A DNA stretch of 64,000 nt, from positions 186,001 to 250,000 of the forward strand of contig JAPWHF010000002.1 of assembly GCA_027214125.1 (NCBI GenBank), given 5' to 3'. A program made the translations under genes and the position numbers. Shown here piece after piece: positions 1 through 64,000 of this stretch (its first letter is position 1; each line of letters begins with the position of its first letter). The notes beneath the pieces are model-generated. The model had not been told where the DNA came from, did no database searches, and saw nothing but the letters and a program-made list of their open reading frames with translations. This DNA is from Zoogloeaceae bacterium G21618-S1 (lineage in GTDB: Bacteria; Pseudomonadota; Gammaproteobacteria; Burkholderiales; Rhodocyclaceae).

Positions 1-527
1 TCGATGTCGCTCGCCAGGATCTGCACTGGTGGTGTCAGGGTGTTGAACGCCTCGCAGGCGGTCATCGCCAGCGAATAAGGCTCCTCACCGGTGGAAGCCG
101 CGGTACACCAGATTTTGATCGGCTGCCGGTCGCCCAGTTGCTTGAGCTGCTCGGCGAGAATATCGAAATGGTGCGCTTCGCGAAAAAACGAAGTGAGATT
201 GGTCGTCAAGGAATTGATGAAAGTCTCGGCCTCGGCCTTGTCGCGTTCGAGCCTGCCCAGATAGTCCGCGAAGGTTTTATCCCCACACGCGCGCAGGCGA
301 CGCGACAGGCGGCTGTAAACCATGTCTTCCTTGGCACTCGACAGCGAAATGCCCGCGCGCTGATGAATCAGCTTTCGAATCTTGTCGAAGTCAGCCGTGG
401 TGAATTGGAACTCGCGCATCGGCGAGGCCACCTGAATCGGTGACACTCCGCGGGTTCGGCTGGACGAGCTCCCCAGAGATGACGTTCCTACACTGGAGGA
501 GAGGGGGCGCTTGAAGTCTTCAGCCAT
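1..527 (-). CDS. cheR: Chemotaxis protein methyltransferase CheR (N-terminal part, runs off the window)
   Basis: SAM-dependent methyltransferase that methylates glutamates on chemoreceptors for adaptation. The reading frame starts at the ATG at 527 and is still open at position 1, so only about 175 residues are visible. After a Ser-rich leader of about 40 residues comes the CheR N-terminal helical domain (FDKIRKLIHQRAGISL, then YSRLSRRLR) and the start of the Rossmann fold with IKIWCTAASTGEEPYSLAM, the family SAM-binding motif. The start lies only 2 bases after the stop of the PAS chemoreceptor (TGA-GC-ATG), so the two are almost certainly cotranscribed. That receptor ends in a CheR-docking-like pentapeptide. 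The C-terminal half cannot be assessed. Confidence 0.93.
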   Translation of the reverse strand, partial: MAEDFKRPLSSSVGTSSLGSSSSRTRGVSPIQVASPMREFQFTTADFDKIRKLIHQRAGISLSSAKEDMVYSRLSRRLRACGDKTFADYLGRLERDKAEAETFINSLTTNLTSFFREAHHFDILAEQLKQLGDRQPIKIWCTAASTGEEPYSLAMTACEAFNTLTPPVQILASDI

Positions 528-529
528 GC

Positions 530-3397
530 TCAGAACTCCTCCCACTCATCTTCGAGCACGCTGCCGCGCGCGCGCTTGACCTTGGGCAATGGCGCCGCCA
601 CGTGCGCGCGTCGCGTGGTTCGCGTAGGCAAGGTCGCCACTTTGGATCGGCGCGTCGAGGTCGGCACCGGTTCGATCGCGACCGATTCGGCGCTCAGCTG
701 AAACTGGTGGACCACATCCACCAAGGCCCGCGCCTGATCCTCCAGGCTCACCGCAGCAGCGGTCGCCTGTTCGACCAGGGCGGCGTTGTGCTGGGTCACT
801 TCGTCCATCTGGCCAACCGCCTGGGTCACCTGCTCGATGCCGGCGCTCTGCTCACGGCTGGCATTTGCGATATCTGTGACCAGTGCAGTGAGTCGCTTGA
901 AGTTGCCCACCACGGAAGTCATCATCTCGCCGGTATCGTTGACCAATTGCGAGCCGTCTTCGATGGTCCGGGCCGAATCGGCGATCAGCGACTTGATCTC
1001 CTTGGCCGCCTGCGCGCTACGCTGTGCCAAACCCCGCACCTCCGATGCCACCACCGCAAACCCGCGCCCCTGTTCGCCGGCCCGCGCAGCTTCCACCGCG
1101 GCGTTGAGCGCCAGAATATTCGTCTGGAAGGCGATCGTATCGATCACCCCGATAATGTCGCTGATCTTGCGCGCCGAGCTCTGGATGGTCTGCATCATCG
1201 CGACCACTTCCGACATTTTTTCGCCACCCGCCTCGGCCTCGGCATTCGCCGCGACCGCCAATTCGTTCGCCTGGCGAGCACTTGCTGCATTCTGCTGAAC
1301 GGTGGCGTTCAGCTCTTCCATCGAGCTCGCCGTCTCTTCCAACGTGCTGGCCTGCTCTTCGGTCCGACTGGACAGGTCGGCATTGCCGGCCGCGATTTCT
1401 TCGGCCGTGCTATTGACCATGACGGCGCTTTCCTTGATCTGCCCCAACACCTCGCGCAGGCGAGCCACCGTCGTGTTGGTATCTTCCTTGAGCTGCCCAA
1501 GGGTGCCGCCGTACTCGGCCGTAATGGTGCGTGTCAGATCGTCGTTGGCCACACTGTTGAGCACGCCGGCGACGTCGCTCAGCCCCGCATGAATCGTATC
1601 CATCAGGGCATTCAGGTCGCAAGACAACTGGAGGAGGAAGCCGCTCTTGCCCTCTGCCGGCACCCGCTGGCTCAGGTCGCCGTGCGCGGCTGCCTTGACC
1701 AACGCGGCCACTTCCTCTTCGACCGCCACCTCCGCCGTCCGGTCGACCCACTCGATTGCGGTCCCCAAACGGTCGCCTTCGTCATCCAGAACAGGGGTCA
1801 CGGTCAGCCTGAAGGTTCGGCCACCCATATGAATGGTCGCGCAATGGGTAGTGCGAAGCTGCTCAAGCAATCGGCGCTGATGCACCGGTTCCTTGTGGAA
1901 GATGTCGATATTCTGCCCCATCAGACCAGCGGCCGTGAAATGCGGCAAATCCTTGCGAATATCCGCTTCGGCGACGCGGAACATTTCAGCAATGGCGCGG
2001 TTCATGTAGATGACGTTCAGATTCTGATCAGCAATCATCACATTCGTGGCCACATTGTCGAGACCAATCTTGATTCGCCGCGTCTCATCCGCCGCTCGAC
2101 GCGCTTCGCTCAGGTCAACGCCAAGTTTGACCTGCATGCACTGCAGGCCATTGAGTACCGAGCCCAGTTCGTCATGCTGATCCACCTGAATAACTGAGCG
2201 AAAATTGCCTTCGCTGATCTGCCGGAACCCTTCGTTGGCACGCGCCAGGGGTCGGGTCACTGCACGAAAGGTCGTCACACCCATCACCACCAGCACGACC
2301 AGCGCAATCACGCCCCCCGTCACTCCGGTCAAACGCAGCACGGTCGACGACGCCTCGACCGATTCGATGTCGGTCTGAGCCAGTTTATCGAAGGCCGCCA
2401 TCGCCTCGATAATCGACTGGGACACACGCTCATGAGCAGGCAGAAAAACACGGACAAAGTGCTCATTCAAAGCGGCAAAACGCCCATCCCGAAGCATCCG
2501 AACCGCCGGACGCACCCCATTGTCGAGCAACTCGCTGCGGGCCTTGAGAAAGCCATCGACCAGCGCCCGTTCGCGCGCCGGCAAACCCGTCGGCACGCCA
2601 GAGGTCCACACATTCGAAATCACCTCGACATCGTCGTCAATCGCCGCGAGGTGCGCGTCAAGTCCATCGTCGTGCAATGCCCGGCTTGGCGCACTCGGGT
2701 CATGGGCCGCCGCCAAACGAAGCTGCAAACCAATATCGGCAAAACGTTCGTGCACCTGCGCCAGCTTCAAGGTCGGGACCAGGCGCGAGTCATAGACAGA
2801 CGCCATGCCACGCTCAGCGGTCTGAATGCCGAAATAACCGATCGCCGTACCCACCACGATCAGAGCGCACACGGTGAGCACCAGCGCACTCAATCGTTGT
2901 CGAATCGTGATGTTGCCAAGCAGCCTTTTCAAACGTAGCTGCCGTCGGGTAACGATACGCCCACCGTCGAATGCCATGCCCCCTGCCCGCCCTTCACGGA
3001 AGCGCCGATAGATCTCAGTCATCTGGCCGACCATCTGCCGGTCAGCGCGGCTGCGCATGGACATGAAACCGACGATCTGCCCGCCTTCGCGCAAGGGCGC
3101 GACATTGGCCAGCACCCAGTAGTAATTCCCGTTCTTGCAACGATTCTTGATGTAGCCGGTCCATGCGTGCCCGGCTTTCAGGCTGCGCCACATATCCTCA
3201 AAAACCTCGGACGGCATGTCAGGATGACGAATCACGCTGTGCGCCTTGCCAACCAACTCCACCTCTGTGTAACCGCTGACTTCGACGAACGCGCGATTCA
3301 CATAGGTAATTTGCCCTCTGAGATCCGTCATCGAGACGAGCGAAACATCATTCTCGATCTCGGTCTCTCGATCCGTTGGCGGCAAATTGGTTTTCAT
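530..3397 (-). CDS. Methyl-accepting chemotaxis protein with two PAS domains
   Basis: Transmembrane chemoreceptor of 955 residues. Order: Aer-type N-terminal PAS (about 15-120), TM1 (about 169-191), a helical periplasmic sensor (about 192-355), TM2 (about 357-377), HAMP, a second PAS (about 455-570), a further HAMP-like segment, and an MCP signalling domain with the highly conserved hairpin tip (DTIAFQTNILALNAAVEAAR). The last five residues, EWEEF, resemble the xWxxF tether that docks CheR or CheB, and cheR follows directly. I place the start at the ATG at 3397 because AAGGAAAA lies just upstream; an in-frame start at 3442 lacks such a site. A FliA-type promoter lies about 65 bases upstream. 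An Aer-type first PAS suggests redox or energy sensing, but FAD binding cannot be judged by eye. Confidence 0.93.
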   Translation of the reverse strand: MKTNLPPTDRETEIENDVSLVSMTDLRGQITYVNRAFVEVSGYTEVELVGKAHSVIRHPDMPSEVFEDMWRSLKAGHAWTGYIKNRCKNGNYYWVLANVAPLREGGQIVGFMSMRSRADRQMVGQMTEIYRRFREGRAGGMAFDGGRIVTRRQLRLKRLLGNITIRQRLSALVLTVCALIVVGTAIGYFGIQTAERGMASVYDSRLVPTLKLAQVHERFADIGLQLRLAAAHDPSAPSRALHDDGLDAHLAAIDDDVEVISNVWTSGVPTGLPARERALVDGFLKARSELLDNGVRPAVRMLRDGRFAALNEHFVRVFLPAHERVSQSIIEAMAAFDKLAQTDIESVEASSTVLRLTGVTGGVIALVVLVVMGVTTFRAVTRPLARANEGFRQISEGNFRSVIQVDQHDELGSVLNGLQCMQVKLGVDLSEARRAADETRRIKIGLDNVATNVMIADQNLNVIYMNRAIAEMFRVAEADIRKDLPHFTAAGLMGQNIDIFHKEPVHQRRLLEQLRTTHCATIHMGGRTFRLTVTPVLDDEGDRLGTAIEWVDRTAEVAVEEEVAALVKAAAHGDLSQRVPAEGKSGFLLQLSCDLNALMDTIHAGLSDVAGVLNSVANDDLTRTITAEYGGTLGQLKEDTNTTVARLREVLGQIKESAVMVNSTAEEIAAGNADLSSRTEEQASTLEETASSMEELNATVQQNAASARQANELAVAANAEAEAGGEKMSEVVAMMQTIQSSARKISDIIGVIDTIAFQTNILALNAAVEAARAGEQGRGFAVVASEVRGLAQRSAQAAKEIKSLIADSARTIEDGSQLVNDTGEMMTSVVGNFKRLTALVTDIANASREQSAGIEQVTQAVGQMDEVTQHNAALVEQATAAAVSLEDQARALVDVVHQFQLSAESVAIEPVPTSTRRSKVATLPTRTTRRAHVAAPLPKVKRARGSVLEDEWEEF

Positions 3398-3460
3398 GGC
3401 GTTTTCCTTCCAATGAGCAAGCTTTCGGTCGCCCATCGGCATGTTCCTGTATTGAAGCTA

Positions 3461-3487
3461 TTTACGGCCGGTACCGATGCGACTTGA
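3461..3487 (-). promoter_or_regulatory. FliA (sigma-28) type promoter for the PAS chemoreceptor and cheR
   Basis: On the minus strand: TCAAGTCG, an 11-base spacer, then GCCGTAAA. This agrees with the enterobacterial FliA pattern TAAAGTTT-N11-GCCGATAA in spacing and most key positions. Transcription would begin near 3454, about 57 bases before the ATG. Identification is by eye. Confidence 0.65.
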
Positions 3488-3509
3488 ATGCGACACGCCC
3501 GCCGCGAGG

Positions 3510-4013
3510 TCAATCAGCGTCGTCGGTATCGAGCAGCGCCATCTCCCGCGAATGCATCATGCTTTCGATGTCGAGCATGATCAGCATGCGCTCGCCAACC
3601 GTGCCCAGGCCGGTCAAAAATCCCACGCCAATCTGCGAGGAAAAATCCGAGGCCGGATGAATGGCATCTACCGGGAGACTGACCACATCCGACACACTGT
3701 CGACAACGATGCCGACCACACGCGGGCCGATATTGAGAATGATCACCACGGTAAACGCGGTGTACTCCACCCGTCCGACCCCAAACTTGATGCGCAAATC
3801 AACAATCGGAACGATCGTGCCGCGCAGATTGATCACACCCTTGATGAACTTCGGCGCGTTGGCAATCGCAGTGACCGGATCGTAGCCCCGGATTTCTTGC
3901 ACCTTCAGGATGTCGATGGCGTACTCCTCGTCACCCAGAATAAAGCTCAGGAACGCTTGGGAAAATCCGTCCTCATCATGAGGACCGCGCTGTGCCATGC
4001 CTGCGTATTGCAT
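3510..4013 (-). CDS. cheW: Chemotaxis coupling protein CheW
   Basis: Adaptor that links chemoreceptors to the CheA kinase at the inner membrane. The 167-residue protein is essentially one CheW domain, with the typical [42 protein letters not shown] core (residues about 34-75; quoted here only as landmarks) and a conserved VDSVSDVV segment. GAAAGGG precedes the ATG at 4013. The gene lies between cheA and the PAS receptor on the same strand. A hairpin terminator stands between cheA and cheW, and a weak FliA-like box follows it, so cheW may be expressed partly on its own. Confidence 0.96.
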
Positions 4014-4042
4014 TGCAAAACCCTTTCAAATGCCCAACCCGA

Positions 4043-4069
4043 ACAACGGCAGTTCGGGGTGGCTTCTGA
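4043..4069 (-). promoter_or_regulatory. Possible weak FliA-type promoter for cheW
   Basis: Minus strand: TCAGAAGC, 11 bases, GCCGTTGT. The -10 half and the spacing match the other FliA-like sites in this window, but the -35 half is poor. It is credible mainly because a terminator separates cheW from cheA just upstream. Confidence 0.3.
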
Positions 4070-4085
4070 AGGGTCGGGCGCCAAA

Positions 4086-4116
4086 CGAAAAAAAAGAACG
4101 GCCCGATGTCGGGCCG
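4086..4116 (-). terminator. Rho-independent terminator between cheA and cheW
   Basis: Read on the minus strand, an 18-base hairpin (CGGCCCGA and TCGGGCCG arms, 4099-4116) is followed by a T-rich tract (complement of 4086-4098). It lies 30 bases after the cheA stop and would end or attenuate the cheY-cheA transcript before cheW. Confidence 0.8.
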
Positions 4117-4145
4117 CAAATCAAGCTGCCTGAGAGGAGACGAAA

Positions 4146-6284
4146 TCAGGCAGCCACAGACTGAAGCCGCCGGGCACGGCTGGCCAGCGCGGGCAGATCG
4201 AGAATCATCGCGACGCGGCCATCGCCAAGAATGGTGGCACCGGAAAACCCCTTGATTCTACGGAAATTTGCCTCAAGACTCTTGATGACCACCTGGTGCT
4301 GACCGATCAGTTCATCGACAAACAACGCCGCCTGCGAACCGTCGACATCGATCACCACCATGATCCCGCGGGTCCAATCCACACAGCTGTCGACAACGCC
4401 GAACTCTCGATAGAGCTCGATCACCGGCACATAGCGCCCACGCAAACGAATCAGGCGGGGCACCCCGGAGAGGCTATGAATCATGTCGGCGGTAACTTGC
4501 AGCGACTCAGCTACATGCCCCAGCGGCAGAATGTAGGTCTCACCACCCACGCGCACCGACATGCCATCCACAATGGCGAGCGTGAGTGGCAAACGGACGG
4601 TAAAACGCGTGCCCACGCCGTAAATCGACTGCACGTCGACCCGCCCGCCCATGGCGGAAATATTGCGGCGCACGACATCCATGCCCACGCCGCGCCCCGA
4701 CACTTCCGTCACCACCTCGGCGGTCGAAAAACCCGCCTCGAAGATCAGCATCCAGACCTCGTCATCGCTCAGGCTGTCGGGCGCCTGCAGGCCGTTTTCG
4801 CGTGCCTTGGCGAGTATCCGCGCCCGGTCCAGACCGGCACCATCGTCACCGACCTCGATCACGATATTGCCGCTTTGGTGCGACGCCGAGAGCGTGATCG
4901 TGCCGGTCTCGAGCTTTCCAGCCACACGTCGCTTCTCGGGTGTTTCGATCCCGTGATCGAGGCTGTTGCGCACCAGATGAGTGAGTGGATCAGCGAGGCG
5001 CTCGACCAAGCCTTTATCCAGCTCCGTATGCTCGCCCAGCAACTTGAGCTCCACCTGTTTGCCCAGCTTGCGCGACAAATCTCGCACCACACGCGGAAAG
5101 CGGGAGAACACTGTCGAGATCGGCAACATGCGCACCGACATCACGGTTTCCTGCAGATCGCGCGTGTTGCGCTGAAGCTGGTTGATGCCCGCCAGCAAAC
5201 GCTCGTGGAGCAGCGGGTCAATCCCCTCCGCGGACGCCATCAGCATGGCCTGGGTAATCACCAGCTCGCCGACCAGATTGATCATCAGGTCGACCTTTTC
5301 GACCCCCACACGAATGGATGTATCCGCTCCGCCTTTGGCCGACATGAGCACGTCGGCAGGCGCGGTGGGAGCGACTTCCGGCGACACGGCGGCGCGGGGC
5401 TCGACGGGCGGAAGCGAATCGGTGAAGAAGCCGTAGGCCTCGCCTTCAACACCTTCATCTTCAACGACCGTATCGCGCGCCGCTTCGACAACGGTGCCCG
5501 CCGCAGGATCGGGAAGAGGCGCGAAAAACCCGTACGCGGTATCTTCGCCCGCCGGCGGCTCGCCGCCAGCCGGCGAAATGTCGACCGAACCGGGCTCCGC
5601 CATAAAGTCGAGCACATCGCGCAGGGTGCCGGCGGGCATCATCGAGGTGATCTTCAACCACCACTGCGGGTCATCCGAATCCACCGCGGGCCGCGACACG
5701 ATCTCGACGCCGCCGAGCCGGCCAAGCTCGTCCAGCATGTTGTCCAGCAACTCGGGCTGAGACGCCACATGCGGCTCCGGCACAAAGCGCACATCAAAGA
5801 CACCCGCCTGCAAGACACTTGCACTCGAAGACGCAGCCGGGGTAACGAGCGGTGTCGAAGCGGCGGGACGCTCAGCGACCGGTGCAGATGAATCATCCCC
5901 CTTCAACAACAGCGCCAGGCGCGCAATGATGGCCACCGCTGGCGCGGGATCCGCCGCACCTTCGCCGCGATGGCCGGCGAGCTGGGCATTCAGGATGTCA
6001 CCCGCCGCCAGGCAGGCATCCACCATGTCGGCGGTGAGGGGTCGCGCCCCCTTGCGTACTTCGTCGAGCAAGCTCTCCATCACATGCGTGATGTCGGCCA
6101 TGTCGGAGAAACCAAATGTCGCAGCGGAGCCCTTGATCGAGTGTGCCGCGCGGAACACGGCATTGAGTTCTTCCTCGTCGGGGTGACGCAGATCGATCGA
6201 CACCAGCAGATTTTCGATCTGACCGAGATGCTCTGCGGCCTCGTCGAAAAACACCTGATAGAACTGGCTCATGTCGATAGACAC
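4146..6284 (-). CDS. cheA: Chemotaxis histidine kinase CheA
   Basis: Central chemotaxis kinase that phosphorylates CheY. The 712-residue protein shows the P1 Hpt domain with phosphorylatable His48 (FRAAHSIKGSAATFGF), a P2-like domain (about 160-245), P3 dimerisation helices (about 325-385), the P4 HATPase with the N box (HLVRNSLDHGIE) and glycine boxes (GDDGAGLD, SGRGVGMDVV), and the P5 CheW-like C-terminus. The start is a GTG at 6284: AAGGGAG sits 6-7 bases before it, whereas the in-frame ATG at 6272 would be too far away; this choice also puts the histidine at position 48, as in E. coli. The ribosome site overlaps the end of cheY, so the two genes are coupled. Confidence 0.97.
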   Translation of the reverse strand: MSIDMSQFYQVFFDEAAEHLGQIENLLVSIDLRHPDEEELNAVFRAAHSIKGSAATFGFSDMADITHVMESLLDEVRKGARPLTADMVDACLAAGDILNAQLAGHRGEGAADPAPAVAIIARLALLLKGDDSSAPVAERPAASTPLVTPAASSSASVLQAGVFDVRFVPEPHVASQPELLDNMLDELGRLGGVEIVSRPAVDSDDPQWWLKITSMMPAGTLRDVLDFMAEPGSVDISPAGGEPPAGEDTAYGFFAPLPDPAAGTVVEAARDTVVEDEGVEGEAYGFFTDSLPPVEPRAAVSPEVAPTAPADVLMSAKGGADTSIRVGVEKVDLMINLVGELVITQAMLMASAEGIDPLLHERLLAGINQLQRNTRDLQETVMSVRMLPISTVFSRFPRVVRDLSRKLGKQVELKLLGEHTELDKGLVERLADPLTHLVRNSLDHGIETPEKRRVAGKLETGTITLSASHQSGNIVIEVGDDGAGLDRARILAKARENGLQAPDSLSDDEVWMLIFEAGFSTAEVVTEVSGRGVGMDVVRRNISAMGGRVDVQSIYGVGTRFTVRLPLTLAIVDGMSVRVGGETYILPLGHVAESLQVTADMIHSLSGVPRLIRLRGRYVPVIELYREFGVVDSCVDWTRGIMVVIDVDGSQAALFVDELIGQHQVVIKSLEANFRRIKGFSGATILGDGRVAMILDLPALASRARRLQSVAA

Positions 6285-6295
6285 AACAGGCTCCC

Positions 6296-6661
6296 TTAAC
6301 CGATAACCTTGCGCACCACTTCGATCAGCTTGAGCGGATCGAAGGGTTTGACCATCCAGCCGGTCGCACCGGCCGCGCGGCCTTGAGATTTCATCTCATC
6401 AGACGACTCCGTCGTCAGCATGAGAATGGGCGTGCGCTGATACGACGGCAGTTCACGCAAGGCACGGATCAACGCCAACCCGTCCATACGCGGCATGTTC
6501 TGATCGGTCAGCACAAGATCAAACTGCTGGCCTTTCGCCCGCGCGAGACCGTCGCGCCCATCGACCGCATCCACAACGCTGTACCCAGCGCTCTTCAAGG
6601 TGAAATTCACCATCTGCCGGATCGAGGCCGAATCATCAATGGCGAGTACATACTTGTTCAT
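6296..6661 (-). CDS. cheY: Chemotaxis response regulator CheY
   Basis: Single receiver domain of 121 residues that carries the phosphoryl signal from CheA to the flagellar motor switch. It has the acidic pair D9/D10, the phospho-acceptor D53 (VLTDQNMPRMDG), the conserved Thr in ILMLTTES and the Lys of the KPF motif near the C-terminus. No output domain follows. AGGATAAA lies before the ATG. It sits immediately upstream of cheA and 27 bases after the small chemoreceptor gene, so all three probably share a transcript. Confidence 0.96.
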   Translation of the reverse strand: MNKYVLAIDDSASIRQMVNFTLKSAGYSVVDAVDGRDGLARAKGQQFDLVLTDQNMPRMDGLALIRALRELPSYQRTPILMLTTESSDEMKSQGRAAGATGWMVKPFDPLKLIEVVRKVIG

Positions 6662-6688
6662 GCGGTTTATCCTGTTCGTTCGCCGTGT

Positions 6689-7834
6689 TCAAAACAGTTC
6701 GATGCTGCCACCTGGCGTCGCGCCACGCCCCACCGGCGGATTCGCCGTCCGCGCCGCCAGCGTCCGCAAGGTCTGACCAACGCGCTCGGCACGCCGACAC
6801 ACCGCCGTCACGGCGCCGGCATCGCGCGCCAGCGCAGCGTCATGGGCAACAGCGCCGAGTTCGACCAGCGCCTCACGCATACCCCCCACCCGTCCGACCA
6901 CATGCCCCACAATCTGGGCAACAATGTCCTGAAACTGCAGGGCCTCCACGATTTTCGCCGCCTGCGCATCCAGCAAGGGCGCCGATCCCGGCAGTTCGAC
7001 GGCGGCCTCGGGCATGGCACGCAATTGATCCACCTGCGCTCTCACCGCCCGCACGCCATCGGTGTTCTGCACATTCACCGCATCCATGGCAACCGCCGCA
7101 TCCCCGATCAAGGATTGCATCGCACTCAACACCGCGGCCATTTGTGTGCTGAACCCTTCCGTTCGCTGCGACAGCGCAGTGACCTCCTCGGCCACCACCA
7201 CAAACTCTCGTCCGGCATCCCCCGCACGAGCCGCTTCGATCGATGCATTCAAGGCCAGCAGAGCACTCTGCTTCGCAATCGCATTCACTTCTCCGAGCAA
7301 GGCGTTTGCCTGCGCCGTTCGTGTGCTCAGCGCCTCGGTCAGCACGGCCAATGTGTGGCTGGCCTGCTCATGCGTTGTTTCGGTGTCGAGCACCTGATCG
7401 AGCACCGCCACGGCCTGGCGGAGGGCCGACCGACACACGCTGCTATCGAGCGTTCCCGCGGGCACCAAAGAGGGCAAGGACTTCACCGAGGCATGAAGCG
7501 TTTCGAAACCGTCAGACAACCGATCTACCGCGTCGGCGAGCACGCCAAGCACCTGAGTCGACTCCGTCTCGATGGCCTGAAACTGAGCTTCAAACGCGTG
7601 CACACATGACGCCAGTTCCGCCTGCAGAAGCGCCATGGGTGCCTCGGCATCGTTGGCGGGGTCATCGCCTTGCCTGCGCGCGCTCAACAGCAGCAGAGCG
7701 CCCCACCCCACGGCCACCGCGGCGATACTGGCCCACAGCCACCCGACGAAATCGGGCAGCACAGCGGACACGACGCCCACCAAGAGCGTCCAGACACATC
7801 CGACAACAAGAGCGCGAACCGACCAGTGATGCAT
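6689..7834 (-). CDS. Small membrane-anchored chemoreceptor-like protein (MCP signalling domain)
   Basis: About 381 residues from the ATG at 7834. Two hydrophobic segments near the N-terminus (about 6-25 and 31-50) could form a hairpin anchor with almost no periplasmic domain. The rest is helical, with a shortened MCP tip ([26 protein letters not shown] at about 188-213 as landmarks) and a later FQDIVAQIV segment that resembles similar short receptors. An in-frame ATG at 7873 is possible, but a FliA-type promoter overlaps it and would start transcription near 7865, which favours 7834. It heads the cheY-cheA transcript. The ligand is unknown; without a sensor domain it may be an intracellular or membrane-state sensor. 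Confidence 0.82.
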
Positions 7835-7871
7835 TCGAAGTCCCGCAGAAATTAAGCAAGCCGTCATGTCC

Positions 7872-7898
7872 ATAACGTCATGGCTGCGGCTGACTTTA
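7872..7898 (-). promoter_or_regulatory. FliA-type promoter for the small receptor-cheY-cheA operon
   Basis: Minus strand: TAAAGTCA, 11-base spacer, GACGTTAT. It has the same architecture as the motA and receptor promoters. The predicted start near 7865 gives a leader of about 31 bases to the ATG at 7834. Confidence 0.6.
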
Positions 7899-7973
7899 GC
7901 GGGCGTGATGGCCGCCAGGCGGTGGCAACCGAGTCACAAACGAGCCCGCCAGCGGCAAGCTCGATGTCGGCAC

Positions 7974-9038
7974 CTATCGCTGGGAAGGCATAACGATGCG
8001 CGGTCGTCGCTCGCCGTTGGGCAAGGCTTGCGGTGCGATGCGCGGCGGCGGAAGCGCCGGATCAAACGCCGGCGCGGGCGTCCCGGCGGTCAGGCCTTCC
8101 GCAATCTGCTGCTCGTCCGCCCCGTTGGTGACCTGAAGTTTCTCCCGCACACCGCGAACGGCCGCCTCGGCCTTGCGGTTCAGCACAATAATGCTGATGC
8201 GTCGATTGGTCGGATCATAGGGATCGTCAGCCTTGAACGGAATGGTATCGGCCAGACCAACCACCCGGATCACCTTGTCGTCCTCAAGCCCTCCCACCAC
8301 CAGCTCACGACGTGAGGCGTTGGCGCGATTTGCCGACAGCTCCCAATTCGAAAAGCCGCGACTGCCCCCTGCATACTGACTGGCATCGGTGTGGCCAGAC
8401 AGGCTGATCCGGTTCTGCACCTGATTAAGTGCCTTGCCGATAGCGTGCAGCAGGCCCTTGGTATAGGGCTGCAGCGTATCGCTGCCACCGGTGAACATCG
8501 GCCGATTCTGCTCATCCACAATCTGGATGCGCAGCCCCTCCTCGGTGATGTCCATCACCAATTGATCTTTCATCTCCCGGAGCGCCGACGTCGCTTCGAT
8601 CAGGGCCTCAATCTGCCCTTTGAGGTCGACCAACGCGGCACGCTCTTCTTTCTCGAACTGCGCCGCATCATGGCCTTTGGCTTCTACCGACGGGTCGCGT
8701 GCTGCATCCAGGTTGACGGTTTTGTTGCCTTCTACGTCGCCGCGCTTGACCTGCCCCAGCGAACGGGTCAGGTCTTCGCCGCCGCCCATCAGGATGCTGG
8801 AACTGTCACCCGAGCCGGAGCCACCACTCATGCCGACTTTGAGCGGGTTCTGAAAGAATTCGGCAATGCCCTCCTTGTCGCCGTCGGCGGTCGAGCCGAG
8901 CAGCCACATCAGCAGAAAGAAAGCCATCATGGCCGTCACGAAGTCGGCATAGGCGATCTTCCACGCACCACCATGCGCGCCGCCGCCGCCCTTCTTGATC
9001 TTCTTGACAACAATAGGTTGTTGGGTATCGTCACTCAT
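7974..9038 (-). CDS. motB: Flagellar motor stator protein MotB
   Basis: Stator subunit that anchors the proton channel to peptidoglycan. 354 residues: a Lys/Gly-rich cytoplasmic N-terminus, one TM helix carrying the proton-binding Asp32 (WKIAYADFVTAMMAFF; same number as in E. coli MotB), a plug and linker region, and an OmpA-like peptidoglycan-binding domain (about 170-300, with LSGHTDASQYAGG and NRRISIIVL). The C-terminus is Pro-rich. It lies 35 bases downstream of motA in the same operon. Confidence 0.97.
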   Translation of the reverse strand: MSDDTQQPIVVKKIKKGGGGAHGGAWKIAYADFVTAMMAFFLLMWLLGSTADGDKEGIAEFFQNPLKVGMSGGSGSGDSSSILMGGGEDLTRSLGQVKRGDVEGNKTVNLDAARDPSVEAKGHDAAQFEKEERAALVDLKGQIEALIEATSALREMKDQLVMDITEEGLRIQIVDEQNRPMFTGGSDTLQPYTKGLLHAIGKALNQVQNRISLSGHTDASQYAGGSRGFSNWELSANRANASRRELVVGGLEDDKVIRVVGLADTIPFKADDPYDPTNRRISIIVLNRKAEAAVRGVREKLQVTNGADEQQIAEGLTAGTPAPAFDPALPPPRIAPQALPNGERRPRIVMPSQR

Positions 9039-9073
9039 GCGATCGATGTCTCAAGCCCGCAACGCAAGTGCGC

Positions 9074-9928
9074 TTAGCCCTTGCGGCTCTTCACGTCTTC
9101 TTCCAGTTCAATGAAGGAAGGACGGTCGGAGGAGAACAGCACCTTGCGGCCAAACTCGATGGCCACCTGCGGCGCATAACCGTTCATGCTGGCGAGCAGC
9201 ACGACTTTCATGCATTGGTAGATCTTGCTGCCTTCTTCCACCTTTTGTTCCAGCTGACCCGCGATCGGGGCCACGAAACCGTAGGACACCAGAATACCGA
9301 GAAAGGTACCCACCAAGGCACCACCAATCATCTTGCCAAGCACCGCCGGCGGCTGGCCGACCGAGCCCATCACGTTCACCACGCCCATCACAGCCACCAC
9401 GATACCGAAAGCCGGCACGGCGTCCGCGACCTTCGACATGACGTGTGCCGGGCCATGCGCTTCCTGGTGATGGGTTTCAATCTCCATGTCCATCAAGTTT
9501 TCGATTTCGAAGGCATTGAGGTTGCCGCCGACCATCATGCGCAGGTAGTCAGTGAGAAACTCGACCGCATGGTGGTCGGACATGAACGCGGGGTACTTGG
9601 AAAAGATCGGACTGGCATCCGCATTCTCGATGTCACCTTCAATCGACATCAGGCCTTCCTTGCGCACCTTGGACAGCAACTCATACATGAGCGCAAGCAC
9701 GTCCATGTAGTAGGCCTTGTTATACGCCGAGCCTTTGAGCACCGAGGGCAGCGCAGCCATGGTGGACTTGATGGCCTTGACCCCATTGCTGGCCACGAAG
9801 CCACCGATCATCAAACCGACGATGGCGATGTACTCGGTCGGCACCCACAGCGCCGCGAGGCTGCCGTGGATAGCATAGGTGCCGAGCGAGGCGGCGAGCA
9901 CGATGACGTATCCGATGATGAGAAACAT
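9074..9928 (-). CDS. motA: Flagellar motor stator protein MotA
   Basis: Proton-channel partner of MotB, inner membrane, 284 residues. It begins with a TM helix (MFLIIGYVIVLAASLGTYAI) and has the large cytoplasmic loop (about 65-165) followed by two TM helices (PAFGIVVAVMGVVNVMGSVG and VGTFLGILVSYGFVAPI). Length and layout match the E. coli-type MotA that uses protons. A FliA-type promoter lies about 70 bases upstream and flhDC lies beyond a terminator, so motAB is a separate transcript. Confidence 0.97.
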   Translation of the reverse strand: MFLIIGYVIVLAASLGTYAIHGSLAALWVPTEYIAIVGLMIGGFVASNGVKAIKSTMAALPSVLKGSAYNKAYYMDVLALMYELLSKVRKEGLMSIEGDIENADASPIFSKYPAFMSDHHAVEFLTDYLRMMVGGNLNAFEIENLMDMEIETHHQEAHGPAHVMSKVADAVPAFGIVVAVMGVVNVMGSVGQPPAVLGKMIGGALVGTFLGILVSYGFVAPIAGQLEQKVEEGSKIYQCMKVVLLASMNGYAPQVAIEFGRKVLFSSDRPSFIELEEDVKSRKG

Positions 9929-9997
9929 CGAAGCAACCCTTGTGTTGTCTGATCTGTGATGCGCGCAATCCTCATCGGATCGCCTTGCACAAGCCTG

Positions 9998-10024
9998 CTA
10001 ACGGCGCTGCCAAGAGAAACTTGA
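9998..10024 (-). promoter_or_regulatory. FliA-type promoter for motAB
   Basis: Minus strand: TCAAGTTT, 11-base spacer, GCCGTTAG. This is the closest match in the window to the FliA consensus. The start would be near 9991, about 63 bases before the motA ATG, and the site follows the terminator that closes the flhDC transcript. Confidence 0.72.
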
Positions 10025-10066
10025 GCACCCGAATGCCGCCAGACCCGCTCGGCGCGGGCGTTGACG

Positions 10067-10094
10067 AAAAAAAACCGCCGGGTATTTCCGGCGG
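10067..10094 (-). terminator. Rho-independent terminator after flhDC
   Basis: On the minus strand a perfect 7-bp stem (CCGCCGG / CCGGCGG, 10075-10081 with 10088-10094) is followed by eight Ts. It lies 30 bases past the flhC stop. Confidence 0.9.
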
Positions 10095-10124
10095 CTTGTA
10101 ACCCCTTGCGTAGCAAGGAGGAGG

Positions 10125-10676
10125 TCAGACCAGTGCATTGCGTTCAGTCGCAATCCTCCGTGAGCGGCGACCCTTTCCAGCTCGGGAGGGCATGTTGCAC
10201 AGGCCACACACATACTCGTGCGTGGGATCGTAGGCATGCGCGACATAGTTACCGCCGCAGCATGTACACGTGGCCTGTTGCAACAAATCGGCATCGAAGA
10301 AGCGCACCAGCGTCCACGCACGGGTGAGGCTGAGCACTTCTTCCATATCTTCTGCGTCGATGTGGTCAAGGTACAGGCGGAAGGCCTTGACGATGGCATC
10401 GAGGTCCGGCAAGCCGGCGGTGTCCTTCATGAAGCGGTAGAAAGACATGAACAAGGAGGAATGTACGTTGGGCTGCCAGGTAATGAACCAGTCCGTAGAG
10501 AACGGCAGCATACCCTTGGGGGGTGAGACACCGCGCACTTCCTTGTAAAGCTTGAGTAGGCGTTCCCGGCTGAGCTGGGTTTCGGACTCGAGCATTTGCA
10601 TGCGCGCGCCGAGGCGGATCATCTCCACCGCGCGCTGGATGTCTTCAGCTTCAGCAAGAACGCTTTTGTTGCGCAT
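10125..10676 (-). CDS. flhC: Flagellar master regulator subunit FlhC
   Basis: With FlhD it forms the hexameric activator that sits at the top of the flagellar hierarchy. 183 residues, helical N-terminal two thirds (LSRERLLKLYKEVRG, FYRFMKD) and the zinc site of four cysteines near the C-terminus (CTCCGGNYV then CGLCNMP). The tail is very basic (GKGRRSRRIATERN), as expected for a DNA-binding protein. It follows flhD by 15 bases and is followed by a strong terminator. Confidence 0.96.
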   Translation of the reverse strand: MRNKSVLAEAEDIQRAVEMIRLGARMQMLESETQLSRERLLKLYKEVRGVSPPKGMLPFSTDWFITWQPNVHSSLFMSFYRFMKDTAGLPDLDAIVKAFRLYLDHIDAEDMEEVLSLTRAWTLVRFFDADLLQQATCTCCGGNYVAHAYDPTHEYVCGLCNMPSRAGKGRRSRRIATERNALV

Positions 10677-10691
10677 GGGACTCTCCCGAGA

Positions 10692-11009
10692 TCAAGCCAG
10701 GGTTTCGACTGGCTTGCCAGCCGCAATGATGGCGGCGTGCAAGGAGGCGGTCGCAGCGTCACGGCCTTCGCCGGTGAGCATGCCCAGCAAGGCGCTGTCG
10801 TCAAAGCGCACGCGGCACAACATCATCTGCTGGCTGGACAGGCGCACCACCTGTGCGGTTGTCAGCCCCTTGATGAGATCAGCCACATCGGCGCCGATGC
10901 CGAGGCGGAACATCGCAATCTCCCGATCTTCCCGCACCAGTTGCTGGGCGAGCATGAGATAGGCGAGATTGAGTTCGCGGATTTCGTCTTGCAAGTCGGC
11001 ACTTTTCAT
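10692..11009 (-). CDS. flhD: Flagellar master regulator subunit FlhD
   Basis: DNA-binding partner of FlhC, about 105 residues from the ATG at 11009, which has GGAG 9 bases upstream; an in-frame ATG at 11027 has no such site. The N-terminal helix pattern (DLQDEIRELNLAYLMLAQQL, then REDREIAMFRLGI) and the helix-turn-helix-like segment (LTTAQVVRLSSQQMMLCRVRF) are typical of FlhD. First gene of the flhDC operon. The leader contains a 7-bp inverted repeat (11127-11147). Confidence 0.95.
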   Translation of the reverse strand: MKSADLQDEIRELNLAYLMLAQQLVREDREIAMFRLGIGADVADLIKGLTTAQVVRLSSQQMMLCRVRFDDSALLGMLTGEGRDAATASLHAAIIAAGKPVETLA

Positions 11010-11126
11010 CTGATGTCTCCTGCCCATGGTCGTGCATAGGCACTATGGGGACCATTGTGCTCGGAGGCAGATGGCGTCGGTATCAGGCCAGACGGTAAGT
11101 TAAAGTCGGATAAATCATGCAAGGAC

Positions 11127-11147
11127 GTGTCAGGTTTTTTCTGACAC
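11127..11147 (-). promoter_or_regulatory. Inverted repeat in the flhDC leader, possible operator
   Basis: GTGTCAG and CTGACAC arms (11127-11133, 11141-11147) around a 7-base spacer of G and six Ts. It lies about 120 bases before the flhD ATG and 50 bases after the stop of the preceding gene. There is no proper U tract after it on the minus strand, so a regulator site is more likely than a terminator. Confidence 0.4.
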
Positions 11148-11197
11148 ATCTTGAAATACTTCCATGAAGCGGCGCGGGCCGATCTGAAACGGCGACG

Positions 11198-12919
11198 CTA
11201 GACCGGAAGCTTTTGTGCTTCCAGGCGCTCAAGAATACGCTCGATATTCATGGGCCTTCCGAAGTAATAGCCCTGGAAAAACTCGCAGTTCTCGCGTTTG
11301 AGAATCTCGACCTGCTCTACAGTTTCAACGCCCTCGGCAATCGTCGAGCGGCGCATGCTGTGCGCCAACGCGATGATGGCCCGAACGATGGCGGCGTCTT
11401 CTTCATCCACGCATAGATCGCGCACAAAGGACTTGTCGATCTTGATCACGTCGAGCGGGAAGCGCTTGAGGTAGGACAGCGACGAATAGCCGGTGCCAAA
11501 GTCATCCACCGAAATACGCACGCCCATATTGCGCAACGCGCGCAGCATGCCGGCGGTCGACTCGGCGTCCTGCATCAGTGACGACTCGGTAATTTCGAGC
11601 ATCAGGGCCTGGGGTGGCAGGCTGGAATTGTTCAGTGCATCGCGCACTGCTTCGAGCAGGCGCGGCTGGCCAAACTGAACCGCCGATACGTTGACCGAAA
11701 CTTTCATGTTGGAATAACCGGCCACATGCCAGCCGCGGCAACAGCGACATGCCTCTTCGAGCACCCAGGCGCCGATATCAACGATCAAGCCCGATTCATC
11801 GGCCAGGGTAATGAAGCGGTCGGGTGCGACGCGCCCCAGCCGGGGATGATTCCAGCGCACCAGCGCTTCAGCGCTCACGATCAGTCCTGACTGCGCCTCG
11901 ATCACCGGCTGGAACTCAAGAAACAACTCACTGCGCTCGACCGCGTGACGCAGGTCCGACTCCAGCGCAACGCGTTCTGTCGAGGCCACGTTCATTGCCC
12001 GGTCGTAGAACATATACCCGTTGCCGCCCCGCTTCTTGACCTGCGCGCTGGCCGTCTCCGCACTCATCAACAGTTCATACACCTGAGTGCCGTCGGCGGG
12101 GATCAAGGCCACGCCAGTGCTGGGCGTCAAAAACAGTTCGATGCCGTCTTTCATGAACGGCGAATCAAACACCTTGCTGATCCAGCGGGCAAACACCTCG
12201 GCGCTTTGTCGCTCGCCGATGCCCGGCACGAACACGCCAAATTCGTCGCCGCCGAGCCGGGCGAGCAATACGTCCGATTGCAGCACTTCGGTGAGCCGCT
12301 GGCTGATTTCCTTGAGCACCGCGTTGCCGGCTTCGTAGCCGAAACTCGCATTCACCCGCAAGAAACGATCAATGTCGATCACGAACAAGGCGCCGCGCAC
12401 CGTGCGCCCCTGGCGCTGGGTGGCATTGAGCCATTCGGTGACTTTGTCGCAGAACAGATTTTGATTGGGCAACGCACTGAGCTTGTCGTAGTAGGACAAC
12501 TGCTGAATGCGATCATCGGCCTGGCGGACCGCCCGCCGCGCCTGGGCACCACGCAGCTCACGCTCGATGACTGGCACCATCCGCTCGTACTGACCTTTCG
12601 GGATGAAATCGTGGACGCCGTCATACATCGCCGACACGGCCAGCTGGTGGCTGATGTGCGCCGAATGAATGATGAACGGAATGTCGCGGCCACTGCGCTT
12701 GAGCACTTCCAGTGCAGCCAGCGCATCAAAACCCGGCATGTTGTGATCGGAGATGACCAGATCCCACTCATCGCTGGCGAGCTCGGCCGCCATGTCGATT
12801 TCGCTATCGACACGGTGGTACTCAATGCTCACACCGCGCTGCGCCAATTCGGCCTGCAGCAAGTAGGCGTCGTCTTCAACATCGTCAACAACCAAAGCCC
12901 GTATGGGTCGATTTGGCAT
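11198..12919 (-). CDS. Response regulator with GGDEF and EAL domains (c-di-GMP turnover)
   Basis: About 573 residues from the ATG at 12919, chosen because AAGGA lies 10 bases upstream (an in-frame ATG at 12943 has none). Receiver domain (about 1-125, phospho-acceptor in VISDHNMPG near residue 58), GGDEF domain with an intact GGDEFGVF active site (about 170-310), EAL domain (about 320-570) with EALVRW, ITESSLM and DDFGTGYSSLSYLKRFPLDVIKIDKSF landmarks, which looks catalytically competent. It could make or degrade c-di-GMP depending on phosphorylation. It follows the HDOD-REC-GGDEF gene by 36 bases in one operon that ends just before flhDC, so a link to motility control is likely. The cognate kinase is not evident. 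Confidence 0.92.
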   Translation of the reverse strand: MPNRPIRALVVDDVEDDAYLLQAELAQRGVSIEYHRVDSEIDMAAELASDEWDLVISDHNMPGFDALAALEVLKRSGRDIPFIIHSAHISHQLAVSAMYDGVHDFIPKGQYERMVPVIERELRGAQARRAVRQADDRIQQLSYYDKLSALPNQNLFCDKVTEWLNATQRQGRTVRGALFVIDIDRFLRVNASFGYEAGNAVLKEISQRLTEVLQSDVLLARLGGDEFGVFVPGIGERQSAEVFARWISKVFDSPFMKDGIELFLTPSTGVALIPADGTQVYELLMSAETASAQVKKRGGNGYMFYDRAMNVASTERVALESDLRHAVERSELFLEFQPVIEAQSGLIVSAEALVRWNHPRLGRVAPDRFITLADESGLIVDIGAWVLEEACRCCRGWHVAGYSNMKVSVNVSAVQFGQPRLLEAVRDALNNSSLPPQALMLEITESSLMQDAESTAGMLRALRNMGVRISVDDFGTGYSSLSYLKRFPLDVIKIDKSFVRDLCVDEEDAAIVRAIIALAHSMRRSTIAEGVETVEQVEILKRENCEFFQGYYFGRPMNIERILERLEAQKLPV

Positions 12920-12955
12920 GGTCGTGGCGTCCTTGGGTTGCATGTCAGGTTCGAC

Positions 12956-15025
12956 CTAGGCGCTTTCGTCTATCACTATCGGGTTCACGGCGGGCTTCGC
13001 GAGAACTTGAGCTTTAAGCGTTTCACCCTCATTGGTATGTGCGCCGGGCAGATCACGCTCGCCCACGACAGATCGTTGAATGCTTGCGACCCGATTCCGG
13101 CCGCCGGCTTTCGCCCGATACGCCCCCTGATCTGCCGCTTTGATCAACGCGTCCGGGTCCGGCATGTCGGCATCGCGCTCGGCCACCCCGACGCTGATCG
13201 ACAGGCTCAACGCCAAGCCCCCTGCACTCACACGGGCGGCACGGACAGCGCAGCGCACCCGCTCGCCACACAACAGCGCCGCGGCCAGGTCGGTTTCAGG
13301 GCACAGCACCAAAAATTCGTCGCCACCCGTACGCGCGACCATGTCCTGCCCCCGCAGCGCATGTTTGATCGCTGTCGAGATCTGTCGCAATACCTGGTCC
13401 CCTACGTCATGGCCATGGCTATCGTTGATCTGCTTGAACGCATCAATATCGATGACCATCGCGCACAAGGGACGCCCGTTGCGCACCGAACTCGCCCAGG
13501 CCTGCTGCATACGCTCAATGGCATAGCGCCGATTGGGAAAGCCAGTCAAGGGGTCGGTCAGCGCAGCCTCTTGGAGCCGACGGTTTTTCACCGCCAGTTC
13601 CGCGGCAAAACGACGAATTTCTTCGCGGTCACGCTCCACCTCCTGTTGCAGACAGATCACCCGATGACCCGCACGCAAACGCGCTGCCAACATGCGAGGA
13701 CGCACCGGTTTGGCCACGAAGTCGTCCACGCCACTGTCGAAGGCTTCGATCAGACCCGCCTCTTCTCCACTGCTGGTCAGCATCAAGATGTAGATGCCGC
13801 GCCCAATTCGCGTCTGGCGTAGCGCCCGCGTCAGCGTCAAACCATCCATATCCGGCATGTCGGCGTCCACCAGCATCATCTGGGGCTGAACCTCAAGCGC
13901 CAACTCCATGCCCTGGCGACCACAATCGGCGTCAAACACCGAGTGCCCGGCGCGCTCCAGCATGCCGCGCAACAATGCTCTGACGGCGGTGTCGTCATCC
14001 ACCACCAGGACCCGCATAGCAGCCTTGGCAGCACCCACCGCAACGCCCGCTTCCTTGGCCGCTGACGGCACCGCTTTCTGTTCTGCAGAAATGGCAGGCG
14101 CAGCAAGGGCGGAGGGAGTCAGGCTGGACATCGGAGGGATAGGCTGCGTATCAAGCTGTAATATCCGCCCCCATTCGAGCCAGGCGGACACCACGGCATC
14201 GCATAGGGTATTGACGCTTTCGGCGTCCATGCCGAGACGCTCACCCGCCGGATACAACAACGCGACCCGCTCGCCTCGCTGCGACGGATCGGTCAAGCAT
14301 GTCATACGCAGCGCATCGGCCAGACACAGGGCGTCGAGCACTTTGCGCGGGCGACTTTCGGGCGGGAATTGTGCAGTCTCCGGCACTTCAAACAGCGCCG
14401 CCGTTTCTACAAACAAGGACGGCAAGCCCCAATCAGCCAACATGGCTGCGGTGAGTTCTCGGTGGTCCATGGCAAACGCAGTGCGTTCGCACACCGCCAG
14501 ATCCGATGCCTCCGCTGCCTTCTGGAGCGCCAGCACTTCACCATACGGGCCGGGGTAAATCGTTGCCAGCGCCAGCTCACCAATATGCGACAGCAGCCCG
14601 AGACAGAACATTTCGTCAGCGGGCGCGGAACGAATGCGCTGCGCCACCGCCTGCATGGCGATCGCCATGACCAAAGACCCGGACCAAAATCCATCGTAGT
14701 CAAAACCGCGACACCCCCCGTTGCGATAGCTCGACAACAGCGAGAACCCGAGCGCCATGTTTCGCACCGAGGACAGGCCCAGAACCACCAAGGCATCCTG
14801 AACGGACGCAACACTGCGCCGCGACCCGAAGGCCGCACCATTGGCGGCCTTGATCAAACGGCCGACAAAGGCGGGATCGGTCTTGATGACACGCGCCAAC
14901 TCTGCCAGCGACAGGTCCTCTTTCCGGGTCAACCGGATGATCGCCAGTGCTGCACCTTTTGGGGACGGCAAATCACCAGACGCCTTGATCTGCTCGAAGG
15001 TTCGGATATCGATGTTTGAACCCAT
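12956..15025 (-). CDS. HDOD - receiver - GGDEF hybrid protein (diguanylate cyclase)
   Basis: About 689 residues from the ATG at 15025 (an in-frame GTG at 15055 is possible; neither has a clear ribosome site). Order: HDOD domain (about 15-215, FEQIKASGDLPSPKGAALAI, LLSHIGELAL), a spacer region, a receiver domain (about 325-445, LVDADMPDMDG), and a GGDEF domain (about 480-650) with intact TGGDEFLVL. HDOD is an HD-GYP relative without the phosphohydrolase residues and usually acts as a signalling scaffold. The receiver is in the middle of the protein. First gene of a two-gene operon with the GGDEF-EAL regulator, behind a FliA-type promoter. Confidence 0.9.
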   Translation of the reverse strand: MGSNIDIRTFEQIKASGDLPSPKGAALAIIRLTRKEDLSLAELARVIKTDPAFVGRLIKAANGAAFGSRRSVASVQDALVVLGLSSVRNMALGFSLLSSYRNGGCRGFDYDGFWSGSLVMAIAMQAVAQRIRSAPADEMFCLGLLSHIGELALATIYPGPYGEVLALQKAAEASDLAVCERTAFAMDHRELTAAMLADWGLPSLFVETAALFEVPETAQFPPESRPRKVLDALCLADALRMTCLTDPSQRGERVALLYPAGERLGMDAESVNTLCDAVVSAWLEWGRILQLDTQPIPPMSSLTPSALAAPAISAEQKAVPSAAKEAGVAVGAAKAAMRVLVVDDDTAVRALLRGMLERAGHSVFDADCGRQGMELALEVQPQMMLVDADMPDMDGLTLTRALRQTRIGRGIYILMLTSSGEEAGLIEAFDSGVDDFVAKPVRPRMLAARLRAGHRVICLQQEVERDREEIRRFAAELAVKNRRLQEAALTDPLTGFPNRRYAIERMQQAWASSVRNGRPLCAMVIDIDAFKQINDSHGHDVGDQVLRQISTAIKHALRGQDMVARTGGDEFLVLCPETDLAAALLCGERVRCAVRAARVSAGGLALSLSISVGVAERDADMPDPDALIKAADQGAYRAKAGGRNRVASIQRSVVGERDLPGAHTNEGETLKAQVLAKPAVNPIVIDESA

Positions 15026-15092
15026 TATTTTGTATTTTTTCAAACAGCTACACACCCACAGGCACTAGGGCCGACTGCGGGACACCTCATTC

Positions 15093-15119
15093 CTTACGAC
15101 ATGAGCGATACGGACTTTA
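15093..15119 (-). promoter_or_regulatory. FliA-type promoter for the HDOD-GGDEF / GGDEF-EAL operon
   Basis: Minus strand: TAAAGTCC, 11-base spacer, GTCGTAAG. Start near 15086, about 60 bases before the ATG at 15025. The -35 half overlaps a 6-bp inverted repeat (ACGGAC / GTCCGT, 15110-15126). Confidence 0.58.
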
Positions 15120-15216
15120 GGTCCGTTGTCATACGCCACGGCCCTCCCCGCGCCGCAGCCCATACATCGCCTGCTAAAATGATCAAGCCCTCACGTGGGC
15201 AATTCGGAGACCCTTC

Positions 15217-15774
15217 ATGAAGTTCTGTTCTGCCTGTGGCGCCAGTGTCCGCCTGCAGGTGCCGGCGGGCGATTCGCTCCCGCGCCATGTTTGCGTCGAC
15301 TGCGGCGAAATCCACTACCTCAACCCCAAGATGGTGGTTGGCGCCATCCCCGAGTGGGAAGAGAAAATCCTGCTGTGCCGCCGGGCGATCGAACCTCGCC
15401 TCGGGAAATGGACACTACCGGCCGGTTTTATGGAAAACAGAGAGACCACCGCCGAAGCCGCGGCTCGCGAAACCCTCGAAGAGGCCTGCGCCCGGATTGC
15501 TGTGGGCCCCCTCTTCGCCCTCGTCAATATTCCCGAAATCAGCCAGGTCCATCTGTTCTACCGGGCGCAAATGCGCGATCCCGATTTTGCCGCGGGCGTA
15601 GAATCGCTGGAAGTGGCCTTGTTTGACGAGGCCGACATTCCGTGGGACACGCTGGCCTTTCGCTCCGTGCGTTTTGCGCTGGAACGTTTTTTTGAAGATC
15701 GCCGCACCGGGCAATACGGCACCCATGCGCAGGATCTGAGCCTGCTGCACAACGTCACCAAAGAAGGAACCTAA
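15217..15774 (+). CDS. Nudix hydrolase with N-terminal zinc ribbon
   Basis: Likely hydrolyses a nucleoside diphosphate derivative; the substrate cannot be told. 185 residues. Two CxxC pairs at the N-terminus (C4/C7 and C27/C30) form a zinc ribbon, then a Nudix fold with the box GFMENRETTAEAAARETLEEA at about residues 69-89. The glutamates and Arg of the box are present, but the Gly usually found after the REUxEEx segment is Cys here. GGAG lies 7 bases before the ATG, and TAAAAT at about 15173 could be a -10 element. Transcribed divergently from the HDOD-GGDEF operon. Confidence 0.9.
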   Translation: MKFCSACGASVRLQVPAGDSLPRHVCVDCGEIHYLNPKMVVGAIPEWEEKILLCRRAIEPRLGKWTLPAGFMENRETTAEAAARETLEEACARIAVGPLFALVNIPEISQVHLFYRAQMRDPDFAAGVESLEVALFDEADIPWDTLAFRSVRFALERFFEDRRTGQYGTHAQDLSLLHNVTKEGT

Positions 15775-15856
15775 GAGGCATCTGGCGCCTCAAACACAGA
15801 GCTGTCACACTGACTTGTCAGATTGCAACATCTCACCCCGGGAGCGCGATCGAACC

Positions 15857-16471
15857 ATGCATGCCGCCCAAGCAAGTCACACGCAGGTCATTCGACCCGC
15901 GGCCCGTCCGTGGATACTGACGCTGGACATGCATGGGCATCCGCATCGCTGGGTCAGCTGGCAGGCGGCGTGCACTTACCACGCCCGCAATATGGTCGCG
16001 TGGTCGATGGGTGCTCAGGCATTTCATATCTGGGGGGGCACCAGCCGAATCACTGGTGAACGCTCTTCGATCAGCAGCCAGAGCATCATCGCCATCAAGG
16101 GCCGGGCGCTGCGCCCCGGCAGTCTTCGCCAGGTGCCGCCGCTGAACAATCGCGAACTGTTCCACCGCGACCGGCAAACCTGTGCCTACTGTGGCACCAC
16201 GCTATCGGGCGCATTGCTGACCCGCGACCATATCGAGCCGGTGTCTCGCGGCGGCAAGGATGTGTGGATGAACGTCGTTACCGCCTGTCGCAGCTGCAAT
16301 CAGCGCAAGGACAACCGCCGCCCCGAGCGCGCCGGCATGACCCTGCTTTATGCGCCCTACGTACCCAACAAGGCCGAATACCTGATTCTGTCGAATCGCC
16401 ACATCCTCGCGGACCAGATGGATTTTCTGGTCCAGCATGTGCCCAGACAAAGCCGCGTCAGGGACTCCTGA
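15857..16471 (+). CDS. HNH endonuclease domain protein
   Basis: About 204 residues from the ATG at 15857 (an earlier in-frame start at 15815 is possible). The C-terminal half carries an HNH fold: CAYCG (zinc knuckle), LTRDHIEPVSRGGKDVWMN and ACRSCNQRKDNR, a close match to the HNH family that includes RecF-side and housekeeping nuclease-like proteins widespread in betaproteobacteria. The N-terminal half has no domain I recognise. It stands alone with no restriction, phage or mobile genes next to it, so the role is open. It ends 6 bases from the stop of the convergent antiporter gene. Confidence 0.88.
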   Translation: MHAAQASHTQVIRPAARPWILTLDMHGHPHRWVSWQAACTYHARNMVAWSMGAQAFHIWGGTSRITGERSSISSQSIIAIKGRALRPGSLRQVPPLNNRELFHRDRQTCAYCGTTLSGALLTRDHIEPVSRGGKDVWMNVVTACRSCNQRKDNRRPERAGMTLLYAPYVPNKAEYLILSNRHILADQMDFLVQHVPRQSRVRDS

Positions 16472-16477
16472 GGCGAA

Positions 16478-18337
16478 TCACTGCGTCTTGATGCCTGGCT
16501 TTTCGGTCTTGGCGTCTGCCTTGTCCGCCTTGGCCGGTCGCTTGTATTCGTCGGGGTCGGCATCCACCAGCGCCAGCACCACCCAACCGGCCTTCGGTTG
16601 CACCTCGGCCTCGGTCGCGAAAACTTCCACGCGGCCCTTCGGGTCGATCGCAAACAACGGCACCGCTCGCTCACCATAATTAGTGCTGAACTGCTCAAAG
16701 CTGAACGCTTCGCTGATGTTGGTCTGGCGTATTTCCGCCCCGCGCGCCAGACGGCGCGACAGCTCAACAAAATTGGTGCCTTCGCCAAACGCCTCCAGGC
16801 CGGCCAGCGACACGGCTTTACGCCCCTTCTCACGCGCACCGACCCGTAGCGCAAATACCCGCTTCGGCCCGAAATCGCCCTTGAATCGGGTACAAGCCAG
16901 TTCATTCAGATGTTCATCGGCCGTCATCGCCAGCACCCGACCCAGACCGGCCGTGTTGAGATACACCTCGGCATGCTCGGAGAGCGGATTGCCATAGTAG
17001 GTTTGCAAGCCGGCCATACGTGCCCGGCTCACGTTGTCCCACAACATGTCGGTCAGCCGCACCGACACATCGTTCTGACTCAAGGCCTGGGCAATGGCGC
17101 GCGCCAGGGGGTTTGCACCCACGATCAGGAAGCCGCCCGAGCCGGGCTCTGCCACTTTCAGCAACCGCGCCAGCGGGCCGGCGGTCAGACTTTGCAACAC
17201 CACCGTGCCGATGATGATCACGAAGGTCAGCGGCACCAGCAACACGGCCTCGGCATAGCCTTTTTGTTCAAGCTGAAGCGAAAACAGCGCGATCACTGCG
17301 GCAGCAACAATGCCGCGTGGCGCGATCCAGGCCAGCAAGCCCCGCTCGCGCCAGCTCAGAGTCGAACCACGAGTGGACACCAGCACGTTAATCGGCCGGG
17401 CCACGAACTGCACCACCAGAAATATCTGCACCGCTGCCCAGCCCAGCCCCAGCAGCAGATTCAGATCCAGCCGCGCGGCGAGCAGAATGAACAAGGCGGT
17501 GATGAGCAACAGGCTCAGGCTCTCCTTGAAGGAGAGAATCTCTTCCACCGGCACGCCCTTGCGGTTCGCGAGGTATATCCCCATCACCGTCACCGCCAGC
17601 AGACCCGATTCATGCGACAGCGCATTCGACAGCGCAAACGCCCCCATCACCGCGGCCAGCGTGGCCACGTTGAACATGTAGTGCGGCAACCAGTCCCGCC
17701 GCAAGGCCTCACCGACCAGATAGCCCACCCCGATGCCGGTCAGCATGCCAACCGAAATCAGCTTCAGGAACACGATCAACGTGGCCCCAACCGCACCACC
17801 GGCGGTGCCCGAAGACACCAGAAACTCATACACCAGCACGGCCAGCAGCGCACCGATCGGATCGATCACGATGCCTTCCCAGCGCAACACGTTGGCAATG
17901 TGCATGGTCGGACGCACCGTGCGCAGCATGGGGACGATCACGGTCGGACCGGTCACCACCATCACCGCACCAAACAAGGTTGCCAGACCCCACGAAATGC
18001 CGGTAATCCATTGCGTGGCCAGTGTCACGATCACCCAGGTCACCAGCGCACCGGTCGTCACAAAGCGCCGCACCACCGTCTCGATACCGCGAATTTCAGA
18101 GAACTTGAGCGTCAGACTGCCTTCGAACAGGATCACCGACACCGCCAGCGACACAAAGGGAAACAACAGGTCGCCCAGCAAGGCGTCCGGGTCAAGCCAT
18201 CCGCCGATCGGCCCGGCGACGATGCCAGCCACCAGCAAAAACAAGATCGCCGGCAGACGCATCCGCCAGGCCAGCCATTGGCAGGCGCCGCCGACAACTC
18301 CGATGGCAGCAATCGTCGCAATGGTTGTATCAGTCAC
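16478..18337 (-). CDS. CPA1-type cation/proton antiporter with C-terminal TrkA-N-like domain
   Basis: Inner-membrane sodium or potassium/proton exchanger, 619 residues. About 12 TM helices fill residues 1-400, with the conserved VVTGPTVIVPML and LRWEGIVIDPIGALLAVLVYEF segments of the family. The remaining 220 residues form a Rossmann-like nucleotide-binding domain (GGFLIVGANPLARAIAQAL) of the kind that gates KefC/TrkA systems. The start is a GTG at 18337 with GGAG 5 bases upstream. The C-terminal tail is Lys/Asp-rich. Ion specificity cannot be read. Confidence 0.9.
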   Translation of the reverse strand: MTDTTIATIAAIGVVGGACQWLAWRMRLPAILFLLVAGIVAGPIGGWLDPDALLGDLLFPFVSLAVSVILFEGSLTLKFSEIRGIETVVRRFVTTGALVTWVIVTLATQWITGISWGLATLFGAVMVVTGPTVIVPMLRTVRPTMHIANVLRWEGIVIDPIGALLAVLVYEFLVSSGTAGGAVGATLIVFLKLISVGMLTGIGVGYLVGEALRRDWLPHYMFNVATLAAVMGAFALSNALSHESGLLAVTVMGIYLANRKGVPVEEILSFKESLSLLLITALFILLAARLDLNLLLGLGWAAVQIFLVVQFVARPINVLVSTRGSTLSWRERGLLAWIAPRGIVAAAVIALFSLQLEQKGYAEAVLLVPLTFVIIIGTVVLQSLTAGPLARLLKVAEPGSGGFLIVGANPLARAIAQALSQNDVSVRLTDMLWDNVSRARMAGLQTYYGNPLSEHAEVYLNTAGLGRVLAMTADEHLNELACTRFKGDFGPKRVFALRVGAREKGRKAVSLAGLEAFGEGTNFVELSRRLARGAEIRQTNISEAFSFEQFSTNYGERAVPLFAIDPKGRVEVFATEAEVQPKAGWVVLALVDADPDEYKRPAKADKADAKTEKPGIKTQ

Positions 18338-18461
18338 ACAGACTCCGTCGAAACAAGGGGTTCAGGCAGCCTGGGCACGAAATCTCGGTTTCATTTACCC
18401 GCCCACACTCACGCGTGAAGGCACTGCAATCAATCGGCGCAAAGCATAACCGGTTCGCTGA

Positions 18462-19049
18462 TTAGCGTCTGCCGCGGGAAGATGACGATGCGCTGATCAA
18501 GTCTTTGGGCACCGCCACATCGCACCAGACACCCGGCGCCAGATCGGCCAGCGACCACTCGCCAATAGCGGTACGGATCAAGCGCAGCGTCGGAAATCCG
18601 ACTTTGGCGGTCATCCGCCGGACCTGGCGGTTCTTGCCTTCGCGCAGCACCAGTTCTACCCAGCTCGTCGGTATCGCCTTGCGCTCACGAATCGGTGGTG
18701 TACGCGGCCACAGCCAAGCCGGTTCATCGACGATCCGTGCCTGCGCCGGAGCGGTACGAAAATCGCCCAGATCCACGCCTTTTCGCAAGGCGGCCAGCGC
18801 CGCCTCATCAGGAATGCCTTCGACTTGGGCAAGATAGGTTTTCGGCGCTTTATGCCGTGGATTGGCAATCCGGTGCTGAATACCGCCATCGTCGGTCAGC
18901 ACCAGCAAACCTTCGCTGTCGGCATCGAGCCGTCCGGCCGGATAGACACCCGGCACATCGATGAAGTCCTTCAGCGTCATCCGCACCCCTTCGGGCGAGA
19001 ACTGACACAACACATTGAAGGGCTTGTTGAACAGCAGGATGCGCGACAC
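18462..19049 (-). CDS. rluE: 23S rRNA pseudouridine synthase, RluE-like
   Basis: Converts a uridine in 23S rRNA to pseudouridine. About 195 residues, RsuA/RluB/RluE family without the N-terminal S4 domain, as is usual for RluE. The catalytic Asp is in [17 protein letters not shown], and the C-terminal basic motif [12 protein letters not shown] is conserved. I choose the GTG at 19049, which has AAGGA 4-5 bases before it; a TTG at 19064 is in frame. The C-terminal SSSSRGRR tail is basic and probably disordered. Target position (U2457 in E. coli RluE) is by family analogy. Confidence 0.9.
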
Positions 19050-19113
19050 GCTGTCCTTGCTCAAACGCAGCGTCCGGACAGCTTACCGGCACACATCATC
19101 ACACGCCGCACGG

Positions 19114-20286
19114 TCAAGCTGCGTAGCACCGCAGCCGATGAGAGAACTCTTGCAACTGCAAGATACCGCTTTGCTCGGCGCGTTCGACCCAATCGCGCAA
19201 CTGAATCAACAACTGATCCGACGAGGCCGACGAGCGTGCCCACAGACTCGCCAGTTCCGCCCGCATCCGCTCCAGCAAAGCCAGGCGCTCACTGTGCGTC
19301 AGGGCGGCAACACGCTGTGCCTCTTGATCAGCCCGCAAAGTGTCTGATTCTTTTTGCAGCAAACGAACCAGCTCGCCCGTGCGCAACTGGAAAGTGCCCG
19401 CATGCTTCTGGCGTAGCGCCTCGATCTCGTCCTGGTAGGTCTGACGCAGCGTCTGCAGGTAACGGGTCATCACGTCGTATCGATGTGTGATGATGACGCG
19501 CAGCATCTCACCATCGGGCACGTCACGTGCCTCACCAAACTTCGGCAGCGGAATCACTTTCTTCGGATTGGCGAGCCCGACGAGCTGAAGCAGGCGGATA
19601 TACATCCAGCCAATATCGAACTCGTACCAGCGCGCCGACAGTTTGGCCGACGTGGCAAAGGAGTGATGGTTGTTATGCAGTTCTTCGCCGCCGATCAGGA
19701 TGCCCCATGGCACGAGATTACGCGACGCATCGGCACAATCGAAATTGCGATAGCCCCAGAAATGACCAATGCCGTTGATGACACCCGCCGCGAAGAACGG
19801 AATCCACATCATCTGCACCGCCCAGATGGTCAGACCCATGGCGCCAAACAGCACCAGATTGATCACCAGCATCAGACTGATGCCGACCGTGTTGCGCATA
19901 TAGATGTTGCGTTCCAACCAGTCGTCAGGCGTGCCGTGGCCGTAACGATCAAGCGTTTCCTGGTTCTTCGCCTCGATCTGGTAGAGCTCGGCGCCCTCCC
20001 ACAGCACTTTTTTCAGGCCACGCGTCTGCGGGCTGTGCGGATCATCCATGGTCTCGCACTTGGCGTGGTGCTTCCGGTGGATAGCCGCCCACTCCTTGGT
20101 CACCATGCCGGTGGTCAGCCAAAGCCAGAAGCGGAAAAAGTGGCTCGGAATCGCATGCAGTTCAAGCGCGCGATGCGCCTGGTGGCGATGCAGGAAGATG
20201 GTGACCGAGGCAATCGTCACATGGGTCAGGCCGAGCGCGACCACCACATAGCCCCACCAGGGCAGATCAATCAAACCGGAAATCAT
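19114..20286 (-). CDS. Membrane fatty-acid (acyl-lipid or acyl-CoA) delta-9-type desaturase
   Basis: Di-iron desaturase that introduces a double bond in acyl chains, 390 residues. The three histidine boxes are present: HRHQAH, HRKHH and HNNHH, with paired TM segments around them (about 5-60 and 135-180). The last 120 residues, after GLANPKKVIPLP, are strongly helical and probably coiled coil (RQTYQDEIEALRQKH, LLERMRAELASLWARSS); desaturases of this length in related bacteria carry a comparable tail. The start is set at the ATG at 20286. Likely adjusts membrane fluidity. It lies alone on its transcript. Confidence 0.92.
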   Translation of the reverse strand: MISGLIDLPWWGYVVVALGLTHVTIASVTIFLHRHQAHRALELHAIPSHFFRFWLWLTTGMVTKEWAAIHRKHHAKCETMDDPHSPQTRGLKKVLWEGAELYQIEAKNQETLDRYGHGTPDDWLERNIYMRNTVGISLMLVINLVLFGAMGLTIWAVQMMWIPFFAAGVINGIGHFWGYRNFDCADASRNLVPWGILIGGEELHNNHHSFATSAKLSARWYEFDIGWMYIRLLQLVGLANPKKVIPLPKFGEARDVPDGEMLRVIITHRYDVMTRYLQTLRQTYQDEIEALRQKHAGTFQLRTGELVRLLQKESDTLRADQEAQRVAALTHSERLALLERMRAELASLWARSSASSDQLLIQLRDWVERAEQSGILQLQEFSHRLRCYAA

Positions 20287-20391
20287 GCGAGCGCGCGTCC
20301 TTTCATCAGGCGGTAACTTGCCGATTATACGTGAAGCCCGACACCGCCCGTGCAAGCGGCCCAAAAGGAACCCGAGCCAGCCGCAAGCGGC

Positions 20392-20958
20392 TCAATCGAC
20401 AAACTTCACCGGCAGGCGCGTGATCGGCGTGGCCGCTTGCCAGTGGCGCTGCCAGTTCTTGCGGTAGGCGCTCGCCACGTCGGCATGACCATGAAGCACC
20501 ACCACGTTTTCGGCGTTTTTCCGCCCGGCAGACCACGTGTAGTTGTAAGACCCCGTGATCACCACCGGGTTCGGCCCGTCCGCATCGATCAAAATGACTT
20601 TGTTGTGCGCAGCACTGTAGGCCGTCTCCAGCGCAACCGGCACGCCGGCGGCCAGCAACTGCGGCAAGGCGTTCTTGCCACGCTGGTTCATACGCGCATC
20701 GGCCAGCACACGAACATCGACACCACGGGCGCGCGCTGCCACCAAGGCTGCCGCCAGCGTCTTGCGCGTAAAGAGATAGCTTTGCACCTGCACGCTACGC
20801 CGGGCCTGAGCGATCAGCGCGATCAATCGCGCCTCGACCGGGTCCTCGGGCGAAAACAGCACTTCGACCCGCCCTTCAGCCGCCACTGGCCCCAGCGCCG
20901 CGGGCGCGGTCAGCGGCCACAACACGGCCGCCAGCGCCAGCAAAACGCTCAGACGCAT
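20392..20958 (-). CDS. Phospholipase D family protein, Nuc-like, secreted
   Basis: 188 residues with a cleavable signal peptide (MRLSVLLALAAVLWPLTAPA) and one HKD motif, HNKVILIDADGPNPVVITGS, so it would act as a dimer like the small endonuclease Nuc. Export to the periplasm suggests degradation of nucleic acid or a phosphodiester there, but substrate is open. It overlaps the 3' end of the rsmB-like gene by 10 bases and is the last gene of the run that begins at dedA. Confidence 0.9.
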   Translation of the reverse strand: MRLSVLLALAAVLWPLTAPAALGPVAAEGRVEVLFSPEDPVEARLIALIAQARRSVQVQSYLFTRKTLAAALVAARARGVDVRVLADARMNQRGKNALPQLLAAGVPVALETAYSAAHNKVILIDADGPNPVVITGSYNYTWSAGRKNAENVVVLHGHADVASAYRKNWQRHWQAATPITRLPVKFVD

Positions 20959-22151
20959 CGCACCAGACGCGCCGCGAAGAAACCGTCGGTATCGTGGTGG
21001 AAAGGGTCGAGCAAAAGCGTGGATCGACCATCGTCCGGCAATTCGACGCCCTGCCTGGCCAGCGCCGGCACTGCCGGTTCGATCGAAAAATCAGCGTGCT
21101 CGGCCAGAAAGGCGTCGACCACACCCATGTTTTCCTCCGCCATCATGCTGCAGGTGGCATACACCAGCACGCCCCCCGGCTTCACCAGCCGGGCCGCCGC
21201 AGCAAGAATCGAGCCCTGCAGCACGGCCTTTTCGGCCAACTGCTCTGGCCCCTGCCGCCATTTCAGATCGGGATTTCGCCGCAGCGTGCCCAGGCCCGAA
21301 CACGGCGCGTCGACCAGCACACGGTCCACCTTGCCGGCCAGCCGGCTCAGTCGCACATCGTTCTCGTCACGAATCGCCATCGGTTGCACATTGCCCAGCG
21401 CCGCCCTTTTCGCCCGCTGCGCCAGCTCTGACAGGCGCCCGGCCGACACGTCGAAGGCGTGCACCCGGCCTGTGTTGCGCATCTGGGCACCGATCTGCAG
21501 ACTCTTGCCGCCGGCGCCGGCGCAAAAATCCACCACTTGTTCACCCCGTCGCGCACCCAGCAACTGGCCGAGCAACTGGCTGCCTTCGTCCTGTACCTCG
21601 ATACTGCCATCGACCATCAGCGGGTGACGCTGCAAGGCCGGCTTGCCGATCACACGCAAGGCGTGCGGCGCCCAGCGCCCGGCCACGGTCTCGATGCCGG
21701 CAGCAGCCAACGCCGCCTGCACCGCGTCACGCTTGGCTTTGACGATATTCACCCGCAAATCGAGCGGCGCGGGCTGATTGAAGGCCTCGGCCACCGCCGA
21801 CGCGACTTCGCCCGCCGGCCACGGCCAGCGCGCCATCAGCCAGTCGGGCAGATCGGCGCGTTCGGCGGGGCTCAAGATTGACGCATCGAGATTCGCCCAG
21901 CCACCGCTCGTCCACGCCTCGACCATGATTTCGGCGCTCGCCCCCTCCCCCGCGGCGCGGCGCACCCGACGTAAATGCCGCAAACAGCCAAACACCGCGT
22001 CTGCCACACGGGCGCGATCACGACTGCCCAGCGCCGTGTTCTTCCGGAAATACTGTTGCACCGTCGCATCGGCCGGATGCGCAAACTGCAGCAACTGATC
22101 GAGCAAACGGGCGGTGTGTTGATGCAACACAGCGGGCAATGGCGCGCTCAT
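20949..22151 (-). CDS. rsmB: 16S rRNA (cytosine-C5) methyltransferase, RsmB family
   Basis: SAM-dependent RNA m5C methyltransferase of 400 residues. N-terminal NusB-like helical region, then the Rossmann fold with VDFCAGAGGKSLQIGAQM (SAM site), the two catalytic cysteines in VDAPCSGLGTLRRNPD and YATCSMMAEEN, and a C-terminal FHHDTDGFFAARLVR. It overlaps the DUF3108 gene at ATGA (22148-22151) and the PLD gene at the other end, so expression is coupled. RsmB is the best family match; a paralogous RsmF-type enzyme cannot be excluded. Confidence 0.9.
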   Translation of the reverse strand: MSAPLPAVLHQHTARLLDQLLQFAHPADATVQQYFRKNTALGSRDRARVADAVFGCLRHLRRVRRAAGEGASAEIMVEAWTSGGWANLDASILSPAERADLPDWLMARWPWPAGEVASAVAEAFNQPAPLDLRVNIVKAKRDAVQAALAAAGIETVAGRWAPHALRVIGKPALQRHPLMVDGSIEVQDEGSQLLGQLLGARRGEQVVDFCAGAGGKSLQIGAQMRNTGRVHAFDVSAGRLSELAQRAKRAALGNVQPMAIRDENDVRLSRLAGKVDRVLVDAPCSGLGTLRRNPDLKWRQGPEQLAEKAVLQGSILAAAARLVKPGGVLVYATCSMMAEENMGVVDAFLAEHADFSIEPAVPALARQGVELPDDGRSTLLLDPFHHDTDGFFAARLVRCV

Positions 22152-22921
22152 GAGGGATTCCCTTGTGCGGGTTCGCCGAGCACCAGGTGCTCGGCTTGCT
22201 GATCAAGAATCTCGCCCTTGCGGTTCTCGATCCGGATACGTACCGGCAACCAGTGCTGGCCGGCCGCCAGCCAGATGTCGATCTTGACCTTGCCGTCGTC
22301 CGAGTGCACCGAAAAATGCCGGGTCGGCATCTGACCGAGCGGCAATCGCACCGTGGCGTCACCCAGATCACGTACCCTGGCCACCGCGGCGGATTTGTTG
22401 CTCACCACGGTCAGCGCCGCTGGCGCCTTCGGTGCACCCGGCTGAGACAATTGATGGGCGATGCTGAGAATATCCTGATCGCCCGCCACGATCGGTGCCT
22501 CGCGTTTGCTGTCACCCCGATTGATGCGCACCTGCGCACCCGCCCAGTCAAAAATGGCCTCCTGATGCGGCTTGCCACGCTGGTCGACGCTGAATCGCTC
22601 GGGGCGCAAGCCCTTCGGCGTCACCGCGCCTTCACTACGCTGCTGGTAACGGAAGTCTTTGAGCAGCGCCGCCAGGCCGGTGGTTTCGACCAGCGACTCC
22701 ATCCAGTAGCGTCCATCGTCATGCCACCAGGTATGCGTCGCACGGCCGATCTGGATGCCACTGTCGCCATGATAAATACGGTAGATGATGCGCCCCTGCG
22801 TCGGCCACGGCGCGGCGGATTCAGCCGCCGCCGACATCGCCGGATTGGCCTGAACCACACCGGTCAGCAATGACAGCACAAGACCACACCCTGCCAGCCA
22901 GCGCGCGCCGCGGCGCATCAC
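22148..22921 (-). CDS. DUF3108 domain protein, exported
   Basis: 257 residues with a signal peptide (AGCGLVLSLLTGVVQANPA) and the DUF3108 fold: GRIIYRIYHGDSGIQIGRATHTW near residue 42, repeated beta strands, and VRIRIENRKGEILDQQAEHLVLG at the C-terminus. The family is periplasmic and of unproven function, commonly found beside purN in betaproteobacteria. The start is a GTG at 22921 or the adjacent ATG at 22918; either overlaps the stop of purN. Coupled to rsmB through a 4-base overlap. Confidence 0.85.
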   Translation of the reverse strand: MMRRGARWLAGCGLVLSLLTGVVQANPAMSAAAESAAPWPTQGRIIYRIYHGDSGIQIGRATHTWWHDDGRYWMESLVETTGLAALLKDFRYQQRSEGAVTPKGLRPERFSVDQRGKPHQEAIFDWAGAQVRINRGDSKREAPIVAGDQDILSIAHQLSQPGAPKAPAALTVVSNKSAAVARVRDLGDATVRLPLGQMPTRHFSVHSDDGKVKIDIWLAAGQHWLPVRIRIENRKGEILDQQAEHLVLGEPAQGNPS

Positions 22922-23559
22922 ACGCTCTCCGGGGGCGGGCTGATCATCACGCCGGGCTCACCCGCGCCGGACACGCGGGCGATGTTGCCATCGATGCACA
23001 CCCGATCCTCCACAATCCAGCGCACTGCCTGCGGAAAGATGCGGTGCTCCTGCGCCAGCACCCGGGCGGTCAGGCTTTCCTCGGTATCGCCGGTCATCAC
23101 CGGCACCACGGCCTGGATGATGATCGGCCCGCAATCGAGCTCGGCGGTCACAAAATGCACCGTCGTTCCATGCACCCGAACCCCCGCCTCCAACGCGCGC
23201 TTGTGCGTATGCAGGCCGGTAAATGAGGGCAGCAACGAGGGGTGGATGTTGATCAGGCGTCCTTCATAGTGGCGGACAAAATCGGCCGTCAGCACCCGCA
23301 TGAAGCCCGCCAGCACCACCAGATCGGGCGCATGACTGTCGATCGCCTCGGCCAACGCGGCGTCAAACGCGGCGCGATCAGCATAGGCGGTGTGATCGAC
23401 CACCGCAGTCGCAATCCCTTGCGCGGCGGCAAAGGCCAGCCCGCCTGCGTTCGGCCGGTTGCTGATGACCGCGGCAATGCGCGCACCGGGAATGGCCGCG
23501 CGCACAATCGCTTCCATGTTGCTGCCACGACCAGAAATAAGGATGACGATGGATTTCAT
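22918..23559 (-). CDS. purN: Phosphoribosylglycinamide formyltransferase (purine synthesis)
   Basis: Transfers formyl from 10-formyl-THF to GAR in step 3 of purine synthesis. 213 residues from the ATG at 23559. Landmarks: KSIVILISGRGSNMEAI (GAR-binding loop), ISNRPNAGG, the IHPSLLPSFTG motif with catalytic Asn/His, and the AELDCGPII segment with catalytic Asp. It overlaps the DUF3108 gene by 4 bases. purM, its pathway partner, lies 15 kb away (38694-39737), so the two are not in one operon here. Confidence 0.95.
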   Translation of the reverse strand: MKSIVILISGRGSNMEAIVRAAIPGARIAAVISNRPNAGGLAFAAAQGIATAVVDHTAYADRAAFDAALAEAIDSHAPDLVVLAGFMRVLTADFVRHYEGRLINIHPSLLPSFTGLHTHKRALEAGVRVHGTTVHFVTAELDCGPIIIQAVVPVMTGDTEESLTARVLAQEHRIFPQAVRWIVEDRVCIDGNIARVSGAGEPGVMISPPPESV

Positions 23560-23615
23560 GGGACTCGCTCTGGCCGGCGATGCTGCACGGGGCAACATCT
23601 CTTCGCCAGCGAACT

Positions 23616-24314
23616 CTACAAAGGAAGAAAAACGGCGGTGGCTGCGTTCTGGATGACACGGGTCAGGGTGCGCCCATCGCGCTCGGCGTGCACATCGGCC
23701 AGCGCGTCGAGCAACCCGATCTGGCGGCCAAACTCACGTTCGAAACTCAAATTGGCCACCGGTTCCATCTCATTGCTCAAGAGCAGCACATGCCCGCGCT
23801 CATCGCGCGCCTGCCCCAGCTTCCAGGCGGCGACCTCAATATTTCGGGCCGCATTGTACACCCGCTGAGGGTCCACCTTGTCGAACATATAGAACTCGCC
23901 GCGCTCACCCAACGCCTTCTGCACCATGCTCACCATGCCGGTCACAAAGGCCTGGACGCGGTCACCCGGATAGTCCGGCGTCAGCGCAATCTGGATCGCC
24001 TCGGCGCCGTGGCGATAGTTGAGCGACTCCAGCCGCCAGCGATGATCGCGGTCAAACAGATCCGCCACGGCCGCTTCGGCACTGGCCAAGCCCCGCTTGC
24101 GCCATTCGGCCGGGTTACGACGGTAGAGCTTGAGCGTCAGCCGGCGCAGCGACTGAAACAGATGGTAATGATGAATTTCGGTGACCTTGTCGATATCCGA
24201 CTTGGCCAGCCCCGACAGCGTAAATCCGCGATCCATCCGCGGAGAGGGCCCGGACCCCGGTGCCGCGCAACCCGCCAGGACGGCGCACACCAAGATCAGG
24301 ACCGCAGGGCGCAT
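23616..24314 (-). CDS. Lipoprotein of unknown function
   Basis: About 232 residues from the ATG at 24314. A lipobox (VCAVLAGCAAPG, Cys at about 15) follows a short hydrophobic signal, so the mature protein should be lipid-anchored. No motif tied to function: a mixed alpha/beta domain with RLTLKLYRRNPAEWR, LNYRHGAEAIQIALTPDY, a MVSMVQKALGERGEFYMFDKVD segment and VAAWKLGQARDERGHVLLLSNEM. I do not recognise the family with certainty. It starts 4 bases after the dedA stop, so it is cotranscribed with dedA, and purN follows 56 bases downstream. Confidence 0.82.
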   Translation of the reverse strand: MRPAVLILVCAVLAGCAAPGSGPSPRMDRGFTLSGLAKSDIDKVTEIHHYHLFQSLRRLTLKLYRRNPAEWRKRGLASAEAAVADLFDRDHRWRLESLNYRHGAEAIQIALTPDYPGDRVQAFVTGMVSMVQKALGERGEFYMFDKVDPQRVYNAARNIEVAAWKLGQARDERGHVLLLSNEMEPVANLSFEREFGRQIGLLDALADVHAERDGRTLTRVIQNAATAVFLPL

Positions 24315-24318
24315 TGCG

Positions 24319-24969
24319 TCAGCCCGCCTCGTTTGCGGTGCGACGATGGCGCAGCCAGCCAATGGCAATCGGCACCAGCGAGATCGCGATGATCCCGAGA
24401 ATCACGAAGCTCAGATTGTTCTTGATAAAAGGGATATTGCCGAACCAGTAACCGGCCAGCGACAAGGAACCGATCCAGATCGCGCCACCGGCAATGTCCA
24501 GCGGCAAGAAGCGCGAGTAAGTCATTTTGGCCACGCCAGCGACGAAGGGCGTGAAGGTGCGGAAGATCGGCAAAAAGCGCGCGATGATGATGGTCTTGCC
24601 GCCATGCGTCTCAAAGTACGCGTGGGTCTTGTCGAAGGCCGCGCGGTTGAAAATCCGCGACTGCTCCCAGCGAAACACCCGCGCCCCGATCGAGCGGCCG
24701 ATCCAGTAATTGGTGTTATCGCCCAGCACGGCCGCGGCAAACAGGGTGGTGATCAGGATCGTGATGTCCATGCCGCCGGTCGCCGCCAGCGCGCCGGCCA
24801 CGAAGAGCAGCGAGTCGCCCGGCAGGAAGGGCGTCACCACCAGCCCGGTCTCGCAGAAGATGATCAGGAACAGGATCGCGTAGATCCAGTTGCCATAGTC
24901 GGCCAGCACCACGGCGAGGTACTTGTCGAGGTGCAGGACGATATCGATGAATTGGGCAATCAGTTCCAT
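24319..24969 (-). CDS. DedA family inner-membrane protein
   Basis: 216 residues from the ATG at 24969. Typical DedA/VTT topology: an N-terminal re-entrant segment (YAILFLIIFCETGLVVTPFLPGDSLLF), the FAAAVLGDNTNYWIGRSIGARVF glycine-rich stretch, a GGKTIIIARFLPIFRTFTPFVAG motif with the conserved Arg residues, and three further TM helices. DedA proteins support membrane homeostasis and undecaprenyl-phosphate or lipid recycling. First gene of the run through the PLD gene, divergent from mutL. Confidence 0.93.
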   Translation of the reverse strand: MELIAQFIDIVLHLDKYLAVVLADYGNWIYAILFLIIFCETGLVVTPFLPGDSLLFVAGALAATGGMDITILITTLFAAAVLGDNTNYWIGRSIGARVFRWEQSRIFNRAAFDKTHAYFETHGGKTIIIARFLPIFRTFTPFVAGVAKMTYSRFLPLDIAGGAIWIGSLSLAGYWFGNIPFIKNNLSFVILGIIAISLVPIAIGWLRHRRTANEAG

Positions 24970-25076
24970 GACGCAGCGCAATAGAGAAGGCAGCGCGTAT
25001 CATACCGAAGCCGCCGCTTGCGGGTACGACTCCTGCAACCGGCACCGTTGCCTCTGACACGATTCACTGCCTGCCC

Positions 25077-26858
25077 ATGCCCGCGATTCACCGCCTCTCC
25101 GACCCGCTCATCAACCAGATCGCCGCTGGCGAAGTCGTCGAACGCCCCGCCTCGGTGCTCAAGGAAGTGCTCGAAAACGCCGTCGACGCCGACTCACAGG
25201 CCATCGAAGTGCTGCTCGAAGCAGGTGGCGTGCGGCGCATCCGCATCAGCGACGACGGCTGCGGCATCGACAAGGACGACCTCGCCCTGGCGCTGGAACG
25301 CCATGCCACCAGCAAGATCGCCTCGCTCGAAGATCTCGAATCGGTCGCCACCATGGGCTTTCGCGGCGAGGCGCTGGCCGCCATCGCCTCGGTGGCACGC
25401 ACCAGCATCACCAGCCGCGCCCGCGGCGCCGGCCACGCCTGGCGCGTCGAAGGCCCCGGTCGCGCGCCCGAGCCCGCACCGCTCAACCACGGCACCGTCG
25501 TCGATGTGCAGGAGCTCTACTACAACACCCCGGCGCGGCGAAAATTCCTCAAGACAGAGGGCACCGAGTTCGCCCATTGCGACGAAGCCTTCCGCCGCGT
25601 CGCGCTGGCACGGCCCGACATCGCCATGCAGCTCACCCATAACGGTCGGGTCAGCCACCGCCTGCCGGCCAGCGACATGACGCGCCGTGTCGGCCTGCTG
25701 ATGGGCGACGACTTTCTCGAGCACGCCCGCGCGGTCAGCGTCGAGGCCGGCCCGCTGCAGCTGACCGGCTTCGCCTCCCTGCCCGCCTACTCCCGCGCCA
25801 GCCGCGACGCGCAGTACTTTTTTGTCAATGGCCGCTTCGTGCGCGACAAGCTCCTCACCCACGCCATCCGCCAGGCCTACCGCGACATCCTGCACGGCAG
25901 CCGGCATCCGGCCTATGTGCTGTTCTTGCAGATCGATCCACGCACCGTCGATGTGAACGTACACCCCGCCAAGATCGAAGTGCGCTTCCGCGAATCGCGC
26001 GCAGTGCATCAGTTTGTGTACCACGCGGTCGAACGCGCGCTCGGCCACTCCGGCGCCGCCGAGGCCGGTCGCGAAACCGTCATGCCGACGGCAGCCCCCG
26101 GCGCCCCCCCGGCTGCCGCCTTCGGCAACTACGCGCCCACGCCCACGCAAAGCCCGCTGGCCATGGAGTCCGCCGCGCGCAACTACTACGACTTCGCCGC
26201 CAGTGCCCGACCGACCGAGCCGCGCGCCCAAGGCAGCACTACCGCGCCGACGGTGCCGCCCGAAAACGCCGGCGAAGCCCCGCCGCTCGGCTTCGCGCTG
26301 GCCCAGTTGCATGGGGTGTATATCCTCGCGCAGAACGCGCAAGGCATGGTGCTGGTCGACATGCATGCCGCCCACGAACGCATTCTGTATGAGCGCCTCA
26401 AGACCGTGCTCGACGGCACGCCCTCCATCCAGCGCCTGCTGATCCCCGCCGTGCTATCGGTGTCGGCGCGCGAGATGGCCACCGCCGAATCCTGCGAAGA
26501 CGCCCTCGCCGGCATGGGTTTCGAAATCTCCCCCGCCGGCCCGACCGCCCTGTCGGTACGCACCGTGCCGGCCCTGCTGGCCAGCGCCGACGTCGGCGAA
26601 CTGACCCGCTCGGTGCTCGCCGAACTCGACGACATGCCCGCCACCGAGGTCATCACCGCGCGGCGCAACGAGCTGCTCGCCACCATGGCCTGCCACGGCG
26701 CCGTACGCGCCAACCGCACGCTGACCATCCCCGAAATGAACGCCCTGCTGCGCCAGATGGAAGCCACCGACCGCGCCGACCAATGCAACCACGGTCGCCC
26801 GACCTGGACGCAATTCTCCATGGCCGAGCTGGATCGGTTTTTCTTGCGGGGCCAGTAG
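25077..26858 (+). CDS. mutL: DNA mismatch repair protein MutL
   Basis: Mismatch repair ATPase, 593 residues. GHKL ATPase in the first 330 residues: IAAGEVVERPASVLKEVLEN, DDGCGID, GFRGEALAAIASV. A low-complexity linker rich in Ala, Pro and Thr (about 335-420) follows, then the C-terminal dimerisation domain. The endonuclease motif reads DMHAAHERILYE, with Met in place of Gln of the consensus DQHA; Neisseria MutL has the same Met and is active. The stop codon TAG sits inside a REP-like GTAGGGCGG repeat. Divergent from dedA. Confidence 0.97.
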   Translation: MPAIHRLSDPLINQIAAGEVVERPASVLKEVLENAVDADSQAIEVLLEAGGVRRIRISDDGCGIDKDDLALALERHATSKIASLEDLESVATMGFRGEALAAIASVARTSITSRARGAGHAWRVEGPGRAPEPAPLNHGTVVDVQELYYNTPARRKFLKTEGTEFAHCDEAFRRVALARPDIAMQLTHNGRVSHRLPASDMTRRVGLLMGDDFLEHARAVSVEAGPLQLTGFASLPAYSRASRDAQYFFVNGRFVRDKLLTHAIRQAYRDILHGSRHPAYVLFLQIDPRTVDVNVHPAKIEVRFRESRAVHQFVYHAVERALGHSGAAEAGRETVMPTAAPGAPPAAAFGNYAPTPTQSPLAMESAARNYYDFAASARPTEPRAQGSTTAPTVPPENAGEAPPLGFALAQLHGVYILAQNAQGMVLVDMHAAHERILYERLKTVLDGTPSIQRLLIPAVLSVSAREMATAESCEDALAGMGFEISPAGPTALSVRTVPALLASADVGELTRSVLAELDDMPATEVITARRNELLATMACHGAVRANRTLTIPEMNALLRQMEATDRADQCNHGRPTWTQFSMAELDRFFLRGQ

Positions 26859-27032
26859 GGCGGGTTTCAACCCGCCAGCGGCACTTCGCAACCAAGGACC
26901 GAGGCCGGATGAATCCGGCCCGACACCACGGCACGGCAAAGCCCCGTAGGGCGGTTAAGCGCAGCGCCATCCGCCAAACAAGGCCCCAAAGCGGCACCGA
27001 TGGCGGATGACGCTTCGCTCTTCCGCCCTACG
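26855..27032. repeat. REP-like palindromic repeats between mutL and the TraB/GumN gene
   Basis: Three palindromic units. GGCGGGTT / AACCCGCC (26859-26876) starts at the mutL stop; an 18-base palindrome of GGCCGGAT and ATCCGGCC arms at 26903-26920; and an inverted pair in which CGTAGGGCGG (26945-26954) faces CCGCCCTACG (27023-27032) with further pairing between the arms. The same kind of repeat returns at 29035 and, singly, near 34377. No gene is visible in this stretch. Confidence 0.8.
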
Positions 27033-27044
27033 AAACCGACGTCT

Positions 27045-27935
27045 CTATCGCCGAATCACCTGCCAGCCCCGCGCCGCCAGCGCCGCCGGAACCCCCTGCT
27101 CGCCGACCAGATGGCCGCCGCCGACCGACACGAAAAGCACGCCGGGCTGCGCCATCAGCGCTTCGAGCTGACGGGTCATTTCCACATTCCGCGCGTCGAT
27201 CAAGCTGGCAAACAAAGGCGCAACGGCTTCACGGTCCGCGCCTTCGAACATGATTGCCTGCAAGGCCGCGTCATCCCCGCTTTGCCACGCGCCAACCATG
27301 CGCGTGAGGTAGTCGCCCATCTCACCGCTGGCAATCATGTCGACGGTCTGGCGCAAGGCCGCCTGTTGCGCGCGCTCGCCACCGGCCGACAGGGCCTCGA
27401 TCTGGCGCGCAGGGGTTTCCAGTGCCAGCACCGGCTTGCCCGCTGCCCGCGCACGCGACTGCAACACGCCGTCAACGCCGGCCTCGGTCGAGAAGCCCGC
27501 CTGATCCGCCGCCAATGCCATCAACAGCGTCGACGCGAACCACGGCTGCATGGTCTGCACCTGGCTGACCGGCATGCCGACCGCTTTCGAGGCATCGTGC
27601 ACCTGGGCGTACAAGTCAGCTGGCATCAACGTCTTGAGCGTCTGGCCCACCGGCAAACGCCCCGCCTTCACCAGCGTGCGCGCCAGCGACGGGTCGCTCA
27701 CATCCAGCTCGAAGGCGGTGCGATCGGCCGACGCAAATGCGGCCTCGACTGCCGCTGGCAAGGGATAACACGCTGCATGACACAAATGAATGGCGCCAAA
27801 CAGATAGGCGCGCACGCCGCCCTCCGCGTCGCGCACTTCCCACAATGTGGGCGCCGCCGTCGCCGCGCCAGACAGCCCGACACAACACAACAGCCACATC
27901 ACCGTTCGCTTGAGCGCGGAAAAACCTTTCGTCAT
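27045..27935 (-). CDS. TraB/GumN family protein, exported
   Basis: 296 residues from the ATG at 27935, preceded by GAGAG; longer in-frame extensions would run into miaA and are unlikely. Signal peptide (KRTVMWLLCCVGLSGAATA). Landmarks of the TraB/GumN (Tiki-like) family: LWEVRDAEGGVRAYLFGAIHL with the conserved GxxH-like histidine, AFELDVSD with an acidic metal-ligand position, and FVSVGGGHLVGEQGVPAAL with the second GGGH motif. Probably a metal-dependent hydrolase or protease of the periplasm; the substrate is not known. It sits between mutL and miaA on the opposite strand, interrupting a pair that is adjacent in many proteobacteria. Confidence 0.88.
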   Translation of the reverse strand: MTKGFSALKRTVMWLLCCVGLSGAATAAPTLWEVRDAEGGVRAYLFGAIHLCHAACYPLPAAVEAAFASADRTAFELDVSDPSLARTLVKAGRLPVGQTLKTLMPADLYAQVHDASKAVGMPVSQVQTMQPWFASTLLMALAADQAGFSTEAGVDGVLQSRARAAGKPVLALETPARQIEALSAGGERAQQAALRQTVDMIASGEMGDYLTRMVGAWQSGDDAALQAIMFEGADREAVAPLFASLIDARNVEMTRQLEALMAQPGVLFVSVGGGHLVGEQGVPAALAARGWQVIRR

Positions 27936-28011
27936 TGCTGAAATACTCTCTGTCTCATGAACCGCAAGCCTACCCGAATCGACATGCCCTGCGTATCGCC
28001 GCGCCGGTAGA

Positions 28012-28980
28012 ATGGCGCCCATGCCGACCCCCACATTGCCGCCCGCCCTGCTCCTGCTCGGCCCCACCGCCAGCGGCAAAACCGCCAGCGCGCTGGCGCT
28101 GGCCGAACATATGCCGATCGAGATCATCAGCGTCGATTCCGCGCTGGTGTTCCGCGACATGGACATCGGCAGCGCCAAACCCAGCGCCGCCGAGCAGGCG
28201 GTGTGCCCGCATCACCTGATCGACATCCTCTCTCCGGAAGAGGCCTATTCCGCCGCCAAGTTCCGCGACGACGCGCTACGCCTGATGGGCGAGATCACCG
28301 CCCGCGGCCGCCTGCCGGTGCTCGCCGGCGGCACCATGCTCTACTTCAAGGCGCTGCGCGAAGGCTTGTCCGAGCTACCGCAGGCCGACGCCGAGCTGCG
28401 CGCCCACATCGACGCCGACGCCCGCCAGTTCGGCTGGCCGGCCATGCACGCCGCGCTGGCCCGGCTCGACCCGGCCGCCGCGGCCAGCCTGAGCCCCAAC
28501 GACGCCCAACGCATCCAGCGTGCCCTCGAAATCGTGCGTCTTACCGGCCGGCCACTGGCCGAAAGCTACGCCCGCCGCGAGATGGCCGCGCCGCCCTATC
28601 GCTTTGTCGGCATCGCGCTGGCGCCCACCGACCGCAGCGTGCTGCACCGGCGCATCGAAGCGCGCTTCGACACCATGCTCGCCGCGGGCTTTCTCGATGA
28701 GGTCCGCACCCTGCGCGCCAAGTACGCACTCACACTCGAGATGCCCAGCATGCGCTGCGTCGGCTACCGCCAGGCCTGGGAGCACCTCGACGGCCTGACT
28801 GGCGCCACCACGTTTCGCGACAAGGGCATCGCCGCCACCCGCCAACTCGCCAAGCGGCAACTGACCTGGCAGCGCAAGTTTGTTGAAGACTGGGGCGAGC
28901 TGAGCGTGGTCCCCTGCGACGACGAAACCGTTGTCAGCAAGACCGTCGACACCGCCCGCCGCCTGCTCGCCCTTTGCTGA
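28012..28980 (+). CDS. miaA: tRNA dimethylallyltransferase MiaA
   Basis: Adds dimethylallyl to A37 of tRNAs that read UNN codons. 322 residues. P-loop [17 protein letters not shown], the [16 protein letters not shown] motif, [37 protein letters not shown] and the C-terminal [14 protein letters not shown]. The start may be 28012 or the ATG at 28021. Close upstream is the divergent TraB/GumN gene. Confidence 0.96.
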
Positions 28981-29034
28981 TGTCACGGCATGCGCTTGGC
29001 AAACCGTTGCGTTGTATGGTGAGCGGACGGCGAT

Positions 29035-29103
29035 GGCCGGATGAATCCGGCCCTACGATGGATGTCGGAGTGGCTTGAACCGTAGGACCGGATTCATCCG
29101 GCC
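29035..29103. repeat. REP-like inverted repeat (BIME-like cruciform)
   Basis: Two head-to-head palindromes. GGCCGGAT-G-AATCCGGCC type at 29035-29052 and its inverted partner at 29088-29103, with CCTACG and CGTAGG flanking an unpaired centre of about 25 bases. The whole stretch could fold into one large hairpin. Same unit as at 26903-26920. Confidence 0.8.
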
Positions 29104-29172
29104 TTGCGCGACTGGACGCCCCGCTACCCCACCAGCGACAATCCCGCCCAATCACCTCACAGGACACCCGCC

Positions 29173-29550
29173 ATGGCACTCGGACACATCATGCTCATTC
29201 TCACCCTGCTGGCCGACGGGCAGCTCTCGGCTGCCTTCGTGAGCACCGCCAATCAGGCCGAATGCGAGACTCGCGCCACCGCCATCGGCGCCATTCTCAA
29301 GTCGGGCGGCGCCAATGTGCAGCAGATCCAGTGCCTGCAAGGCAGCCAGCAGTTCGCGCGCTTCTCGCACGCGGCCGCCTCGACCGCGCCGCGCCATGCC
29401 TATGAACTGACGGTCATCGATGGCATTTTGACCGCCACGCCGATTACCGCCCTCGCCGACTGCACCGCCGTCAAAACCGAATCAGCCGCCAACCAGCACT
29501 ACTGCGTCAGCTCCACGCAAACCCTGGTCACCGATACCGCTGCCAAATAA
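29173..29550 (+). CDS. Hypothetical protein with possible N-terminal hydrophobic segment
   Basis: 125 residues from the ATG at 29173, preceded by AGGA. It opens with a hydrophobic stretch (MALGHIMLILTLLADG) that could be a weak signal, then AECETRATAIG and several cysteines (AECE, IQCL, ADC, HYC), two pairs that could form disulfides in the periplasm. No domain recognised. It lies between the REP cruciform and a convergent membrane-protein gene and ends 7 bases from that gene. Confidence 0.6.
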   Translation: MALGHIMLILTLLADGQLSAAFVSTANQAECETRATAIGAILKSGGANVQQIQCLQGSQQFARFSHAAASTAPRHAYELTVIDGILTATPITALADCTAVKTESAANQHYCVSSTQTLVTDTAAK

Positions 29551-29557
29551 GCCGCGC

Positions 29558-30871
29558 TCAGAACGGCACACCGCGCCACACGGCAATCGCCGCCTGCACC
29601 AGCACGGCGGCGCCATAGGCCTGCAGACAATAACGGGCGTTGCCCTGCGCCATCGCACCCGCCGACACCCCGTAGCGCCCCTGCAGCGCGAGGTGGATGC
29701 CGGACATCGGGCTCACCGCCAGGCCAATCGCCCAGCACTGGGTGAACACCGCCGCCAGCAGCATCGGATCGGGCGAGATCGGTGCCAGCCAGGCCGACAC
29801 CATGGCGATCGAGATGACCGCGTGCACACCAATCACGCACAACCCGATCATGCCCGCCAGCACCAGCGCCGACTGAATCGGTCCGAAATGCGCCGGTGTC
29901 AGGCTGCCGCCCTGGGTGGCGATCAAGGCGTCCAGCCCGGTCGCAAACACCGCGGCCGCCAGAAACAGCGTCAACTCGCCACGCATGGCCGGCAAGCGCA
30001 GATGCACATGGCGCGCCACCGCCGTCGCACCGGCCGCCACGCCGGAGCGCGTCAGCACCACACCCACCGCCATCAAGGGCGCGCACAGCGACACAATGGC
30101 CAGCGTGGTCCAGTGCGGCCAGAAGTAGTGGCCGACGATCACCATCATCGCCAACCCGGCCGGCACCCACAGCGCTGACGGACGCATCGGGTAGCCGACA
30201 AAATCCTGCGCCTCGGGCGCATGCTTGAGCAGATCGCGCCCGGCCAGATAGTTGAGGAGGATCGCCAGCGGCACCCCGGCCAGTGCCATCTCGCCCAGCG
30301 TGGCACCCGGCGCATAGGTGATCGCCACCGCCGTCGCGGCAAAAAACGGCGACCACAGCGCCGCCGCCAGAAAAGCACGGGTCAGCGCATTGGTCTGGGT
30401 CAGCGAGGGCTGGGTGGCGCCACTCATGCGGTCGGCCATGATGAACACCGCCGACAGATTGATCACCGCGCCAAACACATGCACACCGCCCAGCGTGCGC
30501 CACAAGGCGCCAGGGCCGCGCGGCAACGGCCGGTCGTCGCCCGCCAGCCCGATCAACTGCAAAAAACTCACCGCCGCCAGCATGCCAAGCAGCGCCATGT
30601 TCTGCGTCAGCACGCCCTGCCAGGGCCAATGACCGCTGTGCCAACCGGCCCAGCCCAAGGCGATCAGACCAATGCCAATCAGCACCGCCGCCGTACCCCG
30701 CTGGCGCGTATCCAGACTCGGCCACAACAACGCGCACGCCGCCCACGCGCACACCCCCGCCAGCCACGCGGGCACCGGCAATCGGGCACCGGTGCTCAGC
30801 GCAAACACCATCATCAACAGGATCAGCCAGGCCGAGAACCGCTCGGCGTGCTTGCGAACAAAGGGAGGCAT
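29558..30871 (-). CDS. Multi-pass inner-membrane protein of unknown function
   Basis: 437 residues with about 10-12 hydrophobic helices and no long soluble domain. Recurring features are TM helices with Gly and Ala (MLAAVSFLQLIGLAGDD, LAGMIGLCVIGVHAVISIAMV) and a conserved-looking SPMSGIHLALQG segment near the C-terminus that recalls transporters of the ion-transporter type. I do not recognise a specific family and do not assign a substrate. Transcribed divergently from the lipid-kinase-like gene. Confidence 0.8.
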   Translation of the reverse strand: MPPFVRKHAERFSAWLILLMMVFALSTGARLPVPAWLAGVCAWAACALLWPSLDTRQRGTAAVLIGIGLIALGWAGWHSGHWPWQGVLTQNMALLGMLAAVSFLQLIGLAGDDRPLPRGPGALWRTLGGVHVFGAVINLSAVFIMADRMSGATQPSLTQTNALTRAFLAAALWSPFFAATAVAITYAPGATLGEMALAGVPLAILLNYLAGRDLLKHAPEAQDFVGYPMRPSALWVPAGLAMMVIVGHYFWPHWTTLAIVSLCAPLMAVGVVLTRSGVAAGATAVARHVHLRLPAMRGELTLFLAAAVFATGLDALIATQGGSLTPAHFGPIQSALVLAGMIGLCVIGVHAVISIAMVSAWLAPISPDPMLLAAVFTQCWAIGLAVSPMSGIHLALQGRYGVSAGAMAQGNARYCLQAYGAAVLVQAAIAVWRGVPF

Positions 30872-30953
30872 GCGGTTTATGATGCTGCAATCACGCGGCC
30901 GGGCGGCCGCAAAGCACGATATTGTCTCCTGAGCGCACCGATTCGGCTACCGC

Positions 30954-31871
30954 ATGACCCAACGCACCATCGCTATCGTTGTGAATGCCCGCTCGGCCAA
31001 CGGCCACGACGACGACCTGCGCGCCCGCATCGAAGCCGCCCTGCCGACCGACGCGGGCCGTCTGCTGTGGTTTCAGCCGCGCAAATCCAGCCGGCTCGAG
31101 CGTGTCTGCCAGCGCGCCGCCACCGTCGCCGATCTGGTCGTGGCGGTCGGCGGCGACGGCACCGTGCGCACCGTGGCCCAGCACGCCCGCGCCCGCGGCA
31201 GGCCGCTGGCCATCATTCCCACCGGCACCTACAACCTCGTTGCCCGCCACCTCGGCATCCCGCTCGACGTGGCCGACGCCGCCCGGCTGGCGATCACCGG
31301 CAGCGCCCGCCCCACCCCCTGCGGCGACATCAACGGCCTGCTGTTCTTCAACCATGCCGCCTTCGGCCTCTACACCCGCATCATCGCCGCACGAGAACGC
31401 CACACCGCCGTACTCGGGCGCAGCCGCGTCACCGCCGTACTCTCGGGCATTGCCACCCTGTTCAACCGCTACCCCATCCTCAAGCTGCGCCTGGCAGTCG
31501 ACGGCGAAACCCAACACTGCCGTGCCAACGCCGTATTCTTCGGCGCCAACCCGCTGCCGCTGGCCGCCGTCGATGCCGAATTCGCCACGCAATGCGACGG
31601 CCACGCGCTCGGGCTGGTGCTGATGCGCCACCAGGGGCGTCGCCATGTGCTCGCCGCCGCCTTCAAGGCGCTGTTCGGGCGGCTGTCCGACGCACCCACC
31701 TTCGAGCTCACCGCCCTGCAAGACACCACCGTCGACATCCTTCGACGCCGGCGGCGCCTGCGTGTCTCGATCGACGGCGAACTCATCAAATGCCGTCTGC
31801 CGCTGCAGTTGAGCTATCAGCCCGACGCGCTACAAGTCGTCCGACCCGATCCGCTAGAATCAAGCGCATGA
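30954..31871 (+). CDS. Diacylglycerol/lipid kinase family protein (YegS-like)
   Basis: 305 residues. DAGK catalytic fold: nucleotide-binding VVAVGGDGTVRTVAQHAR at about residue 63, then LAIIPTGTYNLVARHLGIPLDVADAA, and a beta-sandwich C-terminal domain with LRVSIDGELIKC. Function is transfer of phosphate to a diacylglycerol-like lipid by family; the substrate is open. Stop TGA and the next gene's ATG overlap (ATGA), so it forms an operon with the metallophosphoesterase. Confidence 0.9.
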   Translation: MTQRTIAIVVNARSANGHDDDLRARIEAALPTDAGRLLWFQPRKSSRLERVCQRAATVADLVVAVGGDGTVRTVAQHARARGRPLAIIPTGTYNLVARHLGIPLDVADAARLAITGSARPTPCGDINGLLFFNHAAFGLYTRIIAARERHTAVLGRSRVTAVLSGIATLFNRYPILKLRLAVDGETQHCRANAVFFGANPLPLAAVDAEFATQCDGHALGLVLMRHQGRRHVLAAAFKALFGRLSDAPTFELTALQDTTVDILRRRRRLRVSIDGELIKCRLPLQLSYQPDALQVVRPDPLESSA

Positions 31872-32689
31872 CCCCCGCCTCGCCGGCCCTGCGGCTGGTC
31901 CACCTCTCCGACCTGCATTTCGGCGCCCAGGCGCCCGGCGCCGCACAGCTCCTGCTCGACGCCGTCATCGGCCTGTCGCCACAGCTCACACTGATTACCG
32001 GCGATCTCACCCAGCGCGCCCGCAACAGCCAGTTCATTGCCGCGCGGCAATTCTTCGACCAGCTCCCCGGCGACTGGCTGGCCATCCCCGGCAACCACGA
32101 CATGCCGCTGTTCCGCCCCTGGCACCGCCTGTTCACCCCGCGTGGCCGCTACCGCCGCCACATCGACGATGCCACCACCAGTCACCTCGACTGGCAGCAA
32201 CTGCGCCTCGCACTCATCGACAGTACCAATCCGCTGTCCTGGCGCTCCGGCCGCATCCGCAGCGCCGCTGCGCTCGATGCCGCGCAGTGGCTGGCCGGCG
32301 GCAGCGACGGGCAACTGCGCATCGCCGCCGCCCACCACCCCTTCGCCACCCGCGAGCGCGGCAACAAGGGCGGCATGGCCGGCGCCAACCTCGCCCGCAA
32401 CCTGCTCATCGACGAGGGCGGTGCCGACCTGCTGCTATGGGGACATCTGCATCGCAGCGAAGTGCGGCTGCTGGCATCGGACGCGGGGCGCAACGCCATT
32501 GGTATCGGGGTCGGGTCGCCGACCTCGGGGCGGCATTCTTCAGAGGGGCTGTTTTTTCATCAGCTGGATGTGACGCCGGGGCATGTGCATCTTGTCGTCT
32601 GGCGACGGCATATGGCCGAGAGTTTGTTTTATCCGGTGGGGAATCACCGGTTTACGCGTGGCGACGCGGGGTGGCAGGCGGTGGTTTGA
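31868..32689 (+). CDS. Calcineurin-like metallophosphoesterase
   Basis: 273 residues with the full set of metal-binding motifs: HLSDLHFG, LITGDLTQRA, IPGNHDMPL, AAHHPF and LLWGHLHRSEV. It starts at the ATG at 31868 inside the last codon and stop of the lipid-kinase gene. The family acts on phosphodiesters, phosphomonoesters or phosphoproteins; pairing with a lipid kinase suggests lipid or cyclic-nucleotide metabolism but that is inference. An independent start could also be read further upstream in frame but would lie inside the previous gene. Confidence 0.92.
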   Translation: MTPASPALRLVHLSDLHFGAQAPGAAQLLLDAVIGLSPQLTLITGDLTQRARNSQFIAARQFFDQLPGDWLAIPGNHDMPLFRPWHRLFTPRGRYRRHIDDATTSHLDWQQLRLALIDSTNPLSWRSGRIRSAAALDAAQWLAGGSDGQLRIAAAHHPFATRERGNKGGMAGANLARNLLIDEGGADLLLWGHLHRSEVRLLASDAGRNAIGIGVGSPTSGRHSSEGLFFHQLDVTPGHVHLVVWRRHMAESLFYPVGNHRFTRGDAGWQAVV

Positions 32690-32766
32690 TTTGCGCTTCC
32701 CGCGCTGGGGGGCTTGCGGTTTGTTTGTCGGCGGCCTGATTCTTGGGTGGCTTCGATCGGCTTGGA

Positions 32767-32931
32767 TTGGCCGGGTCTCGCCCCGGCGGGCGACCTACTT
32801 TCTTGCTCGTGCAAGAAAGCTAGGCAAAGAAGCACGGCCCACTTTCGCGCCCCTTCGGGGTCCCCACCCTCCGGACGCACCGGGCGGGGTGCTTCGCAAA
32901 CTCGCCCTGCGGGCTCAAACAGCGAAGCCCC
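32767..32931 (+). repeat. Left copy of a structured inverted repeat bracketing the TIR gene
   Basis: Occupies a gene-free stretch (32690-33030). Bases 32767-32794 match the right copy exactly (28 bases, opposite orientation). A hairpin follows (9-bp stem CTTTCTTGC / GCAAGAAAG, 32798-32819), then the shared CAAAGAA, then a variable part, then a second hairpin with arms GCTTCGC and GCGAAGC (32891-32897, 32922-32928) around a 24-base loop that is identical in both copies. The remaining bases show no gene. Confidence 0.75.
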
Positions 32932-33030
32932 TCTTTCCGCCCGGCGCATCCTCCGGTTGGCGCGGCAGAGGGCCAGAAACCCTTACCCACTTCGATTTTC
33001 CCGGCAGCCTGCGAAGATTGCCGTCGAAAA

Positions 33031-33933
33031 CTACAAACCTACTTCATTCGCAGCGAAAGTGAGGGCGGCTGCATAGTCCTTCGACTTTTCGTTGACCAGC
33101 AGTTCTATCAAGTACTTGTGAACGACTTCTGCTTGCTCTTCAGTAATCTCTCTTCCAAGAACGGAACGAACATCGCGCTGCACCTTGGAAGGTGTAACGT
33201 GAAAATCTTGAAAAGCTAAGTCACTCTTAGTTGGGTAACCGACCGATATCTCCGATAGCTGCGCGCCCCGCGGCGCCAAATCCGCAAGAGTCAATGACTT
33301 AGAGCGTTGGACGCGATCACGAATCGACAGACGCGGCAACCTATTTACTAACTCGTTGCTCCAGCCCTCAATCCGCCGCACGCCCTCCAAGACCTCCTCT
33401 AGCAGGTCACGCTCGGAGCGAACGGTCTTGGATGCGCGAGACGTAGGCCTCTTATCTCTTTCCCTGCTCAGCAGCGCTTCTAAATCAGGCCAGCAACGAT
33501 CAAATGCTGTCTTAAGCCGTTCTTCAGGAAGCCCATTCCCTCCTGCAGAACTGCATTCGTTGATATTTCGAAGCAACTTCAGCACATCTTCCCGTTTGAA
33601 CTCCGTATGTTGGAAATTGCCAAGAGGCGGCCTCACATCCGATGGAGTGACATCGAGAAGAAACGTGCAGACGAGTGCATCGCTCTTCAACTTCGACAAC
33701 GCGCCCGCCTCAAAGTGAATCCATGGCGAATCGAGATTATCCGAAGTGAGGCAGATGATTCCAACATTGGCGGCATTCAGTTGCGCGGCAATTCCATCAT
33801 CCCAACGCCGTCCCTTTTCCAAGTCGTCAGAATGCCAAGGTCTCAAACTCTGAATAACCTCGGGAAGCCAGCTGTTGAATGCTTGGGCAACAGCTTTGCT
33901 CCGAGCGCCAGACCAGCTCAAGAAGATGTCCAC
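33031..33933 (-). CDS. TIR-domain protein, candidate antiphage or NADase effector
   Basis: About 300 residues from a GTG at 33933 that follows AAAAAAAGGGGG; an ATG at 33969 is in frame but has no ribosome site. The N-terminal 135 residues are a TIR domain: it starts MDIFLSWSGARSKAVAQAF, has WHSDDLEKGRRWDDGI, GIICLTSDNLDSPW and the glutamate of HFEAGALS (about E75), which matches the catalytic Glu of NAD-cleaving TIRs. After a Lys/Arg/Ser-rich hinge (DKRPTSRASK) comes a helical C-terminal region I do not recognise. Base use is visibly AT-richer than the neighbours, and the gene lies alone between inverted repeats, which suggests horizontal transfer. No Thoeris partner (ThsA or similar) is adjacent. 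Confidence 0.8.
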   Translation of the reverse strand: MDIFLSWSGARSKAVAQAFNSWLPEVIQSLRPWHSDDLEKGRRWDDGIAAQLNAANVGIICLTSDNLDSPWIHFEAGALSKLKSDALVCTFLLDVTPSDVRPPLGNFQHTEFKREDVLKLLRNINECSSAGGNGLPEERLKTAFDRCWPDLEALLSRERDKRPTSRASKTVRSERDLLEEVLEGVRRIEGWSNELVNRLPRLSIRDRVQRSKSLTLADLAPRGAQLSEISVGYPTKSDLAFQDFHVTPSKVQRDVRSVLGREITEEQAEVVHKYLIELLVNEKSKDYAAALTFAANEVGL

Positions 33934-34176
33934 AACGCCCCCTTTTTTTGGAAAAACCGGATCCCGCATTGTAACCCGTAAAGGATGCAACGAGCGTACG
34001 GTGCTATATCCGAAGGGCATTGCACCAATCCAACGGTTGAATGGTGCAGCACCATGGTGGGCGGCAAGCCGCCCACCCTGCGGAGTGGCGCTTTTCCAAA
34101 CGGGCGATGGCGAAGCCGAGCCCGCGCGCCCTTCCCCTTCTGTACCGCCGAACGGAGGCCGTGACCGGCGGGAATT

Positions 34177-34341
34177 GTCGTGTCGCTGTTTGAGCCCGCA
34201 GGGCGAGTTTGCGACACGACCCGCCGGGTGCGGGCGTAGAGAGGGGACCGGCGAAGCCGGCGGTACAGCGGGGGCGTTTCTTTGCGTCCTTTCTTGTCGC
34301 TACAAGAAAGGATGTCGCCCGCCGGGGCGAGACCCGGCCAA
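34177..34341 (-). repeat. Right copy of the structured inverted repeat bracketing the TIR gene
   Basis: Lies in a gene-free stretch (33934-34397). Bases 34314-34341 match the left copy exactly in opposite orientation. The adjoining hairpin is CCTTTCTTGT / ACAAGAAAGG (34288-34311). The second hairpin has arms GTCGTGTCGC and GCGACACGAC (34177-34186, 34211-34220) with the identical 24-base loop at 34187-34210. Both stems differ from the left copy by paired changes. An extra 6-bp outer stem (34167-34172 with 34220-34225) may extend it. Confidence 0.75.
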
Positions 34342-34397
34342 CGTCCCGTCGAAAAGCCTACGACCGAAAGAAAACCGATGGCCGGTTAAAACCAGCC

Positions 34398-37300
34398 CTA
34401 CGACTCGGCCGCGACCGCCGGCCCAGACGCGCCGGCCGCCGCCCGAGTCTTCGGCGCGATGAGCGTATAGACGACCGGCACGACGAACAGCGTCAGCACG
34501 GTGCCAAAAGCGAGCCCGCCAACGATCACCCACCCAATCTGCTGCCGACTCTCGGCCCCCGCGCCGGTGGCCAGCGCGAGCGGAATGGCGCCCAAGATGG
34601 TCGCGCCGGTAGTCATGAGAATCGGCCGCAAGCGCAGCACGGCGGCATCGGTAATGGCAGAAATCAGCGTTTCGCCCCGCTCGCGCAACTGGTTGGCGAA
34701 TTCGACGATGAGGATGCCGTGGCGGGTGATGAGGCCGATGAGGGTGACCAGGCCAATCTGGCTGTAGACGTTGAGCGTGCCGCCCGTCATCCACAGCGCG
34801 GCGAGCGCGCCGGTCATGGACAGGGGAACGGTAAACATGATGGTGAAAGGGTCACGGAAGCTTTCGAACTGGGCCGAGAGCACGAGGTAGATGAACACGA
34901 CGGCGAGAATGAAGGTGAGTAGCAGGCCGCCAGAGCTGATCTTGAACTCGCGGCTCTGGCCGTTGTAGTCGATGGCGTAGTCGGCAGGCAGCACGCGCGC
35001 GGCGATGGCTTCGAGCTCGGTGAGCGCTTCGCCAAGGGCGAAGTCGTTGGCGAGGTTGGCGGTGATGGTGACGGCACGGCGCTGGGCGAAGTGATTGAGC
35101 TCGCGCGGGGCGACGGCTTCATCAACGGTAATGAGGCTGGCGAGCGGGATCATTTCGCCGCTGCTGCCGCGCACATAGATGTCGCTGATGTCGTTGGGCA
35201 CACTGCGATCGGCGGCATCGAGCTGGACGATGACGTCGTATTGCTCGGCGTCGCGCTTGAAGCGCGTCACTTGCCGACCGCCGAGCAGGGTCTCCAGCGT
35301 ACGGCCGATCTGCTCGACCGACACGCCCAGATCAGCCGCCTTGTCGCGGTCGACCTTGACGGTGACCTCAGGCTTGGTGAGTTTGAGGTCGATGTCGGCG
35401 GCGATGAAGCGCGGGTTCTTGGCCATTTCCTGCAACATGGTGTCGGCCACGTCGGCCAGCTCGGTGTAGCTGGCAGAGGTGACGATGACCAGGTTGATGG
35501 GCTGCGAACGCGCGCTCTGGCCGAGCGAGGGTGGCGTGACCGGGAAGGCGCGAATACCCGGCACACTGAGGAAGCCGGGCAAGAGGCTGCGGGCAATCTG
35601 CGGCGACAGCGTGCTGCGCTCGGACCAATCCTTGAGGCCGCCAAAAGAGATGCCTTGCGACACGGTGGGGCTGCCCGAGACCACGAAATAGCGGGTGATG
35701 TCCGGCGTATCGGCGTAGAGCGCTTCGAGCTGGCGAGTGTAGCGGTCCATGTAGTCGATGGTGGCGCCTTCGGGGCCACTGAACACACCAATGATGAAGC
35801 CGCGGTCTTCAACCGGCGAGAGTTCTGACTTGAGCGTGTTGAGCAACCAGCCCGAGGCACCAACCACCGCCGCGAACACCAGCAGCACCAGCCAGCGCGC
35901 CTTGAGCGTGCCCCCCAGGATGCGACGATACCCGTTGGTCATGCCCAGCAGTACGGCTTCGATGGCGTTGTAAACACGGCCGTGGCCGGTCTCGTGCTTG
36001 AGCAGCTTGGAGCACATCATCGGTGACAGGCTGAGTGCGACGAAGCCGGAGACGATCACCGCCCCGGCGAGCGTGAGCGCAAATTCGATGAACAGCTTGC
36101 CGGTGCGACCGGTCATGAAGGCCACCGGGGCGTACACCGCGGCGAGCGTGAGCGTCATGGCCACCACGGCGAAGCCGATTTCCTTGGCGCCGTCGAGCGC
36201 GGCCTGGAAGCGGGTCTTGCCCATTTCGAGGTGGCGGTGAATGTTTTCGAGCACCACGATGGCGTCGTCCACCACCAACCCCACGGCCAGCACCAGCGCC
36301 AGCAAGGTAAGCGTGTTGATGGAGAAACCCATCACCAGCATCAGCGTAAAGGCGCCGATCAGCGACACCGGGATGGTGACCAGCGGCACCAGGGTGGCGC
36401 GCCAGTTGCGCAGGAAGAAGAAGATGATGGCCAGCACCAGCAACACGGCTTCGCCGATGGTCATGAACACCGCGCGGATCGAGCGGTCGATGAACACGGT
36501 GTAGTCGTTGGCGATGGTAACGGTCATGCCCTCGGGCAGGCCTTCGGAGATGCGCGGCAGCTCTTCACGCAGGGCTTTGGACAGATCGAGCGGGTTGGCG
36601 GTGGCCTGCTTGATGAGGCCCAGCGCCACGGCGGGCTTGCCATTGAAGTGTGCCGAGGTGCGCTCGGACGCGGCCGCCACCTCGACCCGGCCCACATCAC
36701 GCAACCGAACCGGATAGCCATCAGCGCCAATCGGCGCGCGCACCACCACCTGTTCGAACTGGCCGACTTCGCTCAAATCGGTGCGCGCCACCACGGCAAA
36801 CTCGCGCGACTGGCTTTCGATCAGGCCGGCCGGCACCTCGACGTTCTGCGCACGCAGGGCGGCTTCGACGTCCTGCACCGTCAGCCCGTAGGCCGACAAC
36901 CGATCGCGGTCGAGCCAGATGCGCATGGCGTACTCGCGGTCGCCAAACACCCGTACATCTGCCGCCCCAGGCAGCGTCTGCAGGCGCGGCTTGACGATGC
37001 GGCTGGCCACGTCGGTCACATCCAGCGGCGAATGGCGGTCGGACGAAAAGGCGAGATAGATGATCGGACTGGCGTCGGCCTCGACCTTGGAGATGACCGG
37101 GTCGTCCACGTCGTCCGGCAGGCGGCGGCGCACCCGCGAGACGCGGTCGCGCACATCGGCGGCGGCGCTGTCGGGGTCGCGCTCGAGGCGGAAGCGCACC
37201 GAGATCTGGCTGGACTCCTGGCGGCTGATCGAGGTGAGCACATCAACGCCCTCGATACCAGCGAGCGAATCTTCCAGCGGCTTGGTGACCTGCGACTCCA

Positions 37301-37475
37301 TAATCGCCGGGCTCGCACCGCTGTAGCGCGTGCTGACCGTCACCACCGGCTCGTCGATTTTCGGATACTCGCGCACCGTGAGGCGCGTGAAGGACACCAG
37401 GCCGACGAGAATCAGCACCAGCGACAACACCGTGGCAAAGACCGGCCGGCGAACGCAGATATCAGAGAGGATCAT
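34398..37475 (-). CDS. RND-family efflux transporter permease (AcrB/MexB-like)
   Basis: Proton-driven inner-membrane pump of 1025 residues, the usual length for HAE1 or heavy-metal RND permeases. Twelve TM helices and two large periplasmic loops are visible; the TM4 proton relay Asp pair appears in VLAVGLVVDDAIVVLENIHRHL. N-terminus MILSDICVRRPVFATVLSLVL is typical. It lies 12 bases downstream of the adaptor gene in one operon. No outer-membrane TolC-like gene or regulator is adjacent, so the outer-membrane partner must be elsewhere. Substrates unknown; residues look more like the multidrug than the copper/silver type. Confidence 0.94.
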   Translation of the reverse strand: MILSDICVRRPVFATVLSLVLILVGLVSFTRLTVREYPKIDEPVVTVSTRYSGASPAIMESQVTKPLEDSLAGIEGVDVLTSISRQESSQISVRFRLERDPDSAAADVRDRVSRVRRRLPDDVDDPVISKVEADASPIIYLAFSSDRHSPLDVTDVASRIVKPRLQTLPGAADVRVFGDREYAMRIWLDRDRLSAYGLTVQDVEAALRAQNVEVPAGLIESQSREFAVVARTDLSEVGQFEQVVVRAPIGADGYPVRLRDVGRVEVAAASERTSAHFNGKPAVALGLIKQATANPLDLSKALREELPRISEGLPEGMTVTIANDYTVFIDRSIRAVFMTIGEAVLLVLAIIFFFLRNWRATLVPLVTIPVSLIGAFTLMLVMGFSINTLTLLALVLAVGLVVDDAIVVLENIHRHLEMGKTRFQAALDGAKEIGFAVVAMTLTLAAVYAPVAFMTGRTGKLFIEFALTLAGAVIVSGFVALSLSPMMCSKLLKHETGHGRVYNAIEAVLLGMTNGYRRILGGTLKARWLVLLVFAAVVGASGWLLNTLKSELSPVEDRGFIIGVFSGPEGATIDYMDRYTRQLEALYADTPDITRYFVVSGSPTVSQGISFGGLKDWSERSTLSPQIARSLLPGFLSVPGIRAFPVTPPSLGQSARSQPINLVIVTSASYTELADVADTMLQEMAKNPRFIAADIDLKLTKPEVTVKVDRDKAADLGVSVEQIGRTLETLLGGRQVTRFKRDAEQYDVIVQLDAADRSVPNDISDIYVRGSSGEMIPLASLITVDEAVAPRELNHFAQRRAVTITANLANDFALGEALTELEAIAARVLPADYAIDYNGQSREFKISSGGLLLTFILAVVFIYLVLSAQFESFRDPFTIMFTVPLSMTGALAALWMTGGTLNVYSQIGLVTLIGLITRHGILIVEFANQLRERGETLISAITDAAVLRLRPILMTTGATILGAIPLALATGAGAESRQQIGWVIVGGLAFGTVLTLFVVPVVYTLIAPKTRAAAGASGPAVAAES

Positions 37476-37487
37476 GGCAAGCGTGCC

Positions 37488-38540
37488 TTAGCGCGCGGCC
37501 GGTGCAACCGCGCGCACCGGCGCACCGTCGCGCAGCTTGATCTGGCCAGCAGTCACCACCTCGGCACCTTCGCTCAGGCCGTCGGTGATCTCCACCGAGG
37601 TGCCCTGGCGCCGCCCGACCTGCACCGCCGTACGTTGCGCCTTGCCGTCGACAATGCGAAACACAAACTGGCCTTCGGCCGTGGGCACCAAGGCCTGCTC
37701 GGGCACCACCAGCACCGATTGCGCCTCACCCAGACTCAGCCGCACCCGTACAAACATGCCGGGCCGCAACTTGCCCGCGCGATTATCCAGCGTGGCTTGC
37801 AGGCGAACCGCCCGACCTTCGGCGTCGATCAGCGGATCGATCGCCGTGACCGTGGCGGGAAAGGGCGTGTTGGGCAGCGCGTCGGCGGACACGGCTACTT
37901 TCTGCCCGACGGCCAAACTACCGATATGCCGCTCCGGCAGACGGAAGTCGACCTTGAGCGTGTCGATGGCTTCGAGATTGACCAGGTCGGCGCCTTCCTT
38001 GACGTAGTCACCAATGCTCACCTTGCGCAGCCCGACGATGCCATCGAAGGGCGCGCGGATCGACATGCGCGCCAAGCGCGCCGCGGCCACTTGATCACCC
38101 GCCTCCGCCACACGCAACCCAGCGCGGGCCTCATCAAGTGCGCGCTGGCTGACAAATTTCCGGTTAAAAAGATCTTCCGTCCGACGGTAGTTGGCCTGCG
38201 CCAGCGACAAAGCCGCATGTGCCTGCTGCTGTTCGGCCGCCTGCACCGAGGCATCCAGGCCGACAAGCAGATCACCGCGCTTGACCGGGCGGCCCTCGAC
38301 GAAACCAATCTTGGCAACGCGCCCGGCCGTTTCCGGACGCAAAACGACCGACTCGGACGAACGGAGCGTGCCCACAGCGCTGACTTCGTCGCCCAAACTC
38401 AAGCGCGCCACCGTATGCGCTTCGACTGCCGTCGCAGGCGGGGCTGCGGCTTTTTTAGCGTCAGCATTTTGCGCCTGCACCGGGGCAAACATGACCAAGG
38501 CCATCAGCCCGAGAAAGATTGTTCTGCTCGTCAAACGCAT
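37488..38540 (-). CDS. RND efflux periplasmic adaptor (membrane fusion protein)
   Basis: 350 residues, exported by a signal peptide (IFLGLMALVMFAPVQAQ) without an obvious lipobox Cys. Order: beta-barrel / lipoyl halves (LRPETAGRVAKIGFVEGRPVKRGDLLV and MSIRAPFDGIVGLRKVSIGDYVKEG), a helical hairpin (about 105-165), and the membrane-proximal domain. It pairs with the downstream RND permease. The start lies about 150 bases after the purM terminator; a promoter there is not clear to me. Confidence 0.93.
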   Translation of the reverse strand: MRLTSRTIFLGLMALVMFAPVQAQNADAKKAAAPPATAVEAHTVARLSLGDEVSAVGTLRSSESVVLRPETAGRVAKIGFVEGRPVKRGDLLVGLDASVQAAEQQQAHAALSLAQANYRRTEDLFNRKFVSQRALDEARAGLRVAEAGDQVAAARLARMSIRAPFDGIVGLRKVSIGDYVKEGADLVNLEAIDTLKVDFRLPERHIGSLAVGQKVAVSADALPNTPFPATVTAIDPLIDAEGRAVRLQATLDNRAGKLRPGMFVRVRLSLGEAQSVLVVPEQALVPTAEGQFVFRIVDGKAQRTAVQVGRRQGTSVEITDGLSEGAEVVTAGQIKLRDGAPVRAVAPAAR

Positions 38541-38640
38541 CGTTCACTCACCGAATTCATCTCCTGCCGCCCTCGGCGACCTACCGCTCCGACCCGAACA
38601 GGCGACTGAAGTTGCCTGCAATCTTGTGATGATGCCAGCA

Positions 38641-38674
38641 CACAAAGAAAACCCCGGACCAGCCGGGGTTTTTC
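38641..38674 (-). terminator. Terminator downstream of purM, probably bidirectional
   Basis: Stem AACCCCGG / CCGGGGTT (38650-38657, 38663-38670) with T-rich runs on both sides when read on either strand. It closes the purM transcript on the minus strand. Confidence 0.8.
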
Positions 38675-38693
38675 ACCGCACCAACGCCAGCAC

Positions 38694-39737
38694 TCAGCAC
38701 ACCACCGTGGGCGCTTCACCGGCGGCACAGGCACGGATGTGACCGAGTTCGAACACCGTCTCGCCCGCCGCACGCAGGTGCTCGGCCGCCGTCGCCGCGT
38801 TTTCCGAGGCGACCACCACCACCATACCGATGCCGCAGTTGAAGGTGCGGTACATCTCGTTGGCTTCGATATTGCCCGCGCCCTGCAACCACTGAAACAG
38901 CGGCGGCATTTGCCAGGCGTCGGCGCGCAGCTCAGCGGTCAGCCCCTCGGGCAGCACGCGCGGCACGTTTTCGAGCAAGCCACCGCCGGTGATGTGGGCC
39001 ATGCCCTTGACCATCGCCGGATGCGCCTTCATCAGCGCCAGCAAGGGCTTGACGTAAATACGGGTCGGCTCCATCACCACATCGCGCAGCGAGCGGCCGT
39101 GGAAGTCGGCGTCCAGATTCGGTTTGGTCAGCTCAATCACCTTGCGGATCAGCGAATAGCCGTTGGAGTGCGCACCGCTGGAAGCCAGACCAAGCACCAC
39201 ATCGCCCGCAGTGATGGTCTTGCCGGTGATGATCTCGGCCTTTTCGACGCCACCGACGGCAAAGCCGGCCAGATCGTATTCGCCCGCCGGATACATGCCC
39301 GGCATCTCGGCGGTTTCGCCACCGATCAGGGCGCAACCGGAGAGCTCGCAACCACGCGCAATGCCGCCAACCACGTCGGCCGCGGTGTCGACATCGAGCT
39401 TGCCGCAGGCGAAGTAGTCGAGGAAGAACAGCGGCTCGGCGCCCTGCACGAGGATGTCATTCACGCTCATGGCGACCAGATCCTGGCCGACGGTGTCGTG
39501 CTTGTTGAGCTGGAAAGCCAGCTTGAGCTTGGTGCCGACACCGTCGGTGCCTGAGACCAGCACTGGCTCTTTATATTTACCGGTCAGCTCAAACAGGGCG
39601 CCAAAACCGCCGATACTGCCGAGCACTTCGGGGCGCATGGTCCGTTTGGCCATGGGTTTGATGCGATCGACGAGGGCATCGCCGGCCACGATGTCGACGC
39701 CGGCGTCGCGATAAGTCAGGGCGGTCAAGGTGGTCAC
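38694..39737 (-). CDS. purM: Phosphoribosylformylglycinamidine cyclo-ligase
   Basis: AIR synthetase, step 5 of purine synthesis, 347 residues. Landmarks: [21 protein letters not shown] at the N-terminus, [66 protein letters not shown], and [18 protein letters not shown]. All are conserved and the length is normal. Divergent from the AI-2E permease gene. Confidence 0.97.
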
Positions 39738-39861
39738 TCTCCAAAATCGATGGCGCTGGCATGGCGGCGCGCTTGAGCCCGCACACGCTTGCGACTACAG
39801 TACGGGCAATTCTCCCGGCGAACCCGTCGGGCCCCGTACCAAACCCCGCATTTTACATCGA

Positions 39862-40953
39862 ATGTCTACGCTTCGTGCCCGCCAAATGCAAACCGCCGCC
39901 TGGTTCGGTGTCGGTGTTGCCCTGCTCGTGCTGCTCTGGCTGCTGTCGCCGATTCTGGCGCCCTTTGCCATTGCCGCCGTACTCGCCTATATCAGCGATC
40001 CGGCCGTCAACTGGATGGTGGCCCGACGCTTGCCGCGCGCCGCCGCCGTATTGCTGGTGATTGTGCTGCAAGGCCTGCTGTTGTCTTTGCTGGTACTGAT
40101 CCTGGTGCCGATGGTCTATCGCGAGGCGGTGTCGCTGGTGACCCACCTGCCCGACCTGGTCGACATGCTCAACCAGCGCGTGCTGCCGCTGCTCAAGGAG
40201 CAGTTCGACATCACGCTGCAGCTCGACGCAGCTTCCATCCGTCAGTGGATCACCGAAAACTGGAGCTCGGCGCAGGACATCCTGCCCGGCCTGCTCAAGA
40301 AGGCCTCCACCGGTGGCGCGGCAGTGGTGGGCTTCTTCGCCACCGTGCTGCTGATCCCGATGGTGATGTTCTACCTGCTGCAGGAATGGCCGCATATCGT
40401 CGAAGGCGTCCGCGCCATCATTCCGCGGCCAATGATCGATCGCAGCAGCCGCATCATGGACGACATCGACAAGGTGATGTCCGAGTTCCTGCGCGGTCAG
40501 CTGTCGGTGATGCTGCTGCTGGCGGTGTTCTACAGCATCGGCCTGTGGATGGCCGGCTTGCGCTTTGCGCTGCCGGTCGGCGTCATTACTGGCCTGCTGG
40601 TGTTCGTCCCTTTTGTCGGTTTCAGCACCGGGCTGGTACTGGCGCTGCTCTCGGCCCTGCTGCAAAACGCCGGCTGGCCACCAATCATTGGTGTGGCCAT
40701 CGTGTACGCCATCGGACAACTGGTGGAGAGCTTTCTGCTCACGCCCTATCTGGTGGGCGAGCGCATCGGCCTGCATCCGCTGGCCGTGATCTTTGCGTTG
40801 ATGGCCTTTGGTGAATTGTTCGGCTTTGTCGGCGTGCTGGTTGCCCTGCCCGCCAGCGCGGCCTTGCTGGTCGGTCTGCGCGAATTGCGCACTGCCTATT
40901 TCGCCAGCCATGTGTATCTCGGCGATGACGCCCCCGAGGACGACACGGCATGA
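39862..40953 (+). CDS. AI-2E family permease (PerM-like)
   Basis: Inner-membrane protein of 363 residues from the ATG at 39862, an in-frame ATG further down (MQTAAWF) being possible. About 8 hydrophobic helices, with the conserved FGVGVALLVLLWLLSPILAPF start and the C-terminal PIIGVAIVYAIGQLVESFLLTPYLVGERIGLHPLAVIFALMAFG run. The family includes AI-2 exporters and cation-linked transporters; the substrate is not shown. Its stop overlaps the hda ATG (ATGA), so the two genes are coupled. Confidence 0.9.
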   Translation: MSTLRARQMQTAAWFGVGVALLVLLWLLSPILAPFAIAAVLAYISDPAVNWMVARRLPRAAAVLLVIVLQGLLLSLLVLILVPMVYREAVSLVTHLPDLVDMLNQRVLPLLKEQFDITLQLDAASIRQWITENWSSAQDILPGLLKKASTGGAAVVGFFATVLLIPMVMFYLLQEWPHIVEGVRAIIPRPMIDRSSRIMDDIDKVMSEFLRGQLSVMLLLAVFYSIGLWMAGLRFALPVGVITGLLVFVPFVGFSTGLVLALLSALLQNAGWPPIIGVAIVYAIGQLVESFLLTPYLVGERIGLHPLAVIFALMAFGELFGFVGVLVALPASAALLVGLRELRTAYFASHVYLGDDAPEDDTA

Positions 40954-41609
40954 AACAACTCGTGCTCGACATCCGGCTCGACGCGCCGCCGACGCTGGAG
41001 AATTACTTCGCCGGCGACAACGCCGCGCTGATCGCTGCCTTGCAGGCCACGGCGCAAGGCGACGGCATGGGCCACCTGTATTTGTGGGGCGCGCCCGCCA
41101 CCGGTCGCAGCCACCTGCTGCGGGCAAGCTGCGGCGCGGGCCAGGGCACCTACCTCAACGCCCGCGAGATCGCTGACACGCTGCCGACCACACCCGCGCT
41201 GCTGGCGATTGACGACGTCCACCAGTTGAGCGAGTCAGGCGCCATCGCGCTGTTCAACGCTTTCAATCGCGCGCGCGCAAACGGACAGACCTTGCTGCTG
41301 GCCGGCGACCAGCCGCCGCTCGCCCTGAGCCTGCGCGAAGACCTGCGCACCCGCATCGGCCAGTGCCTGGGCTTCGAAATCCAGCCGCTCACCGACGCAG
41401 CACGCTCGGCCATTCTCAGCACGCTGGCGATTCAACGCGGCCTGCGCATCGACGGCGACGTCGTCACCTACCTGATGCGCCACGGCCGACGCGACATGCC
41501 CAGTCTGCTCACTACGCTCGACGCGCTCGACCGCGCCTCCTTCGAGCGAAAACGCGCCATTAACCTGCCCCTGCTGCGCGAGATGCTGCAATCGGGCCTC
41601 GACATCTGA
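40950..41609 (+). CDS. hda: DnaA-related regulatory protein Hda
   Basis: AAA+ protein that inactivates DnaA-ATP at the replication clamp. 219 residues. The N-terminal QLVLDI fits the beta-clamp binding motif (QLxLxx). AAA+ features: YLWGAPATGRSHLLRA as Walker A-like and LLAIDDVHQLS as Walker B, with the conserved RTRIGQCLGFEI segment before the C-terminal helices. It overlaps the permease gene by 4 bases, a frequent gene pair in betaproteobacteria. Confidence 0.93.
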   Translation: MKQLVLDIRLDAPPTLENYFAGDNAALIAALQATAQGDGMGHLYLWGAPATGRSHLLRASCGAGQGTYLNAREIADTLPTTPALLAIDDVHQLSESGAIALFNAFNRARANGQTLLLAGDQPPLALSLREDLRTRIGQCLGFEIQPLTDAARSAILSTLAIQRGLRIDGDVVTYLMRHGRRDMPSLLTTLDALDRASFERKRAINLPLLREMLQSGLDI

Positions 41610-41621
41610 CACGGACACCCC

Positions 41622-42284
41622 ATGGACCTCGTTCTTTTCGACCTCGACAACACCTTGCTGGCCGGCGATTCCGACTTCGCCTGGGCGGAGTTCCTCATCG
41701 GCAAGGGCGTGCTCGACCGCGAAGTCTATGAAACCAAGAACGTCACTTTCTACGAGCAGTACAAGGCCGGCACGCTCGATATCTTCGAATTTCTCGATTT
41801 CCAGCTCGCCCCGCTGGCCCGGCACGAGCGCAAGCAACTTGACACCTGGCACACCGAATTCATGGATGTGGCGATCCGCCCGATGATGACCGCCCAGGCC
41901 CGCGCGCTGGTCGACAAACACCGAGCCGAGGGCGCGCTGATGGCCGTCGTCACCGCCACCAACAGCTTCGTCACCGGCCCGATCACCCGCGCCTTCGACA
42001 TTCCGCACCTGGTCGCCACCATCCCGGCGCAAGAAAACGGCGCCTTCACCGGCAAGCCGCGCGGCATGCCAGCCTTCAAGGCGGGCAAGATCGAACGGGT
42101 CGATGCGTGGCTCGAATCGCTTGGCCTGCACATGGGCAGCTTCGACAAGAGCTGGTTCTATAGCGACTCACACAACGACCTGCCACTGCTCGCGCGCGTC
42201 AGCCAGCCGGTGGCCGTTGACCCCGACGACACCCTGCGCAAGCACGCCCGCCTGCACGCCTGGCCGGTCATCAGCCTGCGCTGA
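41622..42284 (+). CDS. HAD-family phosphatase (HAD-IB, SerB-like)
   Basis: 220 residues. Motif I DLDNTLL, motif II VTATNSF, motif III K in KPRGM and motif IV SDSHNDLPLL, in order. The insert (FYEQYKAGTLDIFEF) is of the phosphoserine-phosphatase subfamily; related proteins in this position are called HAD-IB hydrolases. Substrate not determined. It follows hda by 12 bases and is followed by pcnB. Confidence 0.88.
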   Translation: MDLVLFDLDNTLLAGDSDFAWAEFLIGKGVLDREVYETKNVTFYEQYKAGTLDIFEFLDFQLAPLARHERKQLDTWHTEFMDVAIRPMMTAQARALVDKHRAEGALMAVVTATNSFVTGPITRAFDIPHLVATIPAQENGAFTGKPRGMPAFKAGKIERVDAWLESLGLHMGSFDKSWFYSDSHNDLPLLARVSQPVAVDPDDTLRKHARLHAWPVISLR

Positions 42285-42362
42285 CACGCATGCCGGCATA
42301 GGCCCGCACTACCGGCTGCGGTATGATCGCCGGCTTACACCAATAACGACACTGAATCCAAG

Positions 42363-43697
42363 ATGATCCGTAAATTGCTGCGCAAGGTCTTTCGCCGCGC
42401 TGCACCGGGCCCGGCAGACGGTCCCGCCCTGATACCTGCCCAGATCCACGGCATTCCGATCGAGCGCGTCTCGCCGGCCGCGCGCAAGGTCTGCATTGCC
42501 TTGCAAGACGCTGGTTTCAAAGGCTTCATCGTCGGTGGCGCCGTCCGCGACCTGCTTGCCGATCTGATACCCAAAGATTTCGATATCGCCACCAGCGCCA
42601 CGCCCGAAGAAGTCCGCCGACTTTTCCGGCGCTCGCGCATCATCGGCCGGCGCTTCAAAATCGTGCACGTCATGATCGGCGCCGAGATGATGGAGGTCTC
42701 GACCTTCCGCTCCGCACGCGAAGCCGACGCCAGCTCGACCGACGAACACGGCCGCATCCTGCACGACAACGTCTTCGGGTCACAGGAAGAAGATGCGCTG
42801 CGCCGCGACTTCACCGTGAATGCGCTGTACTACGACCCGGCCACCGAGCAGATTCTCGACTACCACCACGGTGTGGCCGACCTGCAGCAGAAAACCCTGC
42901 GCATGATCGGCGATCCAAAAGTGCGTTACCGCGAAGACCCGGTGCGCATGCTGCGCGCGGTCCGCCTCGGCGCCAAACTGGGCCTGACCATCGACCCCGC
43001 CGCCAGTCGCCCCATCCGCGAGATGGCGTCCCTGATGGACAACGTGCCCGCGGCCCGTCTGTTTGACGAAATGCTCAAACTGCTGCTGTCGGGCCATGCC
43101 GTCAAATGCCTCAAACAACTGCGCGAAGAAGGTCTGCACCACGGTCTGCTGCCGCTGCTCGACGTGATTCTCGAGCAGCCGATGGGCGAGCGCTTCGTGT
43201 GGGCATCGCTCGAAAACACCGACGAGCGCGTACGCGAGGGCAAGCCGGTGTCACCCGGATTCCTGTTCGCCACCCTGCTATGGCACGAAGTGCTGGCCAA
43301 CTGGGACGCGCGTAAAGCCCGCGGCGAGCACACCCACCCGGCGCTGTTCGAGGCCATGGACGAGGTACTCAGCGTGCAGGGCGAGAAACTTGCCATCACC
43401 CGCCGCATCGCAGGTGACATCAAAGACATCTGGGCGCTTCAGCCACGTTTCGAGAAGCGCGCGGGCAAAGCCCCCTTCCGCCTGCTCGAACAGCCGCGCT
43501 ACCGCGCTGGCTGGGACTTCCTGCGCCTGCGCGCCATCTCGGGCGAAATCGACATGGCTCAGGTCGAGTGGTGGAGCGAATTCGCGCACGCAGGCGGCAA
43601 CACCCGCGAGGGCATGCTGACCGAACCGGAACCGGGCGCCCCGCGCAAGCGACGCCGCCGTCGGCGCAAACCCGCCGGTGGCAGCGCCGACGAATGA
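42363..43697 (+). CDS. pcnB: Poly(A) polymerase I
   Basis: Adds 3' adenylates to RNA to mark it for decay. 444 residues. Nucleotidyltransferase core GGAVRDLLADLIPKDFDIATSATPEEVRRLF with catalytic Asp residues (DFDIAT), then RRIIGRRFKIVHV and the tRNA-binding-like helices (RFVWASLEN, LRDFTVNAL). The C-terminus is unusually basic (KRRRRRRKPAGG). Overlaps folK at ATGA (43694-43697), the common pcnB-folK pair of betaproteobacteria. Confidence 0.95.
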   Translation: MIRKLLRKVFRRAAPGPADGPALIPAQIHGIPIERVSPAARKVCIALQDAGFKGFIVGGAVRDLLADLIPKDFDIATSATPEEVRRLFRRSRIIGRRFKIVHVMIGAEMMEVSTFRSAREADASSTDEHGRILHDNVFGSQEEDALRRDFTVNALYYDPATEQILDYHHGVADLQQKTLRMIGDPKVRYREDPVRMLRAVRLGAKLGLTIDPAASRPIREMASLMDNVPAARLFDEMLKLLLSGHAVKCLKQLREEGLHHGLLPLLDVILEQPMGERFVWASLENTDERVREGKPVSPGFLFATLLWHEVLANWDARKARGEHTHPALFEAMDEVLSVQGEKLAITRRIAGDIKDIWALQPRFEKRAGKAPFRLLEQPRYRAGWDFLRLRAISGEIDMAQVEWWSEFAHAGGNTREGMLTEPEPGAPRKRRRRRRKPAGGSADE

Positions 43698-44203
43698 CAT
43701 CGCCCGGCACCGCTTCAGTCAACGCCTTCATCGGCCTCGGCGCGAACCTGGGTGACCCGGTCGCAGCCATTGCCGAGGCCTGCGTAGCGCTCGCCGCCCT
43801 GCCAGACACCCGTTTTGTGGCCCGCTCGGGCAACTACCGCACCGCGCCGGTAGGCGTCAGCGGGCAACCCGACTACATCAATGCCGTCGCCCGGATCGAC
43901 ACGCGGCTGTCGCCGATGGCGCTACTGGTAGCACTGATGGACATTGAAGCGCGCCACGGACGCACGCGCGACTTCACCATGGCGCCACGCACGCTCGACC
44001 TCGATTTGCTGCTCTATGACCACCAGCAGATCACCCTGCCCGGCCTGCACGTACCGCATCCGCGCATGCATCAGCGGGCTTTCGTGCTCGTTCCGCTGGC
44101 CGAGCTGGCGCCCACCCGGGAGATCCCCGGCATCGGTCGGGTCGATCAATTGCTGGCCTCGGTGGCCGACCAGGTGATTGCGCCCCTGTCGCGAGCACCC
44201 TAA
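43694..44203 (+). CDS. folK: 2-amino-4-hydroxy-6-hydroxymethyldihydropteridine pyrophosphokinase
   Basis: Folate pathway enzyme that transfers pyrophosphate from ATP to the pterin. 169 residues from the ATG at 43694. Landmarks: FIGLGANLGDPVAAIAEA, YINAVARIDT, RTLDLDLLLYDHQQI and VPHPRMHQRAFVLVPLAELAP. Coupled to pcnB by overlapping start and stop. Confidence 0.95.
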   Translation: MTSPGTASVNAFIGLGANLGDPVAAIAEACVALAALPDTRFVARSGNYRTAPVGVSGQPDYINAVARIDTRLSPMALLVALMDIEARHGRTRDFTMAPRTLDLDLLLYDHQQITLPGLHVPHPRMHQRAFVLVPLAELAPTREIPGIGRVDQLLASVADQVIAPLSRAP

Positions 44204-44261
44204 GATGTCTCGGCCGGCTATTTCGGCCACTCTTTGACTCTTTCCGCGGGCCCCAACAAGC

Positions 44262-44903
44262 ATGCTCGACAAAGCCAAGTACATCGTGGTGGAAGGCCCC
44301 ATCGGCGCCGGGAAAACCTCTCTCGCCCGCCGACTGGCCCATCGCCTTGAAGCCGATCTGGTGCTCGAACAACCCGAGTTCAACAGCTTCCTGCCCAGGT
44401 TTTATCAGGACATGAGCCGCTGGGCGCTACCGACCCAGCTCTCCTTCCTCTACCAGCGGGTAGATGCGCTCAAGCGCCTGGTGGGCGACGACGTGGCCGG
44501 CCGCCGGGTGGTGTCCGACTTCGTGCTCGACAAAGACCCGCTGTTTGCCGAGCTGAACCTCGACCCGGAAGAATTCGCGCTCTACCGCCGAACCTATGAT
44601 CTCGTCGTGCCGGCCCCCATTCCCAAGCCCGACCTGGTGATTTACCTGCAAGCCAAGCCGGACACGCTGATCGAACGCATCGGCCGCCGTGGTGTCGAGG
44701 CCGAACGCCCGATTACCGCGCATTACCTTGAACGCGTGGCCGAGCGTTACGCCAAGTTCTTTTATCAATATGACGCCTGTCCGCTGTTTATCGTGGACGC
44801 CGAAATCCTGAATCCCGTTGATCAGGCAGACGACTTCGAGTTGCTGATCGAACGCCTGCGTGCCATGCGCAGTTATCGGGAATTCTTCGGCTACGCCGCC
44901 TGA
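44262..44903 (+). CDS. Deoxyadenosine/deoxyguanosine kinase family protein
   Basis: 213 residues. P-loop [20 protein letters not shown] near the N-terminus, the DRX-like segment [16 protein letters not shown] and the lid [30 protein letters not shown] are typical of the deoxynucleoside kinase family. It would salvage purine deoxynucleosides. It lies between folK and panB, and the order pcnB-folK-kinase-panB-panC is common in betaproteobacteria. Confidence 0.9.
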
Positions 44904-44997
44904 TTCCAAGCCCCGAAACGGTTACATTTGTGCAATACCGCTTGTGCGATGCAACAGCTTGCGGTTTACTGCGCGCCGAGACAAAGGGAGGCCCCCA

Positions 44998-45813
44998 ATG
45001 AGCTATCTGCAAGACCAGAAACCCGTCACGCTGACCACGCTCGGCAAGATGCGCGCCGACGGCGAAAAGATCGTGATGCTCACCGGCTACGACGCGAGCT
45101 TTGCCGCGCTGCTGGAGCGCTGCGGCGTCGACATCATCCTGATCGGTGATTCGCTCGGCAATGTCCTGCAGGGCCAGAAATCAACCCTGCCGGTAAGCAT
45201 GGATCACATGATCTATCACACCGAATGCGTTGTTCGTGGCTGTACGCGGCCCTTCATCGTCGCCGACATGCCCTTTGGCAGCTACCACGAAAACCGCGAG
45301 CAGGCCATGCGCAACGCCGCGCGCCTGATGGCCGCGGGCGCCCAGATGGTCAAGCTCGAAGGCGGTGAATTCATGGCCGACACCGTGCGTTTTCTGGTCG
45401 AACGCGGCGTACCGGTCTGTGCCCACATCGGCCTCACTCCGCAATCAGTGAACCAGCTGGGCGGCTATCGCGTCCAGGGCCGCACCGATGCGGGCGCCGC
45501 ACGTCTGATGGCCGACGCCGCCGCGCTTGAACAAGCGGGTGCCGCGCTCATGGTGATGGAAATGGTGCCGGCCACGGTTGCCGCAGATGTCACTCGCAGT
45601 CTCAAATCGATGGCCACCATCGGCATCGGCGCCGGGGTCGATTGCGATGGCCAGGTGCTGGTGCTGCATGACCTGATCGGCGTGTTCCCCGGCCACAAGG
45701 CCCGCTTCGCCAAAAACTTCATGGAAGGCGCCACCAGCATCGACGCGGCGGTCACCCGCTATGTCGACGACGTGCGCAGCGCACGCTTCCCTGCCCCCGA
45801 ACACTGCTACTGA
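44998..45813 (+). CDS. panB: 3-methyl-2-oxobutanoate hydroxymethyltransferase
   Basis: First step of pantothenate synthesis from alpha-ketoisovalerate and 5,10-methylene-THF. 271 residues from the ATG at 44998, with AAAGGGAGG in front. Landmarks: [73 protein letters not shown] and [17 protein letters not shown]. Followed by panC, 20 bases away. Confidence 0.96.
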
Positions 45814-45832
45814 TCCGGAGCCTGGAACCCGC

Positions 45833-46660
45833 ATGCAGATTCACACCACCGCCGATAGTCTGCGCGCCGCCCGCCGTGCCGCTCGCCGGGCTGCCCTCGT
45901 TCCCACCATGGGCAATCTTCACGAGGGGCATATCACCCTCATGCGCCAGGCCGGCGAACATGCCGATGAGGTGATCGCCAGCATTTTCGTCAATCGGCTG
46001 CAGTTCGGCCCCAAGGACGACTTCGACAAATATCCGCGCACGCTGGACGCAGACTGCGAAAAACTTGAAGCGGCCGGCGTCGCTCACCTGTTTACACCCG
46101 ACGAATCGGTGATGTATCCGACGCGCCAGACCTGCCACGTCGATCCCGACCCGGCACAAGTGGCCACGCTGGAAGGCAGCTTCCGGCCGGGGCACTTTCG
46201 GGGCGTGGCAACCGTGGTGCTGAAGCTGCTCAACATCGTCCAGCCCGATGTCGCCCTGTTCGGCAAGAAGGACTATCAACAACTGATGATCCTGCGCAAC
46301 ATGGTGACCCAGCTGGCGATTCCCGTCGAAGTGCTGCCGGGCGAGACCGTACGCGCCGAGGACGGCCTCGCGCTGTCGTCGCGCAACCGCTATCTGTCGA
46401 CGGATGAGCGCAAGGAGGCCTGTCGCATCTACCAGTGCCTGACGCGCATTCGTGACGCGATCCGCAGCGGCAACACTCACTTCGATATGCTTGAACGCGC
46501 CGCCATGAGCGAACTGGCCGCCAATCGCTGGCAGCCCGACTACATCTCGGTACGCCGTCAGAGCGATCTGCAGGTGCCGCAAACGCCCAATGACGCGCTC
46601 GTCGTACTGGCCGCGGCACGGCTCGGCACCACCCGGCTCATCGACAACCTGGAAATCTGA
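45833..46660 (+). CDS. panC: Pantothenate synthetase
   Basis: Condenses pantoate and beta-alanine with ATP. 275 residues from the ATG at 45833. Landmarks: LVPTMGNLHEGHITLMRQA (HxGH motif), SIFVNRLQFGPKDDFDKYPRTL, FRPGHFRGVATVVLKLLNIVQPDVALFGKKDYQQL and SSRNRYLS. Completes the panBC operon. Confidence 0.96.
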   Translation: MQIHTTADSLRAARRAARRAALVPTMGNLHEGHITLMRQAGEHADEVIASIFVNRLQFGPKDDFDKYPRTLDADCEKLEAAGVAHLFTPDESVMYPTRQTCHVDPDPAQVATLEGSFRPGHFRGVATVVLKLLNIVQPDVALFGKKDYQQLMILRNMVTQLAIPVEVLPGETVRAEDGLALSSRNRYLSTDERKEACRIYQCLTRIRDAIRSGNTHFDMLERAAMSELAANRWQPDYISVRRQSDLQVPQTPNDALVVLAAARLGTTRLIDNLEI

Positions 46661-46710
46661 ACGCCAAACGCATACGGTTGACCTGAGTCAGCCCCCGGCG
46701 GATCAGACTC

Positions 46711-46761
46711 GGGCACGATTCAGGCGTCGACTTCTCGACGTCGCCACCCGGAATCGTGCCC
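46711..46761 (+). promoter_or_regulatory. Nested hairpin in the leader of the DGC-domain gene, ending at the start codon
   Basis: GGGCACGATTC (46711-46721) is perfectly complementary to GAATCGTGCCC (46751-46761). An inner 6-bp stem (46725-46730 with 46735-46740) lies inside. The 3' arm ends one base before the ATG at 46762. It could hide the translation start or act as a DNA operator; see the findings. Confidence 0.6.
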
Positions 46762-47163
46762 ATGCTCTTACGTGTCAGCCATCCGGAGCGCCCACTGGTC
46801 TACGCCTGTTCGGGATGCTCCAATGCCGCACAGCTCACCAACTATCTGGCCGTCAAGCTGGATCGAATGGGTTTGGCCGAGATGGCCTGCGTGACCGGCG
46901 TTGCGGCCGGTATTGGTCACGTCATGCGCATTGCCCGCTCCGGGCGCCCGATCATGGTGCTCGACGGTTGTCACTTGGCGTGCGCCCGCCAGTGCCTGGA
47001 AAATCAGGACGTCATCCCCGATCGGCACCTGATCATGACCCGGCTCAGCCCCCAAATGCGCTACCACAAGGATTACGACCCGATTGAGGCCGAAAGACTC
47101 GCCGAATATGTCGTGCTCGCTCTCACCGAAATGCGCTCGGAAACCGCCGGGCAACACGCCTGA
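46762..47163 (+). CDS. DGC-domain putative zinc-binding protein
   Basis: 133 residues from the ATG at 46762 (a GTG at 46756 is in frame but lies in the hairpin arm). Cysteine motifs are YACSGCSN at the N-terminus and DGCHLACARQC in the middle, the signature after which the DGC family is named, plus a helical C-terminus. Family function is unknown; zinc binding is a suggestion. It stands between panC and the CBS/norCB genes. Confidence 0.8.
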   Translation: MLLRVSHPERPLVYACSGCSNAAQLTNYLAVKLDRMGLAEMACVTGVAAGIGHVMRIARSGRPIMVLDGCHLACARQCLENQDVIPDRHLIMTRLSPQMRYHKDYDPIEAERLAEYVVLALTEMRSETAGQHA

Positions 47164-47204
47164 AGCGCTTTTGCGCCCGCCAGCACTTGCGCGTTTGACC
47201 GATT

Positions 47205-47219
47205 CGTAACAATCTTACG
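47205..47219 (+). promoter_or_regulatory. Short inverted repeat upstream of the CBS-domain gene
   Basis: CGTAA (47205-47209) and TTACG (47215-47219) around CAATC, about 95 bases before the ATG at 47310. Possible operator; no regulator can be named. Confidence 0.25.
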
Positions 47220-47309
47220 GTCTCAGGTGCCGGGGAATCTGCAACGCACTTCCTAAAAAACGCAGCCGCACCGAGTGCATCAGACCAATTTCAAGAGGGA
47301 TAAGACACG

Positions 47310-47753
47310 ATGACCACAACCGTGAAGCAGGTGCTTGAAATCAAGGGCGCCCATGCCCATGCCGTCACACCGAATGCCACCGTCCTTGAAGCGCTGACCC
47401 AGATGGCCGAACGCGACATTGGCGCCGTGCTGGTGCTTCAGGAAAGCAGTCTGGTCGGGATCTTCACCGAGCGGGACTATGCCCGCAAGGTCGCCCTCAA
47501 GGGGCTGTCGTCCAAGGACGCCCTGATCAAGGACCTGATGACGCCGAACGTATGCACCATCACGCCCTCGCACACTATCGACGAAGTCATGTCGATCATG
47601 ACGCAGAACCGCTTCCGCCATCTGCCGGTCGTTGATCACGGAAAGATTTGCGGCATCATCACCATTGGTGACGTCGTCAAATCCGTCATCGCCGAACACG
47701 AAGCGACCATCCAGCACCTGTCGAGCTATATCTCGGGTGACATCGCCACTTAA
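47310..47753 (+). CDS. CBS-domain pair protein
   Basis: 147 residues made of two CBS motifs (about 10-70 and 80-140) with no enzyme domain. Landmarks: AVTPNATVLEALTQMAERDIGAVLVL and SIMTQNRFRHLPVVDHGKICGIITIGDVV. CBS pairs bind adenosyl ligands; as a small standalone form it could act on an energy or redox signal. Position before norCB suggests a link to anaerobic respiration but there is no direct evidence. AAGAGGGATAAG precedes the start. Confidence 0.88.
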   Translation: MTTTVKQVLEIKGAHAHAVTPNATVLEALTQMAERDIGAVLVLQESSLVGIFTERDYARKVALKGLSSKDALIKDLMTPNVCTITPSHTIDEVMSIMTQNRFRHLPVVDHGKICGIITIGDVVKSVIAEHEATIQHLSSYISGDIAT

Positions 47754-47775
47754 GACGCAGCAATACTGCACGCTA

Positions 47776-47804
47776 CGGCCCGCTTGGCGGGCCGTTTGCA
47801 TTTG
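47776..47804 (+). terminator. Terminator-like hairpin after the CBS gene
   Basis: Stem CGGCCCGC / GCGGGCCG (47776-47783, 47787-47794) with only a short interrupted T run after it. Moderate terminator. Confidence 0.55.
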
Positions 47805-47937
47805 TGGCACCCCCCTCCCCCCGAACCACCGGAACACACCCCAAAATGCACCACTGTGCCGATGACCAATATCGGCAAAACGCGCATAACCACAAGGGTT
47901 CTACGGGAATTCAAGGAGTCGCTTATCCCCCATCAAG

Positions 47938-47951
47938 TTGACTCGTATCAA
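47938..47951 (+). promoter_or_regulatory. FNR/DNR-type box upstream of norC
   Basis: TTGAC-TCGT-ATCAA: one base off the palindromic TTGAT-N4-ATCAA core used by FNR, ANR and DNR. Centred about 80 bases before the norC ATG; a class II promoter would start near 47986. norCB in denitrifiers is usually under such nitric-oxide or oxygen sensors, but which one acts here cannot be told. Confidence 0.78.
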
Positions 47952-48024
47952 TGCCGCGACGCGGGTGTACGCGCACCATGCGCCCCAAGCTGTGCTGTAC
48001 AGCGATATCCAATGGGGAGGCTCC

Positions 48025-48450
48025 ATGAGCGGTACTTTTACCAAATCCATGGCGCGAAACATCTTTTACGGGGGTACGGTGTTCTTCGCCCTCCTGTTTC
48101 TCGCGCTGTCCTTCGACACCATGAAGGAGATTCCAAAACGCGACAACCGCGCCAACTTGACCGAATCAGTGATCGCCGGCAAGAAACTGTGGGAAGTCAA
48201 TAACTGCATCGGCTGTCACTCGCTGCTGGGTGAAGGTGCTTACTTTGCACCGGAGCTGGGCAACGTGTACCCGCGCCGCGGCCCGGAGTTCATCAAGGCC
48301 TGGATCCAGGCGATGCCCACCGGGGCCCCCGGACGTCGCCAGATGCCGAATTTCGGTTTCACCGACAAAGAGTTGGACGATCTCGTAGCGTTCCTCAAGT
48401 ACAGCTCCGAAATCAACACTGCCAACTGGCCGCCAAACATCGAAGGCTGA
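48025..48450 (+). CDS. norC: Nitric oxide reductase subunit C (cytochrome c)
   Basis: Membrane-anchored monohaem cytochrome that passes electrons to NorB. 141 residues from the ATG at 48025, with GGGGAGG in front; longer in-frame extensions would run into the FNR box and are rejected. One TM helix near the N-terminus (FYGGTVFFALLFLALSF), the CIGCH haem-binding motif, and MPNF with the axial Met. norB starts 36 bases downstream. Confidence 0.97.
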   Translation: MSGTFTKSMARNIFYGGTVFFALLFLALSFDTMKEIPKRDNRANLTESVIAGKKLWEVNNCIGCHSLLGEGAYFAPELGNVYPRRGPEFIKAWIQAMPTGAPGRRQMPNFGFTDKELDDLVAFLKYSSEINTANWPPNIEG

Positions 48451-48464
48451 TTACGGCTATCTGA

Positions 48465-49862
<1,398 letters not shown>

Positions 49863-49882
49863 TTGACCAGGCAATTTGTCAT

Positions 49883-49913
49883 AAAGGCGGCCCTTTCGGG
49901 CCGCCTTTTTTTT
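49883..49913 (+). terminator. Rho-independent terminator after norCB
   Basis: Stem AAGGCGGCCC / GGGCCGCCTT (49884-49907) with a TTTC loop, then a run of eight Ts. Confidence 0.92.
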
Positions 49914-50115
49914 AAGCTGCCAAATTCACAAGACATACGCGAAAAAAGTGTTTATCGTGCCCAACCCTTGTATGGCGTGCTGATTTCTCAAGCATTCAAC
50001 ACTCACGCCGATACTACTGATGATATGTAACGTCGAAACACTCACCCGTGCGTCGCCAACGTCTTCGCGGATTCCAATGCAGCGCGTCTGCACTCCGCCT
50101 GGAGGGCTCTCCCCC

Positions 50116-52134
50116 ATGCTTCGCCAGCTTAGTCGGCTGATCCATCGTACAGTTCAGTACAGCCATATGCCTGTCCTGAGCACCACCATCGCACTGCTCG
50201 GTCTGCCGGCGCTCGCTGACAACGGGGCGCCTGACACGCTACTCGACGCCGACATCGATACCCTCGTGCAGCTTGAAACGGTGGTCGACTCAGGACGATT
50301 CCCGCAAAAACTGATCAACGCGCCGTCACGCGTCACCATCGTCACTGCACAAGAAATAGAAGCCTACGGCTACCGCACGCTGGCTGACGTATTGCGCAGC
50401 ATGCGCGGGCTGTACACCAGCTACGACCGCAACTATCACTACCTCGGCGCGCGCGGATTCGCACGGCCCGGCGACTACAACACCCGGGTCATGATTCTCG
50501 TGGACGGCATGCGCCTCGCCGATTCGGTATACAGCCAGGGCTCGATCGGCGACGCCTTCCCGATCGACCTGTCTTTGGTCAAACGTGTCGAATTTCTCCC
50601 CGGCCCCGGCTCCGCGGCCTATGGCAACAACGCCTTGCTCGGCGTCATCAACGTCGTCACCCGCGACCCCATCCCCGGCAACCACCAGCATGTTCGCCTT
50701 GAAGCCGGCAGCAACAGACACACCGGCGCACAAGTCACGCTGGATCAGAGCCTGAATGCCGACACCCGTGTGCTCCTGTCGGCCAGCCGCACACGCTCAA
50801 GCGGCGCGAGCCACTACTACCCCGAGTTCGACAGCCCCCAAACGAACTTCGGCCGCGCCGAGCATCTCGACGGCAAAGAACACAATCGCCTCCTCGCCAA
50901 GCTCCTGCTCAAGCAGTGGCGCCTGCAACTGGTCGCCAGCCAGCGTATCAAGGCCATTCCAACCGGTGCCTTCAATCAGGTTTTCAACGATCGCCGCAGT
51001 CGCACTGAAGATGACTACCTGATGTTGTCGGCCACGCGAGAATTTGCGCTCTCCGATGACAGTACCGCAAGCGTCCAGGCCACCTACCACCAATACGACT
51101 ACGTCGGCCGCTACCCCATCGACTACCCTCCCGTCACGCTGTCGGAAGACAGCGCTCAAGGAAAACGGTTCGGACTCGAAGCCCAGTGGATCAAACGCGC
51201 GACGGACCAACACACCCTCCGTGCCTGGGGCGAGTTCTTCCACGACAGTCATATTGAACAAGGCAATTTTGATGTTGTTCCCTTCGCCGAGTACCTGGAC
51301 GACCGTCGCCAGGGGCGCCACTGGGGACTGTTTGTCGAAGACGAGTTCGCGTTCGCGCCCCGTTGGCAATTCAACCTCGGCCTGCGCTGGGACCGTCAAT
51401 GGACCGGTGACATCACCGCTCACCCACGGCTGGGCCTGATTCATCAGCTCAGCGACAGCACCACGCTCAAACTGCTCTATGGCACCGCCAGCCGTGCCCC
51501 GACCGCTTACGAAAGCTACTACGCCATTGCGGGCTTCAATACCGCAAACCCGAATCTCAAGCCGGAAACCATCCGGACACTCGAGGCGGCATACGAATAC
51601 CAGGCGGACGGTCTCCATCTTTCGGGCTCCGCATTTCGCTACCGAGTGGTCGATCTCATCGGCAGCGAGACCGATCCGAACGACAACACCGTCAGCTTCC
51701 AGAATCAGTCGCCAGCGACCGCACAAGGCATCGAACTCGAAGGCGAACTGGCCCGCATCAACGGCGACCGACTTCGCCTGAGCTACACCTGGCAGCACAG
51801 CCGCGATGACGGCACCGGAAAATCGCTGAGCAACGTCCCCCGCCACATGCTCAAGGCCAACTGGCTGGCCTACTGGACCCCAAAACTGCAATCTGGCGTC
51901 GAACTGCAATATGAAAGCCGACGCGATACGCTCGATGACGGCCATACTGGCGGGCGCACCCTCGTCAACCTCAACCTCATCAGTCGCCATCTCCCCGGCG
52001 GCGCGAGCCTGAGCGTGCAGCTCAACAATCTCCTCAACAAACGCTATTCCGAACCTGCCTCACTGGATCATCGGCAAAGCCGACTCCGCCAGGACGAACG
52101 CCAACTCTTCATCGTTACCAACTGGCCGCTCTGA
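50116..52134 (+). CDS. TonB-dependent outer-membrane receptor
   Basis: 672 residues from the ATG at 50116 (GGAGG upstream). A leader of about 35 residues with a hydrophobic core (VLSTTIALLGLPALA) precedes the plug domain (INAPSRVTIVTAQEIEAYGYRTLADVLRSMRGLY, RVEFLPGPGSAAYGNNALLGVINVVTRDP) and a 22-strand barrel; the C-terminus ends NWPL in line with terminal beta-signal rules. Substrate unknown: a siderophore, cobalamin or similar is possible; nothing local decides. Followed 150 bases later by a large c-di-GMP protein. Confidence 0.93.
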   Translation: MLRQLSRLIHRTVQYSHMPVLSTTIALLGLPALADNGAPDTLLDADIDTLVQLETVVDSGRFPQKLINAPSRVTIVTAQEIEAYGYRTLADVLRSMRGLYTSYDRNYHYLGARGFARPGDYNTRVMILVDGMRLADSVYSQGSIGDAFPIDLSLVKRVEFLPGPGSAAYGNNALLGVINVVTRDPIPGNHQHVRLEAGSNRHTGAQVTLDQSLNADTRVLLSASRTRSSGASHYYPEFDSPQTNFGRAEHLDGKEHNRLLAKLLLKQWRLQLVASQRIKAIPTGAFNQVFNDRRSRTEDDYLMLSATREFALSDDSTASVQATYHQYDYVGRYPIDYPPVTLSEDSAQGKRFGLEAQWIKRATDQHTLRAWGEFFHDSHIEQGNFDVVPFAEYLDDRRQGRHWGLFVEDEFAFAPRWQFNLGLRWDRQWTGDITAHPRLGLIHQLSDSTTLKLLYGTASRAPTAYESYYAIAGFNTANPNLKPETIRTLEAAYEYQADGLHLSGSAFRYRVVDLIGSETDPNDNTVSFQNQSPATAQGIELEGELARINGDRLRLSYTWQHSRDDGTGKSLSNVPRHMLKANWLAYWTPKLQSGVELQYESRRDTLDDGHTGGRTLVNLNLISRHLPGGASLSVQLNNLLNKRYSEPASLDHRQSRLRQDERQLFIVTNWPL

Positions 52135-52172
52135 TCCAAGCGATGGCTGGCGGACGCCACCAATCCCGTCGC

Positions 52173-52200
52173 TAAAGCCCGGGGTATTTTCTGCCGTTCA
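52173..52200 (+). promoter_or_regulatory. FliA-like promoter for the PAS-GGDEF-EAL gene
   Basis: TAAAGCCC, 12 bases, GCCGTTCA on the plus strand. Spacing is one base longer than in the chemotaxis promoters but both halves fit. Start would be near 52207, 80 bases before the ATG. Confidence 0.38.
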
Positions 52201-52286
52201 TACTCCTGCGCGCCTGAGCTTCTCTCGAAGCGCTCGGCACCTCCTCGAGCGACGATCCCGCTCATCGAACAACCGACCTGAACACC

Positions 52287-55200
52287 ATGCTCCGGCAGCT
52301 GAAACTTCGTTCGATTCCACTCAGTGTGCGGATTGCCTTTGGCGCGATCAGCCTGATCGTGCTGGCAGCATTCAGCCTGATTCAACTCATTGCCAACGAC
52401 CAGCACGCACGGCTGTTCAGCAGTTACCACACCACACTGAGCAAGACGCTTGAATACAACGGCGAAGCGCTGAAGGCCAACATTGCCGACATTCGCAGCA
52501 GCGTCGCATTCCTGGCCGGCCTGCCGCCGGTATCGGGCATCGCCCGAGCGCTCAACAATAAAGGCATCGACCCCGTGGCGGGCGGCAGCCTGGCAGACTG
52601 GCGCCAGCGCCTGGAGCAGATCATTTCGCGCTATGCCAAAAGCAATCCCAATTTTTTAAAGATCCGCCTGCTCAAGAGCAACGAAAGTTTTCAGGAACTC
52701 GTTCGCGTTGAACGCCGCGGCGGCGCCATTGTTGTCCTGCCGGCCAATGAATACGAGAACAACGCTGACATCGCTTTCCTGAAAAATGCGGCGACGCTCA
52801 CGCCGGGCAACGTGTTGCTCTCCCGAATAAGCCTCGAAGACATCGGTGTTTCGAACGAATCCCTCGCGCCCCGTTTTCTACAAGCGGCCACGACAGTCAT
52901 TACACCGAACGGCGACGTCTTTGGCATTCTGATCGTCGATATCGCGTTCAAACAACTCACCGACGCCATACTCAACAACTTGCCCGACCGTGTCGGCGCC
53001 TATCTCTCCGACAGCGAAGGCCGCTACCTCTACGCACCGGAGGAGACGCCACGCCACACACCTGCCGGCCTCCGTCCAACAACCTGGATGCAACAGTTTC
53101 CGGGGCTCGTGTTGAGCGAGCTCGACGCGCGTCGCACCACCGCATCACTTATCGACACCGACACCGGGCCGATGCTGACCATCGGCAGCACGATCCGCGC
53201 CGACCCCGCTCGACCAACACGCTCGCTCACGCTCATCTACGCACTCCCGGAAAGCGTGATCACCGAAGGCATGGCTGAATCGCAAGCCAAAGCCGTGATA
53301 GGCGTCGGCGTCGGCTCGCTGTTCGTCGCCGCGTTGCTGGTGTGGATGATTCGCCGCACTTTTGTGCCGCTCGCGCAACTGGCGCGCGCCGGCGAAGCGA
53401 TGGCGTGTGGGCACTACGACACCCCGCTGCCCGATTTGAGCGACAGCGAACTGAGCGGACTCGGCCAGGCCTTCACGGCCATGCAGACCAATATTGCGCA
53501 GCGCGAGGCCGAATTCCGCGCCGTCACCGCCACCGCCACCGATGCCTTCTGGGCGCTCGATATGAACGGCAAGATTGTCGACGTCAACCGCGCCTGCGAA
53601 CACTTGCTAGGCTACTCGCGCGCCGAACTGCTCACCTTGCGCCTGAGCGACCTCGACACCGAGAAGAGTGCCCAGGAACTCCTCGCCCAGATACGCGAGC
53701 TCGTAGCCGGTGGCGGCGGCCTGATCGTGACCGACTATCGACGCAAGAATGGACAAAAGATTCCGGTGGAGATCACCATCAGTCATTGGCCCATCGCTGG
53801 CGGGCGTCTGTTCGGATTTGTGCGAGACATCACCGAACGACGCCGCGCTGAAGAAACTGTCCGGCAAAGCGAAGAGCGCTACCGCCTGCTCTTTGCCAAC
53901 AGTCCGCAGCCCATGTGCCTGTTTGATGAAACCAGCCTGCACTTCATCGACGTCAATGATGCCGCGGTCGCCCACTACGGATTCAGCCGGTCCGAATTCC
54001 TGTCCATGACGCTACTCGACCTGCATCCGGTGCGCGACGTCCCGCGGCTGATCAAGGCCATCGAGAGCACGCCTTCCGGGCGCATGTCTGGCGAGTACCA
54101 GCACCGCACGCATGATGGACGCACCATTGATTGCGTCATGTGGACCGAGCGCATGCAGACCTATACGCGCACCGAGCGGATCGCGCTCATCCACGACATT
54201 ACAGAGCGCAAACGCGCGGAGCACAGCCTGCGTCTCTACGCCAACATTTTTGAGCGCAGCGGCGAGGCGATTGTGATCACCGATGTGCGGAACCATATTG
54301 TCACGGTCAATCCAGCGTTTACCGAACTCACGGGCTACTCGCCAGACGAAGTCGTCGGCAAGAACCCGAAAATCCTTGCCTCGGGCACCACCCCATCCGA
54401 GGTCTACAGCGACATGTGGCGTACTTTGCAAGACTTCGGTTTCTGGCAGGGCGAGTTGACCGATCGGCGCAAGGACGGCAGCACTTACCCCAAGTGGGCC
54501 GCCATCTCGGTCATTCACAACGACGCGGGCGAGATCACCCACTACATGGCCAGTTTCACCGACATCAGCGACCGCAAGGCCGCTGAAGAACGTATTCAGT
54601 ACCTCGCTCATCACGACGACCTGACCGGCCTGATCAATCGCTACAGCCTGGAACACCGGCTCAAGCAAGCCATCCACGCCACACGTCGCGAAGGCCGTCA
54701 TCTGGCGGTGATGTTCATCGATATGGATCGCTTCAAGCTCATCAACGACACCCTCGGCCACCATGTGGGCGATCACCTTCTTCAGGAAGTCGCCCACCGG
54801 CTGCGCGACTGCGTACGCGAAAGCGACATCGTGGCGCGCCTGGGCGGTGACGAATTCGTCGTCGTCACCACCTCGCTCAATGCGCCCGTCGATGCCCTGA
54901 CCGTTGCCCGCGACATTCGCGAGTCGCTCGCCCGCCCCTATCAGCACGAAGGCATTCCCCTGCACTCGAGCCCGAGCATCGGCGTTGCGGTCTTCCCCGA
55001 GGACGGGCGCAACACCGACAGCTTGATGAAAAACGCCGACACAGCCATGTACCACGCCAAGGAACAAGGCCGGAACAACGTCCAGTTCTTCACCGCCGCA
55101 ATGAACACCGCCGCGGCCGAGCGCATGGCACTCGAAACCGAACTGCGCAGGGCCCTCGAAGACCAGCAATTCGTGCTGCACTACCAGCCCCAGGTCGAAA

Positions 55201-55913
55201 CCCAAAGCCAACAGCTACGCGCAGTAGAAGCGCTGCTTCGCTGGCAGCACCCAACACGCGGACTGATGCCACCGATGAGCTTCATTCCCGTTGCCGAAGA
55301 AACCGGCATGATCGAAGCGATTGGCGCGTGGGTGCTGGACGAGGCATGCCGGCAACTCGCCGAATGGCGGAAAGACGGGCTGAAGATCAGCCGCATGGCG
55401 GTCAACTTGTCAGCCTGTCAGCTACGCTCTCGGAATCTGGTCGAGGACGTGCAATCCGCCCTGGTACGTCACCGGCTCGGCAAGGGCGATCTTGAACTTG
55501 AGGTCACCGAAACCGCTGCCATGGCCAACCCCGAACACGCGATCGCCCAACTCCACGGGCTGCGTGAATCCGGCGTTGTGCTCGCCATTGATGATTTTGG
55601 TACGGGGTATTCATCGCTGGCCTACCTCAAACGCCTGCCCATCCAGACGCTCAAGCTCGACCGCAGCTTTGTGCGCGACATCGAGACCGACCCCAACGAC
55701 GCGGCCATCAGCGCGGCCACCCTGGCCCTGGCGCACAGCATGGGGCTCAATGTCGTCGCCGAGGGCGTCGAGACCGAAGGCCAGCGCCACTTCCTGGCGA
55801 CCCACCGCTGCGACGTGCTGCAAGGCTATCTGTTCGGCAAACCCGAACCGGCCGACGTGTGGCGAGGCCGCTGGCAAGCCGCCGCGGCCCACACCCCCGG
55901 TCCGATGCTCTGA
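52287..55913 (+). CDS. Membrane sensor with PAS, GGDEF and EAL domains (c-di-GMP enzyme)
   Basis: 1208 residues. TM1 (about 14-36), a large extracytoplasmic CACHE-like sensor (about 37-320), TM2 (about 330-352), HAMP, three PAS domains (about 400-760, with a PAC segment such as RRAEETVRQSEERYRLLFANSPQP), GGDEF domain with an intact GGDEF active site (LGGDEFVVV), and a full EAL domain (EALLRW, VTETAAM, DDFGTGYSSLAYLKRLPIQTLKLDRSFVRD). Both enzyme halves look competent. It could sense a ligand outside the cell. It follows the TonB receptor by 150 bases, which makes a functional link worth considering. A weak FliA-like site is upstream. Confidence 0.9.
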   Translation: MLRQLKLRSIPLSVRIAFGAISLIVLAAFSLIQLIANDQHARLFSSYHTTLSKTLEYNGEALKANIADIRSSVAFLAGLPPVSGIARALNNKGIDPVAGGSLADWRQRLEQIISRYAKSNPNFLKIRLLKSNESFQELVRVERRGGAIVVLPANEYENNADIAFLKNAATLTPGNVLLSRISLEDIGVSNESLAPRFLQAATTVITPNGDVFGILIVDIAFKQLTDAILNNLPDRVGAYLSDSEGRYLYAPEETPRHTPAGLRPTTWMQQFPGLVLSELDARRTTASLIDTDTGPMLTIGSTIRADPARPTRSLTLIYALPESVITEGMAESQAKAVIGVGVGSLFVAALLVWMIRRTFVPLAQLARAGEAMACGHYDTPLPDLSDSELSGLGQAFTAMQTNIAQREAEFRAVTATATDAFWALDMNGKIVDVNRACEHLLGYSRAELLTLRLSDLDTEKSAQELLAQIRELVAGGGGLIVTDYRRKNGQKIPVEITISHWPIAGGRLFGFVRDITERRRAEETVRQSEERYRLLFANSPQPMCLFDETSLHFIDVNDAAVAHYGFSRSEFLSMTLLDLHPVRDVPRLIKAIESTPSGRMSGEYQHRTHDGRTIDCVMWTERMQTYTRTERIALIHDITERKRAEHSLRLYANIFERSGEAIVITDVRNHIVTVNPAFTELTGYSPDEVVGKNPKILASGTTPSEVYSDMWRTLQDFGFWQGELTDRRKDGSTYPKWAAISVIHNDAGEITHYMASFTDISDRKAAEERIQYLAHHDDLTGLINRYSLEHRLKQAIHATRREGRHLAVMFIDMDRFKLINDTLGHHVGDHLLQEVAHRLRDCVRESDIVARLGGDEFVVVTTSLNAPVDALTVARDIRESLARPYQHEGIPLHSSPSIGVAVFPEDGRNTDSLMKNADTAMYHAKEQGRNNVQFFTAAMNTAAAERMALETELRRALEDQQFVLHYQPQVETQSQQLRAVEALLRWQHPTRGLMPPMSFIPVAEETGMIEAIGAWVLDEACRQLAEWRKDGLKISRMAVNLSACQLRSRNLVEDVQSALVRHRLGKGDLELEVTETAAMANPEHAIAQLHGLRESGVVLAIDDFGTGYSSLAYLKRLPIQTLKLDRSFVRDIETDPNDAAISAATLALAHSMGLNVVAEGVETEGQRHFLATHRCDVLQGYLFGKPEPADVWRGRWQAAAAHTPGPML

Positions 55914-55967
55914 CGCTTCAACGCGGCGGGGTCACGGCTCCGATCGCGCCCCCCCCTGACGACGCGT

Positions 55968-58538
55968 TCAGCCTGCCGCCACCCGTTGTCCGATATGTGC
56001 CAACGCTGCATCCACCTGGTCAATCAGGATCAAGCACAAATCGTCTGCCTCAAGCCGCTCAAGCGCTGCATCAATGGCCAGAAACTCGCCATAGATTTCA
56101 TCGACCCGCGAGGTGCGGGTCGCCGATACCAACCCCTCGCGCAGCAAGCGCAGCACCTCGCCATCGGCGCGACCGCGCTGGCAGGCGTCCTCATACAGAA
56201 TCACATCATCAAATGCATCACCCAGCATGCGAGTCTGGGCGCTGATGTCGTCATCGCGACGGTCGCCCGCCCCACTGATCACCACGCTGCGCCGCTTGCC
56301 CGGCATTGCCTCGACTGCATGCACCAAGGCGGCGATGGCGTCGGGGTTGTGACCGTAGTCAGCAATCACCGTCGCACCGCGATAGCGAAAAACGTTGAAT
56401 CGCCCGGGGGCGGACGCCGCCGTGCTCTCGAAGGTTTCGAGCGCACGATCGATCACCGCCCAGTCGACACCCAATGACCATGCGGCGGCCATCACCGCCA
56501 GCACATTCTCAACCTGGAACGGAATGGCCCCGGCCAGGGTCAGCGGCACCCGCGCCAGCGACAAACGATGCACCACCTCACCCTCGACCGCACACAAGTC
56601 ATCGCCTTCGCGCACAACGACGCGATGTCCTTGCGCCCGGTGCAAGGCGGCCGCCGGCGCATCCGCCTGGCTGGCAAAGAACACCACCTTGCCGGGACTG
56701 TGCGGCGCCATTGCCACGGTGTGCCGATCGCAGGCATTGAGTACGGCCGTGCCCGTCGGCGCCACGTTCTGAACAATGACGCGTTTGAGGACAGACAACT
56801 CCTCGACCGAATTGATGTAGTTCAGACCCAGGTGATCGCCCACGCCGATGTTGGTCACGATCGCCACATCGCACATGTCGAAACCCAAGCCCTCGCGCAG
56901 CATGCCGCCCCGCGCGCATTCGAGCACCGCCGCATCCACCTCGGGATGCCCCAGCACGTTGCGTGCACTCTTCGGCCCGCTGCAATCCCCCGTGTCGGTA
57001 CACCGGCCATTGACGTGCACCCCCTCGGTGCCGGTAAAACCGGTGCGGTAACCCGCCAGGGTAAGCAGATGCGCCATCAGGCGCACCGTGGTGGTTTTGC
57101 CATTGGTGCCGGTCACCGCGATCACCGGAATGCGTCCGTTATCGCCATTGGCATAGAGCATGTCGACCACGGCCTGGCCCACGTCCCGCCCCTTGCCGAA
57201 GCTCGGCGACAAGTGCATGCGCAGGCCCGGCGCGGCATTCACTTCAACAATACTGCCGCCCTGCTCTTCGAGCGGCCGGCCGACGGTCTCGCACACCACA
57301 TCCACGCCGCAGATATCCAGCCCGATCATCTGCGCCGCTTCGATCCCGCGTGCGGCTACCTCGGGGTGAACGTCATCGGTCACATCGGTAGCGGTGCCAC
57401 CGGTCGACAGGTTGGCGTTGTTGCGCAACACCACGCGCGCCCCCCGCGGCGGCACGGCATCGGGGGTGTAGCCCTGCAAACCGAGGCGCGCCACGGCAAT
57501 TTCATCAAACCGGATCTTGGTCAGCGAGGTCGCATGACCCTCGCCGCGACGCGGATCGGCGTTCACGATATCGACCAACTCGCGCACGGTGTGCACACCG
57601 TCGCCGATCACATGCGGCGGATCGCGCCGCGCAGCGGCCACCAGCGTATTGCCAACCACCAGCAGACGGAAGTCATGGCCGGGGCTGAAGCGCTCCACCA
57701 TCACCTCGTCGCTGTAATCGCGCGCCGCGTGGTAAGCCACATTCAGGTGATCCCGCGTGAGGATATTGACTGTCACGCCCTTGCCCTGGTTGCCGTCCTG
57801 CGGCTTGACCACCACGGCACCACCAATTTCGCACATGGCGGCCCACGCATCATCGGCGTCCGTTACCGGACGGCCATCCGGCGTCGGGGCACCCGCCGCA
57901 CGCAGCAACTGTTTGGTGAGTTCCTTGTCCTGCGCAATCGATTCGGCAATGGCCGAGGTCGAGTCAATCTCGGCCGCCTGGATGCGGCGCTGCTTGCTGC
58001 CCCAGCCAAACTGCACCAGCGATCCATTGGTCAGCCGACGGAAGGGAATGCCCCGGGCCACCGCGGTATTCACGATGGAACCGGTACTCGGTCCAAGGCG
58101 GATATCCTCGTCCAGTTCATGAAGCTGAGCCACCGCGGCATCCAGATCGAAAGGCGAGTCGGCCAGCGCCGAGGCCACCAGTTGTTCGGCAAACCCGAAG
58201 GCTTGCCGACCGACCGCTTCTTCGGTGTATTCGACCACCACCTGGAACACACCGTGATCCACCGTGGCATTGCAGCGCACGAATGACACGGGGCAACCCG
58301 CTTCGGCCTGCAGACCGAGCGCGGCAAAGCCGAGCACATGCGCCAGCGAGATGTCGCCCAAATGGCCGACGGGGCGCATCGCGCCGATGGTGGGGAAGCG
58401 CTCGCGCAGGCGGGCTTCAAAGCCGGGCAGATCGCCCAGCGACAACTCGGTATCGGCGCACTGCACCAGCGCTTCAAAGCTGGTCAGGCGGCTCCACAGA
58501 TTCGGGCCGCGCAGGGCACGCAGGCGATTGATTTCCAT
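55968..58538 (-). CDS. cphA: Cyanophycin synthetase, CphA1 type
   Basis: Makes the nitrogen-storage polymer cyanophycin from Asp and Arg with ATP. 856 residues. N-terminal domain (about 1-160, LRALRGPNLWSR start), ATP-grasp domain (about 165-480, VVVKPQDGNQGKGVTVNI) and a Mur-ligase-like domain with intact P-loop GTNGKTTTVRLMAHLL and ADYGHNPDA. Normal length. AAAGGA lies 9 bases before the ATG. It follows the cphA2-like gene by 26 bases on the same strand, so the two form an operon. Cyanophycinase genes are not in the window. Confidence 0.95.
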   Translation of the reverse strand: MEINRLRALRGPNLWSRLTSFEALVQCADTELSLGDLPGFEARLRERFPTIGAMRPVGHLGDISLAHVLGFAALGLQAEAGCPVSFVRCNATVDHGVFQVVVEYTEEAVGRQAFGFAEQLVASALADSPFDLDAAVAQLHELDEDIRLGPSTGSIVNTAVARGIPFRRLTNGSLVQFGWGSKQRRIQAAEIDSTSAIAESIAQDKELTKQLLRAAGAPTPDGRPVTDADDAWAAMCEIGGAVVVKPQDGNQGKGVTVNILTRDHLNVAYHAARDYSDEVMVERFSPGHDFRLLVVGNTLVAAARRDPPHVIGDGVHTVRELVDIVNADPRRGEGHATSLTKIRFDEIAVARLGLQGYTPDAVPPRGARVVLRNNANLSTGGTATDVTDDVHPEVAARGIEAAQMIGLDICGVDVVCETVGRPLEEQGGSIVEVNAAPGLRMHLSPSFGKGRDVGQAVVDMLYANGDNGRIPVIAVTGTNGKTTTVRLMAHLLTLAGYRTGFTGTEGVHVNGRCTDTGDCSGPKSARNVLGHPEVDAAVLECARGGMLREGLGFDMCDVAIVTNIGVGDHLGLNYINSVEELSVLKRVIVQNVAPTGTAVLNACDRHTVAMAPHSPGKVVFFASQADAPAAALHRAQGHRVVVREGDDLCAVEGEVVHRLSLARVPLTLAGAIPFQVENVLAVMAAAWSLGVDWAVIDRALETFESTAASAPGRFNVFRYRGATVIADYGHNPDAIAALVHAVEAMPGKRRSVVISGAGDRRDDDISAQTRMLGDAFDDVILYEDACQRGRADGEVLRLLREGLVSATRTSRVDEIYGEFLAIDAALERLEADDLCLILIDQVDAALAHIGQRVAAG

Positions 58539-58564
58539 GAAATAAATCCTTTATTGAGGCGAGC

Positions 58565-60721
58565 TCAAGCGCGCACAGGCGCACGATAGGTATCCAGCGC
58601 GGCATGCACCAGATCACCCGCCAGACCCGCTGCCAGCGCCGCCGCAACACCGGCGATGGCCCAGCGCGGGTCAAGCAGGGCAATACCCGGCGCTGAGCGC
58701 TGAGCAATGATCTGATGTGTGTCAGCCCGACCGACCACGATGTCATCACCCGACAGCCAAACGCCTGCACCACCACCCGCAAGGTGCTCGGTGAGTACCG
58801 GCGAATTCGCCTGAGCACTGTAGAACCAGACCGCACCGTCGCTCAGTTCGGCCAGACCCGCGACCATGGGGTCGTCGGCATTGAGCACCGCAGCGCCCGA
58901 GGGCAGCACCAGGTCAACCTGGGTACGCCACACATTGCGCAGGTGCGCCTCTTCCTGAATATGCCAGTCAGACAAGGCCGACGGCACACCGGCCGTGGTC
59001 ACCACGCCCACTGCGCAGCGGTCATAGGCAACCCCGTCGTCGAGAATGACCGCCGGACCGTTTTCAATCACCGCCGCTTCAACGTTGCGGTTCATCAGCA
59101 CACGACGGCCCGAGTCCCAACCGCCACCATTGCGGTCGGTCACCAGGCGCCCGCCCATCCACAGCCCGTCTTCACACGCCAGACCAACATAACGCCCGTC
59201 GCTTTGCAGCAGCCACGCCACCAGGTGCGCAATCTGTGCGCGCCCCTCGGCGCCGCTAATGCCGACCACCGGCACCCGCCCAGAATCGCCCTCGGGGAAC
59301 AGGTGCGCCACGATCGCCTCGCCTACCGGTTGCGCTTCACCGCTGGCGGGTTTCAGATGCATCAACAGACCCGGGCCGGCATTGACCTCGACCACTGCGC
59401 CCCCCTGTGCCCGCAACGGCTGGTCGATGGCCGAACACACCAGGTCCACCCCGGCGATATCCAGGCCAATCACCTTGACCGCCAGCACGGCATCAGCCGC
59501 CACCTCGGGATGAACCTGCGCGGTAACGTCAGCAGAATGGTTGGCATTGCGCTGGATGAGCACCCGCTCACCCACTGCCGGCACCGACGCGCAATTGAAC
59601 CCCTGTCGTTCGAGCTCCAACACGATCGTGGGGCACTGATCGAGCGAAATCACATCCAGCGGAAACGCTTCGTCACTGCCGCGGCGCGGGTCCGTATTGA
59701 GCTGGCTGTCGATCAGGGCCTCGACCGTGCTGACACCGTCACCGACAACGCACACCTCCTCGCCCCGGCAGGCAGCCACCACACGGTCACCGACCACCAG
59801 CAAACGGTGCTCGACGCCCGGAATGAATTGCTCGACCATGACTTCGTCGCCTTCGCGCTCGGCGACCACCCATGCCGCTTCGATGGCCTCGCGCGAATCC
59901 AGCGCCATCGACACCCCGCGACCATGATTGCCATCGGTGGGTTTAACCACCACAGGCAAACCAATGTCTTCCGCGGCAGCCCAGGCGGCAGCGGCCGAAT
60001 CGGCGACTTCGCCGGCGGGCACCGGAATACCACAGGCCGAAATCAGCCGCTTGGTCAGATCCTTGTCGCTGGCAATGCCCTCGGCGATTGCGCTGGTGCG
60101 ATCGGTTTCGGCCGTCCAGATACGTCGCTGACACACGCCGTAGCCCATCTGGATCAGGTTGCCGCCCGTGAGTCGGACGGAGGGAATCCGTCGCGCATAA
60201 GCTGCGTCGACGATGCACGCCGTACTCGGCCCGAGCGCACGCTTATCGACTTGTGCACGCAAACCCGCCACCGCCGCCGCCACATCGAACGATGTATCGT
60301 CAATCGCCGCCTGCAGCAGTTCCAGTCCCACATTCAGACAGGCTCGGCCAATCACCTCGGTGCGCGAGCGAAAAGCGACTTTATAAACGCCGCGCTCGGG
60401 CGTCATGCGCGCCTTGCCGAAACCTTCCGGCACGCCGGCCATGCCATGCAGCTCGATCACCACATGCTCGAGAATATGCGCAGCCCAGGTGCCCTCACGC
60501 AGGCGCTCAAGAAAGCCCCCCCGCTCGCCGATACCGCAGCGATGCTCGATCAAACCCGGCAACCAGGCGATCAGACGCTCGTAAAGGCCCGGAATCAGAT
60601 TCGACGGCGCGTCTTCCAGATCATGAATGTCCACCCAGGCCTCGATCACCGGGCGATACGTCCAGATGTTGGGGCCGTCGAGATAACGAACACGGAGAAC
60701 TTGCAAGTTTCGATTGGTCAT
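58565..60721 (-). CDS. Second cyanophycin-synthetase-like protein with degenerate Mur-ligase site
   Basis: About 718 residues from the ATG at 60721 (an ATG at 60742 is in frame). Same three-domain order as CphA1: an N-terminal part with VRYLDGPNIWTYRPVIEAWVD, an ATP-grasp domain with VVVKPTDGNHGRGVSM intact, then a shorter Mur-like domain in which the P-loop GTNGKTTT is replaced by GISGAEGRAQIAHL, lacking the Lys and Thr that bind ATP. About 140 residues shorter than CphA1. This resembles CphA2, which has only one functional ATP site and ligates beta-aspartyl-arginine dipeptides. It is upstream of cphA1. Confidence 0.88.
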   Translation of the reverse strand: MTNRNLQVLRVRYLDGPNIWTYRPVIEAWVDIHDLEDAPSNLIPGLYERLIAWLPGLIEHRCGIGERGGFLERLREGTWAAHILEHVVIELHGMAGVPEGFGKARMTPERGVYKVAFRSRTEVIGRACLNVGLELLQAAIDDTSFDVAAAVAGLRAQVDKRALGPSTACIVDAAYARRIPSVRLTGGNLIQMGYGVCQRRIWTAETDRTSAIAEGIASDKDLTKRLISACGIPVPAGEVADSAAAAWAAAEDIGLPVVVKPTDGNHGRGVSMALDSREAIEAAWVVAEREGDEVMVEQFIPGVEHRLLVVGDRVVAACRGEEVCVVGDGVSTVEALIDSQLNTDPRRGSDEAFPLDVISLDQCPTIVLELERQGFNCASVPAVGERVLIQRNANHSADVTAQVHPEVAADAVLAVKVIGLDIAGVDLVCSAIDQPLRAQGGAVVEVNAGPGLLMHLKPASGEAQPVGEAIVAHLFPEGDSGRVPVVGISGAEGRAQIAHLVAWLLQSDGRYVGLACEDGLWMGGRLVTDRNGGGWDSGRRVLMNRNVEAAVIENGPAVILDDGVAYDRCAVGVVTTAGVPSALSDWHIQEEAHLRNVWRTQVDLVLPSGAAVLNADDPMVAGLAELSDGAVWFYSAQANSPVLTEHLAGGGAGVWLSGDDIVVGRADTHQIIAQRSAPGIALLDPRWAIAGVAAALAAGLAGDLVHAALDTYRAPVRA

Positions 60722-60847
60722 CGTCTGAGAAACATCCGCCATTTCGAGGTTCGAAGAGGTGTCGCCAGACGGCAACACAACGCAGCCGGCGCGTATCATA
60801 GCGACTGCAGCGCTCGATTTTACGGCACGACCGACATATTCTTTTGT

Positions 60848-60926
60848 GAGTAATTGAAAGTACTCAATCCTTGCCATGGCAAGGGCGTATAGTTCGCTGC
60901 CCCGCACTGCAGCAAAACTGCTGCAG
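60848..60926. promoter_or_regulatory. Three inverted repeats in the divergent cyanophycin promoter region
   Basis: Between the cphA2-like gene and the ABC transporter. GAGTA / TACTC (60848-60865, 8-base spacer); the 14-bp perfect palindrome CTTGCC-AT-GGCAAG (60870-60883); and CTGCAGCA / TGCTGCAG around AAAC (60907-60926). They would suit operators for a regulator of both directions; a -10/-35 pair could not be settled. Confidence 0.5.
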
Positions 60927-60956
60927 ACTGCCACTTGTTGTATGTTGACCAACACC

Positions 60957-63269
60957 ATGGCCACCGCCGACACCGTCTCGACACCGCTACTGCCCGATCC
61001 GTGGCACACCTATCTGCTAAGCGCACTGACGCCCGATGAAAGCATCGAGGCCTGGCTTGCGCTCGATCTCGACGACACGCTGCGCTTTAGTGATTCTGTG
61101 CTGGTACTGACAGGCCGGCAATTGATCGCCTGTGCCGCTGACGGCCAAATTGCCGCCTGGCCACTGGATGGCGCATTCGAATTGCACGCCCATGACCATG
61201 CCGGCGTCGGCAGCCTCACGCTTCAAAACGAAACCGCCCGGCAGGCCATCTGGCGCTTTACGCTCACCCAGAATCCCGCAGCGCTGCGCTTCAGTCGTCG
61301 ATTCGATCAGATCGTCGACGCGCTGCGCCAAGGCTGCGAAGCCGGGCCCGTGCCGGCGGTCCTGTGCGCCCAATGCCAGGCCCCGCTGCCGCCCGACGAA
61401 GACGACTGCCCCGCCTGCTCGGGCAGCATCGACCAGCCGCCCTCGACCTGGACGCTGTTCCGCCTGTGGCGTTTCGCCAAGCCCTACAAAGGGCAGCTGC
61501 TGATCGGTTTCCTGCTCACGTTGGCCGCTACCGGCGCCACACTGGTACCGCCCTACCTGACCATGCCACTCATGGACAACGTGCTGATCCCGTATCAGAA
61601 CGGTCAGCAGATCGACACCTCGCTGGTGGTGCTCTATCTCGGCGGTCTGCTCGCCTCGGCCGTGGTGGCCTGGGGTCTGGGCTGGATGCGCACCTACATC
61701 CTCGCCTTGTTCTCCGAACGCATCGGTGCCGACCTGCGCACCACCACCTACGACCACCTGCTGCGCCAGTCGCTCGAATACTTCGGCAACAAGCGCACCG
61801 GCGACCTGATGGCGCGCATCAGCTCCGAGACCGACCGCATCTGCGTGTTCCTCTCGCTGCATGCGCTCGACTTTGCCACCGACGTGCTGATGATCATCAT
61901 GACCGCGATCATCCTCGCCTCGATCAACCCATGGTTGGCGCTGGTCACCTTGGTGCCCCTGCCCTTCATTGCCTGGCTGATCCATCTCGTGCGCGACCGC
62001 CTGCGCACCGGCTTCGACAAAACCGGCCGCGTGTGGGGCGAAATCACCAGCGTGCTGGCCGACACCATCCCCGGCATCCGCGTAGTCAAGGCCTTTGCGC
62101 AGGAAAAGCGCGAGTCCGAGCGTTTCCGCGAAGCCAACCGGGTCAACCTCGAAGCCAACGACAAACTCAACCGCGTGTGGTCGGTGTTTTCGCCCACCGT
62201 GGCGCTGCTCACTGAAGTCGGCCTGCTGGTGGTCTGGGCCTTCGGTATCTGGCAGGTCGCCAACAACGACATCACCGTCGGTGTGCTGACCGCCTTCTTG
62301 GCCTACATCGGGCGCTTCTACGGCCGGCTCGATTCCATGAGCCGGATCGTCTCGGTCACCCAGAAAGCCGCGGCCGGCGCCAAGCGCGTGTTCGACATTC
62401 TCGACCACGCCTCCAGCGTCCCCGAGCCGACCAACCCGGTGCATCTCAAGGGCGTGAAAGGTCAGATCACGCTGGCCAATGTCGGCTTCCGCTACGGCAA
62501 CCGCGCCGTGCTGCGCGATGTCGATCTGGTCATCCAGCCAGGCGAGATGGTCGGTCTGGTCGGCCACAGCGGTTCGGGCAAGAGCACCCTGGTCAACCTG
62601 ATGTGCCGCTTCTACGACGTGAGCGAAGGCGCCATCCGCATCGACGGCGTCGACGTGCGCTCGGTGCCGGTGGGCGAATACCGCAAGCACATCGGTCTGG
62701 TGCTGCAAGAGCCCTTCCTGTTCTTTGGCACCATTGCCGAGAACATTGCCTATGGCAAGCCCGAAGCCACGCGCGACGAGATCGTCGCCGCCGCCCGCGC
62801 CGCCCATGCCCACGAGTTCATCCTGCGCCTGCCGCAGGGCTACGACTCGCTGGTCGGCGAGCGCGGCCAGGGCCTGTCGGGCGGCGAGCGTCAGCGCATC
62901 TCGATTGCCCGCGCCCTGCTCATCGACCCGAAGATCCTGATCCTCGACGAAGCCACCAGCTCGGTCGATACCGAGACCGAAAAAGAAATCCAGAAAGCGC
63001 TCGACAACCTGGTGCGTGGCCGCACCACCATCGCCATCGCCCACCGCCTGTCTACCCTGCGCAAAGCCAATCGCCTGGTGGTGATGGACCGCGGCCGCAT
63101 CGTTGAAGAAGGCGATCACGACACCCTGATCGAGCGCGGCGGATTCTACTGGCGGCTCTACGAAGCGCAGCAACGCCAGGTTGAAGGCGAAGTGCTGACA
63201 CCGACGATCACGCCTGCCATGCCGAGCGCCCACACCGCAGGCGTCGCTGCCGAGCCGGCGCTCAAGTGA
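60957..63269 (+). CDS. ABC transporter, cyanophycin-locus type (fused membrane and ATPase domains)
   Basis: About 770 residues from the ATG at 60957 (60942 is also in frame; an ATG at 60876 would place the palindromes in the coding region, so I reject it). N-terminal extension of about 150 residues with a zinc-ribbon pair (CAQC, then CPAC), six TM helices, and an ATPase domain with Walker A GHSGSGKSTLVNL, signature LSGGERQR and Walker B ILILDEATSSVDT. This family is known by its association with cyanophycin genes. The substrate is not shown. DUF1854 follows. Confidence 0.85.
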   Translation: MATADTVSTPLLPDPWHTYLLSALTPDESIEAWLALDLDDTLRFSDSVLVLTGRQLIACAADGQIAAWPLDGAFELHAHDHAGVGSLTLQNETARQAIWRFTLTQNPAALRFSRRFDQIVDALRQGCEAGPVPAVLCAQCQAPLPPDEDDCPACSGSIDQPPSTWTLFRLWRFAKPYKGQLLIGFLLTLAATGATLVPPYLTMPLMDNVLIPYQNGQQIDTSLVVLYLGGLLASAVVAWGLGWMRTYILALFSERIGADLRTTTYDHLLRQSLEYFGNKRTGDLMARISSETDRICVFLSLHALDFATDVLMIIMTAIILASINPWLALVTLVPLPFIAWLIHLVRDRLRTGFDKTGRVWGEITSVLADTIPGIRVVKAFAQEKRESERFREANRVNLEANDKLNRVWSVFSPTVALLTEVGLLVVWAFGIWQVANNDITVGVLTAFLAYIGRFYGRLDSMSRIVSVTQKAAAGAKRVFDILDHASSVPEPTNPVHLKGVKGQITLANVGFRYGNRAVLRDVDLVIQPGEMVGLVGHSGSGKSTLVNLMCRFYDVSEGAIRIDGVDVRSVPVGEYRKHIGLVLQEPFLFFGTIAENIAYGKPEATRDEIVAAARAAHAHEFILRLPQGYDSLVGERGQGLSGGERQRISIARALLIDPKILILDEATSSVDTETEKEIQKALDNLVRGRTTIAIAHRLSTLRKANRLVVMDRGRIVEEGDHDTLIERGGFYWRLYEAQQRQVEGEVLTPTITPAMPSAHTAGVAAEPALK

Positions 63270-63277
63270 GCACGCAC

Positions 63278-63754
63278 ATGACGACACCCGCCATGAAATT
63301 CACCCTCACGCGCGACGCCTTCGGGCATCTGAGCCTGACCGACGCCGCAGGCAAACGCCACGACCACGTTCAGGTCGTGCGCGCCTTCCCCATCGCTGCA
63401 CCCGACGAAGGCATTTCGCTGCTCAGCGCCGATGGCCACGAACTGGCCTGGATCACGCACCTCGACCAGACCGACCCGGCCACCCGACAGCTGATTGACG
63501 AGACCCTGGCCGCACGCGACTTCATGCCCGTGCTGCAACGGCTCAAGTCGGTCTCGAGCTATGCCACGCCCAGCACCTGGGCGGTGGACACCGACCGCGG
63601 CCCGACCCGATTCGTGCTGCGCGGCGAAGAGAACATCCGCCGGCTACCCGGCGAGATGCTGATGATCGCCGACGAACACGGCATTCAATACCTGATCAAA
63701 TCACTGCCGGCGCTCGACGCACACTCACGCAAACTGCTCGACCGCTTCCTTTAA
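63278..63754 (+). CDS. DUF1854 protein, cyanophycin-associated
   Basis: About 158 residues from the ATG at 63278; a GTG at 63266 that overlaps the ABC stop is also possible. Landmarks: GKRHDHVQVVRAFPIAAPDEGISLLSADGHELAWI, a beta-rich fold, and RFVLRGEENIRRLPGEMLMIADEHGIQYLI. It carries no enzyme motif. The family is regularly found beside cyanophycin synthetase and this ABC transporter, so a role in polymer handling or the transporter is likely but undefined. Confidence 0.85.
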   Translation: MTTPAMKFTLTRDAFGHLSLTDAAGKRHDHVQVVRAFPIAAPDEGISLLSADGHELAWITHLDQTDPATRQLIDETLAARDFMPVLQRLKSVSSYATPSTWAVDTDRGPTRFVLRGEENIRRLPGEMLMIADEHGIQYLIKSLPALDAHSRKLLDRFL

Positions 63755-63780
63755 AAAGGCAGCCGCCTCAAGGGCGGCTG
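63751..63780 (-). terminator. Rho-independent terminator for the minus-strand gene at the window end
   Basis: Minus-strand stem CAGCCGCC / GGCGGCTG (63760-63767, 63773-63780) followed by TTTTT read leftwards. It overlaps the end of the DUF1854 gene, so it may serve both convergent transcripts. Confidence 0.75.
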
Positions 63781-63794
63781 TTGACCGTCTGCGC

Positions 63795-64000
63795 TCAGCG
63801 CGCGTCGCCCAGCGCTTTCTCCAGCACTTCACGCACATCGGGCGACAAATCCTTTTCGCCCACCAGCGCTTCGATCTGCGCACGCGCCAGCGCCTGCTGC
63901 GCCGGGGTGAAACGGCGCCAGTTCTCCAGCACCCGCGCCATACGCGCGGCCACTTGCGGGTTGCGCTTGTTCAGGTCGCGGATGCGATCGGCCCAGAAGC
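63795..64000 (-). CDS. pepN: Aminopeptidase N, C-terminal end (runs off the window)
   Basis: The last 68 residues are visible, ending DVREVLEKALGDAR and then TGA at 63795. The segment NPQVAARMARVLENWRRF, ending in LSPDVREVLEKAL, fits the C-terminal helices of PepN, where a NPQVAARMAR motif is conserved. The catalytic half lies outside the window, so identification rests on this short stretch. Confidence 0.75.
   Translation of the reverse strand, partial: FWADRIRDLNKRNPQVAARMARVLENWRRFTPAQQALARAQIEALVGEKDLSPDVREVLEKALGDAR

What the first reader, a model, noticed from the sequence alone, without database searches (positions are those of the whole stretch)
32767..34341. TIR gene island bracketed by inverted structured repeats
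Seen directly: one TIR-domain gene (33031-33933) lies alone in a 1.5-kb island whose two ends carry the same repeat in opposite orientation. The shared blocks are 28 identical bases (32767-32794 and 34314-34341) and a 24-base hairpin loop (32898-32921 and 34187-34210), with no transposase in between. The gene is AT-richer than its neighbours. Known: TIR domains with this glutamate cleave NAD in antiphage defence. Inference: the repeats mark a mobile or swap-prone defence slot.
Basis: partly seen in the sequence, partly recalled or inferred. Interest (0 to 1): 0.85.

Follow-up and report, generated by a model that had tools for sequence, protein, structure and literature searches.

The report
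Paired repeats framing swappable gene slots
In this Denitromonas genome a TIR gene of a kind linked to phage defence sits in a chromosomal slot framed by two long folded repeats, and in four related species the same slot, framed by the same repeats, holds a different gene each time, which points to an undescribed way of swapping single genes.

Summary
The repeats are the unlike ends (LE ~207 bp, RE ~230-240 bp) of one element; the host genome has 13 sites with such ends, 10 of them inverted pairs. The genus is Denitromonas. Many sites are shared among six species. Sites A (this window) and B hold cargo in each of the five genomes where both ends were read, with ten low-GC cargoes whose ORFs do not match each other (TIR, HNH, Card1/Csx1-like, CBASS-type HNH, unknowns). 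Site C is loaded but messier. All 13 complete pairs at A-C exceed 1.2 kb; all 38 read at other sites are 159-719 bp. The TIR gene is in 1 of 10 genus genomes, while its neighbours are conserved. Against its nearest relative at these genes, site B keeps flanks at 95-100% and most of both ends, while cargo is unrelated. Ends fold strongly with compensatory changes and occur in other Rhodocyclales and Comamonadaceae. No clear target duplication and no RAYT link was found. Best reading: immobile, structured-end slots whose cargo is replaced by recombination in or at the ends. Slot and turnover are shown; mechanism is inferred. Nine full-text searches listed no description.

The parts
32767..32973 (+). 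left end (LE): terminal block, hairpin, branched stem with conserved loop
32767..32794 (+). 28-bp terminal block, left copy
32794..32824 (+). outer hairpin of LE
   Evidence: covariation
32898..32921 (+). 24-nt conserved loop AAACTCGCCCTGCGGGCTCAAACA between GCTTCGC/GCGAAGC arms
33031..33933 (-). cargo: TIR-domain protein, 300 aa, GTG start, with the W-x-x-F-E-A/S-G-A-L motif
34053..34080 (.). short inner palindrome next to RE; related blocks occur beside RE at several other loaded sites
34101..34341 (-). right end (RE); inner border CGGGCGATGGCGAAGCCGAGCCCGCG at 34101
34187..34210 (-). 24-nt conserved loop, right copy, between GTGTCGC/GCGACAC arms
34314..34341 (-). 28-bp terminal block, right copy
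31868..32689 (+). conserved left neighbour (PPE): metallophosphoesterase
34398..37475 (-). conserved right neighbour: RND-type (AcrB family) transporter
30954..31871 (+). conserved gene with a DAGK_cat domain, upstream of PPE

Best explanation
The repeats are the left and right ends of a non-autonomous, two-ended element with strongly folding ends. Most copies read are short and empty and stay at shared chromosomal sites. At two sites (A, this window, and B), and less cleanly at a third (C), the element is a cargo slot: LE and RE stay in place while the DNA between them, usually one or a few low-GC genes and sometimes defence-like, is replaced between species. The most likely mechanism is recombination with incoming DNA that carries the same ends (from another strain, species or site), with exchange points inside or at the inner edges of LE and RE, plus separate patchy conversion of the end hairpins. 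Shown: the ends, the pairing, the shared sites, the cargo turnover, the mosaic ends. Inferred: homologous recombination as the enzymology, import of donor DNA, and phage defence by the TIR protein.
For: Same flanks with different cargo: DAGK-PPE-element-RND holds in G000, G001, G004, G006 and G007. Of 28 cargo ORFs of at least 90 aa at A, B and C, none from A or B matches another at E 1e-3; the only two cross-hits lie within site C. Interior GC is 0.44-0.57 at A/B against 0.65-0.70 for flanks. Sites shared across six species. All 13 complete pairs at A, B and C are 1,254-6,579 bp; all 38 complete pairs read at other Denitromonas sites are 159-719 bp. Mosaic ends: LE plus ~200 bp is 91% alike between site A of G001 and site B of G006. 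LEs of many sites are split over the tree, while hot-site LEs cluster (3 label changes against 15.1 in shuffles). B of G000 against G006: flanks 0.95-1.00, LE 0.92-1.00, RE 0.97-1.00 except its hairpin at 0.74, interior 0.30-0.34 next to LE and 0.59-0.80 next to RE.
Against: No exchange was observed directly, no donor molecule was seen, and there was no comparison within one species. RE matched no phage record; LE and RE each matched the same two plasmid records, weakly (LE was not searched in phages). Among the five genomes no cargo was found moved intact between A, B and C. Site C also contains a 191-aa gene shared by G004 and G007. Hot REs do not form one group (6 changes against 14.0). At cold sites the ends also differ between species without cargo, so end exchange alone does not explain loading.
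Confidence: 0.6

Rival explanations
1. Site-specific exchange: an unidentified recombinase acts on the 28-bp terminal blocks or the folded ends and swaps cassettes, integron-like.
For: The terminal block is the most conserved part; the LE inner border is sharp; ends show stem-preserving changes; the RE hairpin occurs in two types irrespective of site or species.
Against: In B of G000 against G006 the RE body inside the changed hairpin is again 0.97-1.00 identical, so the cargo change does not start at the terminal block. No recombinase was seen in the cargo read. I did not search for integrase families.
Confidence: 0.12
2. A transposon family mobilised in trans: loaded elements transpose as whole units, and the empty copies are MITE-like relics.
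For: Two-ended anatomy, dispersed copies; site d10 lacks the element in G002, G005, G008 and G009; the copy at site L020 is complete only in G001, with a truncated one in G003.
Against: No clear target duplication: mean longest repeat 2.53 against 2.41, reached by 15 of 200 shuffles, n=81. Sites shared over the genus; different cargo at the same site in different species.
Confidence: 0.12
3. REP/RAYT-type (HUH tyrosine transposase) system, related to the long-TIR elements flanking tyrosine transposases (TIRYT) in PMC3733652.
For: Structured inverted ends; RAYT genes exist in this genus; GTAG-like palindromes lie inside several empty elements (by eye).
Against: None of 28 distinct Y1/RAYT matches (39 loci from two searches) has LE or RE within about 1.5 kb. 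G009 has 41 matches to LE but no Y1 or RAYT match.
Confidence: 0.05
4. Passive hot spot: intergenic regions at gene 3' ends tolerate foreign DNA, and the folded repeats are incidental, terminator-like.
For: Elements almost never lie between divergent genes (1 of 78 by a heuristic).
Against: Cargo lies between LE and RE at two sites in five species each, and none of 38 complete pairs at other sites is longer than 719 bp.
Confidence: 0.08

Closest known systems
Defence hotspots / defence islands (E. coli, Pseudomonas, P2/P4 phages; PMC9122126, PMC10121019 and PMC12629846 seen as search listings with the first lines of their abstracts only)
   Same: fixed chromosomal place with changing, defence-rich content
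   Different: here the slot is framed by a conserved pair of folded inverted ends that recur elsewhere in the genome, and the content is often a single gene
MITEs
   Same: short, non-autonomous, inverted ends, many copies
   Different: ends over 200 bp, left and right distinct, no clear target duplication, no parent IS found, cargo
REP/REPIN and RAYT; TIRtron/TIRYT (PMC2817692 passages, PMC3733652 passages and section 16)
   Same: inverted pairs of folding repeats near gene 3' ends
   Different: REPs are 20-40 bp (PMC3733652); none of 28 Y1/RAYT matches carries these ends
Integron gene cassettes (recalled)
   Same: folding recombination ends and exchangeable small genes
   Different: single slot, inverted rather than direct sites; no integrase seen in the cargo read, none searched for
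TIR NADase defence proteins
   Same: TIR_2 domain and conserved glutamate
   Different: single gene; partner and activity unknown

Membership tests
TIR-domain NADase defence proteins | TIR domain | tested here: met
   Pfam TIR_2 34.9 bits against cut-off 28; PADLOC TIR-TM E 1.2e-60; no NCBIfam match
TIR-domain NADase defence proteins | catalytic glutamate | tested here: met
   E75 invariant in 5 of 5 aligned homologues; its catalytic role is recalled
TIR-domain NADase defence proteins | NAD cleavage and phage protection | not testable with these tools
   needs an assay
MITE | short non-autonomous element with inverted ends | tested here: met
   81 distinct convergent pairs, 56 of them at most 723 bp
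MITE | target-site duplication | tested here: not met
   mean longest repeat 2.53 against 2.41, 15 of 200 shuffles as high, n=81; old insertions could have lost it
MITE | ends shared with an autonomous transposon | tested here: inconclusive
   none seen; IS-like ORFs in L017, L039 and L127 (by eye) are not recurrent; 28 Y1/RAYT matches lack the ends; other transposase families not searched
REPIN/RAYT | 20-40 bp REP and a RAYT flanked by the same repeats | tested here: not met
   ends over 200 bp; none of 28 Y1/RAYT matches has LE or RE nearby
Integron cassette array | IntI integrase with attI/attC | not tested
   no family search for integrases was made
Defence hotspot | same locus, variable content across relatives | tested here: met
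   sites A and B, five genomes each
Defence hotspot | content mainly defence systems | tested here: inconclusive
   9 of 31 tested cargo ORFs match PADLOC at E 0.01, several only through a shared nuclease or cyclase domain and one (TniQ) weakly; control 1 of 8 neighbour genes, weak

The most novel reading that the evidence does not exclude
A dedicated cassette-exchange system: folded, oriented LE/RE ends, spread through Rhodocyclales and Comamonadaceae, act as docking arms that let a bacterium replace one small immune gene at a fixed chromosomal slot, with no recombinase encoded in the cassette, and only a 'hot' LE subtype is competent for loading.
Probability: 0.3. Interest if true: 0.9.

Novelty: new variant of a known kind. 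Interest (0 to 1): 0.72.

Why it matters
If right, the ends are a sequence tag that points straight at fast-changing, often single-gene cargo in many environmental bacteria. Most of the cargo ORFs tested matched no defence family, and many matched no family at all, so the tag could serve to find new defence genes. It also makes a standing question testable: how single defence genes enter and leave fixed chromosomal places without integrases or transposases of their own.

Tried and rejected
TIR gene as a core gene: rejected. Chance repeats: rejected. Rfam family: none in the window at gathering score. tRNA-associated integration: no tRNA in the window. Direct target duplication: none clear. Solved-structure relatives of the TIR protein by sequence: none at E 0.1. 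RAYT/Y1 mobilisation: PF01797 proved a poor detector, since it scored a RAYT below its cut-off that NF047646 names clearly, so I repeated the search with NF047646; its 28 matches include the 11, and none has LE or RE nearby. Consensus RNA fold over 27 ends: only the outer hairpins are convincing and several long-range pairs look forced; the stem beside the loop was therefore tested directly. An order-wide search gave only 4 of 399 genomes with the exact 24-mer, so the family is patchy at that stringency. An empty-site test in Variovorax failed on a parameter. Site C is kept apart because a shared gene lies inside it. My first count of pairs (77) removed duplicates by left flank only; one search recounts by element sequence (81) and is used throughout.

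Full report
WHAT IS THERE. The window lies in a 4.39-Mb, 66-contig genome. Its genus is Denitromonas: two genus mates, G006 and G004, have contigs whose lengths equal those of named D. halophila SFB-3 and D. ohlonensis SFB-1 records (487,768 and 550,552 bases; not needed). They belong to two longer ends: the left end LE at 32767-32973 and the right end RE at 34101-34341 on the other strand. LE and RE are 77% alike in the window over 199 bp and can be told apart.

COPY CENSUS. LE has 25 BLAST matches in the host genome, itself included. I fetched 14 regions; one match (L013) is only 27 bp and is no element. The remaining 13 sites are 9 LE-RE pairs, one LE-LE inverted pair (L002) and three single LEs (L010-L012); one of the paired sites (L003) has a third end. 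With a terminal-block search (up to 3 mismatches) over 173 loci (L001-L074 without L013, L120-L139, L158-L237), distinct neighbouring blocks are convergent 81 times, divergent 7 and in tandem 14, of 102. In the 80 listed named loci alone, with a stricter block, the counts are 24 convergent, 4 tandem, 0 divergent. The 81 convergent pairs fall into two sizes: 56 of 159-723 bp and 25 of 1,108-6,579 bp.

SHARED SITES. The 73 regions with ends form 14 groups by flanking sequence, 13 of them found in at least three genomes; the largest group holds several regions of the same genome and may merge two sites. Groups A (this window), B and C are loaded: their 13 complete pairs are 1,254-6,579 bp. The 38 complete pairs in other groups are 159-719 bp, which leaves at most about 280 bp between the ends. 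One 1.5-kb interior elsewhere (L039, partial end) holds ORFs that look like an IS3-type transposase by eye. Single-ended sites d8 and d9 carry length variation next to the end.

CARGO TURNOVER. At A the order DAGK-PPE-element-RND transporter is conserved in G000, G001, G004, G006 and G007; in G003 the site is split by contig ends. The cargoes are a TIR protein, a bPH-like membrane protein (below Pfam cut-off), a 207-aa protein without match, an HNH nuclease and a 334-aa protein without match. At B they are a zinc-ribbon protein with Card1/Csx1-like nuclease similarity (Pfam below cut-off, PADLOC E 4.9e-12), several small ORFs, a 335-aa protein without match, a CBASS/SAVED-type HNH protein and a 291-aa protein without match. 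No A or B cargo ORF matches another (28 ORFs of at least 90 aa including site C). At the DNA level some non-coding blocks beside the ends are shared, for example 88 bp at 95% between A and B of G001. Interior GC is 0.44-0.57 against 0.65-0.70 in flanks. The TIR gene is in 1 of 10 genus genomes. In 399 genomes of the order four others have a relative at E 1e-15, 39-44% identical; no facing pair of ends lies within about 1.5 kb of those four, only isolated loose matches at two.

WHERE EXCHANGE HAPPENS. G006 is the nearest relative of G000 at the RND gene (98%) and DAGK (96%), though not at PPE (93.8% against 94.2% for G001). At B their flanks are 0.95-1.00 identical up to the element on both sides. 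LE is 1.00, 0.92, 0.93 and 0.96 from outside inward and the interior then 0.34 and 0.30. RE is 0.97 in its terminal 30 nt, 0.74 in its hairpin, 0.97 and 1.00 in its body, and then 0.59 and 0.80 where palindromic blocks are shared. So flanks and most of the ends were kept, cargo was replaced, and the RE hairpin changed as a separate patch. Over all pairs compared the RE hairpin occurs in two types irrespective of site or species. LE plus about 200 bp is shared at 91% between A of G001 and B of G006, in front of different genes. On a tree of 63 LEs many sites are split, but hot-site LEs cluster: 3 changes against 15.1 in shuffles, 14 of 17 under one branch with 97/96 support; for 55 REs it is 6 against 14.0 (the bootstrap had not settled). 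The ends are mosaic, and loaded sites use a distinct LE subtype.

STRUCTURE OF THE ENDS. As single strands LE and RE fold better than all 200 shuffles (z -3.81 and -4.78). Over 27 ends from several genera 7 of 22 predicted pairs keep pairing through double changes, mainly in the outer hairpin. The stem beside the conserved loop is at least 6 bp in 94 of 103 ends, with 16 different stem sequences; mean length 7.98 against 5.52 when sides are shuffled (only ends that have the loop were taken).

BREADTH. The exact 24-mer block is in 13 of 121 genomes of the family and 4 of 399 drawn evenly over the order. Loaded pairs in other genera carry another TIR protein (L121), a CBASS-TIR-like protein (L126), a nucleotide cyclase (L130) and genes without defence match. 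PADLOC matches at E 0.01: 9 of 31 cargo ORFs that I chose (1 of 1, 4 of 10, 4 of 10, 0 of 10), several only through a shared nuclease or cyclase domain and one (TniQ in L125) weak. Eight neighbour genes gave one weak match. This suggests a lean to defence; it does not prove one.

MECHANISM. No clear target duplication: 2.53 against 2.41, 15 of 200 shuffles as high. Elements sit at gene 3' ends: 32 convergent, 45 co-directional, 1 divergent of 78 by a GC3 heuristic. None of 28 Y1/RAYT matches has the ends nearby, and G009, with 41 LE matches, has no RAYT match. RE matched no phage record, and LE and RE matched two plasmid records weakly. I therefore favour exchange by recombination in or at the ends of immobile slots. 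A dedicated recombinase is not excluded. What puts new cargo between the ends in the first place is unknown.

LITERATURE. Nine full-text searches listed no paper that I could recognise as describing these ends. Read in part: PMC3733652 (passages and section 16), PMC2817692 (passages), PMC10969869 (two passages). The Polaromonas JS666 genome paper, cited in PMC10969869 for MITEs, is not held, so an earlier description of this element under another name cannot be excluded.

Noticed in passing
L015, L016, L042, L011, L064, L030, L043, L054, just inside LE: In 8 of 17 aligned left ends a ~65-bp block follows LE and ends in roughly CATATACTTCTTCGTCATGGC, perhaps a promoter for forward cargo; absent from the three reversed cargoes at A but also from several forward ones.
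   Followed up: no
G009:C1:2070208-2071313 and similar places: The divergent variant in G009 forms tandem runs of two elements.
   Followed up: no
L142:2131-2625: At the site that holds an LE/RE element in G001 (L020), G004 carries a RAYT gene (NF047646) beside GTAGGGCGGATAAGC palindromes; G000 and G006 have RAYT matches at the same place.
   Followed up: partly
L010, L021, L036, L046, L057: Site d8 has a single LE in five species with about 240-790 bp of variable DNA on its inner side.
   Followed up: partly
L204:3894-4258, L160:3757-4175: In Rhizobacter the ends are closer to one long palindrome with a short centre.
   Followed up: no
L130:2434-3837: A loaded pair in another genus carries a Guanylate_cyc-domain nucleotide cyclase with Pycsar-cyclase similarity.
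   Followed up: no
L003, L019, L049, L058: Site d3 has a third end about 1.2-1.3 kb away in the opposite sense.
   Followed up: no
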